Positions 1 through 64,000 of a DNA stretch of 64,000 nt are shown here, piece after piece (positions within the stretch are counted from its first letter, which is position 1; every line of letters begins with the position of its first letter). Made by a program: the position numbers and the translations under genes. This stretch comes from Draconibacterium mangrovi (GTDB lineage: Bacteria > Bacteroidota > Bacteroidia > Bacteroidales > Prolixibacteraceae). Under the pieces are notes generated by a model that was not told the DNA's origin, did no database searches, and worked only from the letters and a program-made list of their open reading frames with translations. The stretch lies in assembly GCF_010586825.1 (NCBI RefSeq), contig NZ_JAAAGB010000002.1:372001-436000 (forward strand), written 5' to 3'.

Positions 1-145
1 TCTTCTATAATCAGAATCTTCATGAATGCTTATTTTCAATTTGCAATATAATAACTTTTCAATCTTATGTCGTCATTTGTTCGAACTGAGTTAGAATATG
101 GCCTTTAAGTTGTACCGTTCAAAAACTTTATAATTATCTTGCGCT

Positions 146-436
146 ATGCAAAAAAATAAACTTTGTTGCCGTATTTATCCGGTGGTAATTATTCTTGTTT
201 CAGCCGTTATTTCTGCTGCCATTTTTTATTTTAGGGAAGGAGCGCACCAATTTCGTTTTCTAACTGAAAAGGTGGCATTTTTCGATTTTTTTGGAATAAG
301 TATGGTAATTGCAGTGCTGCCGGTTGCACTATATTATTATTTAAGCGAGAAAGAACGATTTCAGAATTCGGCACGGCCAATATCGTTGCTTGGTTTTTTG
401 CCAGCTTTAATTTATCTGATCTTTATTCTGTTATGA
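146..436 (+). CDS. Small integral membrane protein, function unknown
   Basis: I do not recognise this 96-residue protein. It has three hydrophobic stretches (about residues 10-28, 45-66 and 80-96), with short charged linkers between them such as the SEKERF segment, so it is probably an inner-membrane protein with three spans. It has no signal peptidase site and no obvious catalytic motif. The ATG is preceded by an A/T-rich leader with no Shine-Dalgarno, as is usual in this phylum. It is followed within about 35 bases by a hairpin terminator shared with the convergent gene, so it is probably monocistronic or the last gene of a unit that starts outside the window. Bases 1-145 hold nothing else I can support. 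Confidence 0.6.
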   Translation: MQKNKLCCRIYPVVIILVSAVISAAIFYFREGAHQFRFLTEKVAFFDFFGISMVIAVLPVALYYYLSEKERFQNSARPISLLGFLPALIYLIFILL

Positions 437-468
437 TCCCGGGGAGTTGTAGAGTTATGTGAGATCAC

Positions 469-521
469 AAAAAAACACAATAGAATCAACTTTTTATACA
501 GTAATTCTATTGTGTTTTTTT
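469..521. terminator. Bidirectional intrinsic terminator
   Basis: An 18-bp perfect inverted repeat (arms 469-486 and 504-521) has an A-run at one end and a T-run at the other. It lies between two convergent genes and can therefore terminate both. Confidence 0.85.
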
Positions 522-529
522 GTATTGTT

Positions 530-1030
530 TTATTCCGGGATTGTATCCTGAAGCGAAGGCGTTTCTTCTGTTTTCTGGCGTTTAAAGATATAACGTGTAA
601 TAAAAATACCATTGGTGTCATCAGCACCGCCGTAACTTTCAACACCGGTATTTACAAAAGCCAGTTCCCATCCCTGGCTCATCATATCGTTAATTTTAGA
701 GGTTAACAATGCATCGTTCGAAGCAATGTTCTGAAAACGGATACCTCCAACATTAAAAAAGTTGAGCAGCTTTGTTTCGTCGTAATCCTTAATACGAATT
801 TCTTCGCGGTCGCTTTTGTTTCTGTCTCCGTTTTCGGCTGTTTGTCGTGTGGTAAATTCTTTGTAATCCACTTCGTGATCGGTAGAAATTAAACGCGAAC
901 GGCCAACGCCACTTGGAATGATCGATTCGATAGTGGTAATTATTTTTACCTCGTATTGCGGAGTTTCCTGTCCGTTAGCTGCCGGCGATAAAAATATCGC
1001 CAAAAGGATGAACATGAGTGCTTGTTTCAT
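530..1030 (-). CDS. Secreted protein, paralogue of the next gene
   Basis: This 166-residue protein has a clear N-terminal signal peptide (residues 1-20, ending in a small-residue site before QETPQYEV). Its mature part is closely similar to the upstream neighbour, sharing the blocks PSGxGRSR and GGIRFQNIASNDAL and a GWEL-containing segment. The GWEL motif is reminiscent of small DUF4177-like proteins, but I cannot assign a family. The C-terminus is acidic and proline-containing (TEETPSLQDTIPE). The two genes are 47 bases apart in the same orientation and look like a tandem duplication. Function is unknown; a periplasmic or outer-surface location is inferred from the signal peptide. Confidence 0.7.
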   Translation of the reverse strand: MKQALMFILLAIFLSPAANGQETPQYEVKIITTIESIIPSGVGRSRLISTDHEVDYKEFTTRQTAENGDRNKSDREEIRIKDYDETKLLNFFNVGGIRFQNIASNDALLTSKINDMMSQGWELAFVNTGVESYGGADDTNGIFITRYIFKRQKTEETPSLQDTIPE

Positions 1031-1077
1031 TTTGTATTTGTTTTTGTGATTTATAACTTGTTCTGAATGACGAATCC

Positions 1078-1602
1078 TTATTCTTTAATTTCTTTTCTGA
1101 AATAATATCGTGTAAGAAATAATCCGTTCGGATCATTCGCACTTTCGCTATCGTCATTAATCAGTGCCTTGAAGATTTCTTTTTTCACACTGGCATTGGC
1201 CATTTTGCTTTCAACACCGGTTTTTACATCAAACAGCTCCCATCCGTTGGACAGCATTTCGTTAATTTTCGATGTTATCAACGCATCATTCGAGGCAATG
1301 TTCTGGAACCGGATTCCTCCTTCGTTGTAGAAGTTCAGTAACTTGGTTTCTTCATATTCCTTAATGCGTATTTCACTTCGTTTACTTTTGTTTTTGTCGT
1401 TTTTTGCTGCCGTTTGTTGCGAGGTAAAATCCTGGTAATTTACTTCCACAACCAGCGAAATCATTCGCGATCTTCCCAGGCCGCTCGGAACCAGCGATTC
1501 AATACAGCTAACAACCTTAATGTCGTATTTTGGCTGTTGGGCCAGTGCAAATACAGGCAGGCAAAAAAGCATGAATAAAGAAATTCGAATTTTGAGGTGC
1601 AT
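1078..1602 (-). CDS. Secreted protein, paralogue of the preceding gene
   Basis: The start is set at the internal ATG (1600-1602) because the protein then begins MHLKIRISLFMLFCLPVFA, a typical signal peptide cut after ALA; the longer reading adds ten residues in front of it. The mature part matches the downstream paralogue over most of its length (QPKYDIKVV, ESLVPSGLGRSR, RFQNIASNDALITSKINEML). It differs by a short insertion near residues 138-155 (ASVKKEIFKALINDD). Function is unknown. The pair probably forms a small operon ending at the terminator at 469-521. Confidence 0.7.
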   Translation of the reverse strand: MHLKIRISLFMLFCLPVFALAQQPKYDIKVVSCIESLVPSGLGRSRMISLVVEVNYQDFTSQQTAAKNDKNKSKRSEIRIKEYEETKLLNFYNEGGIRFQNIASNDALITSKINEMLSNGWELFDVKTGVESKMANASVKKEIFKALINDDSESANDPNGLFLTRYYFRKEIKE

Positions 1603-1788
1603 TCTGAAACTAATTATGTTTAGCGCTAACAAATATAGTTAATTCATATTATCAACTTTATAGCAAAGGATAAAAACAAAAATCGATGCTCCAGGATTTT
1701 GTATGCTGATAACTCTGTTAGTATCAAATCGTCAATACTGGCGGGAGCATTGAGAATTTTTTCTATCTTTCCGCAACAAAAGTAAGTT

Positions 1789-3978
1789 ATGTCAAAGTTC
1801 CCGTTTTATCAACAATTTGATGCAATGGATTGCGGCCCTACGTGTTTACGTATGGTGGCTAAATATTACGGGAAGCATTACACCACCGAATTTCTTCGCG
1901 AAAACTCCTATATCACCCGCGAAGGTGTGTCGTTGCTGGGAATCAGCGATGCTGCTGAAGCCATAGGTATGCGCTCGATGGGAGTAAAAATTACTTTTGA
2001 GCAGTTAAAGAAAGAGGCACCATTACCTTGTATCGTGCATTGGGGACAGGAACATTTTGTTGTTGTTCATCAGTTTAAGAAAGGGAAAGTTTGCGTGGCG
2101 GATCCGGCTTTTGGACGGGTTGAATATTCGGAGAAGGAGTTTTGCGAAAAATGGATATCAACCGTTTCCGGGGGCGAAGAAAAAGGAATCTGCCTGCTTT
2201 TACAACCTACACCCGATTTTTACCAGAGTGAAGACGACCAAGTTAAGCGTACCGGATTTCAGTTTGTATTTAATTACCTAAAACCATACAAAAAACTGGT
2301 AATTCAGTTAATTCTAGGGTTCTTTTTGGGAAGCTGTATTCAGCTGGTATTGCCATTTTTAACGCAGAGTGTAGTTGATATTGGTATCAATAACCAGGAT
2401 ATCGGTTTTATCTACCTGGTGCTTATCGCTCAACTGGTTTTGTTCATCAGCCGTATGTCGGTCGAATTTATTCGCTCGTGGATTCTTTTGCACATCAGTA
2501 CACGTATTAATATTTCTATTATATCCGATTTTTTGATCAAGCTGATGAAATTGCCGCTGGGCTTTTTCGATTCGAAAATGATCGGTGATATTTTACAACG
2601 AATTGAAGATCATGACCGGATTGAGCGCTTTTTAACGGCCCAGTCAATCGGGGTGTTGTTCTCGGTTTTTAGTTTGGTGGTTTTTGCTATTGTGCTGGCC
2701 ATTTACAGTTGGACTATATTTTTCATTTTTATTGTCGGTTCGGCCTTGTATTTTGTCTGGATCTATGTTTTTATGAAACGGCGGCGCGAGCTCGATTTTA
2801 AGCGGTTTAGTAAACTTTCGGAAAATCAGAGTAAGCTTATCCAGATCATTAATGGAATGCAGGAGATAAAACTGAACAACTACGAAAAGCAAAAGCGCTG
2901 GGAGTGGGAGCGTGTTCAGGCCGGGCTTTTTAAAGTGAGTGTGAAAAGTCTTTCGCTGCAGCAGTACCAGGATGCGGGTTCGGTATTTATTAATGAAACA
3001 AAAAACATTCTTATTATAATTATTTCTGCTACGGCGGTGGTGAATGGCGAATTAACCCTTGGTATGATGCTGGCAATACAATACATAATAGGGCAGCTAA
3101 ATACACCTTTGCGCCAATTGATTAATTTTATGCACACAGCACAGGATGCCAAGATCAGTTTGGAGCGCCTCGCAGAGATACATGAGAAAAAGGATGAGAG
3201 TGAAGCCGGTAAGTCGTATGTGAGAAATCTGCCTGAAAATAAGGGGATATCGGTTAACGATTTGGTTTTTCAGTATGAAGGGCCACGTTCGCCAAAGGTG
3301 TTAAATAATATCAATCTCGAGATTCCGGAAAAGAAAACTACTGCAATTGTTGGAACCAGCGGTAGTGGAAAAACCACATTAATAAAATTGTTGCTTGGTT
3401 TTTACCCGCCGATTGCAGGTGATATTAAAATTGGAGGAACTCGCCTGTCCAATTATTCGCCGCAAATGTGGCGCGACAACTGTGGCGTGGTAATGCAGGA
3501 TGGTTTTATATTTTCCGACAGCATTGCAAAAAATATTGTGGTGAATGACGAACTCATTGATCAGGAGCGTTTGCTGAATGCAGTTAAAATGGCTAACATT
3601 CAGGAGTACATTGAAGCTTTACCTTTGAGTTACAATACAAAAATAGGACAGGAAGGCGTTGGCCTGAGCCAGGGGCAAAAACAGCGAATATTGATCGCTC
3701 GGGCTATTTATAAATCGCCGGAGTACCTGTTTTTTGATGAAGCCACTAATGCGCTTGATGCCAACAACGAGAAAATGATCATGGAAAACATGGACAAGTT
3801 CTCGGCCGGTAAAACAGTGGTTGTTGTGGCACACCGTTTAAGTACGGTAAAAAATGCAGATCAGATTGTAGTACTCGAAACAGGTGAAATTGTTGAGCGC
3901 GGCACGCACGAAGAGCTGATTACAAAACAAGGAAAATATTATCAACTGGTAAAAAATCAATTGGAGTTGGGGAATTAA
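1789..3978 (+). CDS. C39-peptidase ABC exporter (bacteriocin/peptide type)
   Basis: This 729-residue protein has the three-part layout of peptidase-containing ABC exporters. Residues 1-140 form a C39 cysteine protease domain with Cys15 (DCGPTC), His89 (QEHFVVV) and Asp105 (ADPAFG), so the catalytic triad is intact. Residues 160-450 carry about six membrane spans. The rest is the ATPase, with Walker A near residues 521-530 (GTSGSGKTT), signature LSQGQ at 626-630, and Walker B ending in Asp650-Glu651. The family cleaves double-glycine leader peptides and exports the product across the inner membrane. The HlyD-type adaptor follows 20 bases downstream. I see no double-glycine precursor gene nearby, so the cargo is unknown. 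Confidence 0.92.
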   Translation: MSKFPFYQQFDAMDCGPTCLRMVAKYYGKHYTTEFLRENSYITREGVSLLGISDAAEAIGMRSMGVKITFEQLKKEAPLPCIVHWGQEHFVVVHQFKKGKVCVADPAFGRVEYSEKEFCEKWISTVSGGEEKGICLLLQPTPDFYQSEDDQVKRTGFQFVFNYLKPYKKLVIQLILGFFLGSCIQLVLPFLTQSVVDIGINNQDIGFIYLVLIAQLVLFISRMSVEFIRSWILLHISTRINISIISDFLIKLMKLPLGFFDSKMIGDILQRIEDHDRIERFLTAQSIGVLFSVFSLVVFAIVLAIYSWTIFFIFIVGSALYFVWIYVFMKRRRELDFKRFSKLSENQSKLIQIINGMQEIKLNNYEKQKRWEWERVQAGLFKVSVKSLSLQQYQDAGSVFINETKNILIIIISATAVVNGELTLGMMLAIQYIIGQLNTPLRQLINFMHTAQDAKISLERLAEIHEKKDESEAGKSYVRNLPENKGISVNDLVFQYEGPRSPKVLNNINLEIPEKKTTAIVGTSGSGKTTLIKLLLGFYPPIAGDIKIGGTRLSNYSPQMWRDNCGVVMQDGFIFSDSIAKNIVVNDELIDQERLLNAVKMANIQEYIEALPLSYNTKIGQEGVGLSQGQKQRILIARAIYKSPEYLFFDEATNALDANNEKMIMENMDKFSAGKTVVVVAHRLSTVKNADQIVVLETGEIVERGTHEELITKQGKYYQLVKNQLELGN

Positions 3979-3998
3979 TGGCTAATGACAAGTGACCA

Positions 3999-5303
3999 AT
4001 GGCTGATGACAAAAAAATAGAGTTACGTTCCGGCGAAGTACAGGAGATACTTGGCGGAGTTCCATCGCGCATTGTGCGATACGGGATTCTTGTGTTTGTT
4101 GCCATCTTTTCGCTCATCATTATTTTTAGCTTTATATTTTATTACCCTGATATTCTGCGCTCGAATATTGTGGTTACTACCGAAAATCCGCCGGCTACAC
4201 TGGTTGCCCGTGCAACAGGTAAAATCGATAAACTATTTGTTGACGATAAGGATCATGTAATAGCAGGGCAAACAATCGCTTTAATTGAAAATCCGGCAGA
4301 TTATACCGATGTGCTTGAGTTGGAGCAGACGATAAGTACTGTTCAGCCCGCTTTTGATACGCTCAATTTTTCTGTTTCGCAGCGTTTTAATAAAAGTCTG
4401 CAGTTGGGTGCTGTTCAGGAGTATTATTCGCAGTTTTTAACCCGCTACGAGGAGCTGAATGAGTTTTACCAACGCAACTATTATATATTAAAAGAGGAGT
4501 CGTATAAGGAGCAGTTGAAAAACGCCCGGATTTTATATGATCGCCTTTGGGAGCAAAAAGTGGCCATTGATAAAGAATATCAGATTAAACAACGCAATTA
4601 CGAACGCCAGAAAAAACTACTGGCTGGCGAGGTGGTTTCGTCGACTGTTCTGGAGCAGGCTGAATCGGAAATGTTGAGTAAAAAATCGGAACTCGACGGT
4701 ATACGTTCAACTCTGGCAGAGCGACAAATCGGTATCAGCGAACTGGATCAGAAAATTATTGAAAACGAAAAAGAATATCGCGATTTTAAAATTCAATACG
4801 AATCGGCCCTCATTGAGGCTTTTAATAATTTGAAAAGCCAGGCAAGCAATTGGTTCCTTACTTATGTGTTGCGATCGCCAATTGATGGTGTAGTAACGTT
4901 TAATAAGTTTTATGCCGAAAATCAGAATATTACCGAGGGCGACCGTGTATTAACCATTGTGCCCGAAGATGTAGGCGAGGTAGTCGGGAAAGTAGAATTG
5001 CCTGTTCGTGGATCGGGAAAAGTTAAAGAAGGGCTCGATGTGAATGTGAAATTCGACAATTATCCTTACATGGAATATGGTTTGGTGCGTGGTAAAGTGA
5101 AAAGTGTTTCGCTGGTGCCCGAAGATAGTTTTTATATGGTAGAGATCACTTTCCCTAATGGTTTGGTTACTAATTACGATAACAAGCTGCAAATGCAAAG
5201 TCAGTTAATGGGGCAGGCCGAAATTATTACCGAGGATCTGCGTTTGATCCAGCGAATTTTTAATCCATTAAAATCGCTGTGGAAAGAAAGAATAAAGCAA
5301 TAA
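3999..5303 (+). CDS. HlyD-family periplasmic adaptor (membrane fusion protein)
   Basis: This 434-residue protein has a cytoplasmic N-terminus, one membrane span at about residues 27-48, a first half-lipoyl segment (ATLVARATGKIDKLFV), a long coiled coil (about residues 100-280), a second half-lipoyl segment (LRSPIDGVVTFN) and a beta-barrel C-terminus. It should bridge the ABC exporter just upstream to an outer-membrane TolC-like channel, which is not encoded in this window. The start is the ATG at 3999; the preceding spacer contains an ATG with a near-copy of the same start context that runs into a stop after five codons. Confidence 0.88.
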   Translation: MADDKKIELRSGEVQEILGGVPSRIVRYGILVFVAIFSLIIIFSFIFYYPDILRSNIVVTTENPPATLVARATGKIDKLFVDDKDHVIAGQTIALIENPADYTDVLELEQTISTVQPAFDTLNFSVSQRFNKSLQLGAVQEYYSQFLTRYEELNEFYQRNYYILKEESYKEQLKNARILYDRLWEQKVAIDKEYQIKQRNYERQKKLLAGEVVSSTVLEQAESEMLSKKSELDGIRSTLAERQIGISELDQKIIENEKEYRDFKIQYESALIEAFNNLKSQASNWFLTYVLRSPIDGVVTFNKFYAENQNITEGDRVLTIVPEDVGEVVGKVELPVRGSGKVKEGLDVNVKFDNYPYMEYGLVRGKVKSVSLVPEDSFYMVEITFPNGLVTNYDNKLQMQSQLMGQAEIITEDLRLIQRIFNPLKSLWKERIKQ

Positions 5304-5447
5304 GCGGTTTCAGTATTCGGTTGTCGGTTGTTTTGCCTATTTCTTCTGTCGTTTTCAATGCTGTCTGATGCTTCCGGCTTCCTTCTTCAATCTTCTCTCT
5401 CTCAATCCATTTCAATCTTAATTATTTCAAAAAAAAGGTAGAAATCT

Positions 5448-5477
5448 ATTGTTCTTTAATAATAATTTGTACTTTTG
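5448..5477 (+). promoter_or_regulatory. Candidate distal promoter of the str operon
   Basis: TACTTTTG at 5470-5477 matches the Bacteroidota -7 box TAnnTTTG, and an ATTG lies 18 bases upstream as the -33 element. Apart from this site and the next one, the 297-base gap before rpsL holds only low-complexity, T-rich sequence. Confidence 0.5.
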
Positions 5478-5522
5478 CGAGCCGTTTTTAGGGGGAAAGT
5501 GCGCTTTTTCGTCTCGAAACGA

Positions 5523-5552
5523 TTGATAATTAAGGATTTTTGCATAATTTTG
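5523..5552 (+). promoter_or_regulatory. Candidate proximal promoter of the str operon
   Basis: TAATTTTG at 5545-5552 is a perfect TAnnTTTG box. TTG at 5523-5525 lies 19 bases upstream, the phylum-preferred spacing. It sits about 48 bases before the rpsL start and is the better of two tandem promoter candidates. Confidence 0.65.
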
Positions 5553-5600
5553 CAGTCCATTTTGGATAATGATTATTAACTATATAAAAAACAGGTAGTT

Positions 5601-5975
5601 ATGCCAACTATTCAACAGTTAGTTAGAAAAGGAAGACAAACTAAAGTTGAGAAAAGTAAATCTCCGGCTTTAGATTCATGCCCACAACGTCGTGGAGTAT
5701 GTGTTCGTGTTTATACCACTACGCCAAAGAAACCAAACTCGGCAATGCGTAAAGTTGCAAGGGTTAGGTTAACAAATGGTAAAGAGGTGAATGCTTACAT
5801 TCCTGGTGAGGGCCACAACCTTCAGGAGCACTCAATTGTGCTTGTACGTGGAGGTAGGGTAAAAGACCTTCCGGGTGTACGTTATCACTTAATTCGCGGT
5901 GCTCTGGATACTGCGGGTGTTGAAGGACGTTTACAACGTCGTTCGAAATATGGTGCGAAAAGACCGAAAAAATAA
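5601..5975 (+). CDS. rpsL: Ribosomal protein S12
   Basis: This 124-residue protein aligns along its full length with bacterial S12, including [23 protein letters not shown] and [14 protein letters not shown]. It sits at the decoding site of the 30S subunit and controls accuracy. Lys43 and Lys44, the positions where streptomycin-resistance changes occur in other bacteria, are the usual wild-type residues. It is the first gene of the ribosomal superoperon. The ATG follows an A-rich leader without a strong Shine-Dalgarno. Confidence 0.98.
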
Positions 5976-6110
5976 GAAAGTAAAAAAGAGTAATTAACTA
6001 CGTTATTTGCAGTGGTTTGGTTGAGTAAGGAATTCTCTCTAATGTCTTCCGGAGATGAACTGAAGACCGCCTTAGGGCAGCCGATTTGAATAACACTAAA
6101 AAGTTTTAAA
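5976..6110 (+). other. rpsL-rpsG spacer with possible hairpin
   Basis: This 135-base spacer is long for this operon. GTCTTC (6044-6049) can pair with GAAGAC (6062-6067). In Escherichia coli the equivalent spacer carries the S7 autoregulation site; whether this one does is only a guess. Confidence 0.3.
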
Positions 6111-6587
6111 ATGAGAAAGTCGAAACCAAAGAAGAGGATCCTTTTGCCGGATCCAAAATTCAACGACACTTTAGTAACAAGATTCGTAAATGACCTTATG
6201 GTTGATGGTAAAAAATCAACAGCCTACTCGGTATTTTACGAGGCTATGGACATGGTAGAAAAAAGAGTAAAAGAGACAGAGTTGTCTCCTCTTGATGTTT
6301 GGAAAAAAGCATTGGAGAACATTACTCCGAATGTTGAGGTTAAGAGCCGCCGTGTAGGTGGTGCTACTTTCCAGGTTCCAATGGAAGTTCGTCCGGAAAG
6401 AAAAACCGCTATCAGTATCAAAAACATGATTTTGTTTGCCCGTAAACGTTCGGGAAGATCTATGGCCGATAAATTATCTGCAGAGATCGTTGCTGCTTTC
6501 AATGAAGAAGGTGGAGCATACAAGAGAAAAGAAGATACACACAGAATGGCCGAAGCTAACCGTGCATTCGCACACTTCAGATTCTAG
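6111..6587 (+). CDS. rpsG: Ribosomal protein S7
   Basis: This 158-residue protein matches S7 throughout. It has the basic N-terminus MRKSKPKKR, the [16 protein letters not shown] segment, the [16 protein letters not shown] block and the ending [11 protein letters not shown]. It binds the 3-prime major domain of 16S rRNA and nucleates head assembly of the 30S subunit. It lies between rpsL and fusA as in the classical str operon. Confidence 0.98.
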
Positions 6588-6627
6588 AATAGTTTAGTAA
6601 AATTGGTAATAGAAAATAGGTTAAAAA

Positions 6628-8742
6628 ATGGCTAAACAAGATCTGAAATATACCAGGAACATTGGTATTATGGCGCACATCGACGCCGGAAAAACCACGG
6701 TAACAGAGCGAATTCTGTATTATACAGGTTTGACTCACCGTATTGGTGAGGTGCACGATGGTGCTGCTACCATGGACTGGATGGAGCAAGAGCAGGAAAG
6801 AGGTATTACTATTACTTCTGCTGCAACTACTACATTCTGGAAGCACAACGATATTGAGCATAAAATCAACATTATTGATACTCCGGGACACGTTGACTTC
6901 ACTGTTGAGGTTGAGCGTTCACTGAGAATTTTGGACGGAACTGTAGCTTTGTTCTGCGCCGTTGGTGGTGTGGAAGCTCAGTCTGAAACTGTATGGCGTC
7001 AGGCTGAAAAGTACGGTGTTCCACGTATCGCATTCGTAAATAAAATGGACCGTCAGGGAGCCGATTTCTTTAACGTTTACAACGAGATTAAAGAAAAATT
7101 AGGTGCCAACCCTGTGCCAATGCAAATCCCTATTGGATCTGAAGAAAGTTTCGAAGGGGTAATCGACCTTGTAGAAATGAAAGCTATCCGTTGGGAAGAC
7201 GATGCAGCAATGGGAACCAAGTATGTTCTTGACGAAATTCCTGCTGATTTAGTTGAGCAAGCTGAAGAGTGGAAAGAAAACTTAGTTGAAGCAATCGCGG
7301 AAGTAGATGACGCAATTTTAGAGCGTTACTTCGAAGATCCTGATTCAATTACGAAAGAAGAGATGTTGGCTGTTATCCGTAAAGCAACTTTGGAAGGAGT
7401 AATCATTCCAATGATGTGTGGATCAGCATTTAAAAATAAAGGTGTTCAGCGTTTGCTGGATGCTGTTTGTGAGTTTTTACCTTCGCCTCTTGATAAAGGT
7501 GAAGTTAAGGGTAAAAGACCGGGAACTGACCAGGATGTTACACGTCAACCTGATGCCGATGAGCCTTTGGCTGCATTAGCATTTAAAATTGCTACCGACC
7601 CATTCGTTGGTCGTTTGGCATTTATTCGTGTGTATTCAGGTACATTAAATGCCGGTGACTCTGTATACAACTCGCGTACAGGTAAAAAAGAGCGTATCTC
7701 GCGTTTATACCAGATGCACTCTAACAAGCAAAACCCAAAAGATTCTATCGAAGCAGGAGATATTTGTGCTGCAGTAGGTTTTAAAGATATCCGTACAGGT
7801 GATACACTTGGCGATCTTAAAAACCAAATTGAGCTGGAAAGCATGGACTTCCCTGAGCCGGTAATTGGAATTGCTATTGAGCCTAAGTCGCAAAAAGACG
7901 TTGACAAACTTGGAAACGGATTGGCAAAACTAGCCGAGGAAGATCCTACATTCGTTGTTAATACCGACGAAGATTCAGGTCAGACTGTAATCCGTGGTAT
8001 GGGTGAGTTGCACCTCGAAATTCTGGTTGACCGTTTGAAACGCGAATTCAAAGTAGAATGTAACCAGGGAGCTCCTCAGGTTGCCTACAAAGAAGCGATT
8101 ACTCAGGAAGTTGAACTTCGTGAAGTATTCAAGAAGCAGACCGGTGGTCGTGGTAAATTCGCCGATATTATTGTTAAAGTTGAACCTGCAGAAGACGGAA
8201 AAGTTGGATTGGAATTTATCGACGCTGTAAAAGGTGGTCGTATTCCACGCGAATTTATTCCTTCTGTTGAAAAAGGTTTCAAAGATGCATTGTCGAATGG
8301 TCCTTTGGCAGGTTTCCCTGTCGACAGCTTGAAAGTAACATTGATCGACGGTTCGTTCCACCCTGTGGATTCAGACCAGTTATCGTTCGAGATTTGTGCT
8401 CGTCAGGCATTTAAAAGTGCTACATCAAAAGCGAAACCAGCGCTTCTTGAGCCAATTATGAAAGTTGAGGTTGTAACTCCTGAGGAGTACATGGGTGATA
8501 TTATTGCCGACCTTAACCGTCGTCGTGGCGAAGTTGCAAGCATGGATAGCAAGGGTAACGCAAAAGTAATCGAAGCTAAAGTTCCACTGTCAGAACAATT
8601 TGGTTACGTAACAGTATTGCGTACACTTTCTTCGGGTCGTGCTACTTCATCAATGGAATTTAGCCATTATGCAGAAGTTCCACGTAGCCTTGCTGAGAAA
8701 GTATTGGCAGATTGTAATGGAAAAGTTGATTTATTAAAATAA
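6628..8742 (+). CDS. fusA: Elongation factor G
   Basis: This 704-residue translational GTPase catalyses ribosome translocation. The G motifs are intact: AHIDAGKTT (residues 16-24), RGITI (59-63), DTPGH (84-88) and NKMD (138-141). Domains II to V follow at normal length, with the conserved GMGELHLEI and GRGKFADI segments. It is the only EF-G in the window and lies in the str operon, so it is taken as the housekeeping copy. tuf does not follow it; rpsJ comes next, 19 bases downstream. Confidence 0.98.
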
Positions 8743-8761
8743 TTTATAACAATTTTCTCTT

Positions 8762-9067
8762 ATGAGTCAAAAGATCAGGATTAAGCTTAAATCGTACGAT
8801 CACAACTTGGTAGACAAGTCGGCTGAGAAAATCGTTAAAACAGTAAAAACTACTGGTGCTGTAGTAAGTGGTCCTATTCCACTTCCTACTCACCGCAGAG
8901 TTTTTACAGTTTTACGTTCAACCTTCGTAAATAAAAAATCGAGGGAGCAATTTCAGTTGTCATCTTACAAACGTTTGATCGACATTTACAGCTCAACCGC
9001 TAAAACAATCGACGCACTAATGAAGCTGGAGCTTCCAAGTGGCGTTGAAGTAGAAATTAAAGTTTGA
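8762..9067 (+). CDS. rpsJ: Ribosomal protein S10
   Basis: This 101-residue protein is S10: [15 protein letters not shown] at the N-terminus, [17 protein letters not shown] in the middle and [11 protein letters not shown] near the end. It contacts the 30S head and, in other bacteria, NusB/NusG. The direct junction of fusA with rpsJ without tuf fuses the str and S10 operons here. Confidence 0.98.
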
Positions 9068-9089
9068 TAATTTAAAGTAGTCGAAAAAA

Positions 9090-9719
9090 ATGGCTGGTAT
9101 TATTGGAAAAAAAATCGGAATGACATCCGTATTCAGTGTTGAGGGGAAAAACATCCCATGCACTGTGATTGAGGCCGGACCTTGTGTAGTTACACAAGTG
9201 AAAACGGCAGAGACCGACGGCTACGAAGCGCTTCAGTTAGCTTATGGCGAGAAAAAAGACAAGCACGCCACTAAAGCTGAAGTTGGCCACTTTAAAAAGG
9301 CTGGTGTTTCACCAAAGCGCAAAGTAGTAGAGTTTCATAACACCTATCAGGAAGAGTTTGAGCTCGGACAAGAAATTGATGTAAACATTTTCGCTGAAAA
9401 AGATTACGTTGATATAGTTGGAGTTTCAAAAGGTAAAGGTTTTCAGGGTGTAGTAAAACGTCACAATTTTCGTGGTGTTAACGATGCTACACACGGTCAG
9501 CACAACAGGCTGAGAGCACCTGGTTCTATCGGTGCATCTTCATGGCCTTCACGCGTATTTAAAGGTATGCGTATGGCTGGTAGAGACGGTGGAAAAACAG
9601 TTACTATCGAAAACCTCGAAGTAGTTAAAATTATTCCTGAGAAGAATGTATTAGTGGTAAAAGGTTCAGTACCTGGAGCCAAAGGTTCATACTTAATTAT
9701 TAGAAAACAATGGAACTAA
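9090..9719 (+). CDS. rplC: Ribosomal protein L3
   Basis: This 209-residue protein has the L3 hallmarks [13 protein letters not shown] at the start and a central [17 protein letters not shown] and [20 protein letters not shown] region near the peptidyl-transferase centre. Its last codons overlap the start of rplD by 10 bases, which suggests translational coupling. Confidence 0.98.
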
Positions 9720-10339
9720 GTGTACTGAATATAGAAGGAAAAGAAACCGGAAAGAAAGTCACTTTAAACGACCAGATTTTCGGTATTGAGCCCAGCGACC
9801 ACGCCATTTATTTGGATGTAAAGCAATATTTGGCGAACCAACGCCAGGGTACAAGCAAAAGTAAAGAACGTGGTGAGATTGCAGGTAGCACCAAGAAGAT
9901 TAAAAGACAAAAAGGTACAGGTACAGCTCGTGCAGGTAGCATCAAGTCGCCAGTCTTCCGTGGTGGTGGTACTATTTTTGGCCCACGTCCGCGTAACTAT
10001 GGTTTCAAGCTGAACAAAAAAGTGAAGCAATTGGCCCGTAAATCAGCTTTAACTTACAAAGCAAGCGAAAAGAGTATCGTTGTTGTTGAAGACTTCAATT
10101 TTGAAGCTCCAAAAACAAAAGAGATGATAGCAATACAGAACAATCTGCAAATTGCTGAAAAAAAGGCACTTTTCGTTTTACCAACTGAAAATAATAACAT
10201 ATATTTGTCGTCGCGAAATTTGCAAGACGTATCGGTTGTAATTGCTTCAGAGTTAAATACTTATCAGATCTTGAACGCAAAGGCCATTGTGCTTTGTGAG
10301 GGATCTGTTGCGAAAATTGAAGAAGCATTTAAACTTTAA
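9710..10339 (+). CDS. rplD: Ribosomal protein L4
   Basis: This 209-residue L4 has the conserved loop that lines the exit tunnel ([19 protein letters not shown], then [13 protein letters not shown]). L4 is an autoregulator of the S10 operon in gamma-proteobacteria; nothing in the leader here shows that this holds. The start overlaps rplC. Confidence 0.97.
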
Positions 10340-10352
10340 CGGATAAAAAAAG

Positions 10353-10643
10353 ATGGAAATTTTAGTAAAACCATTAGTTACAGAAAAAATGACCGACCAG
10401 TCGGAACGTTTTAACCGTTACGGTTTTGTGGTAGCTCGCAATGCAAGTAAACCTGAGATTAAAAAAGCGGTTGAAGATCTTTATAACGTTTCGGTTGAGA
10501 ACGTTAACACCATGGTTTATGGTGGTAAAGTAAAATCGAGATATACCAAAGGTGGTATTATTACCGGTAAAACAGCAGCCTATAAAAAGGCTATTGTTAC
10601 TTTGGTTGAAGGAGATAGTATTGACTTTTATAGTAATATATAA
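10353..10643 (+). CDS. rplW: Ribosomal protein L23
   Basis: This 96-residue L23 begins MEILVKPLVTEKM and ends with the usual GKTAAYKKAIVTL segment. It lies at the tunnel exit and is the docking site for trigger factor and SRP. It has normal position and length between rplD and rplB. Confidence 0.97.
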   Translation: MEILVKPLVTEKMTDQSERFNRYGFVVARNASKPEIKKAVEDLYNVSVENVNTMVYGGKVKSRYTKGGIITGKTAAYKKAIVTLVEGDSIDFYSNI

Positions 10644-10665
10644 TAGTATATAATTAATAAGTATT

Positions 10666-11490
10666 ATGGCAGTAAGAAAACTGAAACCAGTAACTCCGGG
10701 TCAAAGGCACAAAGTAATTGGCGCTTTTGATACCATTACTGCATCTACACCTGAAAAATCATTGTTGGAGCCCATTAAAAAGTCCGGTGGTCGTAATAAC
10801 CAGGGACGCATGACAATGAGGTATATAGGTGGGGGACATAAACGCAAATACCGTATTATCGACTTTATGCGCGATAAAGACGGTGTTGCAGCTGTTGTCG
10901 ATTCAATTCAGTACGATCCAAACCGTACAGCTCGTATCGCCCTTCTGAAATACGAAGATGGCGAAAAACGTTACATGATTGCGCCTAACGGGTTGCAAGT
11001 TGGCCAAACTGTAATGAGCGGTACTGGAGCAGATCCTGAAATCGGTAATTGTCTTCCTCTGGCTGAAATGCCTCTTGGTACTTTGGTTCACAACATTGAA
11101 CTTCACCCAGGACAGGGTGGAGTGATGGCACGTAGTGCAGGTGCTTATGCACAATTGACCTCACGTGATGGCAAATATGCAATTTTAAAATTGCCATCAG
11201 GCGAATCTCGTATGGTACTTACGTCCTGCAGGGCTACAGTAGGTACGGTTGGAAATACAGAACATAACATCGAGAAATCGGGTAAAGCCGGTCGCTCTCG
11301 TTGGTTAGGAAGAAGACCTCGTGTTCGTGGTGTTGTAATGAACCCTGTCGATCACCCAATGGGTGGTGGTGAAGGCCGAAACTCAGGAGGACACCCGAGA
11401 TCACGTAAAGGTTTGCTTGCGAAAGGTTATAAAACCCGTTCGAAGAAAAAAGCTTCCAACAAGTATATTGTAGAACGTAGGAAAAAATAG
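10666..11490 (+). CDS. rplB: Ribosomal protein L2
   Basis: This 274-residue L2 contains the [20 protein letters not shown] segment and the C-terminal [14 protein letters not shown] loop with the histidine near the peptidyl-transferase centre. The C-terminus is strongly basic. It is a primary 23S rRNA binder. Confidence 0.98.
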
Positions 11491-11506
11491 TAAAGAGGAA
11501 TAAATT

Positions 11507-11776
11507 ATGAGTCGTTCATTAAAAAAAGGCCCATTTATCGATTTCAAGTTAGAACGTAAAGTTTTAGCTATGAATGAATCGAACAAAAAATCGGTTGTGA
11601 AAACCTGGGCCAGAGCATCAGTAATTTCTCCTGATTTTGTAGGACACACTATTGCGGTACATAATGGAAACAAATTCATCCCGGTATATGTCACCGAAAA
11701 CATGGTGGGACACCGTTTGGGCGAATTTGCTCCAACCCGTACATTCAGGGGGCATGCTGGTAATAAGAAAAGATAG
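11507..11776 (+). CDS. rpsS: Ribosomal protein S19
   Basis: This 89-residue S19 starts [15 protein letters not shown] and has the [18 protein letters not shown] block and the [10 protein letters not shown] ending. It binds 16S rRNA in the 30S head with S13. Confidence 0.98.
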
Positions 11777-11802
11777 GCATTAATATTTAAAAAGTAAGTA
11801 CA

Positions 11803-12222
11803 ATGGGTGCCAGAAAAAGACTAGCAGCTGAGAAAAGAAAAGAAGAGAAAAAACAACAATATTTTGCTGTTTTACGCAACTGCCCTACATCTCCAAGGAA
11901 AATGAGGCTTGTAGCCGATTTGATCCGCGGAATGGAGGTTAATAAAGCCTTAGATGTATTGAAGTTTTCTTCAAAAGAAGCATCACGCAGGGTAGAGAAA
12001 CTTCTGCTTTCAGCCATTGCCAATTGGCAGGCGAAAAACGAAGGAGTTCGTTTAGAAGAAAGTGAACTTTACGTATCACAAATCATGGTTGATTCAGGTC
12101 GTATTTTGAAACGTTTGCGCCCGGCTCCTCAGGGTCGTGCACACCGTATCAGAAAACGCTCGAACCACGTGACTATTTACGTAGATAGTAAAGAAAGTGT
12201 TGTTGAAGAAAACCTTAATTAA
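11803..12222 (+). CDS. rplV: Ribosomal protein L22
   Basis: This 139-residue L22 has a Lys/Glu-rich N-terminal extension (residues 1-22) before the core [20 protein letters not shown] and the tunnel-loop region [20 protein letters not shown]. Such an extension is common in Bacteroidota. Confidence 0.96.
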
Positions 12223-12227
12223 TATTC

Positions 12228-12944
12228 ATGGGACAAAAAGTAAATCCGATAGCAAATCGTTTGGGATTCATCAAAGGATGGGATTCAAACTGGTTCGGTG
12301 GTGATAATTACGGCGACAAACTGGTTGAAGACCAAAAGATCAGGAAATACCTGAATGCTCGTTTGGCCAAAGCCAGCATTTCAAGAATCGTTATTGAACG
12401 TACCTTGAAGCTGATCACCATCACCGTTCATACTTCTCGCCCTGGTATTATTATTGGTAAAGGCGGTCAGGAAGTTGACAAACTGAAAGAAGAATTAAAA
12501 AAGATTACCAAAAAAGAGGTTCAAATCAACATTTTCGAGATCAAACGTCCTGAACTTGATGCTAAGATCGTTGCAAATAACATTGCACGTCAGCTAGAGG
12601 GTAAGATTGCTTACCGTAGGGCGGTTAAAATGGCCATTGCTTCAACCATGAGAATGGGAGCCGAAGGAATCAAAGTATTGGTTTCAGGTAGGTTAAACGG
12701 AGCAGAGATGGCTCGTTCTGAAATGTATAAAGACGGCCGTACTCCGCTTCATACTTTGCGTGCAGATATTGATTACGCATTGGCAGAAGCATTAACAAAA
12801 ACCGGACTTATTGGAATTAAAGTTTGGATTTGTAAAGGTATGGTATACGGAAATCGCGACCTTTCGCCTAACGTTGGACAAAAGTCCGGACGTCCGGGTG
12901 GAAACAGAGGTGGTGGTGCAAACCGTAACCGTCGTAGAAAATAG
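12228..12944 (+). CDS. rpsC: Ribosomal protein S3
   Basis: This 238-residue S3 begins [13 protein letters not shown] and contains a KH domain with [16 protein letters not shown]. It ends in a Gly/Arg/Asn-rich basic tail (about residues 218-238). It lines the mRNA entry tunnel. Confidence 0.98.
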
Positions 12945-12973
12945 TGGTTTAACACTCACAATCTAAAAAAAGG

Positions 12974-13396
12974 ATGTTACAGCCAAGAAAAGTAAAATTT
13001 AGAAGAGTACAGAAGGGTCGAATGAAAGGTAACGCTCAACGCGGAAACCAATTAGCATTCGGTTCATTTGGAATAAAGTCGTTGGAAGAATCGTGGCTTA
13101 CCGGTAGGCAGATTGAAGCTGCCAGGGTTGCGGTAACACGTTATATGCAACGTCGAGGACAAATTTGGATACGCGTATTCCCCGATAAACCTATTACCAA
13201 AAAGCCAGCCGAAGTAAGGATGGGTAAAGGTAAAGGTGCTCCTGAAGGATTTGTTGCTCCGATAGCTCCGGGTCGTATTATTATTGAAGCCGAAGGCGTT
13301 TCATTGGAAACAGCAAAAGAAGCTTTAAGACTTGCCGCTCAGAAACTACCGGTAAAAACAAAATTTATGGTTAGACGTGATTATGTTGAAGAATAA
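12974..13396 (+). CDS. rplP: Ribosomal protein L16
   Basis: This 140-residue L16 has [19 protein letters not shown] at the start and [19 protein letters not shown] in the middle. It organises the A-site region of 23S rRNA. Confidence 0.98.
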
Positions 13397-13409
13397 AATT
13401 AGGTGAATC

Positions 13410-13613
13410 ATGAAAGTAAGTGAAATCAAAGAAATGACGAACAACGAAATCGTTGAGCGTCTGCAAATTGAAAAAGAAAATCTTGTTCGCCTAAGATTGA
13501 ATCATGCTGTATCGCCGCTTGAAAATCCTACCAGATTAAGGGAAACTAAAGCAACGATCGCACGTTTGAATACAATTCTTCGCGAAAGAGAATTAAACGA
13601 AAATCAGAAGTAA
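13410..13613 (+). CDS. rpmC: Ribosomal protein L29
   Basis: This 67-residue helical protein begins [18 protein letters not shown] and has the typical [20 protein letters not shown] core. It sits next to L23 at the tunnel exit. The size is normal. Confidence 0.96.
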
Positions 13614-13620
13614 TTCAACG

Positions 13621-13884
13621 ATGGAAAATAAAGAAAGAAATCTCAGAAAAGAGAGAATCGGGGTCGTTGTTAGTGATAAAATGGATAAATCGATTGTGGT
13701 TGCCGAGAAACGCAAAGAAAAGCACCCAATCTATGGTAAGTTCGTTAACAAAACTACCAAATTCCATGTCCACGATGAGAAAAATGATTGCAACGTTGGC
13801 GATACAGTAAGGATTATGGAAACTCGTCCTTTAAGTAAAACCAAATGTTGGAGAGTAGTTGAAATAATAGAAAGAGCTAAGTAA
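13621..13884 (+). CDS. rpsQ: Ribosomal protein S17
   Basis: This 87-residue OB-fold protein has [16 protein letters not shown] and [15 protein letters not shown] followed by [14 protein letters not shown]. It is a primary binder of the 16S 5-prime domain. Confidence 0.97.
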
Positions 13885-13886
13885 TC

Positions 13887-14252
13887 ATGGTACAACAAGA
13901 ATCAAGATGTTCGGTAGCCGATAACAGTGGAGCAAAAGAAGTTTTAGTGATCCGTGTATTAGGCGGAACACGCAAACGTTATGCTACATTGGGCGACACT
14001 GTTGTGGTTACTGTAAAAAGTGCACTTGCCGGAGGCGAGATGAAAAAAGGTACTGTATCACGCGCAATTGTTGTACGTACGAAGAAAGAAAACCGTCGTC
14101 AGGATGGTTCTTATATTCGTTTCGACGATAACGCTGTAGTACTTCTTAACAACGCTGGTGAAATGCGTGGAACACGTATTTTCGGTCCTGTAGCACGTGA
14201 ATTACGCGAGAAGAATATGAAAATTATCTCACTCGCTCCAGAAGTATTGTAA
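13887..14252 (+). CDS. rplN: Ribosomal protein L14
   Basis: This 121-residue L14 has [18 protein letters not shown] and the closing [12 protein letters not shown]. It starts two bases after rpsQ, so coupling is likely. Confidence 0.98.
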
Positions 14253-14269
14253 AAAGAAAAAAGCTCAAA

Positions 14270-14593
14270 ATGCAGAAAAAGTTACACATAAAAAAAGGTG
14301 ACACTGTGGTTGTGATCGCTGGTAACAGTAAAGGCCAAAAAGGTCGTGTACTGGAGGTGATCAGAAAAACCGACAGAGCAATAGTTGAAGGTGTTAACAT
14401 GATGAAAAAGCATACCAAACCTAACGCGGAAGCGCCACAGGGTGGTATCATTGAACGAGAAGCACCGGTGCATATTTCTAACCTTATGTTGGTTGATCCT
14501 AAAACAGGTGAAGCTACACGTGTCGGAAAGAAATTGAATGACGATGGTAAATTAGTTCGTATTTCGAAAAAAACAGGAGAGGAGATTAAGTAA
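14270..14593 (+). CDS. rplX: Ribosomal protein L24
   Basis: This 107-residue L24 has a KOW segment ([19 protein letters not shown]) and the [10 protein letters not shown] motif. Its stop codon shares a base with the rplE start (TAATG). Confidence 0.97.
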
Positions 14594-15150
14594 TGGCTTA
14601 CGTACCAACTCTTAAGAAGAAATATCAGGAAGAAATAATCCCTGCTTTAAAGAAAGAGTATGATTACTCTTCTGTAATGCAGGTTCCGAAATTAGAAAAG
14701 ATCATCCTTAACCAGGGTGTTGGAGCAGCAATCGCCGACAAAAAACTGATCGACGTAGCTCAAACCGAAATGACAATGATCGCCGGCCAGAAAGCCGTAC
14801 AAACTTTGTCAAAAAAGGATATCTCTAATTTCAAATTGAGAAAGAAAATGCCAATTGGCGTGCGTGTAACATTACGTCGCGACCAAATGTATGAATTCTT
14901 GGATCGTTTAATTGCTGTGGCACTGCCACGTATTCGCGACTTTAAAGGTATCGAAAGCAAAATGGACGGCCGTGGAAACTACACACTTGGCGTTCCGGAA
15001 CAAATTATTTTCCCGGAGATCGTACTTGATAAAGTAAGTAAGATCAACGGAATGAATATTACCTTTGTCACTTCTGCAAAAACCGACGAAGAAGGTTTTG
15101 CTTTGTTGAAAGAATTAGGTTTACCATTTAAAAACGTTAAAAAGAACTAG
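14593..15150 (+). CDS. rplE: Ribosomal protein L5
   Basis: This 185-residue L5 has [13 protein letters not shown], the [16 protein letters not shown] block and [14 protein letters not shown]. It binds 5S rRNA in the central protuberance. It overlaps rplX by one base. Confidence 0.98.
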
Positions 15151-15152
15151 TA

Positions 15153-15422
15153 ATGGCTAAAGAATCAATGAAAGCACGCGAAGTGAAACGTGCAAAACTA
15201 GTTGAGAAATACGCCGAAAAACGTGCCAGATTGAAAGCTGAAGGCGATTGGGAAGGTTTGCAAAAACTACCTAAAAACTCGGCAAAAGTACGTTTGCACA
15301 ATCGTTGCAAACTTAGCGGCCGTCCGAAAGGGTATATGCGCCAATTCGGTATCAGCAGGATTGATTTTAGGGAAATGGCTTCAAATGGCCTGATTCCAGG
15401 AGTTAAAAAGGCAAGTTGGTAA
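15153..15422 (+). CDS. rpsN: Ribosomal protein S14 (zinc-independent long form)
   Basis: This 89-residue S14 contains [20 protein letters not shown] and ends IPGVKKASW. It has only one cysteine and lacks the paired CxxC motifs of the short zinc-binding type, so it is the zinc-free form. Confidence 0.97.
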
Positions 15423-15443
15423 TCGTTAAAAGAAACTTGAAAA

Positions 15444-15851
15444 ATGAGTAAAGTAACAGATCCAATAGCAGATTATCTGACAAGGGTAAGAAATGCAATT
15501 ATGGCGAAAAACCGTGTAGTTGACATTCCTGCTTCAAATATTAAAAAAGAGATGACTAAACTTTTGAAAGAAAAAGGTTACATCTTAAACTACAAATTTG
15601 AAGAAGGTGTTGGCGTTCAGGGTAACATTAAAATTGCGTTGAAATACAATCCAGAAACAAAAGTATCTGCAATAAAAGCGTTAGAACGCATTAGTAAACC
15701 AGGTTTACGTCAGTACTGCGACACAACCAGTATCCCACGTGTACTAAATGGTTTAGGCATAGCAATAATCTCTACCTCTAAAGGTGTAATTACCGATAAA
15801 GAAGCTCGTGAGCTTAACGTAGGTGGAGAAGTTTTATGTTACGTGTATTAA
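15444..15851 (+). CDS. rpsH: Ribosomal protein S8
   Basis: This 135-residue S8 begins with [13 protein letters not shown] and ends with the conserved [20 protein letters not shown] and GGEVLCYVY. It binds the central domain of 16S rRNA and represses the spc operon in E. coli. Confidence 0.97.
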
Positions 15852-15866
15852 TAGGGAGGAACAGTC

Positions 15867-16421
15867 ATGTCAAGAATAGGAAAATTACCCATTTCAATAC
15901 CAGCAGGAGTAGAAGTAAAAGTTAACGACAATGTTGTTAGCGTAAAAGGTCCTCTGGGTGAATTGACTCAGCAAGTTGATCCGCTTATCGAGGTTGCCAT
16001 CGAAGATGCAACTATCGAAGTAAAAAGAAACGGCGAATCAAAACGCGAAAAGTCAATGCACGGACTGTACCGCTCTTTGATCAATAACATGGTGGAAGGC
16101 GTATCAAAAGGATACGAAATTAAATTAGAGTTAGTTGGTGTAGGTTATCGTGCAGAAGTTCTGCCAGATAACGTACTTGACCTTGTATTAGGTTTTGCTC
16201 ACCATACTTACCTGCAACTTCCAGCAGAAGTTAAAGTAGAGGCATTATCTGATAAACGCAGTACGCCATCGGTGACTCTTAAAAGTCACGACAAACAATT
16301 AATCGGACAAGTAGCTGCCAAAATCAGATCCTTCCGTAAACCTGAACCTTACAAAGGAAAAGGTATTAAGTTTGCAGGCGAAGTATTGAGGCGTAAAGCT
16401 GGTAAAGCCGCCGGTAAGTAA
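15867..16421 (+). CDS. rplF: Ribosomal protein L6
   Basis: This 184-residue L6 starts SRIGKLPISIPAGVEV and has the terminal KGKGIKFAGEVLRRKAGKA. A good Shine-Dalgarno (AGGGAGGA) precedes the ATG, unusual among the genes of this operon. Confidence 0.97.
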   Translation: MSRIGKLPISIPAGVEVKVNDNVVSVKGPLGELTQQVDPLIEVAIEDATIEVKRNGESKREKSMHGLYRSLINNMVEGVSKGYEIKLELVGVGYRAEVLPDNVLDLVLGFAHHTYLQLPAEVKVEALSDKRSTPSVTLKSHDKQLIGQVAAKIRSFRKPEPYKGKGIKFAGEVLRRKAGKAAGK

Positions 16422-16442
16422 TTTTTAAAAAGATTAATTATT

Positions 16443-16799
16443 ATGGCATTAACAAAAGTTCAAAAGCGAGCAAGAATAAAAAGTCGCATACGCACAGTTG
16501 TTTCCGGCACAGCAGAACGTCCACGATTAAGCGTTTACAGAAGTAACAAGCAAATCTACGTTCAGGTTATTGACGATGTACAAGGAGCAACTTTGTTGGC
16601 AGTTTCATCATCAGATAAAGGTATTACTGAAACAAGCGGTACAAAAACTGAAAAAGCTGCGTTGGTTGGTAAAGCAGTGGCAGAAAAAGCCCTGGCAGCC
16701 GGAATTACTGAAGTTGTATTCGACAGAGGTGGTAACTTATACCACGGAAGAGTAAAACAATTAGCTGACGCTGCCCGTGAAGGTGGCCTTAAATTCTAA
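16443..16799 (+). CDS. rplR: Ribosomal protein L18
   Basis: This 118-residue L18 has [20 protein letters not shown] and ends with [20 protein letters not shown]. It binds 5S rRNA with L5. Confidence 0.97.
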
Positions 16800-16803
16800 T
16801 ATT

Positions 16804-17319
16804 ATGGCGAAAGTAAGTAATAAAGTAAAAACAAGCGACCTGGAATTAAAAGACAGGTTGGTAGCCATTAATCGTGTAACCAAAGTAACAAAAGGTGGAC
16901 GTACGTTCAGTTTCTCTGCCATTGTTATTGTGGGCGACGAAAAAGGAATTGTAGGCTGGGGACTTGGTAAAGCAAGCGAAGTAACAACAGCAATTTCTAA
17001 AGGCGTTGACGCAGCTAAAAAGAACCTGGTAAAAATTCCGGTAATTAACGGAACTATACCTCACGAACAAACCGCTAAATTCGGCGGTGCAAACGTCCTG
17101 TTAAAACCTGCTTCGTCGGGTACCGGTCTGAAGGCTGGTGGTGCGATGCGTGCAGTACTGGAAAGTGCCGGTATTCACGACGTTTTGGCTAAGTCAAAAG
17201 GATCATCAAACCCACACAACCTGGTAAAAGCAACAATGAATGCTTTGACCGAGTTAAGGGATGCTTATACAGTAGCTGAACACAGAGGTGTTTCAATGGA
17301 AAAAGTTTTTAAAGGATAA
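16804..17319 (+). CDS. rpsE: Ribosomal protein S5
   Basis: This 171-residue S5 is read from the ATG at 16804, four bases after the rplR stop; a longer in-frame reading overlaps rplR and adds nine residues with no family support. It has the [20 protein letters not shown] and GLGKASEV blocks and the [11 protein letters not shown] ending. Confidence 0.97.
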
Positions 17320-17326
17320 CACAGTT

Positions 17327-17509
17327 ATGGCTAAATTAAAAATAACACAAGTAAAAAGTGGTATCGGTTCAACAAAACGACAAAAAGCAACGCTCGAGTC
17401 GTTAGGTTTGAAAAAATTGAACCAAACTGTTGTTCACGAAGCTACTCCTCAAATTGTTGGCATGGCTAACAAACTGAGACATTTACTGAGTATAGAAGAA
17501 GTTAAGTAA
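17327..17509 (+). CDS. rpmD: Ribosomal protein L30
   Basis: This 60-residue L30 is read from the ATG at 17327, giving MAKLKITQVKSGIGSTKRQK, which matches the family start. A longer upstream reading would overlap rpsE. Its presence is useful since L30 is absent from some phyla. Confidence 0.96.
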   Translation: MAKLKITQVKSGIGSTKRQKATLESLGLKKLNQTVVHEATPQIVGMANKLRHLLSIEEVK

Positions 17510-17533
17510 TATTTCAAACTATTGAAATTATGA

Positions 17534-17561
17534 AACGGGTCTCGAGCACTCGAGACCCGTT
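17534..17561. repeat. Perfect hairpin in the rpmD-rplO spacer
   Basis: Two perfect 13-base arms (17534-17546 and 17549-17561) form a G/C-rich stem with a very short loop. It is not followed by a T-run, so a simple terminator is unlikely. It begins TATGAAACGGGTC, like the hairpin between infA and rpmJ. Confidence 0.8.
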
Positions 17562-17598
17562 CCATCTTATTCAATGGAATATAAAAATATTTAATAAG

Positions 17599-18045
17599 AT
17601 GAATTTAAGTAACTTACAACCTGCAGAAGGATCGACTAAAACTGGTAAACGAATTGGTCGTGGTCAGGGCTCTGGCCGTGGCGGTACATCAACTCGTGGT
17701 CATAAAGGTCAAAAGTCGCGTTCAGGTTACTCAAGAAAAATTGGTTTCGAAGGTGGTCAAATGCCTTTGCAACGTGTAGTTCCAAAAATGGGATTTAAAA
17801 ACATCAACCGTGTTGAATACAAAGCAATCAACCTTGATGTACTTGAGAACCTTGCAACTAAAAAGAACCTGACCGTAATTGACAAAGAATCCTTGATTAA
17901 CGCAGGTATCGCGTCGAAAAACGACAAGATCAAAATTCTTGGCGGAGGTACTTTAACTAAAAAATTAGAAGTTAAAGCCGCTGCATTTTCAAAAAGCGCG
18001 AAGGAAGCAATAGAAAAATTAGAAGGAACAACCGAAATAGCTTAA
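17599..18045 (+). CDS. rplO: Ribosomal protein L15
   Basis: This 148-residue L15 starts at the ATG at 17599 (MNLSNLQPAEGSTKTGKRIG), the family start. A longer reading from 17530 would translate the hairpin and is rejected. The Gly-rich GRGQGSGRGGTSTRGHKGQK region and GFEGGQMPLQRVVPKMGF are typical. Confidence 0.96.
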   Translation: MNLSNLQPAEGSTKTGKRIGRGQGSGRGGTSTRGHKGQKSRSGYSRKIGFEGGQMPLQRVVPKMGFKNINRVEYKAINLDVLENLATKKNLTVIDKESLINAGIASKNDKIKILGGGTLTKKLEVKAAAFSKSAKEAIEKLEGTTEIA

Positions 18046-18051
18046 ACCGGA

Positions 18052-19383
18052 ATGAAACGATTTATTGAGACCCTAAAGAATATTTATAAGATTGAAGATC
18101 TAAGGTTCAGAATTGGAACAACACTGTTTTTCCTGTTAATTTACAGGTTAGGCTCGTTTGTTTCGCTTCCGGGAATTGATCCGGCTCAGTTACAAAACCT
18201 GCAAAGTCAAACTTCTGACGGATTGCTGGGATTGATTAACATGTTTTCGGGTGGTGCGTTTGCACAGGCTTCTGTCTTTGCTTTAGGAATCATGCCGTAT
18301 ATTTCTGCCTCAATTGTTATCCAGTTAATGGGTATCGCAGTTCCCTATTTCCAGAGGTTGCAGAAAGAGGGAGAGTCAGGAAGAAGGAAAATAAATCAGA
18401 TTACACGTTATTTAACCGTGTTAATTCTGATTCCGCAGGCATCGGCATATCTTACTAATCTACACATGCAATTACCCGGTTCGGCTTTCGCAATGACAGG
18501 AATATGGTTTAACGCCCCTTCCATTGTGATTTTAACAGCCGGATCGATGTTTGTGTTATGGTTAGGAGAGCGAATTACCGATAAAGGTATTGGTAATGGT
18601 ATCTCTTTGATCATTATGATTGGTATTATTGCCCGTTTACCAATGGCCGTGGTTCAGGAATTTGGATCGCGAATCAATGGTGGAGGTTTAGTAATGTTCC
18701 TGGTAGAGTTTGTTATCCTGTTTATCGTATTTATGGCATCAATTGCCTTAGTACAGGGAACCCGTAGGATTCCGGTACAGTACGCGAAACGAATTGTTGG
18801 TAACAAGCAATATGGCGGAGTACGTCAGTACATCCCTTTGAAAGTTAATGCTGCAGGTGTAATGCCTATCATTTTTGCTCAGGCAATTATGATGGTGCCT
18901 ATTACAATTGTTGGTGTTGCTAATTCTGAAAATCTGCGTGGTGTGGCGGCTGCCTTATCAAACATCACAGGTTTATGGTATAATTTAACACAATTTTTAT
19001 TAGTGGTAGCTTTTACGTATTTTTACACCGCTATTACTATTAACCCAACCCAAATGGCAGAGGATATGAAGAAAAACGGTGGTTTTATTCCGGGTGTTAA
19101 ACCAGGAAAGAAAACTGTTGAATTTCTTGATACCGTTATGTCGCGTATAACATTACCCGGTTCTATTTTCTTAGGATTGGTAACTATTATGCCGGCCTTT
19201 GCCATGATGATTGGAATCAGCCAGTCGTTTGCCCTGTTCTACGGTGGTACATCGCTGCTAATTCTTGTTGGTGTAGTGTTAGATACCTTACAGCAGATTG
19301 AAAGTCACCTGTTGATGCGCCATTACGACGGTTTGATGCAATCAGGCCGAATTAAAGGTCGTCCGGGACTCGGAGGAATGTAA
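18052..19383 (+). CDS. secY: Preprotein translocase subunit SecY
   Basis: This 443-residue channel protein of the Sec translocon has ten hydrophobic spans. It carries the family signatures FMASIALVQGTRRIPVQYAK and GGVRQYIPLKVNAAGVMPI. It follows rplO by six bases, the standard spc operon arrangement. Confidence 0.98.
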   Translation: MKRFIETLKNIYKIEDLRFRIGTTLFFLLIYRLGSFVSLPGIDPAQLQNLQSQTSDGLLGLINMFSGGAFAQASVFALGIMPYISASIVIQLMGIAVPYFQRLQKEGESGRRKINQITRYLTVLILIPQASAYLTNLHMQLPGSAFAMTGIWFNAPSIVILTAGSMFVLWLGERITDKGIGNGISLIIMIGIIARLPMAVVQEFGSRINGGGLVMFLVEFVILFIVFMASIALVQGTRRIPVQYAKRIVGNKQYGGVRQYIPLKVNAAGVMPIIFAQAIMMVPITIVGVANSENLRGVAAALSNITGLWYNLTQFLLVVAFTYFYTAITINPTQMAEDMKKNGGFIPGVKPGKKTVEFLDTVMSRITLPGSIFLGLVTIMPAFAMMIGISQSFALFYGGTSLLILVGVVLDTLQQIESHLLMRHYDGLMQSGRIKGRPGLGGM

Positions 19384-19445
19384 GACAAATTGTAAAAAGA
19401 GATATTTAGTATAAACTTATTCAAAAAAAATTAAAAGAGAATTTT

Positions 19446-19667
19446 ATGGCAAAACAACCTTCCATAGAACAAGATGGAACAATTATAGAAGCATTATCAA
19501 ACGCAATGTTTAGGGTTGAACTGGAAAACGGTCACGTTATAACAGGACACATTTCCGGGAAAATGAGAATGCATTATATTAAAATTTTGCCAGGGGATAA
19601 GGTTAAAGTCGAAATGTCTCCTTACGATTTAACTAAAGGTAGAATTACGTTTAGGTACAAAAACTAA
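19446..19667 (+). CDS. infA: Translation initiation factor IF-1
   Basis: This 73-residue single OB-fold protein has [20 protein letters not shown] and [19 protein letters not shown]. It occupies the 30S A site during initiation. Its place between secY and rpmJ is typical. Confidence 0.98.
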
Positions 19668-19684
19668 AGATTGTATATGAAACG

Positions 19685-19706
19685 AGTCCCGACAAACGTC
19701 GGACAT
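19685..19706. repeat. Imperfect hairpin between infA and rpmJ
   Basis: GTCCCGAC can pair with GTCGGAC around an AAAC loop, with one unpaired base. The leading bases TATGAAACGAGTC resemble those of the rpmD-rplO hairpin, so the two may be one repeat family. Confidence 0.6.
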
Positions 19707-19735
19707 CGATACAAAAAATTAAAAAAATAATTAAG

Positions 19736-19852
19736 ATGAAAACTCGTGTTTCAGTTAAAAAACGTAGCGAAGACTGCAAAATTATACGCAGGAAAGGACG
19801 TTTGTATGTGATTAATAAGAAGAACCCTAAGTTTAAACAACGTCAAGGGTAA
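19736..19852 (+). CDS. rpmJ: Ribosomal protein L36 (cysteine-poor form)
   Basis: This 38-residue reading frame starts [20 protein letters not shown] and ends [10 protein letters not shown], the full L36 pattern. Of the usual C-C-C-H zinc ligands only one cysteine (Cys14) remains, so this is the zinc-free variant, matching the zinc-free S14. It lies directly before rpsM. Confidence 0.95.
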
Positions 19853-19875
19853 TTAATCTTAAAAAAAAGAATTTT

Positions 19876-20253
19876 ATGGCACGTATTACAGGTGTTGATA
19901 TTCCAAGTAATAAAAGAGGTGAGATTGCTCTTACTTATATTTATGGTATTGGCCGCAGCAGAGCCATCACTATCCTGGAAGAAGCAGGTGTAGACAAAAA
20001 CCTGAAAGTACAGGATTGGACTGATGATGATTTAGCAGCTGTTCGTGGAGTTATCGGCGATAACTTCAAAGTGGAAGGTGAGCTAAGATCAGAAGTTCAG
20101 ATGAACATTAAGCGTTTAATGGATATTGGTTGTTACCGTGGTATCCGTCACCGTATCGGTTTACCGGTTCGCGGACAGAGCACAAAAAACAACGCACGTA
20201 CCCGTAAAGGAAAACGTAAAACTGTTGCTAACAAAAAAATGGCCACTAAATAA
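19876..20253 (+). CDS. rpsM: Ribosomal protein S13
   Basis: This 125-residue S13 has [20 protein letters not shown] and the basic C-terminus [19 protein letters not shown]. It contacts L5 and S19 across the subunit bridge. Confidence 0.98.
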
Positions 20254-20265
20254 GGAATTTGAGTT

Positions 20266-20655
20266 ATGGCAAAAAAAACAGGATCAAGTAGAAAGAGAAC
20301 AGTGGTTGTTGAAGCCAATGGTATGGCTCATATCCACTCGTCTTTCAACAATATTATTGTTACGCTGACAAACATGAACGGAGAGGTTATCTCTTGGTCG
20401 TCAGCTGGGAAAAAAGGATTCCGTGGTTCGAAAAAGAATACTCCTTATGCAGCTCAGGTAGCTTCAGAAGAGTGTGCTAAAACTGCTTATGACCTTGGAC
20501 TACGTAAAGTTAAGGTATATGTTAAAGGACCTGGTAACGGTCGTGAATCAGCAATCAGAGCTTTGGCTACTATCGGTATCCAGGTTACTGAAATTATTGA
20601 TGTAACACCGCTTCCGCACAACGGTTGCAGGCCTCCTAAAAGACGTAGAGTTTAA
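20266..20655 (+). CDS. rpsK: Ribosomal protein S11
   Basis: This 129-residue S11 has [19 protein letters not shown] and ends with [18 protein letters not shown]. It forms part of the 30S platform and mRNA exit. Confidence 0.98.
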
Positions 20656-20673
20656 TTTTAAAACGAAAAGGAA

Positions 20674-21282
20674 ATGGCAAGATATAGAGGACCAAAATCT
20701 AAAATCGCTCGTAAATTCGGAGAGCCTATCTTCGGACCGGATAAAGTTTTCGAACACAAAAACTACCCTCCGGGGATGCACGGTTTAGCTTCGAAAAGAA
20801 GAAAAGTATCGGAATACGGGCAGCAGTTAAAAGAGAAACAAAAGGCAAAATATACTTACGGTGTATTAGAAAGACAATTCCGCACACTTTTCAAAAAAGC
20901 GCAAGCTGCTAAAGGTGTTACCGGTGAAGTTTTGCTTCAGTTGTTAGAGTCTCGTCTCGACAACGTAGTATTCCGTTTGGGTATTGCTAAAACTCGTGCT
21001 GCGGCACGTCAGTTTGTATCACACAAACATATTACTGTTAACGGAAAATTAGTAAATATTCCATCGTACACGGTTAAATCTGGCGACGTTATCGGCGTTC
21101 GCGAGAAATCAAAATCGCTGGAAGAAATTACTGGCTCATTGCATTCACGCAGAAGCTCACAGTACGAATGGTTAGAATGGGACGGTGCACAAATGACCGG
21201 AAAATTCCTGAATCGTCCGGAACGTGAAGAGATTCCAGAAAACATCAAAGAGCAACTAATCGTAGAGTTGTATTCAAAATAA
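20674..21282 (+). CDS. rpsD: Ribosomal protein S4
   Basis: This 202-residue S4 has [20 protein letters not shown] at the start and an S4 RNA-binding domain ([38 protein letters not shown]). It is a primary assembly protein for the 30S body. Confidence 0.98.
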
Positions 21283-21301
21283 TAAAATTACTTAGAATAT
21301 T

Positions 21302-22294
21302 ATGGCAATATTAGCATTCCAAAAGCCTGACAAGGTAATAATGTTAGAATCCGATGACAAGTTCGGACAATTCGAGTTTCGTCCCCTGGAACCGGGATAC
21401 GGTATTACAATTGGTAATGCACTTCGTCGTATTCTGTTATCGTCGTTGGAAGGCTATGCAATTACAACCGTTAAAATTGAAGGTGTTGACCATGAGTTTT
21501 CTACGATTAAAGGAGTTATTGAAGATGTAACTGATATTATCCTTAATCTGAAGCAAGTTCGTTTCAAAAACGAGGTGGAAGATTTTGACAGCGAAAAAGT
21601 ATCTATTTCAATCAGCGGACAGGAAGAATTTACTGCCGGCGACATTAACAAATTTATGACCGGTTTCAGAGTACTGAATCCTGAGTTGGTAATTTGCAGA
21701 ATGGAATCGGATGTAAAAATTCAAATGGAGTTGAACATCAGCAAAGGCCGTGGTTACGTTCCTGCTGTTGAAAACAAGCCGGTTGAAGAAGAATTTGGTG
21801 TAATTCCGATCGACTCGATCTACACACCAATTAAAAAGGTAAAATTTGCCGTTGAAAACTATCGTGTTGAGCAAAAAACAGACTACGAAAAATTAGTTCT
21901 GGATATTGCTACCGATGGTTCTGTTCACCCAAAAGATGCATTAAAAGAAGCAGCTAAAATTCTTATCTATCACTTCATGCTGTTCTCAGACGAAAAGATC
22001 ACTCTTGATACGGATGAGAAATTTGCAAACGAAGAGTTTGACGAAGAAGTACTGCACATGCGTCAGTTGTTGAAAACTAAACTGGTTGATATGGATCTGT
22101 CAGTTCGTGCTTTGAATTGTTTGAAAGCTGCGGATGTAGATACATTAGGAGACCTGGTTACCTACAACAGAAACGACCTGCTGAAATTCAGAAACTTTGG
22201 TAAAAAATCGTTAACCGAATTGGATGACCTTTTAGATAACATGGGACTGAATTTTGGAATGGATATTTCCAAGTATAAACTTGATAAGGAGTAA
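21302..22294 (+). CDS. rpoA: RNA polymerase alpha subunit
   Basis: This 330-residue protein has the N-terminal assembly domain ([20 protein letters not shown]) and a C-terminal helix-hairpin-helix DNA-binding domain (about residues 258-318, including [15 protein letters not shown]). It lies in the alpha operon between rpsD and rplQ, linking transcription and ribosome synthesis. Confidence 0.98.
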
Positions 22295-22300
22295 AAGGCA

Positions 22301-22879
22301 ATGAGACATAATAAGAAATTTAATCACTTAGGCCGTAAAGCACCACATCGTAAAGCGATGTTGGCAAACATGGCAAGTTCACTTATCGCGCATAAGAGAA
22401 TTTCAACTACTGTTGCAAAAGCGAAAGCATTGCGTATGTACGTTGAGCCACTGATTACTAAGGCAAAAGAAGATACTACACACTCGCGCAGGGTAGTTTT
22501 TAGCTACTTGCAAGACAAAGATGCTGTATCGGAATTGTTCCGCGAAGTAGCTGTAAAAGTTGCTGACCGTCCGGGAGGATACACTCGTATTCTGAAAACC
22601 GGTAGCCGTTTAGGCGACAACGCTGATATGTGTATCATCGAGTTGGTTGACTTCAACGAAGCTATGTTGGCTGCAAAAGAAGAAGCTGCTGCACCTAAAA
22701 AACGTCGTTCACGTCGTGCCGGTGCTAAAAAAGCTGATGCTACTGCGCCAGTTGCAGAGGCTGAAGTTGTTGAAGAAGTTAAAACTGAAGAAGCTCCGGC
22801 TCCTGAAGCAAAAGCTGAAGAAACAACCGAAGAGCCTAAAGCTGACGAGTCAGCTGATGAAGAGAAAAAAGAAGACTAA
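22301..22879 (+). CDS. rplQ: Ribosomal protein L17 with acidic C-terminal tail
   Basis: Residues 1-120 are a normal L17 ([20 protein letters not shown]). Residues about 130-192 are an added tail, first basic ([12 protein letters not shown]), then rich in Ala, Glu and Pro. The tail is low in complexity and probably disordered. Similar extensions occur in other Bacteroidota; their role is not known to me. It is the last gene of the superoperon. Confidence 0.96.
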
Positions 22880-22899
22880 TAATTTTCTTTACCATATTG

Positions 22900-22935
22900 A
22901 AAAGCCGATCCGTCAACTGACGGATCGGCTTTTTC
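22900..22935. terminator. Ribosomal operon terminator 1
   Basis: Arms 22900-22915 and 22918-22933 form a perfect stem carrying GCCGATCCGTCA, followed by T5. It lies 20 bases after the rplQ stop. Confidence 0.93.
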
Positions 22936-22941
22936 ATTTTT

Positions 22942-22992
22942 AGGATGTCATCTGTATGATTTGCAACATAAACAGATGACATCCTTTTTTTA
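22942..22992. terminator. Ribosomal operon terminator 2
   Basis: Arms 22942-22955 and 22972-22985 (AGGATGTCATCTGT) form a 14-bp perfect stem with a 16-base loop, followed by T7. It backs up the previous terminator. Confidence 0.88.
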
Positions 22993-23001
22993 TGTTCCAA
23001 T

Positions 23002-23563
23002 GGCTAAAGCCCCATGTCTAACGACTCTTAATCTTGTGGCCGGGCTTTCCGCGTTTAGACAAAGTGGCCACTAAAATTTCTTGCTTGCCGCAGCCGTGCA
23101 ACATACGAGTTACAATATTTATTTGCTTCCTGCAGCCGTGCTACAAGCTTTCCACAACATTTTTTCGCCTGTTGCAGCTTGCAACATGGTCGCCAACAAA
23201 TTTTTTTGGCTGTTGCAGCCGTGCAAGAGGCCAGCAAATAAGTTTTTTGCTTCCTGCAGCCGTGCTACACGCTTTCCACAACATTTTTTCGCCTGCTGCA
23301 GCTGTGCAACATGGTCGCCAACAAATTTTTTTGGCTGTGCAGCCGTGTAGGAGGCGAGCCAACAAGTTTTTTTGCTTGCCGCAGCTGTGCAACAGGCCTG
23401 CAAATAAGTTTTTTTGCTTGCTGCAGCGCTGCAACAAGGCAGCCAATAAGTTTGCTGAGCAATTACACGGCTGCAGGAAGCCTAAAATCAGGGAGTTACA
23501 AGGTCAGCTTAAGCAAGAGGCTATCTAAATACCGCCTGCAGCAAGGCTTAAGGGCTAAAGCCC
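23002..23563. repeat. Phased tandem array, 41-42-base period, flanked by GGCTAAAGCCC
   Basis: The word GCAGC recurs at 23090, 23132, 23174, 23215, 23256, 23298, 23339, 23381 and 23423, giving steps of 42, 42, 41, 41, 42, 41, 42 and 42. T6-T7 tracts start at 23160, 23201, 23243, 23284, 23326, 23367 and 23409. Units are degenerate and fall into three recurring variants (for example those with GCTACA, those with GCAACATGGTCGCC and those with GAGGCCAGCAAATAAG). The 41-versus-42 steps shift every reading frame, so the long open frames on both strands here are judged to be artefacts. The same 11-base word GGCTAAAGCCC lies at 23002-23012 and 23553-23563, bounding the array. An inverted partial unit follows at about 23464-23480. 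Confidence 0.85.
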
Positions 23564-23569
23564 GGTTCT

Positions 23570-23634
23570 GCTTTCAAAGTTGGGCATCAGCACACCTGGT
23601 TCCTGAACTCTGCAACGTGAGGCTTAAGAAAGCA
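23570..23634 (+). promoter_or_regulatory. Possible structured leader before a small ORF
   Basis: TGCTTTC (near 23570) can pair with GAAAGCA (near 23628-23634), enclosing about 50 bases, just upstream of a strong Shine-Dalgarno. The word AGGCTTAAG occurs on both sides. I do not recognise a known leader class. Confidence 0.25.
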
Positions 23635-23650
23635 AAAGAGGAGGTAAACC

Positions 23651-23764
23651 ATGTATGAGGAAGGCATGATAGCTGGAGATGCGAGAACCGTTTATATAGT
23701 GGTGGCTGAGGTTAGAAAGATCGATGTAAAATTATTTTATATTCCTCCTAAGCGATTAAATTAA
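23651..23764 (+). CDS. Small ORF (37 codons) with strong Shine-Dalgarno
   Basis: ATG at 23651 is preceded by GAGGAGG at 23638-23644 with a six-base spacer, one of the best ribosome sites in the window; most genes here lack one. The product starts MYEEGMIAGDARTVYIVVAE and ends IPPKRLN. I do not recognise it. It could be a leader peptide for the gene at 23810, a fragment of a decayed element, or chance. Confidence 0.3.
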   Translation: MYEEGMIAGDARTVYIVVAEVRKIDVKLFYIPPKRLN

Positions 23765-23809
23765 TTCAATTAAATTTAAAGCAGCAAGAATCAACTAATC
23801 TAATAAACC

Positions 23810-24787
23810 ATGATTAAGAAAGATCAATTTTCCAGAAGAAACTTTATTCGAACAACTGCTGTCGGTGCAACTACTTTGGCGTTTGCACCGCTGTCGTTTA
23901 GTTGTGCTCCCAACGATTCAGGTTCTACCTTTGGAGGTGTCCCCATTGGCGCAATTACTTATAGCTGGCGCAGTATGCCCAGCTCGGTAGAAGACATTAT
24001 AGCCTATTGTAAAGCTGCAAATATTACCTCACTTGAACTCATGGGAAATACGGCAGAAGAATGGGCCGGAGTACCGGCAACACCGAGCCGGCCCGGAAAC
24101 GATGCAAGTGAAGAAGAACGTAATGTGTACCGAATAGCCATAGAAGAAGCCTCACAAACACAAAAAGAGTGGAGAACCACCCTTGATATTAAAAAATACG
24201 AAGAGCTGAAGAAGTTATTCGATGACGCGGGCATACATGTTCATACGGTAAAGTTTGCACCTGCCAACTGGAGCGATGATGAAATTGATTATGCATTTAA
24301 AGCCGCTAAAATATTGGGTGCCGGAGCGGTTACCAACGAAATTGGTGATGAAGCGTGCCGTAAACTCGGAAAATTTGCCGAAAAACATGGAATGATTGCG
24401 GCCTATCATAACCATTCGCAACCCGGGCAGCCCGGTTTTGACTTTGAAACCTTTTTGGCACATTCTCCGGCCAATAAACTGAACTTTGATGTGGGGCACT
24501 ATTTTGGTGCTACAGGTAAGCACCCCAACGAAATAATTGAAAAATTACACGACAGAATTTACAGTATCCACATTAAAGATAAAACCGGTAAAAACACCGA
24601 GCCTGCAAATACCAATAAAGTTTGGGGCGAAGGAGAAACGCCGCTGGCGGATATTCTTGGATTAATAAAAGAAAAGAATTGGAATATATATGCCGATATT
24701 GAATTGGAATATCCTATTCCGGAAGGATCAGATGCACAGAAAGAGATTGTTAAGTGTGTGGAATATTGTAAGACCATTTTAGTTTAG
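23810..24787 (+). CDS. Tat-exported sugar phosphate isomerase/epimerase-like TIM barrel
   Basis: This 325-residue protein begins with a twin-arginine signal (SRRNFIRTTAVGATTLAFA), then a cysteine at about residue 32 (SFSCAP) that could mark lipidation, though the lipobox is weak. The rest fits the xylose isomerase-like/IolE-type TIM barrel, with metal-site segments such as AAYHNHSQPG, NFDVGHYF, YSIHIKDK and IYADIELEYP. Exported members in Bacteroidota often sit with carbohydrate or inositol genes; no such partner is adjacent. The substrate cannot be stated. Confidence 0.8.
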   Translation: MIKKDQFSRRNFIRTTAVGATTLAFAPLSFSCAPNDSGSTFGGVPIGAITYSWRSMPSSVEDIIAYCKAANITSLELMGNTAEEWAGVPATPSRPGNDASEEERNVYRIAIEEASQTQKEWRTTLDIKKYEELKKLFDDAGIHVHTVKFAPANWSDDEIDYAFKAAKILGAGAVTNEIGDEACRKLGKFAEKHGMIAAYHNHSQPGQPGFDFETFLAHSPANKLNFDVGHYFGATGKHPNEIIEKLHDRIYSIHIKDKTGKNTEPANTNKVWGEGETPLADILGLIKEKNWNIYADIELEYPIPEGSDAQKEIVKCVEYCKTILV

Positions 24788-24815
24788 CTATAAAATTCGA
24801 ACGACTAACCAATAT

Positions 24816-24854
24816 AAAAATCAGGGATGAACAACCGTTCATCCCTGATTTTTT
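24816..24854. terminator. Intrinsic terminator after the isomerase-like gene
   Basis: Arms about 24816-24832 and 24837-24852 (ATCAGGGATGAAC) with an AACC loop are followed by T6. An A-run on the other side makes it potentially bidirectional. Confidence 0.9.
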
Positions 24855-24870
24855 ATTATGCGAAATATAC

Positions 24871-25006
24871 TGTCATCCCGGCGGTTGTCGGGGCAAGTTC
24901 CGTCAATACTTTACAGTTCGATCGCTGATCCAGGTTTGTTATCTTAAACTTTTTGAATAATGAGAAGGAGATAGATTCCTCTCTCGTTCCTCATTTGAAA
25001 TGACAG
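24871..25006. repeat. MITE-like dispersed repeat, copy A
   Basis: This intergenic element starts TGTCATCCCGG and ends TTGAAATGACAG, so the ends are inverted (TGTCAT/ATGACA). Its right part, AGATTCCTCTCTCGTTCCTC, matches the copy near 37564 and resembles the copy at 44618-44702. It occupies most of the 377-base gap 24788-25164; the rest of the gap shows nothing I can assign. Confidence 0.65.
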
Positions 25007-25164
25007 TCAAATCAAACGACCAGTGACCAGTGACTAGTGCCCCCGCCGCCGCGCGATTGTATCGGTGGCTAAGCCGAACACCTGAAAGCTAAAATTTTGA
25101 ACAAGCTTTGCATAAACATTTTCAATTTCAACTGTTATAAAAATGATAACAGCAATAAATACAA

Positions 25165-25822
25165 ATGAAAATCCTAAAACTTGAACTGCCAACAAACAAT
25201 CTCAAACAAACAGAGCGCTTTTACAACGATGTATTGGAATTGAACGCTTGCGATGTTTCATCCGATTCGCTATGTTATGAAATTGGGCATTCTGTTTTGC
25301 GTTTTACCGAGAAAGCAGGGGAGTCGGGCGCTTATCATTTTGCGTTTAATATTCCCTCCAATAAAATTAAAGAGGCTTTACATTGGATAGCATCCAAGCT
25401 CGACCTGTTAAAAAAATAGCGAAGGTGAGTACATTACCGATTTTACGACCTGGAATGCTGAATCCATTTACTTTCTTGACAACAACAAAAATATTCTTGA
25501 ATTTATTGCGCGTGGCGATTTGGAGAACGCGTCAGATAAGCCGTTTAACAGTAATTCCATTTTGTCGATAAGCGAGGTTGGAATTGTAGCCGAAAAGCCA
25601 CTGGAACTGGGCGAACAGTTAATAAATAACCACGGCCTGTTTTATTTTGGCAAGGGGCCAAAACGCGAAGATTTTGTTGTACTGGGCGATGATAACGGTC
25701 TGGTTGTTATTTCCGGCACCGATAGAAACTGGTATCCAACCGGGCAGCCGGCAAAACAACGCAGTCTAAAAATGAAATTACAGGTGAATACTACATTCCC
25801 GGAAATTGAAGTTGAAGGGTAA
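25165..25822 (+). pseudogene. VOC-family (glyoxalase/dioxygenase fold) gene split by a frameshift
   Basis: The first frame (25165-25419) gives MKILKLELPTNNLKQTERFY and stops soon after a run of seven A (25410-25416). Removing one A joins it in frame to GEYITDFTTWNAESIYFLDN and on to the end at 25822, giving one protein of about 218 residues with the VOC beta-alpha-beta-beta-beta pattern and the phrase YFLDNNKNILEFIAR typical of this superfamily. So the gene is intact except for one base in a homopolymer. This could be a sequencing error, a recent mutation or slippage-based switching. The substrate is unknown. Confidence 0.75.
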
Positions 25823-25837
25823 AATCGATGCAGAATG

Positions 25838-28432
25838 TTATTTGGTGAGCAAATCTCTGGTCGAATTCAAATGTTTGTTAATTACGGTAAGCAACTGTTC
25901 GCGGGTAAGTGGTTTACCAACAAAATCATCGCAGCCGGCTTCAAAGGCTTTTACTTTATCATCGTCGGAAACATAAGCCGTTTGTGCAATGATTTTAATT
26001 CCGGGAGCCGCCGATTTTATTCTTCGGGTAGCTTCGTAGCCACTTATGTCGGGTAGCCCGATGTCCATAAGTACCAGCGTGGGCAACTTTGAGCAGGCCA
26101 TATCAACGGCTTCTTCCCCGTATTCGGTACACAGCAGTTTGAGACCGGTATCGGCAAGCATTTTTTCTATCAGGCGTGTGTTGGCAAAGTTATCTTCCAC
26201 CAGTAAAACGGTTTCGTCGTTAAACCGGTATTCTTTTCCGTTAACTGTTGTATTTACTTCTTTGGGTTTAGCTTCGGTTTTATGGTAAGGAATACTAAAA
26301 TAAAAGGTGGTTCCCCCACTTTGTCCATTCGGGCGGTCTTCCTTTACCGACTCCAATGTTATTGTTCCTCCCATCAGATCTAACAAACCTTTTACAATCG
26401 ACAGCCCCAAACCGGTGCCACCGTATTGTTTCTTTTTATCGGTGTGTAGCTGGGTAAACCGTTCGAAAATGGACTGTTGTTTATCAGCAGGAATACCAAT
26501 TCCTGTATCGCGTATATAAAACTGTATTATATTTTTATCTGCTACAGTGCAGCCTCCTTCAATTGTTCCTTCGTGGGTAAATTTAAAGGCATTACTGATC
26601 AGGTTTATTAGTATTTGTCGCAGTTTGCCTTTGTCGGTTATAATAGTATCGAGTTGGCACGAACAGGGTTTAAAATCGAACTGCACGTGCGATTTGTTAA
26701 TCTGGCGCTGGTATTCTTTAAAAAAGGTTTTTAGTTCGGTAAACAGCTCGTTTAAACAAAACGATTCATTAAATAGCGGTAATTGCCCCGATTCTATTTT
26801 GGCAATTTCAAGTATATCGTCGATAATACCCAACAGGTTGTTCGAGCTTTGGTTAATAATATCGGAGTATTGAATCAGCTGCTCTTGGTTGTTGTACGAG
26901 TGTGGCAGTAACGACGAAAACCCAATAATAGCGTTCATGGGTGTGCGTATCTCGTGGCTCATATTCTGCAAAAATGCGGTTTTCAGGCGGTTGCTTTCTT
27001 CTGCCTGTTCTTTTGCCACAATTAGTGCCCGGGCCGCTTTTTTTCGTTGTGTAATATCGTGTATAACCGAGTGGAAAACGATTTTATTATCGATCTCAAC
27101 CCGGCTACTGAAAACTTCAACATCGCGTATTTCGTTGTTTTTTAAACGGTGCCTGAACTCAAAACGGATACTTCCTTTTTCTTTCAGATTTGTAAATTCT
27201 TTTTTGATATTTTCTTCCGAGAGCGTATTGATCTCATTAATGGTCATATTCTGAAGTTCCTCTCTACTCCATCCATAAAACCGGGTCGCCGATTTGTTGG
27301 CATCAACGATTCGCGATGTTTCGGGGTCGATCAACAATTTGATTGCCGAATGATCTTCGAATAACTTCCTGAATTTCTCCTCGCTTTTTTGCAATGTCTT
27401 TTCAGCTTCCCGTCGTTTGGCTTCTACTTTCAAAACATTTCTGACTTTTACCAGCGAATAAAAGTAGAATGCCAGGGCCAGCAGTAATAGAGAAAAGGCG
27501 ATAAAAGAGTGATTACGGAAACGGGTTAGTGCATTAAAAATATCTGCTTCACGCGATGAAATAAGAATGGTCCAGTAAGTATTTCCCAACGGAGTGCGGT
27601 AAAAAGTAACATATTGTTCTTCAATAACAGCCTCTCCGTAGCTGGTATCAGCACTATGATAACTTTTAATAGCACCACTGCTGTCGCGTGTTATATTTGT
27701 CATTAGTTGCTCGGCAAGGTCCTGGTGTTGGTTGTTATCAATAAAAGTTCGTCCGGTGTGTTCTTCAATCGAACAATAAATCTCGGTTCCGTTTTCGCTA
27801 AGCAGCCATGTTTGCCCGGTTCCCCGCGTTTTTATGTTACCCAGGTACTGTCTTCCTAATTCATCCATTGGAATAAGCATAGCAAGACTGCCCACAAAAG
27901 CAGACCCGTTAAACACCGGAACATGATAAGCTATGCTCAAATAGCCCTGCACCGACATAAATACATCGCTGATAACGGGTTGGTGCGTTTCCATCACCTG
28001 TTTTACATGGGCCTGATACGAGATATCATTTCCTATTACAGATAGATTTTCAGGGTAGGTCGATAGTATTCTGCCCGAAGAGTCGATCCGGGTGATAGCC
28101 GTCAAAATAGAGTCGTGTGCATGATAGTAACCTTGTAATATTTCTTTACTACCATCTGTTACTTGAATCACATCTTGAAGGCTTGCCAGGAATTTTAAAT
28201 CGGCTTCCGAATCCGTAAAAAACGAGGTAATTCCCATCGAGGCTGTCTGGGCCAGAATCAATTGCTCGTTATTGAATTCGTTAATTGTGGTAAGTTTAAT
28301 ATTGCGGTATACCAAAAAGAAAACGATGGAGAATAACGTTAGCAGAACTGGAATAAACAGGTAACGGTAAAACGATTTTATTTTGGTGATTAGCGAATCA
28401 TTCATGGTCTCTGTATACCTACCCACTACCAT
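25838..28432 (-). CDS. Hybrid sensor histidine kinase with receiver domain
   Basis: This 864-residue protein has a membrane span near residues 25-45, a periplasmic sensor region (about 45-300, Cache-like in pattern), a second span (about 305-325), a PAS domain (about 345-465), a HisKA domain with phospho-acceptor His493 (NMSHEIRTPMNAI), an ATPase domain (DTGIGIP, GGTGLGLSIVKGL) and a C-terminal receiver with Asp790 (LVLMDIGLPD). An alternative ATG ten codons in (28403-28405) would also keep the first span. No DNA-binding response regulator is adjacent, so its output is unclear. It converges on the VOC gene with only 15 bases between. Confidence 0.92.
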   Translation of the reverse strand: MVVGRYTETMNDSLITKIKSFYRYLFIPVLLTLFSIVFFLVYRNIKLTTINEFNNEQLILAQTASMGITSFFTDSEADLKFLASLQDVIQVTDGSKEILQGYYHAHDSILTAITRIDSSGRILSTYPENLSVIGNDISYQAHVKQVMETHQPVISDVFMSVQGYLSIAYHVPVFNGSAFVGSLAMLIPMDELGRQYLGNIKTRGTGQTWLLSENGTEIYCSIEEHTGRTFIDNNQHQDLAEQLMTNITRDSSGAIKSYHSADTSYGEAVIEEQYVTFYRTPLGNTYWTILISSREADIFNALTRFRNHSFIAFSLLLLALAFYFYSLVKVRNVLKVEAKRREAEKTLQKSEEKFRKLFEDHSAIKLLIDPETSRIVDANKSATRFYGWSREELQNMTINEINTLSEENIKKEFTNLKEKGSIRFEFRHRLKNNEIRDVEVFSSRVEIDNKIVFHSVIHDITQRKKAARALIVAKEQAEESNRLKTAFLQNMSHEIRTPMNAIIGFSSLLPHSYNNQEQLIQYSDIINQSSNNLLGIIDDILEIAKIESGQLPLFNESFCLNELFTELKTFFKEYQRQINKSHVQFDFKPCSCQLDTIITDKGKLRQILINLISNAFKFTHEGTIEGGCTVADKNIIQFYIRDTGIGIPADKQQSIFERFTQLHTDKKKQYGGTGLGLSIVKGLLDLMGGTITLESVKEDRPNGQSGGTTFYFSIPYHKTEAKPKEVNTTVNGKEYRFNDETVLLVEDNFANTRLIEKMLADTGLKLLCTEYGEEAVDMACSKLPTLVLMDIGLPDISGYEATRRIKSAAPGIKIIAQTAYVSDDDKVKAFEAGCDDFVGKPLTREQLLTVINKHLNSTRDLLTK

Positions 28433-28623
28433 GCTGTTATATGGGTAAAGGGTTGTTGTTTAGCTTATAAAGCTATATAGAATTATTGTGGTACACAATA
28501 CCAGGTTAATAAAATTGTATTCGTTGCTAAACTCCATGCAAATAAACAAGACTACAGTAGGCACGTGAGAAATAGAATAGTTCTTATTATGCTTTTTAGT
28601 CTCCTTTAAAACACCAGCGAATA

Positions 28624-30861
28624 TTACTGCTTAATCTCCAAAACTCCACCTTTAACCAAATCGGCGTGATCGATAAAGAAGTACTTTTGCTTTTTATCGT
28701 TCAATAAAATGCTTTTTATTTTATCGCCCGAGCCCGATTTTTTGATGATAAGTTCCGATCCGGGGTAGAAGTTCTGATCCAGCTGAATCTTCACTTCATC
28801 AAAAACAGGTAAGGCGATGGCATAATTCATATCGCCCGGCAAAACGGGGTAGATCCCCATCATTGCATAAACAATCCAGGTCGACATGGTACCCGTGTCG
28901 TCGTTGCCCGGCAGCCCGTCAGGTGCATTTTTAAAGTAAGTGGCCATTAAACGGTTCAATTCTTTTTGGGCGCGCCACTCTTCACCTTTTATGTAGTTAA
29001 AAAGCCAGGGGTAATGAATATCGGGTTCGTTGGCCATATCAAAATGACCGTCATCAAAAATAGCCTGCAGTTTCTTTACAAATTCCTTTTTGCCCCCGTT
29101 CAAGGTTATCATTCCATCCATATCGTGGTGTGCACAGAAGGTATACTGGTAGGCATTTCCTTCGTGGAATCCCGGACTTGGCTCAAAATTCTCTCCCTGG
29201 CGCGGATTAAAATCAGGCATAAATTCACCGTTCTCCAGTTTCGGACGGATAATTCCAAACTCCTTATCGTAATAGTTCTTGTAGCCTCTCGATTGTTGCA
29301 GAAAACGCTCGTAATCGTCATCTTTACCCAGTTCTTTTGCCAGTTGTGCCAGGTTCCAGTCGGCAATGTAATACTCCAGTGCATGCGACACAGAGTTATC
29401 GTACTGCGACATTAGCGGCACATAACCATGCGAAATATAATGGTCGATATCCGGGCGGATTTTGTTTTCAGCGCCGGGAGTAGTTGCCGATTTGTACATG
29501 GCTTCGTAAGCCTTCTCGATATCAAAATCGCGGATGCCACGAAACCAGGTGTCGACAATAACCGGTAGGGCAGGGTCGCCTTCCATAACGTGTGTTTCGG
29601 TGCTGTTTAGCTCCCAGCGCGGCAGCCAGCCACTTTCGTCGTACATTTCTATCATCGATTGAACCGCATTCAGTTGTTGTTGCGGAAATGCAAGGCTCAT
29701 AAACGGATGTAGATTTCGATAAGTATCCCACAACGAGAATACGGTGTAGCGCTCGCCGTTGGGGTGCGTTTTTATCTCGAACGACTCCATGGCGGGGTAC
29801 TGTCCGTTTACATCGCTTAAAATATTTGGATGAATTTGAATGTGGTACAAACCGGTGTAGAAAACCGTTTTCTGATCATCGGTTCCGCCTTTTACGGTGA
29901 TGGTTGACAATGCTTCGTTCCACTTTTCTTCCGCTTGTTTTCGGGTGGCCTCAAAGTCAAAATCTTTCGATTCGTAGTTCAAATTCAGCCGCGCATTTTC
30001 AATACTTACGTACGAAATACCCACTTCTACCAGAATCTCTTCGTTGGCTTTGGTGTTAAAGGTAAACCAGCTGCCAATGCTGTCGCCGGCCATTTCGGCC
30101 TTGAAATTTTTGTAGTATTTTATTTTATCACTTGTTGCCGACCACGCTGCTTCGGGCCCCATTTTTGGCATTTTCTTCCAAACACCAAATTCTTCGGCCG
30201 GCTGGCTAAAACGGGCTACAAAATATACCGGGCGTTCGGTGCCATCGTTGTAACAAAAAGTACCGGTCATTCGCCAGCCTTCAATTTCACGGTTGTTTAC
30301 AATTTTTAATGATGCGCCGCTTTCGTTGGTTAAGCCGTTGCCAAGGTCAATCAGAATATTCGATTGCCCGGCCGGAAAGGTAAAACGGCTGATTCCTGTT
30401 CGTTCCGTTGCCGAAACTTCAGTATTGATAGCGTATTTATTCAGGTAAGTAGAATAATACCCCGGGTGGGCCACCTGCTTGCTCATTTCCGATCCGTATT
30501 CGCCGTGATCGCCGTTAACATCGCCCGTTGTTGGCATCAAAAGAATTACACCCAACTCGGGGCAGCCAACACCACTCAGGTTTACGTGCGAGTAGCCTGT
30601 AAAATATTTATTGTCCCACGAATAGGGTGTTGACCACCAGCCATTGTCCTTGTCGTGTTTGTTTAATGGCGAATTGCCACTAACATTAAAAGGCACCACC
30701 GATACCATTCCGCGAGGAACTACAGCCCCGGGATTGGTTGTTCCGTAGTTGGTTGTTCCGATAAAAGGATTCACCCAATCAGCCGGAGTTTGTGCCATAA
30801 TAGTTTGTGCGCAAAACAAAAGGGCGAATAACTGGAGGGCTATCTTTTTTAGATTATTCAT
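28624..30861 (-). CDS. GH92 family alpha-mannosidase, secreted
   Basis: The start is set at 30861, where the protein opens MNNLKKIALQLFALLFCAQT, a signal peptide ending in MAQ; the upstream in-frame ATG adds 16 residues that would hide it. The 745-residue product has the GH92 opening WVNPFIGTTNYGTTNPGAVV, the FSLWDTYRNLHP segment and PGNDDTGTMSTW near residue 650, which carries catalytic-base aspartates in this family. GH92 enzymes are calcium-dependent exo-alpha-mannosidases acting on N-glycans or yeast mannan. It is divergent from a GH18 gene. Confidence 0.92.
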   Translation of the reverse strand: MNNLKKIALQLFALLFCAQTIMAQTPADWVNPFIGTTNYGTTNPGAVVPRGMVSVVPFNVSGNSPLNKHDKDNGWWSTPYSWDNKYFTGYSHVNLSGVGCPELGVILLMPTTGDVNGDHGEYGSEMSKQVAHPGYYSTYLNKYAINTEVSATERTGISRFTFPAGQSNILIDLGNGLTNESGASLKIVNNREIEGWRMTGTFCYNDGTERPVYFVARFSQPAEEFGVWKKMPKMGPEAAWSATSDKIKYYKNFKAEMAGDSIGSWFTFNTKANEEILVEVGISYVSIENARLNLNYESKDFDFEATRKQAEEKWNEALSTITVKGGTDDQKTVFYTGLYHIQIHPNILSDVNGQYPAMESFEIKTHPNGERYTVFSLWDTYRNLHPFMSLAFPQQQLNAVQSMIEMYDESGWLPRWELNSTETHVMEGDPALPVIVDTWFRGIRDFDIEKAYEAMYKSATTPGAENKIRPDIDHYISHGYVPLMSQYDNSVSHALEYYIADWNLAQLAKELGKDDDYERFLQQSRGYKNYYDKEFGIIRPKLENGEFMPDFNPRQGENFEPSPGFHEGNAYQYTFCAHHDMDGMITLNGGKKEFVKKLQAIFDDGHFDMANEPDIHYPWLFNYIKGEEWRAQKELNRLMATYFKNAPDGLPGNDDTGTMSTWIVYAMMGIYPVLPGDMNYAIALPVFDEVKIQLDQNFYPGSELIIKKSGSGDKIKSILLNDKKQKYFFIDHADLVKGGVLEIKQ

Positions 30862-30896
30862 TTTGGTATTGTGGTTTTTAAATATTTTACAAAGTG

Positions 30897-30927
30897 CAAA
30901 TATAAACATATCTTTAGCCTATAATAA
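30897..30927 (-). promoter_or_regulatory. Candidate -7 box for the GH92 gene
   Basis: The minus strand reads TATATTTG (complement of 30897-30904), a perfect TAnnTTTG box 36 bases upstream of the GH92 start. I see no clear TTG at the -33 position, so this is tentative. Confidence 0.3.
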
Positions 30928-30943
30928 CGAAAGCGCAGTTATC

Positions 30944-32140
30944 ATGAACAAGTTAATTACATTTTTATTGGCCTGTGTATTTTTTGTTTCCTGTGGTGTA
31001 CAAAAAGAGGCGAATGACCAAACAGCATCAGCAGTAAACGTAATGGCCTATTACGTTCCACGCGAGGGCTACATGCCCGATCAGTTGCCGCTGGATCAGT
31101 TAACGCATATCATTTTTAGCTTTAGTAAAGTTATTGATGGAAAGATGCAGTTTCGAAATGAAAATGCCGACTCAATTATGAAACAGCTGGTGGCACAAAA
31201 GGAAAGGTACCCGCACTTAAAAGTGATGATAGCTTGTGGCGGCTGGACAGCCGATGGTTTTTCCGATGCAGTTTTCACCGAAGAAAGCCGGACAAAGTTT
31301 ATAGCCAGCACCATCGATTTTATTGAGAACTACCAGTTGGATGGGGTAGATATCGACTGGGAATATCCGGGAATTCCGGCAGGTGGCACAAAAGCACGCC
31401 CCGAGGACCAAGAAAACTTTACTCTTTTGATGAAAGGTTTGCGTGAAGCACTGGATCAACTCGATCGCCCGCAAACACTAACTTTTGCTTCGGCAGGGTG
31501 GAAGCGATACTATAAAAATGTGGAATTGCTGGAGGTAATGAAATACGTTGATTACATGAACATAATGACCTACGATCAGGCCGGTGGAGCAACAAAGTTC
31601 GCTACACACCACACAGCCCTGGGGCACCGTTCACTGGCAGATATTGCCGAAACTCCGCTTGGTTTGGCAATGACATTGCAAAATGTGGAAATGGCTGAAG
31701 GCGAAGAATTATGGGAGCCACAGTCGGCCGAAGAAATTATCCGTTTTTGTGTGGAGAAAGGTGTCGATCCGAAACAGATAGTAATTGGTGCCGCATTTTA
31801 CGGCCGCGGCTGGAAAGGTATTTCACCCGAAAACAATGGTTTATACCAACCCAATACCGGCCCCATCAGCGGAGGAACATCGTATTCCGTTCTCTTAACT
31901 GATTTTACTGAGGCCGATGGTTACTATAAACACTGGGATTCGGTGGCCAAAGCGCCGTTCCTTTATAATCCAACTGATAGCATTTTTGTGACCTACGACG
32001 ATACCGTTTCTGTAAAACTAAAAACACAATACGCCAAAGAAAATGATTTGGGTGGAATTATGTTCTGGCAACTCAGCAGCGATAGTAAAGACGATGCCAG
32101 TTTATTAAAGGCAATTTACACCGAGGCAGCAAAAAAGTAG
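30944..32140 (+). CDS. GH18 family glycoside hydrolase, lipoprotein
   Basis: The start is the ATG at 30944, giving MNKLITFLLACVFFVSCG with a lipidation cysteine at residue 17; the longer reading runs back over the GH92 signal region and is rejected. The 398-residue product has the GH18 catalytic motif DGVDIDWEYP (Asp133, Asp136, Asp138, Glu140), the MNIMTYDQAGG strand and a closing GGIMFWQLSSD. The family includes chitinases and endo-beta-N-acetylglucosaminidases, which cannot be separated here. Next to a GH92 mannosidase, an N-glycan role is possible. Confidence 0.92.
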   Translation: MNKLITFLLACVFFVSCGVQKEANDQTASAVNVMAYYVPREGYMPDQLPLDQLTHIIFSFSKVIDGKMQFRNENADSIMKQLVAQKERYPHLKVMIACGGWTADGFSDAVFTEESRTKFIASTIDFIENYQLDGVDIDWEYPGIPAGGTKARPEDQENFTLLMKGLREALDQLDRPQTLTFASAGWKRYYKNVELLEVMKYVDYMNIMTYDQAGGATKFATHHTALGHRSLADIAETPLGLAMTLQNVEMAEGEELWEPQSAEEIIRFCVEKGVDPKQIVIGAAFYGRGWKGISPENNGLYQPNTGPISGGTSYSVLLTDFTEADGYYKHWDSVAKAPFLYNPTDSIFVTYDDTVSVKLKTQYAKENDLGGIMFWQLSSDSKDDASLLKAIYTEAAKK

Positions 32141-32170
32141 CTTCAGGCATGGCACATCGTTTTTGATTGC

Positions 32171-32178
32171 TAAATTTG
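32171..32178 (+). promoter_or_regulatory. Candidate -7 box for the Crp/Fnr gene
   Basis: TAAATTTG matches TAnnTTTG and lies 19 bases before the gene start; a -33 element is not clear. Confidence 0.3.
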
Positions 32179-32197
32179 TGCTAGAAGCTATAGCCAC

Positions 32198-32773
32198 ATG
32201 GAGGACTTTTCTTTACTATATTCTTATTTCGAAAAAATTGGTAATCGCGAATTGACTGATACCGAAAAGGAGGAGATCGTGTCGGTTTTCAGAAAAGAAA
32301 CGTTTAACAAGAAACAACGGATTTTTAATGCCGGCGACGAAAATACACGTCATTATTATATCGAAAAAGGATTGCTTCGCATGTACATTATCGACCAAAG
32401 CGGGAAAGAGTTTAACCTGCTTTTTGGTAAAGAACGGCAGTGGCTGGGCGATTTAAGTACTCCTGCAACCACATCGTATTATTTAGAGGCCGTAGAGAAA
32501 ACCACCGTGTTTTCAATATCAGAATCTGCTTTTGCTTCCATTATGAGCAAATACACCGAATTAAGTACTAATATCAGACGCTCATATATCTTTCTGCAAA
32601 AACGTTTTGTGGCCATCCTCTCAAAAACTGCCGAAGAGAATTACGAGGAGCTTTTAAATAATGATCCCGATCTTGTTCAGCGCCTTCCACAATACCATAT
32701 TTCGTCTTATCTGGGAGTTACTCCCGTGTTTTTAAGTAAAATTATTGCTAAAAGAGCAAGGAAAAAAGACTGA
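32198..32773 (+). CDS. Crp/Fnr-family transcription regulator
   Basis: This 191-residue protein has an N-terminal cyclic-nucleotide-binding-like beta-barrel (about residues 25-115, with RIFNAGDENTRHYYIEKGLL) and a C-terminal helix-turn-helix (about 160-188, ISSYLGVTPVFLSKIIAK). It lacks the cysteines of an iron-sulfur FNR, so it does not sense oxygen in that way. Its neighbour downstream is yceI-like, then pirin and a nitroreductase-like gene, so it may control a redox or stress set; that is inference. Confidence 0.9.
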   Translation: MEDFSLLYSYFEKIGNRELTDTEKEEIVSVFRKETFNKKQRIFNAGDENTRHYYIEKGLLRMYIIDQSGKEFNLLFGKERQWLGDLSTPATTSYYLEAVEKTTVFSISESAFASIMSKYTELSTNIRRSYIFLQKRFVAILSKTAEENYEELLNNDPDLVQRLPQYHISSYLGVTPVFLSKIIAKRARKKD

Positions 32774-32820
32774 TAGGTGTTTTATTAAACTAGTTTATTT
32801 TTTTCGTGTCAAATCCCCCG

Positions 32821-32828
32821 TATGTTTG
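32821..32828 (+). promoter_or_regulatory. Candidate -7 box for the yceI-like gene
   Basis: TATGTTTG is a perfect TAnnTTTG site 39 bases before the start codon. The -33 region is T-rich without a clear TTG. Confidence 0.4.
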
Positions 32829-32867
32829 CAGTAGAAATTTATTAGTAAACATTAAACAAAATTGAAA

Positions 32868-33476
32868 ATGAAAAAATTAACTACATTATTAGTACTTGCA
32901 ATAGCGATAACAACAGCAAGTTTTGCATCGAATGGAAATGGCGATAAAACAACTTACAACGTTGACACAAAAGCCAGCAAAGTTTATTGGACCGGAAAAA
33001 AAGTTACAGGTGAGCATACCGGATATCTGAACCTGGCCGGAGGAGAAGTTTTTGTTGAAGGTAAAGAGGTAACAGGTGCCAACCTGAATATGGATGTAAC
33101 TTCAATTGAAGTGACCGACCTTCAGGGAGAGTGGAAAGACAAATTGGTAGGTCACCTGAAATCAGACGATTTCTTCTCAGCAGAAAAGCACCCGGTGGCC
33201 AACTTTAAAATTACTTCATACAACAACGACAAAGTTGTTGGAGACCTTACCATTAAAGGAATTACAAATGAAGTATCGTTCCCTGCAGAAGTAAAAGTCG
33301 ACGGCGATGTGTTAACCGCAACAGGTACAGCCACTATCGACCGTACAAAATGGGATATTAAATACGGTTCAGGAAAATTCTTCAGCGATTTGGGTGATAA
33401 CATGATCAAAGATGAATTCGAGATTAAATTTGAATTGAAAGCTACAGCTTCAGAAGGAACAACTTCGAGCAAGTAA
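32868..33476 (+). CDS. YceI-family periplasmic lipid-binding-like protein
   Basis: The start is the ATG at 32868 (MKKLTTLLVLAIAITTASFA, a signal peptide cut before SNGNGDK); a TTG two codons earlier is not needed. The 202-residue product has the YceI beta-barrel pattern, with YNVDTKASKVYWTGKKVTGE, LTIKGITNEVSFPAEV and TIDRTKWDIKYGSGKF. YceI proteins bind isoprenoid or polyprenyl ligands in a lipocalin-like barrel. TATGTTTG at 32821-32828 is a good -7 box upstream. It is followed by a terminator. Confidence 0.93.
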   Translation: MKKLTTLLVLAIAITTASFASNGNGDKTTYNVDTKASKVYWTGKKVTGEHTGYLNLAGGEVFVEGKEVTGANLNMDVTSIEVTDLQGEWKDKLVGHLKSDDFFSAEKHPVANFKITSYNNDKVVGDLTIKGITNEVSFPAEVKVDGDVLTATGTATIDRTKWDIKYGSGKFFSDLGDNMIKDEFEIKFELKATASEGTTSSK

Positions 33477-33509
33477 GATAATACGCCATACGAAAACAAC
33501 AAAACAAGT

Positions 33510-33757
33510 AAGGTTCGGAAGAAGGGAGTTAGTGAGGAGTTTGTGATGGAGAGAACCTTGGCCGGTGTCTGAAAATGCTATTAGTGCATAACCGGGCACC
33601 GGCTTTTCTTTTAAAGAAAGTATCGAAAAAAATTTGATTGACCCCCGGATGCCCAAAGCGGGACTGTTCCTCGCCGTGGGTTGGTGGATGGTTTGCAAGG
33701 ACAAAAGGTTTACAGATGCGGATTCCCAAACAAATGAATGATTAAAAAGAGAAAGCA
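33510..33757. other. Structured intergenic element between yceI-like and pirin genes
   Basis: AAGGTTC near 33510 can pair with GAACCTT near 33554-33560. GCCGGTG (33562-33568) pairs with CACCGGC (33598-33604) and is followed by TTTTCTTTT, which can act as the yceI terminator. The next 130 bases are unusually G/C-rich for an intergenic region and carry short open frames on both strands that look accidental. I have an impression, not checked, that the minus-strand frame resembles a frequently mis-annotated ORF in Bacteroidota genomes, which would fit a dispersed non-coding element. Confidence 0.45.
33562..33613 (+). terminator. Terminator after the yceI-like gene
   Basis: A 7-bp G/C-rich stem (33562-33568 with 33598-33604) is extended by weaker pairs and followed by a T-rich run. 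Confidence 0.65.
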
Positions 33758-34474
33758 ATGAAAACAATAGTATATAAATCAGATTCGAGAGGATATGCCA
33801 ACCACGGCTGGTTAGAGGCAAGACACAGTTTTAGTTTCGCGAATTATTTCGATCGCGAGCGAATGAATTTCGGGGTTCTACGTGTGTTAAACGACGATGC
33901 CATTGCAGGCGGACAAGGTTTTGGAACACATCCGCACGATAACATGGAAATTATTACCATTCCGCTGGAAGGCGATCTGGAACATAAAGACAACATGGGC
34001 AACCAGGCTGTTATCCGCGAGGGCGATGTACAGGTGATGAGTGCCGGAACAGGTGTTTACCACAGCGAGTTCAACCATCATCCGGATAAAACATTAAAGC
34101 TTTTCCAGATTTGGTTGTTTCCCAACAAACAAAATGTACAACCGCGTTACGACCAGATATCGATTCGCGATGTGGCCGAAAAGAACAAATTGTACCAGGT
34201 GCTATCGCCTAACCCCGACGATCAGGGTGTGTGGATTCACCAGGATGCATGGTTTTTCCTGGGTAATTACGAGGCCGGAAAAACAGATTCGTACACGATT
34301 AAAAAAGCCGGAAACGGAATTTATATAATGGTTATAGAGGGAGAGGTGAACGTTTCAGGTACCGATTTGTCGAAACGTGATGCAATAGGAATTTGGGACG
34401 TGGAATCGGTTGATATTACCGCTTCATCAGATGCCCGGATCTTGCTGATGGACCTGCCCATGCAGATGAACTAA
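33758..34474 (+). CDS. Pirin-family bicupin protein
   Basis: This 238-residue protein has the pirin N-terminal cupin with the metal-binding pattern FGTHPHDNMEIITIPLEG and later GVYHSEFN, and a shorter C-terminal cupin. Bacterial pirins of this YhhW type can act as quercetin dioxygenases or redox-linked regulators; the activity here is not known. A nitroreductase-like gene follows 12 bases downstream, so the two are probably co-transcribed. Confidence 0.92.
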   Translation: MKTIVYKSDSRGYANHGWLEARHSFSFANYFDRERMNFGVLRVLNDDAIAGGQGFGTHPHDNMEIITIPLEGDLEHKDNMGNQAVIREGDVQVMSAGTGVYHSEFNHHPDKTLKLFQIWLFPNKQNVQPRYDQISIRDVAEKNKLYQVLSPNPDDQGVWIHQDAWFFLGNYEAGKTDSYTIKKAGNGIYIMVIEGEVNVSGTDLSKRDAIGIWDVESVDITASSDARILLMDLPMQMN

Positions 34475-34486
34475 AGATTAAGTAAT

Positions 34487-35050
34487 ATGGAAGTTATGAC
34501 GAAGTATAAGATTCATCCTTTATTGGAGAAAAGATGGAGTCCGCGGGCCTTTTCGCCCGAACCCATTGCCGAAGAGGATGTGAATGAAATTTTTACAGCA
34601 GCATCTTGGGCGGCCAGTGCTATGAATGAGCAGCCCTGGCAATATGTATATGCCATGCGCGGCACGCCGGGGTTCGATGACCTTTGGGATTGCCTGGCAA
34701 CAGGTAACAAACCCTGGACAAAACATGCGGCCGTTTTATTTGTAGCCATAAAAGTTGATACGTTTTCGGATACTGGTAAGCCCAATAAATGGGCGATGCA
34801 CGATGTGGGTATGGCCAATGCGCAGTTGTTGCTTCAGGCAACCAGCAAAGATATTTACGGTCACCTGATGGCCGGTTTTGGCAGCGATCAGGTTAAAGAA
34901 CTTTTAAAACTCGATGAGAATCATACTCCGGTGTGTATGGGTGCCCTGGGATATTTGGGCGAAGCCGATGCGCTGGATGAGCCATACCGCTCGAGAGAAA
35001 AAGCACAACGTACCCGAAAAGATTTAGAGGAATTCGTGAGGAAGATTTAA
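34487..35050 (+). CDS. Nitroreductase-family FMN protein
   Basis: This 187-residue protein has RWSPRAFSPEPIAEEDVNEI and AASWAASAMNEQPWQYVYA, the N-terminal FMN-contact region of the family, and GALGYLGEADALDEPYRSRE near the end. Family members use NAD(P)H to reduce nitro groups, quinones or similar compounds. Translation could also start at the second ATG (MTKYKIHPL). Confidence 0.9.
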   Translation: MEVMTKYKIHPLLEKRWSPRAFSPEPIAEEDVNEIFTAASWAASAMNEQPWQYVYAMRGTPGFDDLWDCLATGNKPWTKHAAVLFVAIKVDTFSDTGKPNKWAMHDVGMANAQLLLQATSKDIYGHLMAGFGSDQVKELLKLDENHTPVCMGALGYLGEADALDEPYRSREKAQRTRKDLEEFVRKI

Positions 35051-35640
35051 AATGAATCATGTGAAATCCCCGGTGGAGAAAAAATATCTTATTCAAAAAG
35101 TTTTAAGATTAAAATAGGCTACGAATCAGAAGAAAGATGCTTATGTCTTATCAGACCGATTTTACTATTTGGCTTAGCCCAAATAGTAAACACAAAACCC
35201 AAGGCTGCGCCCGCTTCCCTCGGAAAAGCTACGCGATGCCGACTAAAATTCCTGAAACTCGTCGTACCTCCTCAAACATCAGTAATTTTTTAACGCCGTC
35301 ACCGCTTGTTTTCCGGCTCACCGGACGAGGCCAGGCTCCGATGTCGCTAACGTTGCATTTAGTGGACGGCCTCTTTTGGTGGTTGCCCGGAGTTGAAGTA
35401 AAACCTTAATGAGAGCGGGAAGCTCCGAGGAATCGAGGAGATCACCCGTCCGAATTTAGGTTTTACAAAAATGTAGGGGAAGGACCAAAAGCAGCCTCGA
35501 CTTTTTTGCTTCGTTTTTGTGGCAAGACAAAAATGAAGGCCTCCGGCAGGAAAAATAACAATTCCTCTACTGCTCTTAAATTTTACTCCAACGGATTTTT
35601 AAACTGATCCTTTGTAATCGATTTCTGGTATGTACTTCAT
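35051..35640. other. Long intergenic stretch with hairpins and repeat-like sequence
   Basis: No gene is supported. TTACTATTTGG (about 35162) pairs with CCAAATAGTAA (about 35178) to give a strong hairpin. A second palindromic tract around 35495-35535 (TTTTTGCTTCG and the GTTTTTGTGGCAAGACAAAAA region) has the form of a dispersed Bacteroidota repeat. The only open frame (35137-35409, plus) is of odd composition and is taken as accidental. The segment is more G/C-rich than its neighbours. Confidence 0.5.
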
Positions 35641-35643
35641 AAA

Positions 35644-35678
35644 AAATCCCGGCTTGTTTTCAAGCCGGGATTTATTTT
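35644..35678. terminator. Bidirectional terminator downstream of the DUF1080 gene
   Basis: Arms 35645-35656 and 35661-35672 (AATCCCGGCTTG) surround a TTTT loop, with A-run and T-run flanks. It terminates the minus-strand hydrolase gene. Confidence 0.88.
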
Positions 35679-35725
35679 GTTCTTTTTTTAAGAGTATCTT
35701 TTTACAACGATCTTCAGAATCACTC

Positions 35726-36463
35726 TTATAATTCTCTGATTTTAACGTTTTGGAACCATACGGTATAACCATGGTCCTGCAAACCGATAAAACCATCTTT
35801 TGCAATACCTTCCTGGAAACCTTCAAAGCTTTTGAATTTGCTGTTTTCCACCAGTTGGTCCCATTCATCGGTCCAGTGGCTGTACGAAACAACTTCAGTA
35901 CCATTCATCGATACGGTAACTTGCCCGTCTTTAACTTTTATTACGCAGGTGTTCCATTCGCCTGCCGGATTAACGGTTTCAGGATCGGCCGCAATCATAT
36001 CGTACAACGAACCGGCCAGGTGGCTGTCTATTTTATTGTCGGTAGCGTCTTTATTGTCGAGCACCTGAATTTCAGGAGCGGCATAATAAATCGGTTTTCC
36101 GGGCAACTCACGTACATAATAAAAAATTCCGGAGTTGGCCATTTTACCGGCTTTCCAGTCAATCGAGAATTCAAAATCCTTGTACTTCTCTTTCTGGAAA
36201 ATAATATCGCCATTGGCTCCCTGTCCCGGCTCTTTACCTTCTCCGGTAAACACTTTCATAGCGCCGTCTTCTATCTCCCAGTTAGCAGGCATGGCTGTTC
36301 CGTTGTATTGACGCCAGCCGTCAAAATCTTTGCCGTTAAACAGCAAAACCCAGCCTTCTTTTTTCTCTTGCGAGGTCAGTTTGTTTGCTTTTTTCGAAAA
36401 CGCAGGATTGGCAATCAACAAAGCTGCCATCACGGCGAAACTGTAAAAAATACTTTTTCTCAT
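35726..36463 (-). CDS. Secreted DUF1080 (3-keto-disaccharide hydrolase-like) protein
   Basis: This 245-residue protein has a signal peptide (MRKSIFYSFAVMAALLIANP, cut near AFS) and a jelly-roll domain with the DUF1080 pattern: GWVLLFNGKDFDGWRQYNG, WEIEDGAMKV, DFEFSIDWKAG, NSGIFYYVRE, APEIQVLDN, GEWNTCVIKVKDGQ and the closing GFIGLQDHGYTVWFQNVKI. Proteins of this domain are predicted or shown to act on 3-keto sugars or glucan-like ligands. It stands alone; no sugar oxidoreductase is adjacent. Confidence 0.9.
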   Translation of the reverse strand: MRKSIFYSFAVMAALLIANPAFSKKANKLTSQEKKEGWVLLFNGKDFDGWRQYNGTAMPANWEIEDGAMKVFTGEGKEPGQGANGDIIFQKEKYKDFEFSIDWKAGKMANSGIFYYVRELPGKPIYYAAPEIQVLDNKDATDNKIDSHLAGSLYDMIAADPETVNPAGEWNTCVIKVKDGQVTVSMNGTEVVSYSHWTDEWDQLVENSKFKSFEGFQEGIAKDGFIGLQDHGYTVWFQNVKIREL

Positions 36464-36501
36464 GATAAATTTATTGAAATTACGGTTTAATTGATATGCC
36501 T

Positions 36502-36533
36502 TAAAGATAGCAAAAACAATTGCTGCCTGCCAA
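36502..36533 (-). promoter_or_regulatory. Candidate promoter of the DUF1080 gene
   Basis: The minus strand reads TTG (complement of 36531-36533), then 21 bases, then TATCTTTA (complement of 36502-36509), close to TTG-N19-21-TAnnTTTG, about 40 bases upstream of the start. Confidence 0.45.
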
Positions 36534-36649
36534 GAAGATCGGGCGTTTCTGTCGATAAATATTTTTACAGCGGATGGCTTTACAAATTTAGCAGGGTAGT
36601 GAGGCAGAAAATTAGGAGGGGCTTTTATTTCGGTTTACAAATCTCCTGG

Positions 36650-37252
36650 TTAGGCCGGTGGTAAACATTTGGTCTCTTTTAGCTGGCAAACCACGTGGTG
36701 TTTGTTTTCGCTGCAAATGCACAAAAGCCCCGATTCTTTAATCTTTTTTAGGGTAAGCTCACGAGGCTGATGCCCGTCTTCAATAACAATAATACCGTTA
36801 AACAGTACGATACGTGCCAGTTCGCGGATCAGCTCGGTTGGTTGTTCGATCATATGAAACATATCGAGGGCGTAAACCACATCGGCAATGCGGTTGGGCA
36901 GGGCACACGAATAAGCGTTGGCCTGAATGGCTTCTACATTACTCAGCCGGTGTTTTTCAATTTTGCGGTTTACGTTGCTGATGGCGATGGGATGAATATC
37001 GACGGCAAAAACCTTTCCGCCGGGGCCAACTTTCTCCGAGGCATTTTTTATGTATCGTGCCGGCCCACAGCCATAGTCAACCACAATTTGTCCCTCTTTT
37101 ATCGGTAGGCGGCTAAAGTTTCGCTCCGATTGTCGGGCAAATACATCCCTGAGTTTCATGGTAAAACTCATCAGCTTAAAAAACAGGTTGGGAATATTTT
37201 CGCGGCCATGGCCGGTAACTCTGTTAAGGTGTGTTGTGTGTGTAGTTTCCAT
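36650..37252 (-). CDS. Class I SAM-dependent methyltransferase
   Basis: The start is set at 37252 (METTHTTHLNRVTGHGREN); the longer frame adds 43 residues that overlap the likely promoter. The 200-residue protein has motif I VVDYGCGPARYIKNAS, VFAVDIHP as motif II and ADVVYALDMFHMI as motif III, a standard Rossmann methyltransferase fold. The C-terminus has two cysteines (LCICSENK). The substrate is unknown. A TACCTTTG box (complement of 37283-37290) lies 31 bases upstream and matches TAnnTTTG. Confidence 0.85.
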   Translation of the reverse strand: METTHTTHLNRVTGHGRENIPNLFFKLMSFTMKLRDVFARQSERNFSRLPIKEGQIVVDYGCGPARYIKNASEKVGPGGKVFAVDIHPIAISNVNRKIEKHRLSNVEAIQANAYSCALPNRIADVVYALDMFHMIEQPTELIRELARIVLFNGIIVIEDGHQPRELTLKKIKESGLLCICSENKHHVVCQLKETKCLPPA

Positions 37253-37282
37253 TATTTCTTTTGTTTTTTGTTTTGGCTGAAA

Positions 37283-37290
37283 CAAAGGTA
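37283..37290 (-). promoter_or_regulatory. Candidate -7 box for the methyltransferase gene
   Basis: The complement of these bases is TACCTTTG, a perfect TAnnTTTG. No clear -33 TTG is seen. Confidence 0.35.
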
Positions 37291-37425
37291 GGTAAGTGTC
37301 TGGAAATGAAAGAATATTTTGGATAAACAGGGGAGATTTTTCGATGAATGGCAAAGGAGCGTAGCGAAGAAAGCGGTGCAACCGGGAAGTTGTTCCGGCT
37401 TGTTGGTGGCTTGCACCGCAATTGT

Positions 37426-37531
37426 GGGAGAAGCAATCTTCTTAACGTTACATCAAAACCACCGACCGAACATTGCAGCTGTTTCCCCTCGCGAGGGGAA
37501 ATGTCGACAGACAAAGGGGTAGGGAGATTCA
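37426..37531. repeat. Direct repeat, 106 bases, copy 1
   Basis: This copy is nearly identical to 37720-37825 (294 bases downstream); I see one mismatch. It includes a short palindrome TTTCCCCTCGCGAGGGGAAA. It is non-coding: the open frames crossing it are shared by both copies but have no family features. Confidence 0.85.
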
Positions 37532-37552
37532 TATGTCAGTGGCTTGTGCCGC

Positions 37553-37600
37553 AATTTTGGAGAGATTGCTTCTCTCGTTCCTCGCTCGCAATGACGATAT
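37553..37600. repeat. MITE-like dispersed repeat, inverted copy
   Basis: The complement of the AGATTGCTTCTCTCGTTCCT to GCAATGAC segment is the same family as the GTCATTGCGA to GAGAAGCAATCT elements at 37690 and 38728. Confidence 0.6.
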
Positions 37601-37664
37601 GTTGTAGTAAGATAGGGCAGCGGACAATGAATTAATTCATCACGGCACGATTCACTACTGTTCG

Positions 37665-37734
37665 CTGCCTTCTACCAATAATAAACAAGTCATTGCGATA
37701 CCGGTGAGTGAAACGAATCGGGAGAAGCAATCTT
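37665..37734. repeat. Dispersed repeat, copy B
   Basis: The segment with ACCAATAATAAACAAGTCAT and the following GAGAAGCAATCT recurs at 38702-38772 with almost no change. It overlaps the start of the second 106-base repeat, so the repeats are mosaic. Confidence 0.8.
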
Positions 37735-37825
37735 CTTAACGTTACATCAAAACCACCGACCGAACATTGCAGCTGTTTCCCCTCGCGAGGGGAAATGTCG
37801 ACAGACAAAGGGGTAGGGAAATTCA
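37720..37825. repeat. Direct repeat, 106 bases, copy 2
   Basis: Second copy of 37426-37531, in the same orientation. Confidence 0.85.
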
Positions 37826-37862
37826 AACGTCAATGGCTTGCACGCAATCTTCTTTTAAAAAA

Positions 37863-37980
37863 TGATGCCGGCGGCATCAAATGTTTATAGCCAATGTGGA
37901 TGGCGATTTATTCGACTCCCGCCGGAGTCGTACCTCCTGTTGAAATCCTTGACTACAAACATACAAATCCGCCGGATTTG
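37863..37980. repeat. Three successive GCCGG-centred palindromes
   Basis: Perfect palindromes or hairpins lie at 37863-37879 (TGATGCCGGCGGCATCA), 37913-37930 (CGACTCC, CGCC, GGAGTCG) and 37964-37980 (CAAATCCGCCGGATTTG). The arms differ but each centre is a C/G-rich CCGSCGG or CGCCGG. Together with the repeats upstream they fill the gap 37253-38111, in which no gene is supported. Confidence 0.75.
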
Positions 37981-38111
37981 GTTTTGCTTTTTAAGCATAA
38001 GATAGCTACATTTAAACCACTATAATTTAAACTGTTCAATTTTCGCCCTGAAATAATCACAACAATATACAACTTACTTTAAACCCGATTAAAAGCTCAA
38101 AACACTACACA

Positions 38112-38699
38112 ATGAAAAGATTTACATGGATCATTATTTCACTACTGGCTCTCATTAGTTGTAACAAATCCGATTGGCATGATAACTACGAAGAGTTAAA
38201 GTTGCAGTATAACGGAAAATATGAACTGCTGTCGTCTTATTCCGACGATGCTGTCGACCTGAATATGGATGGAATTTATTCCACAGATCTACCCGTTGAA
38301 AACCCGGAAATACAGAGAGCCCGTTTAGAAATAAAAATCATCGCAGAAGATCGAATGACGGAACCCGGTAAACACCTATTCGATGAAATGTGGCCGGTGG
38401 CGCACATTTCGTTGCCCAGGGGAGAGGTTTTCGATTCGACCCGTTATCACGAATCATACTCGATAATGTATGCCATGAAGATTATGCCGTGCTGGTGTGA
38501 ATTCGAAGATAATAACTCCATCATCGTACTGGGTGAACCAACCATCGATGAGTCAAGCGCATTAATCAGTTTCGAATCAATCGATATGGATGAAAATGAT
38601 ATTATAACGTTTGTTACCCTGCGGAAGCTATACACTATAGATGGATGGGTTGAAACCCGTATTACATCGAGATATAAACGCTATACCGACCGTACGTAA
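38112..38699 (+). CDS. Lipoprotein, function unknown
   Basis: This 195-residue protein has a lipoprotein signal (MKRFTWIIISLLALISCNKS, Cys17). The mature part is acidic and beta-rich in pattern (DDAVDLNMDGIYSTDL; LEIKIIAEDR; ENDIITFVTLRKLYT). A lipocalin-like or small binding fold is conceivable, but I do not recognise the family. It is surrounded by repeats on both sides and seems monocistronic. Confidence 0.65.
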   Translation: MKRFTWIIISLLALISCNKSDWHDNYEELKLQYNGKYELLSSYSDDAVDLNMDGIYSTDLPVENPEIQRARLEIKIIAEDRMTEPGKHLFDEMWPVAHISLPRGEVFDSTRYHESYSIMYAMKIMPCWCEFEDNNSIIVLGEPTIDESSALISFESIDMDENDIITFVTLRKLYTIDGWVETRITSRYKRYTDRT

Positions 38700-38701
38700 T
38701 C

Positions 38702-38772
38702 CGCTGCCATGTACCAATAATAAACAAGTCATTGCGATACCGGTGAGTGAAACGAATCGGGAGAAGCAATCT
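38702..38772. repeat. Dispersed repeat, copy C
   Basis: Near-identical to 37665-37734, about 1 kb away in the same orientation, flanking the lipoprotein gene together with that copy. Confidence 0.8.
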
Positions 38773-38984
38773 AATCCTCCGTCCCGAGACTGCAGTTAAA
38801 GCGGCAGGCAATTACTATTCGATCATTCCCTCAATAACCCAATCACTAATTCCCTCAGTCACTTAACAGATTAACCTATTGAACCATAACATTATTTTTC
38901 GTAACTTCTCGGAACCAAAAACAACACTTTTGTTTCAAACGTTTTTTACATATGCCCATTCTTCGAGTTTTTGCCTGCCTGTGG

Positions 38985-39110
38985 TAACTGAAAACTGCAG
39001 AATTGCTTTGCAAAAATGTATGTTTCCGCAGTTGGAAGGCCGCATTTGTAAACAAAAACACATCCTTCCGCATGCAGAAGGCACCACTTTTACGCAAAAA
39101 TGCCCTCTTC
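38985..39110. repeat. Short array with 42-base period (three units)
   Basis: Three related 42-base units run from about 38985. A5 tracts start at 39012, 39054 and 39096, exactly 42 apart, and CGCA starts units 2 and 3 at 39027 and 39069. Elements such as CTTCCGCATGCAGAAGGC resemble the complement of the array at 23090 (CTTGCACGGCTGCAGGAAGC). It is non-coding as far as I can judge. Confidence 0.6.
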
Positions 39111-39113
39111 CCC

Positions 39114-39216
39114 CCGCTCGCGCCGATTTCCAATCGGTGTGCAATTCGAAAGAATTGAAAAGAACAAACTTTCAGCCGCTGGCTGAGGTACGGATTACAA
39201 ATCCGCACCAGCAATT
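39114..39216. repeat. Palindrome-cluster repeat R1, copy 1
   Basis: Four short hairpins in a row: CCGATT/AATCGG, CAATTC/GAATTG, CAGC/GCTG and CGGATT/AATCCG. The whole block recurs at 41673-41786 with loop changes. The gap 38700-39297 contains only this, the short array, repeat copy C and the next terminator. Confidence 0.8.
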
Positions 39217-39246
39217 TAGCAGCAGCAAATCAAACACCATAAAACA

Positions 39247-39274
39247 AAAAAGCCGGCAAAACCGGCTTTCTTTA
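39247..39274. terminator. Terminator of the cupin gene
   Basis: AAAGCCGG (39249-39256), loop CAAAA, CCGGCTTT (39262-39269), with A/T runs on both flanks. On the minus strand it ends in T6 and lies just after the cupin stop. Confidence 0.85.
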
Positions 39275-39297
39275 ATTTATCTTGTTGCAAATACGGT

Positions 39298-39684
39298 TTA
39301 GCCTTTTACTTTCTCAATCATGTGATTAATTACATGGGTATGCTCGTGCTGAGGGCTAAACATAACAATTTCGGCATCTTCGTTCACCTTTACATTATGC
39401 CCTGATGGCCAGTAGAAAAGGTCTTTGGCCTTCACCGATTCCTCGACACCTTCGGCATCGGTGGTGGTAAGCACACCGCTAATTACGTAGCCCCAGTGCG
39501 GGCACTGGCACATATTTCCTTCGAGCCCCATAAAAAGCGGGGTAGTATCGACACCCGCTGAGAGACTAAAATACTCGCCGCTGATTTTACCTAAACCGGT
39601 TGCATCGCCAAAATCGGTTTGCTGACGAATTATCGCGCCAGGAATCTCCATTTTGACTTCAATGTCATCTTTTAAAACTTTCAT
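39298..39684 (-). CDS. Small cupin-domain protein
   Basis: This 128-residue single-cupin protein has a metal-site-like first motif (QCPHWGYVISGVL) and a later FYWPSGHNVKVNEDAEIVMF with PQHEHTH near the C-terminus. It may bind a metal and a small ligand; the function is not known. A good Shine-Dalgarno (AAGGAG, complement of 39692-39697) precedes the ATG, and a promoter-like site lies upstream. Confidence 0.8.
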   Translation of the reverse strand: MKVLKDDIEVKMEIPGAIIRQQTDFGDATGLGKISGEYFSLSAGVDTTPLFMGLEGNMCQCPHWGYVISGVLTTTDAEGVEESVKAKDLFYWPSGHNVKVNEDAEIVMFSPQHEHTHVINHMIEKVKG

Positions 39685-39725
39685 AATTGTTTCTCCTTGT
39701 TAGTTGGGATGAACTATCCGCTTCG

Positions 39726-39755
39726 GAAAGATATTGCTGCATCCGTTTCAGTCAA
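39726..39755 (-). promoter_or_regulatory. Candidate promoter of the cupin gene
   Basis: The minus strand reads TTG (complement of 39753-39755), exactly 19 bases, then TATCTTTC (complement of 39726-39733), one base from TAnnTTTG. It is 41 bases upstream of the start. Confidence 0.5.
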
Positions 39756-39870
39756 TACCGGACTAGTATAACAGAGAACATGAAATAAGGACAATTGTTC
39801 GTTTTGCATCAGCGAGTAAGCCGATCGTAACACAGGGAGGGAATAAAAGGGGATGGGTGAGATTGCTTCT

Positions 39871-39969
39871 CCGTCAGCTGACGGAAGGCACAATCAGCGT
39901 GAGTCAATAAATTCTGAAACAGATTTTGCTACTGATTTTCATTTGACTTCATAAAAAAAAGCCGGTAAA
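39871..39969. repeat. Repeat R2, copy 1
   Basis: The block from CCGTCAGCTGACGG to AAAAAAAAGCCGGTAAA recurs at 41842-41962. It contains the perfect palindrome CCGTCAGCTGACGG. Apart from it, the cupin promoter and a repeat fragment (GAGATTGCTTCTCCG, 39859), the gap 39685-40173 shows nothing I can assign. Confidence 0.85.
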
Positions 39970-40173
39970 CTATAATACTGAAAGGATAAGCGATACATAT
40001 GATTTATTTTTATATGTTACATTTGTTACTGCAGGTGCCGATTGATAATCAGTGCCCTGGTTGCAAGAACAGCTCAATAGTAACATTAAATATAATCTTC
40101 CAAGGAGCCAAGCTGAAGACGACCGTTTGAAAAACATAGAACTAATATTATTAATTGAATAACCGATAAAACA

Positions 40174-41628
40174 ATGAAAAAATTAAAATTCATTTTCCTG
40201 TTAACACTAAGTAGCCTGCTGTTTTTGCCCTCGATGTATGCCGAGGTAAAACTTCCGGCAATAGTGTCGTCGAATATGGTTTTGCAACGTAACACCACCG
40301 TTGAACTTTGGGGCTGGGCCGATGCCAACGAAAAAATTACCATTGAAGCCTCGTGGTTAGACAAAGCCATAAACCTTGAAGCCGATAACAATGGCGACTG
40401 GCGTTTGGAGGTAAAAACAACCGACAGCAAAGCACCTCAAACGATAAAAATAAAAAGTAAAACCTCGGATATTACTTTGGAAAATGTCCTGTTTGGCGAA
40501 GTGTGGTTGTGCTCGGGACAATCGAACATGCAGCAGCCTGTAAAGGGCTATGACGGGCAACCTACATTTGGTTCGGTAAATGCCATCGCAAAGTCGGCCA
40601 ACCCCAATCTACGTTTATTTACCGTAGACCGTATTGGCTCGAAAACGCCTTTGCAGGATGTGGAAAAATACAGCGCATGGCAGGAGGCAAGTCCCGCAAA
40701 CGTAGCAGGTTTTAGTGCTGTGGCCTATTTCTTTGGGCAGCAGCTTCAGGAAATTCTGGATGTTCCGGTAGGAATGATACACACCTCGTGGGGCGGTAGT
40801 TCTGTTCAGGCCTGGATAAGCAAAGAGGAGATAAGCAAATACCAGGAAGTAAACCTTGACGATGTGGATATTACAAAGGGAACCAATCAGATTCCTACTG
40901 CCTTGTTTAATTCGATGATCAACCCGTTGATTCCTTACACCATTAAAGGTGCATTGTGGTACCAGGGAGAATCGAACCGTGGCGAACCGGAGAACTATAA
41001 GACGCTTTTTCCGGCCATGGTAAAAGATTGGCGCACGCGCTGGGGAATTGGCGATTTCCCGTTTTACTACGCACAAATTGCGCCGTATATGTATGGCGAC
41101 AACGAAGTGTTTCAGCATGCGAATAATTCAGCTTTTATACGCGAAACGCAGTTGCAGTGCCTCGATCTGATTCCGAATTCGGGCATTGCCATTACTATGG
41201 ATATTGGCGACGATTATTGTATTCATCCTCCGAAAAAGAAAGAGGTGGCGGATCGTTTGCTTTACAATGCGCTAAACCAGACTTACGGGTTTGAAAGCGT
41301 GGATTATGCTGCTCCGATTTTTGAAAGCCAGGAAGCAAAAGACGGTGGTTTGATTTTGAAATTTAAAAACGCAGAATCCGGACTTTTTGCTTACGAAAAG
41401 CTGGAAGGCTTTGAAATTGCCGGAGAAGATAAAGTGTTTTATCCGGCTGAAGCGGAAATTATCAACCGCAAAAACCTTTTGGTAAAAAGCAACAAAGTAG
41501 CAAACCCTGTTGCCGTGAGATATGCCTGGCGTAACTGGATTGTTGGAACACTTTATGATGCCAATCTTTTGCCGGCTTCATCGTTCAGAACTGATAACTG
41601 GGACGATGCCACCCGTGCAGTAGAATAA
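40174..41628 (+). CDS. Secreted sialate O-acetylesterase-family (SASA) esterase
   Basis: This 484-residue protein has a signal peptide (MKKLKFIFLLTLSSLLFLPS, cut near MYA). It has a GQSN block with the probable nucleophile Ser117 (WLCSGQSNMQQPV), the WYQGESNRGEPENY segment, and GDDYCIHPPKKKEVADRLL with His351 and a nearby Asp, completing an SGNH-type catalytic set. Family members remove acetyl groups from sialic acids or from hemicellulose sugars. It sits between the R2 repeats. Confidence 0.9.
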   Translation: MKKLKFIFLLTLSSLLFLPSMYAEVKLPAIVSSNMVLQRNTTVELWGWADANEKITIEASWLDKAINLEADNNGDWRLEVKTTDSKAPQTIKIKSKTSDITLENVLFGEVWLCSGQSNMQQPVKGYDGQPTFGSVNAIAKSANPNLRLFTVDRIGSKTPLQDVEKYSAWQEASPANVAGFSAVAYFFGQQLQEILDVPVGMIHTSWGGSSVQAWISKEEISKYQEVNLDDVDITKGTNQIPTALFNSMINPLIPYTIKGALWYQGESNRGEPENYKTLFPAMVKDWRTRWGIGDFPFYYAQIAPYMYGDNEVFQHANNSAFIRETQLQCLDLIPNSGIAITMDIGDDYCIHPPKKKEVADRLLYNALNQTYGFESVDYAAPIFESQEAKDGGLILKFKNAESGLFAYEKLEGFEIAGEDKVFYPAEAEIINRKNLLVKSNKVANPVAVRYAWRNWIVGTLYDANLLPASSFRTDNWDDATRAVE

Positions 41629-41672
41629 TAAAATAGTTGCTGACAGAACTTTGTAGAAGAAACTATAAAAAC

Positions 41673-41786
41673 GCCCGCTCGCGCCGATTTGTAATCGGTG
41701 TGCAATTCGGTAGAATTGAAAAGAACAAACTTTCAGTCTCTGGCTGAGGTACGGATTACATCCCGAAGCTTCGGGACGCACCAGCA
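41673..41786. repeat. Palindrome-cluster repeat R1, copy 2
   Basis: Same hairpin series as 39114-39216, but the last hairpin contains an inserted 16-base perfect palindrome TCCCGAAGCTTCGGGA (41761-41776). Confidence 0.85.
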
Positions 41787-41841
41787 GCTTAGTAGTCGCG
41801 AATATGCAAGTAAAGCAATCTTTCAGCTAACTCTCCCTTAT

Positions 41842-41962
41842 CCGTCAGCTGACGGAAGGGACGATTGTCCGCCAGCTGGCGGACAATCAGGGTGAGTCAA
41901 TAAATTCTGAAGCAGATTTTGCTACTGATTTTCATTTGACTTCATAAAAAAAAGCCGGCAAA
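41842..41962. repeat. Repeat R2, copy 2
   Basis: Same as 39871-39969, but with an extra 26-base perfect palindrome at 41863-41888 (arms GATTGTCCGCCAG and its complement). R1 copy 2 and R2 copy 2 fill most of the gap 41629-41992. Confidence 0.85.
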
Positions 41963-41978
41963 ACCGGCTTTTTTATTA
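41946..41978. terminator. Bidirectional terminator between the esterase and citrate synthase genes
   Basis: AAAAGCCGG, loop CAAAA, CCGGCTTTT with T6 and A8 flanks. It serves the convergent esterase and citrate synthase genes and overlaps the end of repeat R2. Confidence 0.9.
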
Positions 41979-41992
41979 TATCGTTGCAATGA

Positions 41993-43312
41993 TTAGCAAT
42001 CTGATCCTTTTCCTTCAGCTTGTTCTTTAAACCAGCTAAGCGGGTGCGAAGTTGGGCGCTCGATCGGCATACCGTAAATACGGTCGTTAACCAACGATGC
42101 CAGTACTCCCAATGCACGCGATACACCAAACATTACGGTGTAGAAGGTGTATTCCTTAATTCCGTAGTGATACAGCAACGAACCACTGTAAGCATCAACG
42201 TTAGGCCATGGATTTTTAATTTTTCCAACCGAACCCAAAATTGGAGGAACAACGCGGTACAACTGGTTTGCCAGGTTCACCATTTTGTCGTCTTTAATGT
42301 ACTTGTTGGCAAATTCCTGTTGTGCGGTAAAACGTGGGTCGGTTTTACGCAATACAGCGTGTCCGTATCCCGGAATTACGCGGCCGCTCTCCAGTGTATG
42401 TTTACAGTATTCGGCCACCTGCTCGTCGGTAGGTGTATCGGTATCCAGTTCCTCGATCATTTCAAATATCCAGAAAATAACATCCTGGTTTGCCAGTCCG
42501 TGTAATGGTCCGGCCAAACCGGTCATTGCAGCAGCGTAGCAGTAGTATGGATTACTTAGTGCAGTACCTACCAGGTGTGCGGTGTGTGCCGATACGTTTC
42601 CACCTTCGTGGTCGGCGTGAATGATCATGTACAAACGGAACAAACGGCGAACTTCTTCCGAATCGTGCCCCATCATATGCGCCAGGTTACCTGCCCAGTC
42701 TAAACGTGGATTTGGTTCAATGTGGTCGCTGTTAAAGAACTGGCGACGGTAGATATAAGCTGCAATACGTGGTAAACGTGCAATCAGGTTCATTACGTCT
42801 TCGTAAGTGGCATCCCAGAAATATTTTTTATTTACACCAGCACGGTATGCTTTCTGGAAAGACGACTCGGTTGCCATTGAAAGGATCGCAGCGCTGAACT
42901 GTGTCATTGGCTTCGATGTTTTTGGCATTGCATCAATTACGTCGAAAGTATGCTGAGGTACGTGTGCACGTGTTGCCAGGTCTCTCGACAGGTTCAGTGC
43001 ATCTTCCTGCGACGGGATCTCGCCGATAAGCATCAGGTAAAGCAGTCCTTCAGGGATTGGCTCACCATCGGGATTTATTTTTGGCAGTTTCTCGCGCAAT
43101 TCAGGAATTGAATAACCTTTAAAACGGATTCCCTCTTCGGGATCGAGTTTTGAAGTGTCGGTAACCAGCAAAGGGATACCTTTCATTCCGGTTAATACTT
43201 GCCCGAGGGTTACTTGTCCGAGTACCACATCGGCATGTTCACTTTTGAGTCTTTGGAACTCCTTAGCGCACTTATTCGCTTTCTGGTAAAATCTGTACTT
43301 AATGTATTCCAT
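41993..43312 (-). CDS. gltA: Citrate synthase, mitochondrial-like type
   Basis: This 439-residue enzyme condenses oxaloacetate and acetyl-CoA into citrate. It resembles mitochondrial citrate synthase more than the hexameric E. coli type: GPLHGLANQDV, PGYGHAVLRKTDPRF, KNPWPNVDAYSG and FGVSRALGVLASL. The catalytic set is His271, His318 and Asp373, almost the pig numbering (274, 320, 375). It is the last gene of the aconitase-IDH-IDH-citrate synthase block, 25 bases after the IDH gene. Confidence 0.96.
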   Translation of the reverse strand: MEYIKYRFYQKANKCAKEFQRLKSEHADVVLGQVTLGQVLTGMKGIPLLVTDTSKLDPEEGIRFKGYSIPELREKLPKINPDGEPIPEGLLYLMLIGEIPSQEDALNLSRDLATRAHVPQHTFDVIDAMPKTSKPMTQFSAAILSMATESSFQKAYRAGVNKKYFWDATYEDVMNLIARLPRIAAYIYRRQFFNSDHIEPNPRLDWAGNLAHMMGHDSEEVRRLFRLYMIIHADHEGGNVSAHTAHLVGTALSNPYYCYAAAMTGLAGPLHGLANQDVIFWIFEMIEELDTDTPTDEQVAEYCKHTLESGRVIPGYGHAVLRKTDPRFTAQQEFANKYIKDDKMVNLANQLYRVVPPILGSVGKIKNPWPNVDAYSGSLLYHYGIKEYTFYTVMFGVSRALGVLASLVNDRIYGMPIERPTSHPLSWFKEQAEGKGSDC

Positions 43313-43337
43313 CTGTTATTGGTATTGATTTATTTAA

Positions 43338-44603
43338 TTAATGCATATTTCGGATTATGGCATCGGCAAATTCAGAAGTTGTTAGCAGTGTTGCTCCTTC
43401 CATTTGCGCATGCAGATCGCTGGTTACTTTACGTTTTGCAAATACGTGTTCCATTGCATCGTAAACGTGCTCAGCTGCATCGTTCCATCCCATATATTCC
43501 AACATCATAACAGCCGACAGGATCAGTGATCCCGGGTTGGCTTTACCGGTTCCGGCAATATTTGGTGCCGTACCGTGAGTAGCTTCAAAAATGGCATACC
43601 CACTTTGGTAGTTGATATTTGCTCCCGGCGAAATTCCAATTCCACCCACCATTGCTGCCAGCTGATCCGACACGTAATCGCCGTTCAGGTTCATGGTAGC
43701 AATTACCGAGTGGTCCCACGGGTGCAACAACGACTCTTGTAAAAAGGCATCGGTAATACAATCTTTAACGATCACTTTTCCGGCTTTTCGGGCTTCGTCG
43801 AGTGCTTTTTTGGCATCCAGTTCGCCTTTGTCCTTTTTCAGGGTTTCATATTGTCGCCAGGTAAAAGTCTGTTCGGCAAATTCAGTTTCTGCCAAATCGT
43901 AGCTCCAGTTTTTAAAGGCTCCCTCGGTAAATTTCATAATGTTTCCTTTATGAACGATGGTAACCGATGGCAACTGGCGATCGATGGCATATTCAATAGC
44001 CGCACGTGTTAAACGCTCCGATCCGTCTTTTGAAATGGGCTTTACACCAAACGACGACGACTCGGGGAAACGAATCTTATCGACGCCCATTTCGTTGATC
44101 AGGAAATCGCGAAACTTTTTGGTTTCTTCTTCACCCATCATGTATTCGATACCGGCATAAATGTCTTCGGTGTTTTCGCGGAAAATGTGCATGTCCACCA
44201 TCGACGGGTAACGAATAGGCGAGGGCACACCTTTAAACCATCGCACCGGGCGCACGCAAACGTACAAATCGAGCGTTTGGCGCAAGGCCACGTTCAACGA
44301 ACGTATTCCGCCACCAACGGGTGTTTGCAGCGGGCCTTTTATACCGATGAGGTATTCTTTAAACGCTTCGATGGTTTCGTCGGGCAGGTAACTTCCGGTT
44401 TCGTGGTAGGCTTTTTCGCCGGCCAGCACTTCTTTCCATGTAATCTTTTTGGTGTCGCCGTAGGCTTTAGCCACAGCAGCATCGATTACACGTTGCGAAG
44501 GCAGGCTGATATCCTTTCCGATTCCGTCGCCCTCGATATAAGGAATGGTCGGATAATCCGGCACTACCAACTTCCCGTTAATTATTTTGGTTTTTTCTGT
44601 CAT
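43338..44603 (-). CDS. icd: Isocitrate dehydrogenase, E. coli-type fold, predicted NAD-dependent
   Basis: This 421-residue protein aligns with E. coli Icd, including the [15 protein letters not shown] loop [35 protein letters not shown] and [13 protein letters not shown]. All five residues that give E. coli Icd its NADP preference are changed here: Lys344 to Asn, Tyr345 to Ile, Val351 to Ala, Tyr391 to Ser and Arg395 to Ala (E. coli numbering). Ile and Ala at 345 and 351 are those of NAD-linked members, so NAD use is predicted. It converts isocitrate to 2-oxoglutarate. A second, unrelated-type IDH lies upstream. Confidence 0.93.
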
Positions 44604-44617
44604 ATTTTTTCTTTCAT

Positions 44618-44702
44618 TGTCATTTCGAAGGAGGTAACGACTGAGAAATCTGTAGCTTCAAAGCGTTATTGAAACAGATTTCTCTCTGCGTTCGAAATGA
44701 CA
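44618..44702. repeat. MITE-like palindromic repeat between the two IDH genes
   Basis: Perfect 12-base inverted ends TGTCATTTCGAA (44618-44629) and TTCGAAATGACA (44691-44702), with further pairing inside (GAGAAATCTGT with ACAGATTTCTC). It is the same family as 24871-25006. It ends at the stop of the upstream IDH gene and could fold as a long hairpin in the transcript. Confidence 0.85.
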
Positions 44703-44703
44703 G

Positions 44704-45930
44704 TTAATTTAACTTGGCTTGTAAGTTTTCGTCCAACGCTTCCAGAAACTGCTCTGTTGTTAAATAATGCACTTCCTGAAGTTCTTTACCGTGAATGATC
44801 AAGGCCAGGTCTTTGGTCATTTTACCTGATTCTACGGTTTCAATACAAACCTGTTCCAATGCATGCGAAAAATTGATCAAATCCTGGTTGTCATCCAGTT
44901 TTCCGCGGAATGCCAAACCTCGTGTCCATGCAAAAATTGATGCAATCGGATTCGTTGATGTTGGTTTTCCCTGCTGGTGCTGACGGAAGTGGCGTGTTAC
45001 CGTTCCGTGAGCTGCTTCGGCTTCCATGGTCTTCCCGTCGGGAGTAACCAGTGTTGATGTCATTAATCCCAGCGAACCAAAACCTTGTGCTACGGTATCG
45101 CTTTGTACATCGCCATCGTAGTTTTTACAAGCCCAAACAAATCCGCCTTCCCACTTCAGGGCTGCGGCTACCATATCGTCGATCAAACGGTGTTCGTACC
45201 AAATTCCTTTGGCTTCGAATTTTTCGCGGTAATCGTTTTCGTAAACCATCTGGAAAAGGTCTTTAAACCGACCGTCGTAGGCTTTTAAGATAGTATTTTT
45301 AGTCGACATGTACAAAGGCCATCCTTTGTCAAGCGCTTGATTCATACACGAATGAGCAAACCCGATAATCGACTCGTCGGTGTTGTACATAGCCATTGCC
45401 AGTCCGTTGCCTTGGAAATCGAAAACTTCGTGCGAAACAGGTTCGCTGCCGTCTTCAGGTGTAAAAGTGATGGTTAACTTACCTTTTCCTTTGGTAAGGA
45501 AATCGGTAGCACGGTACTGATCACCAAAAGCGTGACGACCGATGCAAATTGGCATTTTCCAACCCGGTACCAAACGCGGAATGTTCGAAATCATGATTGG
45601 CTCGCGGAAAACCGTTCCACCCAAAATGTTACGGATAGTACCATTTGGCGACTTCCACATTTTTTTCAGGCCGAATTCTTCCACACGAACTTCGTCGGGA
45701 GTGATTGTGGCACATTTTACACCAACACCATATTTCTGTATGGCGTGGGCTGCGTCTATTGTAATTTGGTCGTCGGTGGCATCGCGGCTTTCCATTCCCA
45801 AATCGTAATATTTCAAATCGATATCAAGATAGGGAAGAATGAGTTTTTGTTTGATGAAATCCCAAATTACCCGGGTCATTTCATCACCGTCGAGCTCGAC
45901 AACCGGATTTTGTACTTTGATTTTTTGCAT
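44704..45930 (-). CDS. icd: Isocitrate dehydrogenase, eukaryotic-like NADP type
   Basis: This 408-residue enzyme matches the dimeric, eukaryote-like IDH subfamily: [45 protein letters not shown] and [19 protein letters not shown]. The TVTRHFR segment binds the 2-prime phosphate of NADP in this subfamily, so NADP use is predicted. With the adjacent NAD-type enzyme it gives two routes from isocitrate to 2-oxoglutarate. It follows aconitase with a 106-base spacer. Confidence 0.95.
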
Positions 45931-45974
45931 GGTCCTAATTAATTAATTTACTGGTTATAATAAAATGAAGATAG

Positions 45975-46031
45975 CTCGTAAAGGCGCAGAGACGCCAAGT
46001 TTAATTCTTAGCGCCTTCGCGGCTTTGCGAG
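45975..46031. repeat. Imperfect palindrome between aconitase and IDH genes
   Basis: The left side CTCGTAAAGGCGCAGAGACGCC and the right side AGCGCCTTCGCGGCTTTGCGAG are near-complementary. The form (AAGGCGCAGAGACGC) is of a dispersed repeat seen widely in bacteria. It may act as an intercistronic hairpin. Confidence 0.65.
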
Positions 46032-46036
46032 ATTTC

Positions 46037-48298
46037 TTATGCGTTTTGTTGTTTGATCAGATTTAATGCTGATCCGGCTTTAAACCATTCAATCTGTTGC
46101 GCATTGTAAGTGTGGTTCAGTTTAATGGCATCTTTTGAACCATCAGCGTGAACGAGCTCAACAGTAAGTGCTTTGTCCGGTGCAAAATCTACCAGGTCAA
46201 CAAAGTTGAATACATCGTCTTCCTGTACCAGGTCGTAATCGTTTTCGTTCGCGAAGGTCAATCCTAACATTCCCTGTTTTTTCAGGTTGGTTTCGTGGAT
46301 ACGTGCAAACGATTTAACGATAACGGCTTTTACACCCAAATGACGAGGTTCCATGGCGGCATGCTCGCGCGACGATCCTTCACCGTAGTTATGATCGCCA
46401 ACCACAACCGTTGGAATTCCCTCGGCTTTGTACTGGCGCTGAACGGCAGGAACTGCATCGTATTCGCCGGTAAGCTGGTTTTTCACTTTGTTAGTTTCGC
46501 CATTAAACGCGTTAACGGCCCCAATCAGCATGTTATTTGAAATATTATCTAGGTGACCACGGAAACGTAACCACGGTCCGGCCATTGAAATGTGGTCGGT
46601 GGTACATTTTCCTTCGGCTTTAATTAGCAGTTTGGCACCGGTTATGTTCTGTCCGTCCCATTTTTCGAAAGGCGATAAAAGCTGCAAACGATTCGAGTCG
46701 TCGGCAACATTTATCACAACGTTTGAACCGTCTGCGGCAGGTGCCTGGAATCCCGGATCTTTTACATCAAAACCTTTGCTCGGAAGTTCTTCGCCTGTTG
46801 GCAGGTCGAGTTTTACTTCTTCGCCGTTTTTGTTGGTCAGGGTATCGGTAGCCGGATTAAAATCCAAACGACCGGCAATGGCCAGCGCAGTTACCAGCTC
46901 GGGCGATGTTACAAAAGCGTGGGTATTCGGGTTGCCGTCGGCACGTTTCGAGAAGTTACGGTTGAACGAGTGTACAATCGTGTTTTTCTCTCCTTTTTCC
47001 GCTCCGGGGCGCGCCCACTGACCGATACATGGTCCGCAGGCATTAGCAAATACTTTTCCTCCAATTTTCTCGAAGGTATCGATAAATCCATCGCGTTCGA
47101 TGGTGTAACGCACTTGCTCCGATCCCGGCGTAATGGTGAATTCTGCCTGGGTAACCAAACCTTTTTCTTCGGCTTGTTTGGCAATCGACGCAGCACGCGA
47201 AATATCTTCGTATGATGAGTTGGTACAGCTACCAATCAATCCTACAGAAACTTCCATTGGCCAACCGTTGGCTTCGGCTGTTTCTTTCATTTGCGATATA
47301 GGAGTGGCACGGTCTGGGGTAAATGGCCCGTTTACGTGTGGCTCCAGTTCGGAAAGGTTGATCTCGATCAACTCATCGTAATATTGTTCAGGATTGGCAT
47401 AAACTTCGGCATCGGCATCAAGGTGTTCTTTTACCCCATTGGCCAGATCAGCCACTTCTGCACGACCTGTGGCGCGTAAATAACGCTCCATACTTTCGTC
47501 GTAAGCAAAAATACTTGTGGTAGCACCCACTTCGGCACCCATGTTACAAATGGTTCCTTTACCGGTTGCTGAAAGCGATTTGGCACCTTCGCCAAAATAT
47601 TCGATAATGGCTCCCGTACCACCTTTTACGGTAAGAATTCCGGCCACCTTCAGAATTACATCTTTTGGAGCCGCCCAGCCACTCAATTTTCCGGTGAGTT
47701 TTACACCGATCATTTTTGGCATCTTCAACTCCCAGGCCATTCCTGCCATTACATCAACAGCGTCGGCACCACCAACTCCAATGGCAACCATTCCCAGTCC
47801 TCCCGCGTTAACGGTGTGCGAGTCGGTTCCGATCATCATCCCTCCCGGGAATGCATAATTTTCCAAAACCACCTGGTGAATAATGCCGGCTCCCGGTTTC
47901 CAGAAACCTATTCCGTATTTATTGGAAACAGACTCCAGGAAATCAAAAACTTCCTTGTTAGCGGTTTTTGAAACGGAGAGGTCGGTTTTTCCTTCTACCT
48001 GCGCCTGAATTAAGTGGTCGCAATGCACGGTTGACGGAACGGCTGTTCGCTTTTTTCCTGAGTTAATAAATTGAAGCAATGCCATCTGTGCAGTAGCGTC
48101 CTGCATGGCTACACGGTCGGGAGCAAAATCAACATAATCTGCTCCGCGTTTAAAGGCAGCTAATTCCTGCGCTGCAAACAGGTGAGAATAAAGAATTTTT
48201 TCTGCGTACGTCATTGGCTTATTCAGAATGCCTTTGGCTTGTTTCACCTTTTCGGGGAGTTCTGAATACACTTTTTTTACTAGGTCTAAATCAAACAT
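46037..48298 (-). CDS. acn: Aconitate hydratase, mitochondrial-like
   Basis: The start is the ATG at 48298 ([20 protein letters not shown]); the longer frame adds 19 residues with no family support. The 753-residue enzyme isomerises citrate to isocitrate. The iron-sulfur ligands are Cys358 (GSCTNS), Cys421 and Cys424 ([10 protein letters not shown]), the same numbers as in mature bovine mitochondrial aconitase. Other conserved blocks are [20 protein letters not shown] and [20 protein letters not shown] mitochondrial-like aconitase is known from Bacteroides fragilis. It is the first gene of the TCA block. Confidence 0.97.
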
Positions 48299-48606
48299 AA
48301 GAAATTTAGTTTTTTTGAATATTGTCGGCGTATTAATTTTCGCTTTTACTAACAATAAATATCGTGAAAAGTTGACTGATTTCCTATAGAAATTTATTAT
48401 CGCAGTTCACTGATATCAATAAATGCCGAATATAAATAAACCATAATATAAGTTTTCTATTTGTAATTTTAATCACATAACAGGACCGGGGAGATTTGAT
48501 ATATATCAATGTGCCGAACTAACGTAACGGGGGATTTATTACTGTGTGATATTCAGTGTATTAGTCGAAGGATTTATTTAACAGGTACAACGCAGATTGT
48601 GTTATG
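48299..48606. other. Upstream region of the TCA block
   Basis: This A/T-rich gap separates the carotenoid operon end from aconitase. Besides the FNR-type box I see no gene, no clear terminator after crtI and no perfect TAnnTTTG site on the minus strand. Confidence 0.6.
48496..48509. promoter_or_regulatory. Perfect FNR/Crp-type box upstream of aconitase
   Basis: TTGATATATATCAA is a perfect match to TTGAT-N4-ATCAA, the FNR consensus of proteobacteria. Its centre is 204 bases upstream of the aconitase start, and the region between could hold a leader. Which protein binds it is unknown; a Crp/Fnr-family gene lies at 32198. Confidence 0.45.
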
Positions 48607-50082
48607 TTATGAAACATGTTGCTGAATGCGCTTAAAAGCTAGCTTAGAGCTGATTATAGCCATTGGTATTCCGGCTCCGGGAACGGTTGATGCACCCACA
48701 TAAAAAACGTTTTTATATTTCTCATCGATATTGCGTGGGCGCATAATGCCAATCTGGTTCATATTATGCGATAATCCGAGTCCGGCTCCACGGTGCAAAT
48801 TAAAGCGGTTTTGCCACACTTGCGGGGTGTAAATGGTTCTTGAAACGATTTCTTCTTTTATGTTTTTTCCTATTCTATCCGAGAAATCTTCAATAATACT
48901 GTCAACGATCTGGTCTTTATCCGACCAGTCTTGTTTGTGGTAGAGATTGGGCACCGGGCAGACAAAAAACAGACTTTCGCAACCTTCGGGCGCACAATCG
49001 TTATTGTGTTTCGACAAGACATTTACATAATAATAGGGTTTTTGTAAAGTCCCCGGGTTTTTCATCACATTCTCGGCATAGTCTTTATAATTCGTTCCCA
49101 GGTAGTAGTTGTGATGATTTACCTGTGGCAATTTACATTTCAGCCCGATATAGAAAGTAAGGTAGCCCATTGTCCAACTCATTTTATCGAGTTTGGCAGG
49201 AGCATAAGCGGGCCGTATAAAAATATTCCCTCTGAACCAGGCAGCATCCGAATTGATGAGGTAACTGTCGGCCGACCACGATTTGCCGTTTTGGTCGGTC
49301 AGTGCTATTAAAACTCCGTTGTCTTCGGTAAATCCCTTTATCTCGGTGTTGTAATGGATTTTTACGTTTTCCTTGTTCAGGATATCTAGAAAACCTTCAA
49401 CAATTTTATACATCCCGCCTTTTACGTTGTAGTAGCCGTCGTGTTTAAATTCGGTGTACGAAAGCAGACTATAAATTCCCATGGTATCGAAAGGCGTACG
49501 CCCCAGGAAAAAGGCCACCAGCGAAATAATCTGTTGCGCCTGGGATGATGAAAAATAGTTGGTAACGTGGTTCCAGAAGCTTTTGAACAATACCGGAATA
49601 TGTACCGGGTTTACGCGCATTAAAGCCCAAACATAACCCGCCAGTGAATCGAAGTTTTGTTTGATCACAATATCAACGGTGTCGTGAAATAGCGCACCGG
49701 CTTTATTCATGTAACGTTCAAACTTTTCTTTAAAGTCGGGTTCGATATCGGCAAACTGTTCAGCAAGTTTATCAATGTTTTTGTATAGGAAATAGGTTTT
49801 ATCGTCGCCTCGGAAATTTACCGTGTACAGCGGATCCAGTTCCACATATTCGAACGGAAGTTGAATGCCACAATCCTTGGCAAACTCCTCAAACTCGTAC
49901 GACATGCTGAAAAAACTTGGACCGGTATCGAAGGTAAAACCATCTTTTTTTATCTGGTTCAGTCTGCCACCGGCTTGTTCGTTTTTTTCCAGCATCTCAA
50001 CTTCGTAACCGTTTTTTACCAACCGAATTGCCGTGGCCAGTCCGCCGATTCCGGCACCTACTATCAAAACCTTTTTCTTCAT
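48607..50082 (-). CDS. crtI: Phytoene desaturase-type carotenoid oxidoreductase
   Basis: This 491-residue protein has an N-terminal FAD-binding motif (VLIVGAGIGGLATAIRL), the GGRLNQIKKDGFTFDTGPSF segment and the C-terminal VGASTVPGAGIPMAIISSKL, all typical of CrtI. CrtI introduces double bonds into phytoene to give lycopene; a CrtD-like role cannot be excluded, but it is the only desaturase in the operon. It overlaps the TPR gene by four bases and is the last of nine genes. Confidence 0.92.
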   Translation of the reverse strand: MKKKVLIVGAGIGGLATAIRLVKNGYEVEMLEKNEQAGGRLNQIKKDGFTFDTGPSFFSMSYEFEEFAKDCGIQLPFEYVELDPLYTVNFRGDDKTYFLYKNIDKLAEQFADIEPDFKEKFERYMNKAGALFHDTVDIVIKQNFDSLAGYVWALMRVNPVHIPVLFKSFWNHVTNYFSSSQAQQIISLVAFFLGRTPFDTMGIYSLLSYTEFKHDGYYNVKGGMYKIVEGFLDILNKENVKIHYNTEIKGFTEDNGVLIALTDQNGKSWSADSYLINSDAAWFRGNIFIRPAYAPAKLDKMSWTMGYLTFYIGLKCKLPQVNHHNYYLGTNYKDYAENVMKNPGTLQKPYYYVNVLSKHNNDCAPEGCESLFFVCPVPNLYHKQDWSDKDQIVDSIIEDFSDRIGKNIKEEIVSRTIYTPQVWQNRFNLHRGAGLGLSHNMNQIGIMRPRNIDEKYKNVFYVGASTVPGAGIPMAIISSKLAFKRIQQHVS

Positions 50083-50822
50083 TCTTCTGTCAGTTTTGTT
50101 TTTAAGTCAGGATAAAGTTCGTCTTTAATCCATTTAAAATCGGGTTCAAATTTTAACGCTTTCTCGTATATAACCTGCGCTTTCTTCAATTCGTTCAATT
50201 CTTCGTACGATTGCCCGGTTAAACTCAGTAAACTCAGGTAATTCCAGTCGTTCTCCAGTTCTTCGGGTTTCTTTTCCATCTGTTCAATAGCCAGCAAAAA
50301 GTGCTCGATGGCCACTTGCTTCGATCCGCCAAAAACTGCCGGCATATAAAAATAAGCGTTGCCATATTGCACGTGGGCAAAGGGCAGTTCATTGTTTTGT
50401 TCCAGCGACAGGTCGGCATGTTTAATGCTTCTTCTTCCGTAAATTGGCGCTTTTATGGGCTGAATTCCAATTTTAAATCCCCAGAAAGCCGCTTTGTAGG
50501 CATTGATCAGTGCCGGATTAAAGTTCTTTTCCTCCAGAGTCTCGAGGTTTTCCTCAGCCAGATCAAGATAGTATTTGGCTTTCTTATCATCGTCTTCAGC
50601 TAAACAATAACCTATGTAACCGTATTGGTAGTTGACCAGTTCACAGAGATAGCCGGCATTTTCTGTTTTGTTTTGCTCCAGGCTGTCGATTATGGTTTTC
50701 CACTTGTCCATCCGGTTGCTAATGTAGGCCTGATAGATTTTTTCCTTGTTCGAAGCAAAAGCACTTACGGAAAGGAAAAAGACCAAAAACAGTGAAATTA
50801 TGATATCGTTCTTCCTTTCCAT
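50079..50822 (-). CDS. Exported TPR protein within the carotenoid operon
   Basis: This 247-residue protein has a signal peptide (MERKNDIIISLFLVFFLSVS, cut after AFA) and TPR-like helices over the rest, clearest at about residues 175-235 (LLSLTGQSYEELNELKKAQV). Its stop overlaps crtI by four bases and its start lies inside the end of the glycosyltransferase gene, so it is translated with them. No role in carotenoid synthesis is established for such a protein; it may help assemble or place the pathway at the membrane. Confidence 0.7.
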   Translation of the reverse strand: MERKNDIIISLFLVFFLSVSAFASNKEKIYQAYISNRMDKWKTIIDSLEQNKTENAGYLCELVNYQYGYIGYCLAEDDDKKAKYYLDLAEENLETLEEKNFNPALINAYKAAFWGFKIGIQPIKAPIYGRRSIKHADLSLEQNNELPFAHVQYGNAYFYMPAVFGGSKQVAIEHFLLAIEQMEKKPEELENDWNYLSLLSLTGQSYEELNELKKAQVIYEKALKFEPDFKWIKDELYPDLKTKLTEE

Positions 50823-51889
50823 TGGTAGGCTTTTTTTGATTTATTGAGAAATGCTTTTATAATGAAAATACCCAGCACCACTTGTTGAGGAATGGCGAGC
50901 AGCAGGTTTTTTAAAGGGTTTTGATGGCTGATAACACTTATTAAAATGTGAATGGATACAAGCATTAATAAATAGGAGGACACGAATACTTTGGGCAATG
51001 CGATAAGAACTGGAATAAATCCTAAGGTGGTGATCAGCCAAAAGAGTACGGCCAATATTCCTGAGTTCCCAAAAAACATAATTACGTTTTTCGAGAAGCC
51101 GTTTACAGCGTCGCTGAACGAATTGTACATGCGGCAGGAAATTGAAGCGTTTCCCGATAAACATGCGATTTGGATTCCATTTTGCTTGAAATATTGGGCA
51201 ATGGATATGTCTTCCACTTTATTGTCCCGAAAGGTGTGATGTGGTTGTTTGTCACGGTATGTTTTGGCATCGAAGAGCATAAATTGCCCGTTTGCAGCTG
51301 CCATTGATGAAAAGGGCAGAAGCCTGACAAAAACCAGTGGCAATAAACTGAGCAGAATAAAATTCATATTCGGAACCGTCAAATATTCACCCCAGCTGTG
51401 CATGTTTTGTTTGGGGAAAATAGAGAGCAAACCAAGTTGATGTTTTTTAAGTTTGGCGATTGTTCCGGCGATTATTGCTCCCGAAATTTGTACATCAGCA
51501 TCCAGAAATAACAAGTAATTTCCTTTTGCTTTTTGGGCCAGTTGGTAACAACCATAGTTTTTCCCCAGCCAACCTTCGGGAAGTCCGTCGGAATTGAAAA
51601 GCTGAAAACGTTGATCTGTTTTTGCGTACGATTCAACAATTTCTGAAGTTTTATCGGTCGACTGATCGTTAAAGACCAAGACCTCAAAATTTTGCCATTT
51701 CTGCTGTTGAAGATCCTGAAGTAAACTGCCGATGTTTTGTTCTTCGTTACGTGCCGGAATAAGAATGGAAACAAGCGGGTTAAAATCGTTTGGGCAAGGG
51801 GGAAGTGGTTGCCTGAAAATTGCATTCAGCAATACAACCCAAAGTTGAATCGCCGTAAAAATGAATATGATCCATGCTGCAATTATCAT
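50798..51889 (-). CDS. Membrane GT2 glycosyltransferase, CruG/CrtQ-like
   Basis: This 363-residue protein has an N-terminal span (residues 1-22), a GT2 domain with LVSILIPARNEEQNIGSLL and the metal-binding DAD at residues 130-132, a second acidic site (VEDISIAQYF) and two to three C-terminal spans. In this operon the likely acceptor is a hydroxylated carotenoid, as for CruG (myxoxanthophyll) or CrtQ (staphyloxanthin). The sugar donor cannot be told. Confidence 0.82.
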   Translation of the reverse strand: MIIAAWIIFIFTAIQLWVVLLNAIFRQPLPPCPNDFNPLVSILIPARNEEQNIGSLLQDLQQQKWQNFEVLVFNDQSTDKTSEIVESYAKTDQRFQLFNSDGLPEGWLGKNYGCYQLAQKAKGNYLLFLDADVQISGAIIAGTIAKLKKHQLGLLSIFPKQNMHSWGEYLTVPNMNFILLSLLPLVFVRLLPFSSMAAANGQFMLFDAKTYRDKQPHHTFRDNKVEDISIAQYFKQNGIQIACLSGNASISCRMYNSFSDAVNGFSKNVIMFFGNSGILAVLFWLITTLGFIPVLIALPKVFVSSYLLMLVSIHILISVISHQNPLKNLLLAIPQQVVLGIFIIKAFLNKSKKAYQWKGRTIS

Positions 51890-51891
51890 CT

Positions 51892-52512
51892 TTAAATTTC
51901 TTTTTTAGCCTGCGTTTCCAGGCAATTGTTATAAAAAGCGTTGTAGGCCTTTTCTATTTCGTCAATATTCCATGCTCCGGTGTAGTGTTGCAGGTTGAAA
52001 AAAGCATTAGGTTTCGCATCAGCAAAATAATCGATGAGGTTAGCTTGAAAAACGATCTGGATTTCATTTTTTGTTCGCTGCAAAATCTTCTCAATTCCCT
52101 TCTCGAAAACAAATTTGTTCTGGTAAATGCTTTTTATGTTTCCCTGAGGAAACAGCAAAACCAGATTCTTTGCATCCGACAATAATTCGGCGGTGTAATC
52201 AAAGGTTTCAATAATCGACTTCGACCGTTTTTTGATGGAGAACCCGCCGGTATACCGGAAAAACCAGTTTTTTCGAAGCTCCTCTTCCAACATCATAAAA
52301 TGGTATTTCCGTTTAAAGAGTTGTTGGTTAATGTATAAAGTCCAAATGCCGTCCCACCAACTCACGTGGTTGCAGATCAACAGAATGGGCAAACCTTTGT
52401 CCTGTATCGCGCCATTGATGGTAAACGACTGAAAGTGATGTTTCATTTTCCGGATTACATAATGCCTGAAAAATGGATCGAGGAGAAAATTATGTTTTGC
52501 TTTTATGATCAA
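51892..52512 (-). CDS. PlsC-like acyltransferase
   Basis: This 206-residue protein has the HX4D acyltransferase motif (NHVSWWDG, His49 and Asp54) and a later FPQGNIKSI block in the place of the usual FPEGTR. In the carotenoid operon it may acylate the sugar of a carotenoid glycoside, as CrtO does in staphyloxanthin synthesis; a phospholipid role is the alternative. It starts two bases before the GT2 gene on the coding strand. Confidence 0.8.
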   Translation of the reverse strand: MIIKAKHNFLLDPFFRHYVIRKMKHHFQSFTINGAIQDKGLPILLICNHVSWWDGIWTLYINQQLFKRKYHFMMLEEELRKNWFFRYTGGFSIKKRSKSIIETFDYTAELLSDAKNLVLLFPQGNIKSIYQNKFVFEKGIEKILQRTKNEIQIVFQANLIDYFADAKPNAFFNLQHYTGAWNIDEIEKAYNAFYNNCLETQAKKEI

Positions 52513-52516
52513 AGTT

Positions 52517-53179
52517 TTAGTTTAAAGTTAAAAGTAACAGGGCAAAAAATAAAGTCTGAATGCCAAAAACCACCGGCGCTATCCGGTTTTTTGTATCTAT
52601 TTTTAGTACGCTGATTGCCAGTGAAAAAAGCAGGGCCAAAACAAACCAGGCCACATAGTTTTGCAGGGGAACCGGAGATTGGTAAAAAGTCCACATAGAC
52701 AATTGTGGTGCTACCTGTTCCAATAAAACATCGTAGGCCAGCAGTAAAAAGGCTGCCCCAAAAACTTTTATTGCTGCATGCCAGTTTGTTTTCTCCATCA
52801 CTGAATTGGAGACATAAACAAGCAAAAGCCAGTTCAATCCAATAATTAGCGGCGTGTTAAACAATTTTATACCCAACCCGTGCCCGTAGGTGTAGCTGCC
52901 AAAAATAGCTCCGGTGTTTACACCAATTAGTTCAACAATAAAGCTGGCGGTAAAAATAAAAACGAGAACCAGTATTGCTTTTTGTGAAAACTTGCCGTGA
53001 AATAAGGCCACAATAAAAGAGCTCAATAACAAAGCAAACGGCGTTAAATGCACAAAAAGCGAGCGGGAAGCGGGAATGGAAAAGCCTGCAAGTCCAGCAG
53101 CATAAAAAATGAGGAGAAAGAGAACAAAGTACCGGTAATTTGCCTGTAATGAATTTGCTATGTTTTTTGTGCCAATCAT
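52517..53179 (-). CDS. CruF-like carotenoid hydratase (DUF422 membrane protein)
   Basis: This 220-residue protein has seven or so hydrophobic spans and the DUF422/CruF pattern FIVELIGVNTGAIFGSYTYG and NTPLIIGLNWLLLVYV. CruF adds water at the psi-end C1-C2 bond of carotenoids, creating the hydroxyl used in later steps. Alternatives within the family (bisanhydrobacterioruberin hydratase) catalyse a similar reaction. It overlaps the cyclase gene by four bases. Confidence 0.82.
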   Translation of the reverse strand: MIGTKNIANSLQANYRYFVLFLLIFYAAGLAGFSIPASRSLFVHLTPFALLLSSFIVALFHGKFSQKAILVLVFIFTASFIVELIGVNTGAIFGSYTYGHGLGIKLFNTPLIIGLNWLLLVYVSNSVMEKTNWHAAIKVFGAAFLLLAYDVLLEQVAPQLSMWTFYQSPVPLQNYVAWFVLALLFSLAISVLKIDTKNRIAPVVFGIQTLFFALLLLTLN

Positions 53180-53862
53180 TTTTTAGCGAATTTCTTTAAC
53201 TGTTCAATTAGCAACATGTTGTATAAAATCATGCTGAAAGCATAGGCAAAATCTTCAACGGGAATGGTGAAAATCCGTATTCCCAGGTTTTCACTGTTGT
53301 TGTACCACACCACTTCTCCGTTGATATACGAACCGGTTAAAATACCGTTTACGATGAGGAACGGAACAAGGATGACACCGAAAGTGATAAAAAACGAACG
53401 GGGAATTCTGCTGTTTAAAAGTAAAGCCAGCAGCAAAACAACCGCCAGTTTCAGCGAAATGTAAAATGTGTAGCTTTTATCGGTGTTAAAAACAGCTATC
53501 AATACGCACAAAACAATTAGTGCTATTATCAATGCCCTATTTATTGACTTTGGTATTTCCAGCTTTGGAAAATATTCGCGGACGGATTCGTGAAGGAAAA
53601 TACTGGCATAGGGAATAACTACAAAAAACAGGATTTCCTCTAATGGGAGAGAGAACAAATAAATGCCGGAAAGATATTCCGGGTTAAAGCCCCAAATGCC
53701 CCGGTTGGTAAAATTTACATCGAAAATGATATACACTAAAGCCACCAGCAGAATGGAAGGAAAAACAAATTTCCACTGTTTGTAAAACTGCAGCCGTTTA
53801 TCGAAACTGAGCAGCAAAGGCACTGCGCCGGAAGCCGTAAGTAGTATAAAGTACAATGACAT
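53176..53862 (-). CDS. Lycopene cyclase, fused CrtYc-CrtYd type
   Basis: This 228-residue membrane protein contains two homologous halves, each with a conserved acidic site: FSLPLEEILFF in the first and FTIPVEDFAYAF in the second. This is the CrtYcd or fungal-type cyclase fold (not the FAD-dependent CrtY), as often found in Bacteroidota. It forms beta-ionone rings on lycopene. It lies directly after crtZ. Confidence 0.88.
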   Translation of the reverse strand: MSLYFILLTASGAVPLLLSFDKRLQFYKQWKFVFPSILLVALVYIIFDVNFTNRGIWGFNPEYLSGIYLFSLPLEEILFFVVIPYASIFLHESVREYFPKLEIPKSINRALIIALIVLCVLIAVFNTDKSYTFYISLKLAVVLLLALLLNSRIPRSFFITFGVILVPFLIVNGILTGSYINGEVVWYNNSENLGIRIFTIPVEDFAYAFSMILYNMLLIEQLKKFAKK

Positions 53863-54336
53863 TTATTTCTTTAAAAAACGAAATTGAAAGATCAGTAATC
53901 CATAGTTGTCGAAATCGCGAATGTTCTTTCCGCGATGGTGTGCCAGGTGTGCCTCTCGCACGGCCCTGAGGTATTTGTTTTTTGTGTTGGATAAAAAGGG
54001 AATGTTGAGCCGTTGGTGGATCATTACGTCGTGAATGGCAAAATAGGTGAGCCCGTACAAACTAATACCAATGCCCAGTGCAATTAAAGCTGAGATTTGA
54101 AAGAAAAAACCAACGATGAGGACAACAATTGCCGGAATGGCGTATACGAGGAAAAAATAGTCGTTCTTTTCAAAACCTGGTTTGTACAACTCGGTTTGCG
54201 ATGCATTTTTTTTGTGGTCGTTTACATGATGATCGCGGTGCCATTTCCATAAAAAGCCATGCATAACAAATTTATGGTTCGACCAGGCTACGAACTCCAT
54301 AAAACAAAAGGCTGCTATGGCAATTAGTATATTCAC
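53863..54336 (-). CDS. crtZ: Beta-carotene hydroxylase
   Basis: This 157-residue membrane protein has the histidine clusters of the fatty-acid hydroxylase-like CrtZ family: HKFVMHGFLWKWHRDHH (residues 21-37), HDVMIH and REAHLAHHRGK. It hydroxylates the ionone ring at C3. The start overlaps idi by four bases. Confidence 0.93.
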   Translation of the reverse strand: MNILIAIAAFCFMEFVAWSNHKFVMHGFLWKWHRDHHVNDHKKNASQTELYKPGFEKNDYFFLVYAIPAIVVLIVGFFFQISALIALGIGISLYGLTYFAIHDVMIHQRLNIPFLSNTKNKYLRAVREAHLAHHRGKNIRDFDNYGLLIFQFRFLKK

Positions 54337-54869
54337 GTTTCTACTTTTAAATGTTCCTCAACGCGTTCGTATATCTTTTTAAACCAAACGGTATAGTTCT
54401 CCGGATTGTTCTTTACATCCTTTTTTAATTCTTCGAAGTTGATGTATTTCCAATTGGAAACTTCATCGGCATTCGGCTCCGGCTTTTCATCGCAAAAACC
54501 AATAAAAACACGATCGAGTTCGTGTTCGGTAAGCTGGTTGTCCAGTTCTTCTTTGTAGATAAACGCAAATATCTCCTGCAACGGAGCTGTCATGCCCATT
54601 TCTTGCATTAAGCGGCGGTTAGCAGCATCAAAACTGGTCTCTTCAGGGTAGGGATGACTGCAACAGGTGTTGGTCCACAGCCCGTTGGAGTGGTATTTGT
54701 TGAAAGCCCGCTGATGTATAAGCCATTCGCCTTTCGAGTTGACGATAAACACAGAAATGGCTCGGTGAAGCAACCCTTTCAGGTGCGCCTCCATTTTTTC
54801 CATCTCACCAAGTACTTTGTCGTTTTCGTCGACCAGAATCACTTTTTCTATTTTGTGGTTGTTCGTCAT
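54333..54869 (-). CDS. idi: Isopentenyl diphosphate isomerase, type I
   Basis: This 178-residue Nudix-fold enzyme interconverts IPP and DMAPP. It has the active-site TNTCCSHPYPEE with the catalytic Cys, the LTEHELDRVFIG segment with the catalytic Glu and an overall length like bacterial IDI-1. It overlaps both crtB and crtZ by four bases, so it is clearly part of the pathway operon. Confidence 0.95.
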   Translation of the reverse strand: MTNNHKIEKVILVDENDKVLGEMEKMEAHLKGLLHRAISVFIVNSKGEWLIHQRAFNKYHSNGLWTNTCCSHPYPEETSFDAANRRLMQEMGMTAPLQEIFAFIYKEELDNQLTEHELDRVFIGFCDEKPEPNADEVSNWKYINFEELKKDVKNNPENYTVWFKKIYERVEEHLKVET

Positions 54870-55708
54870 ACAAGTCCGAGATTATAGAGTGTTTTTGCTT
54901 TAACCATGATCAACATTTTTTTGTAATTCGGAATTCGTACCCTGTTTTGCATAATTACAGAGGCAGGAGTTTCACGTAACTTATTTAGCAGTAAACGGTA
55001 ATAATAATAAGCCAGTAGAACGGCGAGTTTTGATTTTCCGGGTAGCTTTTTAATGCCTTCGTAGGCGGTTTCAAAATCGGCTTCTATATCTTTTACAATG
55101 CGTTTCTTTTCTTCGTCGCAAAATTCTTTACTGCATAATTCCGCAAAATAAGTCCGGCCCAACGTTTCAGTGTCTTCACGCAGGTCGCGCAAAAAATTTA
55201 CTTTCTGAAAAGCAGAGCCGAGTTTCATGGCAGGTGTTACCAACTCGTCGAATTTTTCCTGATCACCGTCGCAAAATACTTTCAAACACATCAAACCAAC
55301 CACATCGGCCGAGCCGTAGATGTATTGGTTGGCCTCCAGTTTTGTTTTGTATTCTTTTTTTTCCAGATCGTATCTCATGCTGGTAAGAAAAGCTTCGACA
55401 TGAGCCAGCGAGATCTTGTATTTTTTTACGGTGTCCTGAAACGCCTGAAGAACCGGATTAAGACTAATCCCTCGTTTCATGGCATCTTTAAAATCTTCTT
55501 CGAATTTATTGAGTAGGTAGGCCTTGTCGTTTTCGTGAAAAGTATCAACGATTTCATCGGCCAAACGAACAAAACCATAAATGCTGTAAATAGCATCGCG
55601 ATGCTGTTTTTGCAATAAACTGGTAGCATACGAGAAAGACGTGCTGTAACTGGATGTTACAACTTTCGAGATCTTTATTGAACAGGCGTTGTACAATTTC
55701 ATATACAT
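54866..55708 (-). CDS. crtB: Phytoene synthase
   Basis: This 280-residue squalene/phytoene synthase has the two aspartate-rich motifs: ADEIVD (Asp51, Asp55) and DLREDTE in the second half, after the FLRDL contact. It joins two GGPP molecules to phytoene. It is the first gene of the nine-gene operon; the second Met (MKLYNACSIKIS) could also be the start. The 172 bases upstream have no perfect phylum-type promoter that I can see. Confidence 0.94.
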   Translation of the reverse strand: MYMKLYNACSIKISKVVTSSYSTSFSYATSLLQKQHRDAIYSIYGFVRLADEIVDTFHENDKAYLLNKFEEDFKDAMKRGISLNPVLQAFQDTVKKYKISLAHVEAFLTSMRYDLEKKEYKTKLEANQYIYGSADVVGLMCLKVFCDGDQEKFDELVTPAMKLGSAFQKVNFLRDLREDTETLGRTYFAELCSKEFCDEEKKRIVKDIEADFETAYEGIKKLPGKSKLAVLLAYYYYRLLLNKLRETPASVIMQNRVRIPNYKKMLIMVKAKTLYNLGLV

Positions 55709-55880
55709 TCAAGTTACTAACAAAATCGCAATGCACTAAAATCTCAACAGTCTGATAAATCAGGGACTTTTACAAAATAAAGTAATGCGTATTATTTGTA
55801 ACTAAACAACGCAGAATACTACTGATTTGTTTATTTACAGGTAGGTTAAAGTAGTGGGGGACAGGAAGTAGAGCGAATTG

Positions 55881-56636
55881 TTAGATTCTTACAATGCAAG
55901 AATCGGGTAGCCATCCCTGGTTGCCGTCGGCCAGTTTTATTTCTGTCCAGCTGTCGAGCTGATCGGTAATTTCCAGCTTTAATCCTTCGTAGATGAGGAA
56001 CAGGTCGGTCCCGCTTTCACTGGGCGAACTTTTAACCGTAACACGCGGACAAAAAACAATGGCGGTATTCCGGTTATTGATCCTTGCTTTCTGTTGTGCT
56101 GCATGCGAAACTGCAAAAACCGACAAAAGAACGGCTACGATGCCAAACCAAAACGAAAGGCGTTTTACGGCCACTGTTTTACTAAAGAAAAAGGCACCGA
56201 GCAACAAAAGGAACAATACAAACGAAACAATGCTGATGTATGCCCAGGTGTCGGCGGGGTATTTATTAATTACCGAGTTTTTCCAGCGCAGGAAAAACGG
56301 TTTTGGCAATTCCTCGATTTGGGTAACCACATACTGGTTGGCCACCTGCAGGTTAAATGCAATGTCTTCGTCGTGTGGTGCCAGCACTTTGGCGCGCTCG
56401 TAATTTAAAATGGCGTTGTTAATGTCGCCGGTTTTAAAATAGGCATTTCCCAGGTTGAAATATACTTTTGCCGACTCTTCGCCGGTAGCTAAAATCTGCT
56501 CGTAAGCCGAAACGGCCTGCTGGTATTCTTCGGTGGTGTAATAAGCGTTGGCTTTCTCCCAAAGTTGCTCATTTGTTTCCTGTGCGAAAGCAAAATACGG
56601 AGCTATAAGTAGTATGAATATTAGTATCCTTTTCAT
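55881..56636 (-). CDS. batE: BatE-like TPR and SH3-type protein
   Basis: The start at 56636 gives the signal peptide MKRILIFILLIAPYFAFAQE and avoids overlap with batD. The 251-residue product has TPR units (about residues 20-110), two spans (about 133-180) and a C-terminal SH3-like domain (LDSWTEIKLADGNQGWLPDS). It closes the Bat cluster. Bat proteins are linked to aerotolerance in Bacteroides, but their biochemistry is poorly known. Confidence 0.82.
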   Translation of the reverse strand: MKRILIFILLIAPYFAFAQETNEQLWEKANAYYTTEEYQQAVSAYEQILATGEESAKVYFNLGNAYFKTGDINNAILNYERAKVLAPHDEDIAFNLQVANQYVVTQIEELPKPFFLRWKNSVINKYPADTWAYISIVSFVLFLLLLGAFFFSKTVAVKRLSFWFGIVAVLLSVFAVSHAAQQKARINNRNTAIVFCPRVTVKSSPSESGTDLFLIYEGLKLEITDQLDSWTEIKLADGNQGWLPDSCIVRI

Positions 56637-56640
56637 TGTT

Positions 56641-58467
56641 CTAGCGTTTAATTTGTTTTTCAAAACGGCTCATTGTGGTCTCAGCCTTCTTATACAAATC
56701 ATGGCGTGCTTCCGATCCTCCAACCGGAGCATAACGTGCAAACTCGCACTGGTCAACAACTTCTTCAAAGTCTTTAATTACTTCATCGGCAACATTGCGG
56801 TCCTGCAGCTTTGCCACTGCTGTTTCACGGTTAAGGTCGGCAACCGGGATTCCCAGTTTGTCGCTTAAATAGCCCCAGAACGCTTTTAAAATGGCATCGT
56901 GGAACGCTTCGTTGTTGTTGTGTTTCATATAACCGGCAGCCGCTTTCAAACGTTTTACAGCCACACGGTTGGCTTTTTTATTACGTACCAGTGCAATGTT
57001 GGCGTTTTCGCGGGCCTTTTTACGGTACACGAAATACAGCACCACAAACAGCACGGCAGTAATCAGGTAAATCAAATAAAAGATAGTGCTTCCGTAAAAA
57101 GTATGTCCTTTTACCTGCAACATCGGTTTGCCCGATTTGATGAAGCGAATATCCTGTCCGATCAACTGCAGGTCTTCTTTACGTCGTGAGCTGATAACCG
57201 TAGTCGATTGCTCTTCAGTTCCTTTTTCAACGTGCAGTGTGTAAGCCTCGGTTGATTTGGTTACATATTTTCCTGTGGCCGGGTTGAAGTACGCAAACTT
57301 GATCGGCGGAATTTCATAGTCGCCCTCAAAACGTGGCTGGAACAGGTACTCAATGGTTTTATTTCCCGAAACGCCGTTGTCGTTGGCCTGTACATTGTCG
57401 GTTGCTCGCGGATCATAAACTTCAAAATCGCTTGGCAGCTCCAGTTCAGGAGAACGTACCAGACGGATATTTCCGTTACCCGATATTTTCATCGTAAGCG
57501 TAACTGCATCGTTGGTAGTTACATCGGTACTGCTGATTTCCGACGAAACATTAAAGTTACCCACACCGCCCATAAAATTGGCCGGCTCGGTTGGCAGGTC
57601 TTTTACATTTACCGAAACGGCATCGCTGGTAACGCGTGCTTTCACGGTTCGGTAATTGTCGAAAAAGTCATCGAAGAAACTACGTGCTTTTACCCGCTGG
57701 CGGATCAACAAAGCCATGCTGAATGGCTCGATTGTCAATCGTCCGTTTTGCTGCGGGAAAAGGATCGTTTTTTTCAGCGTTCCAACCTGGTAAATTTTAT
57801 CGTTATACACCTCTCGGGTGAAATTTATCTGCTGCGGAATATCGATGTCCTGGGTGTAAAAACCTTCGTAAGTCGGCAGGTTTACTTCATCAAAACCATG
57901 CACCGGAACATTCGGATTGACATACAATTTTACGGTGGCAATTATTTGCTCGCCACGATAAACATTTCGTTTGCTTAAATCAACACGAACAAAAAGGTTG
58001 TCTTTGTCGAGATCAATATTCTGAGTAGCTCCTTCGGGTGTTTGCCCCGGAGTTGCCTGTTGCTGGCTTGGCTGTGACTGTGCTTTTACCACCTGGATAG
58101 ACAGCTTATTGGATTCAAAAACCTTTCCGTTTACCTCTATCGATCCCGGGCGGATTTCGAAAGTTCCCTCCGCTTTGGCCCTCAAAATATAGGTGTAGGA
58201 AAACGTGACCTCCGAAGTCGTTTTTCCGTTAATGGTTTGAATGCTTGTTGACTGACTGGTGCTTGGCCCCATTAAAATCTGGAAATTGTCGCTTAGTCCC
58301 GGAGGAAGCTGCAAATTTGTTCCCCTGTCGTTAACCTGGAAACTCAGCCTGAATTGTTGTCCCATTTCAACGGCGCTTGGTGCCGACATGGTAAAACGGG
58401 TTTGTTCGGCCCGGGCTGCAATTGCCGCGCAGAAAAGAAAAATATATATTACCAGTTTCTTCATCAT
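56641..58467 (-). CDS. batD: BatD protein, oxygen tolerance family
   Basis: The start at 58467 gives MMKKLVIYIFLFCAAIAARA as signal peptide. The product (608 residues) has two or three Ig-like beta domains (MGQQFRLSFQVNDRG; GEQIIATVKLYVNPN; DAVTLTMKISGNGN), one span near residues 455-480 and a cytoplasmic helical end. This is the normal BatD layout. It is four bases upstream of batE. Confidence 0.9.
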   Translation of the reverse strand: MMKKLVIYIFLFCAAIAARAEQTRFTMSAPSAVEMGQQFRLSFQVNDRGTNLQLPPGLSDNFQILMGPSTSQSTSIQTINGKTTSEVTFSYTYILRAKAEGTFEIRPGSIEVNGKVFESNKLSIQVVKAQSQPSQQQATPGQTPEGATQNIDLDKDNLFVRVDLSKRNVYRGEQIIATVKLYVNPNVPVHGFDEVNLPTYEGFYTQDIDIPQQINFTREVYNDKIYQVGTLKKTILFPQQNGRLTIEPFSMALLIRQRVKARSFFDDFFDNYRTVKARVTSDAVSVNVKDLPTEPANFMGGVGNFNVSSEISSTDVTTNDAVTLTMKISGNGNIRLVRSPELELPSDFEVYDPRATDNVQANDNGVSGNKTIEYLFQPRFEGDYEIPPIKFAYFNPATGKYVTKSTEAYTLHVEKGTEEQSTTVISSRRKEDLQLIGQDIRFIKSGKPMLQVKGHTFYGSTIFYLIYLITAVLFVVLYFVYRKKARENANIALVRNKKANRVAVKRLKAAAGYMKHNNNEAFHDAILKAFWGYLSDKLGIPVADLNRETAVAKLQDRNVADEVIKDFEEVVDQCEFARYAPVGGSEARHDLYKKAETTMSRFEKQIKR

Positions 58468-58570
58468 TGTATCAAAGCCTACAAAATTATTGTTTTTGTT
58501 CAATTGCTTTAGTCTGAAATCAATTAATCACTAATCCTTAAGAATTAATCCTTTATCCTACATCGTTTTC

Positions 58571-59398
58571 TTACCATTCTTTCTCCGATCGCGTACGTTT
58601 GGCTTTGGCAGCTTTCGCTTTTTTCACCTTATCCTGAATGTCGCGTTCGTCGTTTTGCAAGGCCTGCAACAATTGCTCAGCATCCTGTTTCGAAATTTTA
58701 TTTTGCTGAGGTTGTTGCTGTTGCTGCTGGTCTTTATTTTGGTCTTTGTTCTGATCCTGATTTTGCTGATTCTGATCTTTATTCTGGTCCTGCTGATCCT
58801 TGTTCTGATCTTTGTTTTGATCCTGCTTGTCCTTATTCTGATCGTTTTTATCCTGGTTTTGATCTTTGTTCTGGTCCTTATTTTGGTCTTTATCCTGATC
58901 CTTGTTCTGATCTTTATTTTGTTGATCCTGCTGCTCTTTTTTCTTTTTCAGCATTTGCGCATAGGCCAGGTTGTATTTTGTTTCCAGATCATCCGGATTT
59001 TCACGCAGCGCCTTTTTATACGATTCAATGCTTTCATCCAGTTTCTCCTGCATCAGCTGCGTATTTCCGAGGTTGTGGTTAACACGGGCGCGCTCACCCG
59101 GCTCTTCCATTTTTTCGGCCAGCTCAGAGAATTTACCCTCGGCATCTTCGAATTTTTGTTGTTTGTACAAGGCATCTGCCAGGTTGTAATTCCACTTCAA
59201 ATCTTCTGGGCGTTTTTCCAGCGCCTTGCGGTATTCGGTTTCGGCATTACTGTATTTTATGGTGTCAACTTTCATGGTGTCGCGCACGGCCTCCATAAAC
59301 AACTTGTTCCCGTTGCGTACAAATTTCCGTTCGTTTTGCCCGAAAGCAATCCCCGAAATCGTTAGCAGAAATAGTATGAAATATATTCGTCTCATCAT
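58571..59398 (-). CDS. batC: BatC-like TPR protein with Asn/Lys/Asp/Gln repeat tract
   Basis: The start is taken at the MMRR codons (59398). The product has a signal peptide (MMRRIYFILFLLTISGIAFG), TPR units at about residues 25-150, then a low-complexity tract of repeated NKDQ units (about residues 155-235), a polyQ run and a basic end. It lies between batB and batD as in other Bat clusters. The tract is encoded by a tandem, slippage-prone DNA repeat. Confidence 0.88.
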   Translation of the reverse strand: MMRRIYFILFLLTISGIAFGQNERKFVRNGNKLFMEAVRDTMKVDTIKYSNAETEYRKALEKRPEDLKWNYNLADALYKQQKFEDAEGKFSELAEKMEEPGERARVNHNLGNTQLMQEKLDESIESYKKALRENPDDLETKYNLAYAQMLKKKKEQQDQQNKDQNKDQDKDQNKDQNKDQNQDKNDQNKDKQDQNKDQNKDQQDQNKDQNQQNQDQNKDQNKDQQQQQQPQQNKISKQDAEQLLQALQNDERDIQDKVKKAKAAKAKRTRSEKEW

Positions 59399-59465
59399 TC
59401 TAGTCATTAGTCAATTGTCATTCGTCACTTGAAGTCTTCCAACTACATGCTTCATGCTTCAATCT

Positions 59466-60497
59466 TTATCCAAACAATTTTATGCGTTTCAAATACTTGT
59501 TTTTGCGTTCAAGAATTACAAATTCAAGCAACAGCAAAAACAATCCCACTGCAAAGAAATACTGGAACTGGTCATCGTACTCCGAAAAAGTGCGTGATTC
59601 CATTTCCTGTTTTTCCATTTTGTTTATTTCGTCGAACAAAGCATTTAATCCTACCTGTGCATTATTGGCGCGTACATAAATTCCTCCGCCAGCAGCAGCA
59701 ATTTGCTCCAGCATTTGTTCATTCAATTTTGTTACCACTACATTTCCGTCACGGTCTTTCAAATAATCGGTTTGGCCGTTACGCAACACCGGAATTGGCG
59801 ATCCTGACGGCAGTCCCATTCCAATGGTGTGCACAATTGCACCTTCATCCAACGCGGCTTTGGCTGATGCCAGTGCATCGTCTTCATGGTTTTCTCCATC
59901 GGTTATAATTATGATCGCTTTGTTGGCTTCGCCGTTTGGCGTAAACGATTTTCGTGCCAAATCGATGGCGGCTCCAATGGCCGTTCCCTGTTTCGGAACG
60001 ATTTGTGTATTCACCGAATTCAAAAACAGTTTTGCTGAATTGTAATCGGTGGTAATTGGCAGCTGTGTGTAAGCATCGCCGGCAAAAACGATCAGTCCGA
60101 TTTTGTCGTCTTTTAAACGGTCTACCAGCCTTGAAATTGCTCTTTTTGCACGTTCCAAACGGTTGGGCTGAATGTCTTCGGCCATCATACTGTTCGACAC
60201 GTCAAGCGCGATCATCAACTCAACACCTTCGCGTTTTTCGGTTTTTAATTTCGACCCGAACTGCGGGCGGGCGATTCCAACAATAAAAAATGCCAGTGCC
60301 AGCATCAGTATGATAAACTTAACAACAGGGCGGTTGCCTGAGCTGTAAGGCATCAGTTGGGCCAGAATTTCCTGCTGTCCAAACTTTCTTAATGCGCGGC
60401 GGCGTGAAATTCGCGACCACACAAAAAACACTGCCAACATTGGAATTATTAGCAATCCCCATAAATATTCGATATTTCCAAACCTAAACATTTCCAT
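59466..60497 (-). CDS. batB: BatB, VWA-domain membrane protein
   Basis: This 343-residue protein has spans at about residues 13-30 and 57-77 and near the C-terminus, around a von Willebrand A domain with the metal site DVSNSMMAED followed by QPNRLERAKRAI. It is the paralogue of the upstream batA and probably works with it in the inner membrane. Confidence 0.93.
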   Translation of the reverse strand: MEMFRFGNIEYLWGLLIIPMLAVFFVWSRISRRRALRKFGQQEILAQLMPYSSGNRPVVKFIILMLALAFFIVGIARPQFGSKLKTEKREGVELMIALDVSNSMMAEDIQPNRLERAKRAISRLVDRLKDDKIGLIVFAGDAYTQLPITTDYNSAKLFLNSVNTQIVPKQGTAIGAAIDLARKSFTPNGEANKAIIIITDGENHEDDALASAKAALDEGAIVHTIGMGLPSGSPIPVLRNGQTDYLKDRDGNVVVTKLNEQMLEQIAAAGGGIYVRANNAQVGLNALFDEINKMEKQEMESRTFSEYDDQFQYFFAVGLFLLLLEFVILERKNKYLKRIKLFG

Positions 60498-60508
60498 CCT
60501 TCTATCTT

Positions 60509-61504
60509 TTATGGGATACTTCTAAATATGGTTAAACGCATAAACAAACTTGCAATCAAAAACAGTGCCCCAAGCAAAGCAAATGGCATAAATTCTTCCG
60601 ACTTGCGGCTGAATTCGCGCACTTCAATTTTCGATTTTTCCAATGCGTCAATTTCTTTATAAATCTCTTCCAGCTTGGTATTACTGGTTGCTCTGAAATA
60701 TTGTCCATCAGTAAGCGAAGATATTTCCTGCAGTGTTTCTTCGTCGATTTTTACCGGCATGTCTTGCAACTGAACACCAAACTGTGTCCGCACAGGGTAG
60801 GGTGCTGTTCCGATACTTCCCACACCAACCGTGTAAACCCGAATACCAAAGGTTTTGGCAATTTCAGCAGCAGTTACCGGAGCCACTTCTCCACGGTTGT
60901 TTTCCCCGTCGGTAAGCAAAATTACCACGCGGCTGATGGCTTCGCTGTCTTTCAATCGAGCAACAGATGTTGCCAGTCCGTTTCCGATGGCGGTTCCATC
61001 TTCTATCATGCCACTTTCAATATCTTTAAACAGGTTGAGTAACACGGCACGGTCGGTTGTTAACGGACATTGCGTAAATGCTTCGCCGGCAAAAACTACC
61101 AGGCCCATCCGATCGTATTCACGTCCCGAAATAAATTCCATGGCCACATTTTTTGCAGCTTCCAAACGGTCGGGCTGAAAATCCTGTGCCAGCATCGAGC
61201 TTGAAATATCGAGCGCAATTACAATATCAATACCTTCTGTTTCACTTTTTTCCCAGTTTCTGGATGATTGCGGACGAGCCAGCACCACCACAAAAAAACT
61301 GATGGCGATAAGCAGGCATACAAACACCAGGTGGCGTAAATAATGCCTGATGGTTTTTGGGGCTTTTATTACCGAAGCGGTGGATGAAACCTGGATGCTT
61401 GCGGTATTTTTTTTCTGCCTGAACACATACCACGCCACCGTGGGAATCATTACCCATAGAATGTGGAACAGCTCAGGGTTTTTAAATGTCAATCCTTCAG
61501 CCAT
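60509..61504 (-). CDS. batA: BatA, VWA-domain membrane protein
   Basis: This 331-residue protein has two N-terminal spans, a VWA domain with DISSSMLAQDFQPDRLEAAK and a C-terminal span. Similar to BatB in layout. The next gene downstream starts 11 bases later. Confidence 0.93.
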   Translation of the reverse strand: MAEGLTFKNPELFHILWVMIPTVAWYVFRQKKNTASIQVSSTASVIKAPKTIRHYLRHLVFVCLLIAISFFVVVLARPQSSRNWEKSETEGIDIVIALDISSSMLAQDFQPDRLEAAKNVAMEFISGREYDRMGLVVFAGEAFTQCPLTTDRAVLLNLFKDIESGMIEDGTAIGNGLATSVARLKDSEAISRVVILLTDGENNRGEVAPVTAAEIAKTFGIRVYTVGVGSIGTAPYPVRTQFGVQLQDMPVKIDEETLQEISSLTDGQYFRATSNTKLEEIYKEIDALEKSKIEVREFSRKSEEFMPFALLGALFLIASLFMRLTIFRSIP

Positions 61505-61510
61505 CTCTTT

Positions 61511-62506
61511 TTATTTTATCTCAACTTCTTCAACATTTTCATCATCATCGGCTTTCTCTTCCGCCTTTTTCTGCTCCTCTTTCTTCGTGTCATTCACAAA
61601 GAAATAGGCATTTACCAGCGACAGGTTATCGTCGTCGGGCAGCGGCTGATACTTGGCAAATTTTACCAGGTCGGCCGTTTGCAGCAGTTGCGTAAGATTC
61701 GCAAAGTTTTTATCGCTAACCAGTCCTTTTTGTAGGCGGAAACTTTCAACAGTTTCGTCGCTGGTTTGCTCCATGGCCCGGATTCCAAAACGATCTTCAA
61801 TGTACTCGCGCAGTGTGTCGGTAAGCTCGCTGTAGTATTGTTTTGTTTTGCCTTTTTGCCACACTTTTTCCGTTTTGATACGGTCAAGTTCTCTTAACGC
61901 AATAATATGCGCCGGTTCTTTTGGTTTTGCCGGACGCGCAAATATCGGTTTGTTGTTTTTCTTCCGCTTAATTGAATATAACAGGAAGAAGATAATCGCT
62001 CCGATAAGAATTACTCCCAAAATGTAAGGCGTAACTTCTTTTAAAGTAAGCGGTGCATCGTATGGCATTTTTATGTCTGTCGGTCCTTTCGTGGTGTCAA
62101 TCTCCATGGTGTAAACATTCAGCGTAACACCGTTGCTGGGAATGGAGTCGATTGTTCCGTCCACATCGATTTTAAACCAGTAGGGCGGAATTCGGTAACT
62201 TCCGCTGTCGAAACTGGTAATGGTGTAGGCCTGAATTTGTTTCATCAGCTTCTCATCGTCTAATTCAAAAGTGTCGACACCCGAACGGCTGATCACTTCA
62301 ATCAGGCTGTTGATCGTATCCGGAACCGTCGGAAACTGTACGTTTACATCTTTCGGATGATCTATCTCTAGGAATAGTTTTACCTGGTCGCCAATCAAAA
62401 TATTTGCAGAATCGAGGCTGGCAGTAGCTTTAATGCGCTGTGCCTGCGTAGTTCCTGCAATCAAAATTGCTGTAAACAGAAATAATATTTTTAGTTTCAA
62501 TTGCAT
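61511..62506 (-). CDS. Bat-cluster membrane protein (BatD-like N-terminal domain)
   Basis: This 331-residue protein has a signal peptide (MQLKLKILFLFTAILIAGTT, cut after QAQ), a beta domain resembling the BatD repeats (SANILIGDQVKLFLEI), one span near residues 160-180 and a helical C-terminus with an acidic end (KADDDENVEEVEIK). Such a protein often lies between the DUF58 and batA genes in Bacteroidota. Function is unknown. Confidence 0.8.
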   Translation of the reverse strand: MQLKLKILFLFTAILIAGTTQAQRIKATASLDSANILIGDQVKLFLEIDHPKDVNVQFPTVPDTINSLIEVISRSGVDTFELDDEKLMKQIQAYTITSFDSGSYRIPPYWFKIDVDGTIDSIPSNGVTLNVYTMEIDTTKGPTDIKMPYDAPLTLKEVTPYILGVILIGAIIFFLLYSIKRKKNNKPIFARPAKPKEPAHIIALRELDRIKTEKVWQKGKTKQYYSELTDTLREYIEDRFGIRAMEQTSDETVESFRLQKGLVSDKNFANLTQLLQTADLVKFAKYQPLPDDDNLSLVNAYFFVNDTKKEEQKKAEEKADDDENVEEVEIK

Positions 62507-62512
62507 GCTTCT

Positions 62513-63391
62513 CTATTTTAATGCCCGTTTTTTAAACAAGGTCATTAATGATTTTACATAGTCTTCACTGGTGTTTATCGATACATAATCAACACCACTT
62601 TTTTTGAACATCACATCCAGCCTTCCCATGTGTTTTATCCACCAGTCGGCATAAAGTTTACGCGTTTTACGCGAGCTGCTGTCAACCCAAACATAGTTGC
62701 CTTTCTCAGCGTCTTTCAGTTTTATCATTCCAATAGAGGGCAGTTCTGTTTCGCGCTTGTCGTATATGTTCAGCGCCACCATGTCGTGCTTGTTGTTGGC
62801 GATAGAAAGAGCCATTTCCAGGTCTTTGTTATCGTCCATAAAGTCGGAAATAATAAAAGCAGTGCAGCGCTTTTTTATGGCGTTGGTCATGTAGCGAACA
62901 GCTTCGGTAATGTCGGTTCCGTTACTTTCCGGGTGAAAATCGATCAGTTCGCGAATAATGCGCAGAATGTGGCTTTTCCCTTTTTTCGGCGGAATAAATT
63001 TCTCGATCTTGTCCGAAAAGAAGAGCACCCCGATTTTGTCGTTGTTTTGAATGGCCGAAAACGAAAGCACAGCAGACAGTTCTGTGATTACATTTTTCTT
63101 TAGCTTTTCAAACGAACCAAATTCGCGCGAACCACTCACATCAATCATTAGCATCACGGTGAGTTCGCGTTCCTCTTCAAATACTTTTATGTAGGGATGA
63201 CCGTAGCGGGCGGTAACGTTCCAGTCGATGTTGCGAATGTCGTCGCCAAACTGGTATTCGCGGACCTCAGAGAAGGCCATACCGCGCCCTTTAAAAGCAC
63301 TGTGGTACTCGCCGGCAAAAATATTGCGCGACAAACCACGTGTTTTAATTTCAATCTTCCGTACTTTTTTTAATAAATCAGTTGTCTCCAT
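62513..63391 (-). CDS. DUF58 domain protein
   Basis: This 292-residue soluble protein contains the DUF58 signature GDDIRNIDWNVTARYGHPY and a VWA-like fold with MIDVSGSREFGS. It is a standard partner of MoxR ATPases and precedes the Bat membrane proteins. No span is seen. Confidence 0.92.
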   Translation of the reverse strand: METTDLLKKVRKIEIKTRGLSRNIFAGEYHSAFKGRGMAFSEVREYQFGDDIRNIDWNVTARYGHPYIKVFEEERELTVMLMIDVSGSREFGSFEKLKKNVITELSAVLSFSAIQNNDKIGVLFFSDKIEKFIPPKKGKSHILRIIRELIDFHPESNGTDITEAVRYMTNAIKKRCTAFIISDFMDDNKDLEMALSIANNKHDMVALNIYDKRETELPSIGMIKLKDAEKGNYVWVDSSSRKTRKLYADWWIKHMGRLDVMFKKSGVDYVSINTSEDYVKSLMTLFKKRALK

Positions 63392-63472
63392 AATTAGAGT
63401 TCAAAGTTTAACGTTCAGCGCTCAAAGTTGTGTTTGAACAGCTGTAAACTGCCACTGTTAACTGCGACTCGA

Positions 63473-64000
63473 CTATGGTACTTCTACCTGGTTTAATATG
63501 TCGGTAATAATTTCTTCCTGTGTAATGTTGTTCGCCTCGGCTTCGTAGCTCAGGCCAATACGGTGACGCAAAACATCCGGACAAATGGCGCGCACATCTT
63601 CAGGAATTACATAACCGCGGCGCTTAATAAAGGCAAAAGCTTTTGCAGCTTGTGCCAGGCTAATTCCTGCCCTTGGCGATGCTCCGTAAGCGATCATATC
63701 GTTGTATTTTTCCAGTTTATATTCGTTGGGCTCGCGTGTTGCAAATACAATGTCAACAATGTATTTCTGAATTTTTTCGTCCATGTAAACATCTTTCACG
63801 ACGTTGCGGGCTTTGATAATGTCTTCCGGTTTCAGAATTGTTGATGTTTCAGGAAATTGTGCCAAAAGGTTTTGATTGATGATCTGGCGCTCCTCCTCTT
63901 TTTTCGGGTAGTTGATCACCACTTTTAGCATAAAACGGTCGACCTGCGCTTCAGGCAGCGGGTACGTACCTTCCTGCTCAATCGGGTTCTGTGTCGCCAT
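63473..64000 (-). CDS. MoxR-family AAA+ ATPase (C-terminal part, cut by window edge)
   Basis: Only the last 175 residues are present. The apparent first residues [20 protein letters not shown] are an internal segment (sensor 1 and Arg-finger region) of MoxR, so the gene continues past base 64000. The lid domain ([33 protein letters not shown]) is complete. MoxR proteins act as chaperone-like ATPases with DUF58 and VWA partners. An 81-base spacer separates it from the DUF58 gene. Confidence 0.92.

Follow-up and report, generated by a model that had tools for sequence, protein, structure and literature searches.

Tandem arrays of binding sites lie beside the gene of the binding protein in ParR-parC and iteron-type systems. 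Dispersed intergenic palindromes, present both as gene-linked and as gene-less copies, are typical of the REP and BIME elements that accompany RAYT transposases. Paralogous type III toxin-antitoxin systems carry different repeats, as do the arrays described here. The type III families ToxIN, CptIN and TenpIN (see also PMC4627078) resemble these arrays in placing tandem repeats of ~40 nt beside one protein gene. The protein family DUF6261 (PF19775) is described in the databases and literature searched only as a family of unknown function, in a description that includes no array. The open-access literature searched yielded no paper on a link between DUF6261 and an array, and relative to that literature this link is new.

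The window analysed here, a 64-kb stretch of the Draconibacterium mangrovi genome, contains a tandem array that is best read, with a probability of roughly 0.55, as an orphan DUF6261-associated array. Such arrays would be helically phased protein-binding sites bordering the insertion sites of defence genes, and their binder is probably DUF6261. A complete locus consists of the 3' end of a chromosomal gene, a DUF6261 gene pointing at it, an array of 40-43-bp units and then variable, often anti-phage, genes; in arrays like that of the window, a conserved end (M1-M2) separates the array from these genes. A protein with two-fold symmetry, most likely DUF6261, may recognise each unit as a site in double-stranded DNA. 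The four-turn spacing would place these sites on one face of the helix, allowing bound protein to assemble along the DNA, and the complex may regulate DUF6261 while marking or insulating the border to the inserted genes. This reading builds on the observed linkage of the arrays to DUF6261, a near-constant period with changing sequence, significant palindromes in many arrays, the lack of an overall strand bias, gene-less copies at the same sites and an enrichment of defence genes.

Like ParR-parC and iteron-type arrays, the arrays adjoin the gene of their putative binder, DUF6261. They differ from those systems in that no partner ATPase or filament gene is seen beside DUF6261 at 13 named loci and that gene-less copies are dispersed on the chromosome. 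The likeness to REP and BIME elements lies in dispersed palindromes with and without a linked gene, whereas the strict tandem register of ~42 bp, the differences in sequence between loci and the absence of a Y1 transposase domain from DUF6261 set the arrays apart.

The array of the window (plus strand, 23073-23453) comprises about nine type B units of 41-42 bp, as established by Tandem Repeats Finder (period 42, 9.1 copies; periods 83 and 125 also reported), word spacing and a wrapped display in register with its relatives. Its unit is a quasi-palindromic core (TTGC..GCAGC..GTGCAA) with a T6-T7 tract. GCAGC words start at window positions 23090, 23132, 23174, 23215, 23256, 23298, 23339, 23381 and 23423, giving exactly the spacings of 42, 42, 41, 41, 42, 41, 42 and 42 bases that an earlier note on this DNA had claimed, and a tenth word at 23439 is out of phase with these nine. 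The recurrence of the T6-T7 tracts was also borne out, with tract ends stepping by 42, 41, 41, 43, 41 and 42. Such regularity is far beyond chance: the lag-42 autocorrelation is 0.56 against at most 0.35 across 300 shuffles, and when 83 GCAGC words were placed at random in 64 kb (5000 trials) the longest chain spaced by 41 or 42 was three. Downstream, a diverged last unit with its core in the opposite sense (TTACACGGCTGCAGGAAGCC; plus strand, 23454-23485) is kept in type B relatives. It is followed by the terminal motif M1 (AATCAGGGAGTTA; plus strand, 23486-23498), conserved at the array end of relatives, and by a second conserved block recognised from alignments, M2 (..CCGCCTGCAGCAAGGCTTAAGGGCTAAAG; plus strand, 23522-23560); the match to R1, the model of the array end introduced below, spans 23459-23560.

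The mean spacing of 41.6 had been noted as equal to four turns of 10.4-bp B-DNA. Steps of exactly 42, however, prevail in most arrays of the family. The orthologous array of D. sediminis (L066), one unit longer, has word spacings of 42, 42, 42, 42, 41, 42, 41, 42 and 42. Since this orthologue and the other relatives mostly step by 42, the mean in the window looks less like a special value than like the outcome of local one-base losses from a 42-base unit. A known RNA family was set aside for the array, Rfam giving no match in the window at its gathering threshold.

A DNA search of the same genome with the array region revealed related arrays: L007 follows an EF-G-like gene, L008 a LysR-like gene, and L009 sits at the end of a contig. 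Further matches and pattern searches reached more of them (L010, L019 and L020). In each of these arrays the dominant lag is 42 or a multiple of it. Three dissimilar unit types (A, B and C) exist, all ending at the same M1. From 14 sequences of the conserved right end, a sequence model (R1) was built without structure and without periodicity as a component, and it matched 85 times in 16 of the 37 genomes of the genus. With the three weakest matches left out, 76 of 82 have an array of period 41-43, or 82-85, upstream, judged by the best autocorrelation lag over 230 bp. Neighbouring genes, picked automatically and crudely, lie on strands (upstream, downstream) relative to the array of (-,+) in 33 cases, (+,+) in 29, (+,-) in 15 and (-,-) in none, five cases being cut by contig ends. 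A promoter-like module, M3, was considered as a partner of the arrays and rejected: it follows in just 18 of 82, even allowing seven mismatches, and seems to be a separate thing. In 15 of the 82, the upstream gene is of the same kind, ~250 residues long and pointing away from the array. This gene is DUF6261 (Pfam E 2e-34 for the one member tested).

DUF6261 occurs in 26 of the 37 genomes of the genus (116 matches) and in three of the 246 other genomes of the class sample (seven matches). From these matches 96 loci were examined, of which 95 were testable. The 16 genomes that have R1 matches contributed 79 of their 83 DUF6261 matches; the four left out are truncated or broken fragments. An array above the shuffle maximum is present within the 900 bp upstream in 82 of the 95 loci, compared with 5 of 95 on the 3' side, which served as the control (Fisher 9e-33). 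The periods of these 82 arrays are 42 (48 arrays), 41 (31), 40 (two) and 43 (one), with no other value. The five loci with a 42-bp array 3' instead of 5' (L163, L211, L214, L217 and L218) belong to one clade of 225-residue proteins; the 3' flanks of the other DUF6261 genes among the testable loci give no positive signal, and eight of the 95 genes have one detected on neither side. All six DUF6261 genes in the genome of the window are array-positive. Outside the genus, array-positive DUF6261 genes are found in G167, from the same order, and in G081, from another family of the class, while the one DUF6261 gene of G092 and two of the three in G081 have no array above the null.

Named genomes gave a similar picture, with an array above the null at 20 of the 21 DUF6261 loci that had enough flank (23 loci found, in Draconibacterium, Sunxiuqinia, Maribellus, Prolixibacter, Mangrovibacterium, Gaoshiqia, Parabacteroides, a Prolixibacteraceae bin and an Alistipes bin); the signal at the Parabacteroides locus was not above the null. 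The named loci come partly from the same genomes as the numbered set, and orthologous loci and shared genomes make many of the counts non-independent. DUF6261-linked arrays occur also in genomes that have no R1 matches. The arrays are partners of DUF6261.

The protein itself is predicted by AlphaFold2 to be all-helical (mean pLDDT 89, pTM 0.56). A fold search of the PDB with this model returned no match at E<=0.001, and a sequence search of the PDB no convincing relative (best E 0.095). Pfam matched just DUF6261, with neither a recombinase domain nor a toxin match, and NCBIfam gave two weak matches, one DUF6261 member each. With one query, relatives were found in two of 50,697 phage records and one of 72,556 plasmid records, and the family looks mainly chromosomal because these relatives are so few.

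Gene-less arrays are found at the same places as complete loci. At four chromosomal sites, one genome carries the gene, DUF6261 and the array and another the gene and the array only. The neighbour genes, named from sequence reading, are an MFS-type transporter, an anion-transporter-like gene, a glmS-like gene and a radical-SAM activating-enzyme-like gene, and at all four sites the (+) gene beside the gene-less array is the convergent neighbour of DUF6261 in other genomes. The window array is placed at a 3' end in the same way as these orphans, and it shares the period and the terminal module of the DUF6261-linked 40-43-bp arrays with no DUF6261 gene beside it. As the six DUF6261 genes of the genome lie elsewhere, it was filed as an orphan, and it looks like an orphan copy of a DUF6261-associated array. 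Regularity is lower in orphan arrays (median 0.57) than in those linked to DUF6261 (median 0.67; p 0.0015). The window locus holds neither a DUF6261 gene nor defence cargo, and its array is probably wearing down.

The upstream neighbour, beyond whose 3' end the array lies, is rplQ (ribosomal protein L17; plus strand, 22301-22879), with orthologues in 17 of the 17 genomes searched. Downstream, a plus-strand gene at 23810-24787 encodes a xylose-isomerase-like TIM-barrel protein with a twin-arginine-like start; AP_endonuc_2 matched two of 66 scanned proteins, members unnamed in the scan, which were taken as this protein and its D. sediminis orthologue. In the relative G003, rplQ and its terminator run straight into the TIM-barrel gene without an array, and the segment at 22941-23755 has no counterpart (L054 1-2140 and 2956-3576 match L061 1-2145 and 2144-2763). 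In G004 and G032 an OmpA-like gene stands between rplQ and the TIM-barrel gene, again without an array. Among the 17 genomes fetched, an array behind rplQ is present in five (G000, G002, G008, G012 and G024) and absent in six that were read (G003, G004, G005, G006, G013 and G032); in the remaining six, whose flanks were scanned for periodicity rather than read, none was detected there. A DUF6261 gene at the rplQ site was found in no genome read. Because G003, G004 and G032 are without the array, the 815-bp segment between rplQ and the TIM-barrel gene was probably gained rather than lost, by parsimony and without a tree.

The side of the array behind M1 is variable and rich in defence genes. 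Alignments of orthologous arrays commonly stop within ~105 bp past M1, and the genes beyond differ. The first same-strand gene behind M1 has a PADLOC match at E<=1e-5 in 17 of 61 cases. The matches below 1e-40 number 14 and comprise AbiD, five type IIG restriction-modification genes, a type II restriction enzyme, QatA, two type II methyltransferases, bSEFIR and three candidate systems, several of these M1-side defence genes being relatives of one another. The 61 are those with their own result among 66 same-strand genes, the other five having entered group scans only, and one Y1_Tnp was found among the 66. On the opposite side, with DUF6261 left out, three families matched, amounting to at most 5 of 62 proteins with a best value of 3.8e-15; the difference between the sides is significant for all matches (Fisher p 0.005) and for strong ones (2e-5).

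Such a pattern could also arise if the array, M1 and M2 together were mainly the end of an element or a landing site, with recombination near M1 importing new, often defensive, genes and DUF6261 as an accessory factor. The ends of the alignments, the defence genes on the M1 side and the segment missing in G003 are all in keeping with this. DUF6261, however, has no recombinase domain, the breakpoints are not at one position and the DUF6261-linked arrays of genomes without R1 matches do not fit this explanation, which we regard as unlikely.

The reading of the arrays as protein-binding sites draws on their palindromes. Among the 70 arrays that have four or more units, the best stem, chosen on Watson-Crick pairing alone, beats a column-permutation null (p<=0.05) in 38, and in the other 32 the palindrome is not significant. 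The significant palindromes differ by locus and include CTTTCGTAGCCCTACGAAAG, TTTCGGAACTTTCCGAAA, ACCTTCGTACGCATACGAAGGT and ATCGTACTCAGTACGAT. The window array, with just three units of exact period, fell outside this test; the palindrome of its D. sediminis orthologue (L087) is not significant (p 0.28), and those of some other type B arrays (L055, L078, L085, L091, L100 and L134) are. Selection for a single-strand fold should produce more G-T than A-C mismatches on the strand that folds. Stem mismatches number 136 G-T and 136 A-C overall and 79 and 97 in the DUF6261-linked set (p 0.20), with a lean to one strand in the clade that has the unit types of the window (19 and 34, p 0.053). The lack of an overall strand bias in the mismatches favours, on balance, double-stranded DNA sites over RNA. 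A simple array of RNA hairpins was set aside on the same strand parity.

A role as RNA, in which the repeats are transcribed as a leader whose hairpins control or neutralise the protein in the manner of type III toxin-antitoxin systems, has some points on its side. The array is 5' of a single gene, its repeats measure ~40 nt, and in some loci it reaches within 3-86 nt of the start codon. In two clades a promoter-like motif may lie beyond the array (4/10 and 5/10), so the array there could be transcribed, and for the two arrays that were folded, both strands exceed shuffles in stability (z -2.4 to -7.7), as expected of palindromic repeats. Against this, and unlike type III systems, the arrays are without overall strand bias in their dyads, and in the clade of the window, with unit types A-C, a promoter-like motif separates the array from the gene in 17 of 20 loci (null 6%) and stands on the far side of the array in 1 of 21. 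The looser pattern used here was written after the conserved sequence had been seen, making the 17/20 partly post hoc, and its null was pooled over clades; a stricter consensus gave 7/74 between (null 3%) and 10/73 beyond the array. The five 3' arrays of one clade and the predicted all-helical fold of DUF6261, with no ToxN, CptN or TenpN match in Pfam, are further departures from type III systems, and control by a leader RNA appears rather unlikely.

What persists between arrays is the period. Unit identity among DUF6261-linked arrays is at background (~0.42) unless the proteins are close, averaging 0.50 where the proteins are 70-80% identical and 0.72 where they exceed 80%, and unit similarity correlates with protein similarity (Mantel r 0.43; 0/2000 permutations as high). 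The period stays within 40-43 in 82 of 82 linked arrays that exceed the null, though most pairs are unrelated in unit sequence. Relative to substitutions, length-breaking gaps are rarer in arrays (9 per 229) than gaps are in the 5' flank (16 per 121), with an odds ratio of 0.30 (p 0.005; 13 non-independent orthologous pairs). Nine orthologous array pairs show no consistent codon-phase bias of substitutions, on which a coding repeat was rejected and the view that the array encodes no protein was upheld. Homologous copies with 42-base units under codon selection had been named as grounds against that view; exact 42-base copies do exist elsewhere, but without such selection. From these comparisons, length seems to be constrained, and sequence and reading frame not. 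The earlier suggestion of selection on DNA shape rather than on a protein is retained insofar as the array is non-coding with a fixed period and loses its support from intrinsic curvature. At odds with a sequence-specific site is the observation that the unit sequence changes faster than the DUF6261 protein.

Fast turnover of sequence, together with gains of units, would be expected of an old minisatellite beside DUF6261 whose period was inherited and homogenised and which has no function. The decay of orphans agrees with such neutrality, as does a period that follows the protein, one clade having 41 and others 42. It accounts poorly, however, for a period of 40-43 in every linked array when unit sequences are mostly at background similarity, for fewer length-breaking gaps than in the flanks and for linkage to one gene family across several genera, and we consider it improbable.

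Curved DNA or a topological buffer behind a very active operon, proposed from the phased T-tracts of the window array and its place behind rplQ and matched by the relative behind an EF-G-like gene, is very unlikely, given that a wedge model yields z +0.56 for the window array, not above shuffles, and finds L178 alone of six arrays more curved than shuffles, that phased T-tracts belong to one of the three unit types, with type A lacking them, and that the neighbours are of many kinds, rplQ and the EF-G-like gene being two of them, most arrays lying away from very active operons, a link to which was rejected.

To return to DUF6261 as the probable binder, a broader proposal can be put forward tentatively. 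DUF6261 and its array might constitute an undescribed chromosomal nucleoprotein system in which every paralogue is paired with a palindrome array of its own, changing fast in sequence but fixed at a four-turn period. The protein would assemble along it on one face of the DNA, the complex would control or shield the boundary at which anti-phage genes are gained and lost, and the rapid turnover of sequence would prevent interference among the paralogues of one genome. An unstudied protein family gains a candidate DNA partner open to immediate testing. It is unusual in nature for sequence to drift to background similarity while a spacing of about four helical turns is kept; the arrays offer such a case, in which selection on DNA phase can be asked about directly, and they flag sites of varying anti-phage genes in these Bacteroidota.

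Several other repeats were observed. REP-like GGGCTAAAGCCC palindromes adjoin M2 in many copies, and a Y1_Tnp (RAYT-like) gene lies near one array (L019 3888-4418, minus strand). The same genome carries a tandem array of 128-bp period with units up to 98% identical (L020 2087-3171), and L042 holds its diverged counterpart. A dispersed promoter-like module of ~190 bp (..ATGCTAACTTTAAACTCCGAATAAAAACC..) was found in 7 of 61 genomes searched, with copies at L009 376-568, 2095-2251 and 2689-2842 and relatives in L039, L041, L043, L048, L049 and L050. This module precedes accessory genes separated by ~150-bp repeats that end like integron attC sites (CCGTTAGGC) and are shared among genomes; judging from these sequences, module and accessory genes look like an integron-type cassette system. 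In the relative G012 (L047 and L049), repeats whose period is 22 bases instead of 42 stand ahead of two copies of this promoter-like module. Within the window, a further tandem repeat region at 58712-58930 has nested periods of 12, 33, 54 and 66.
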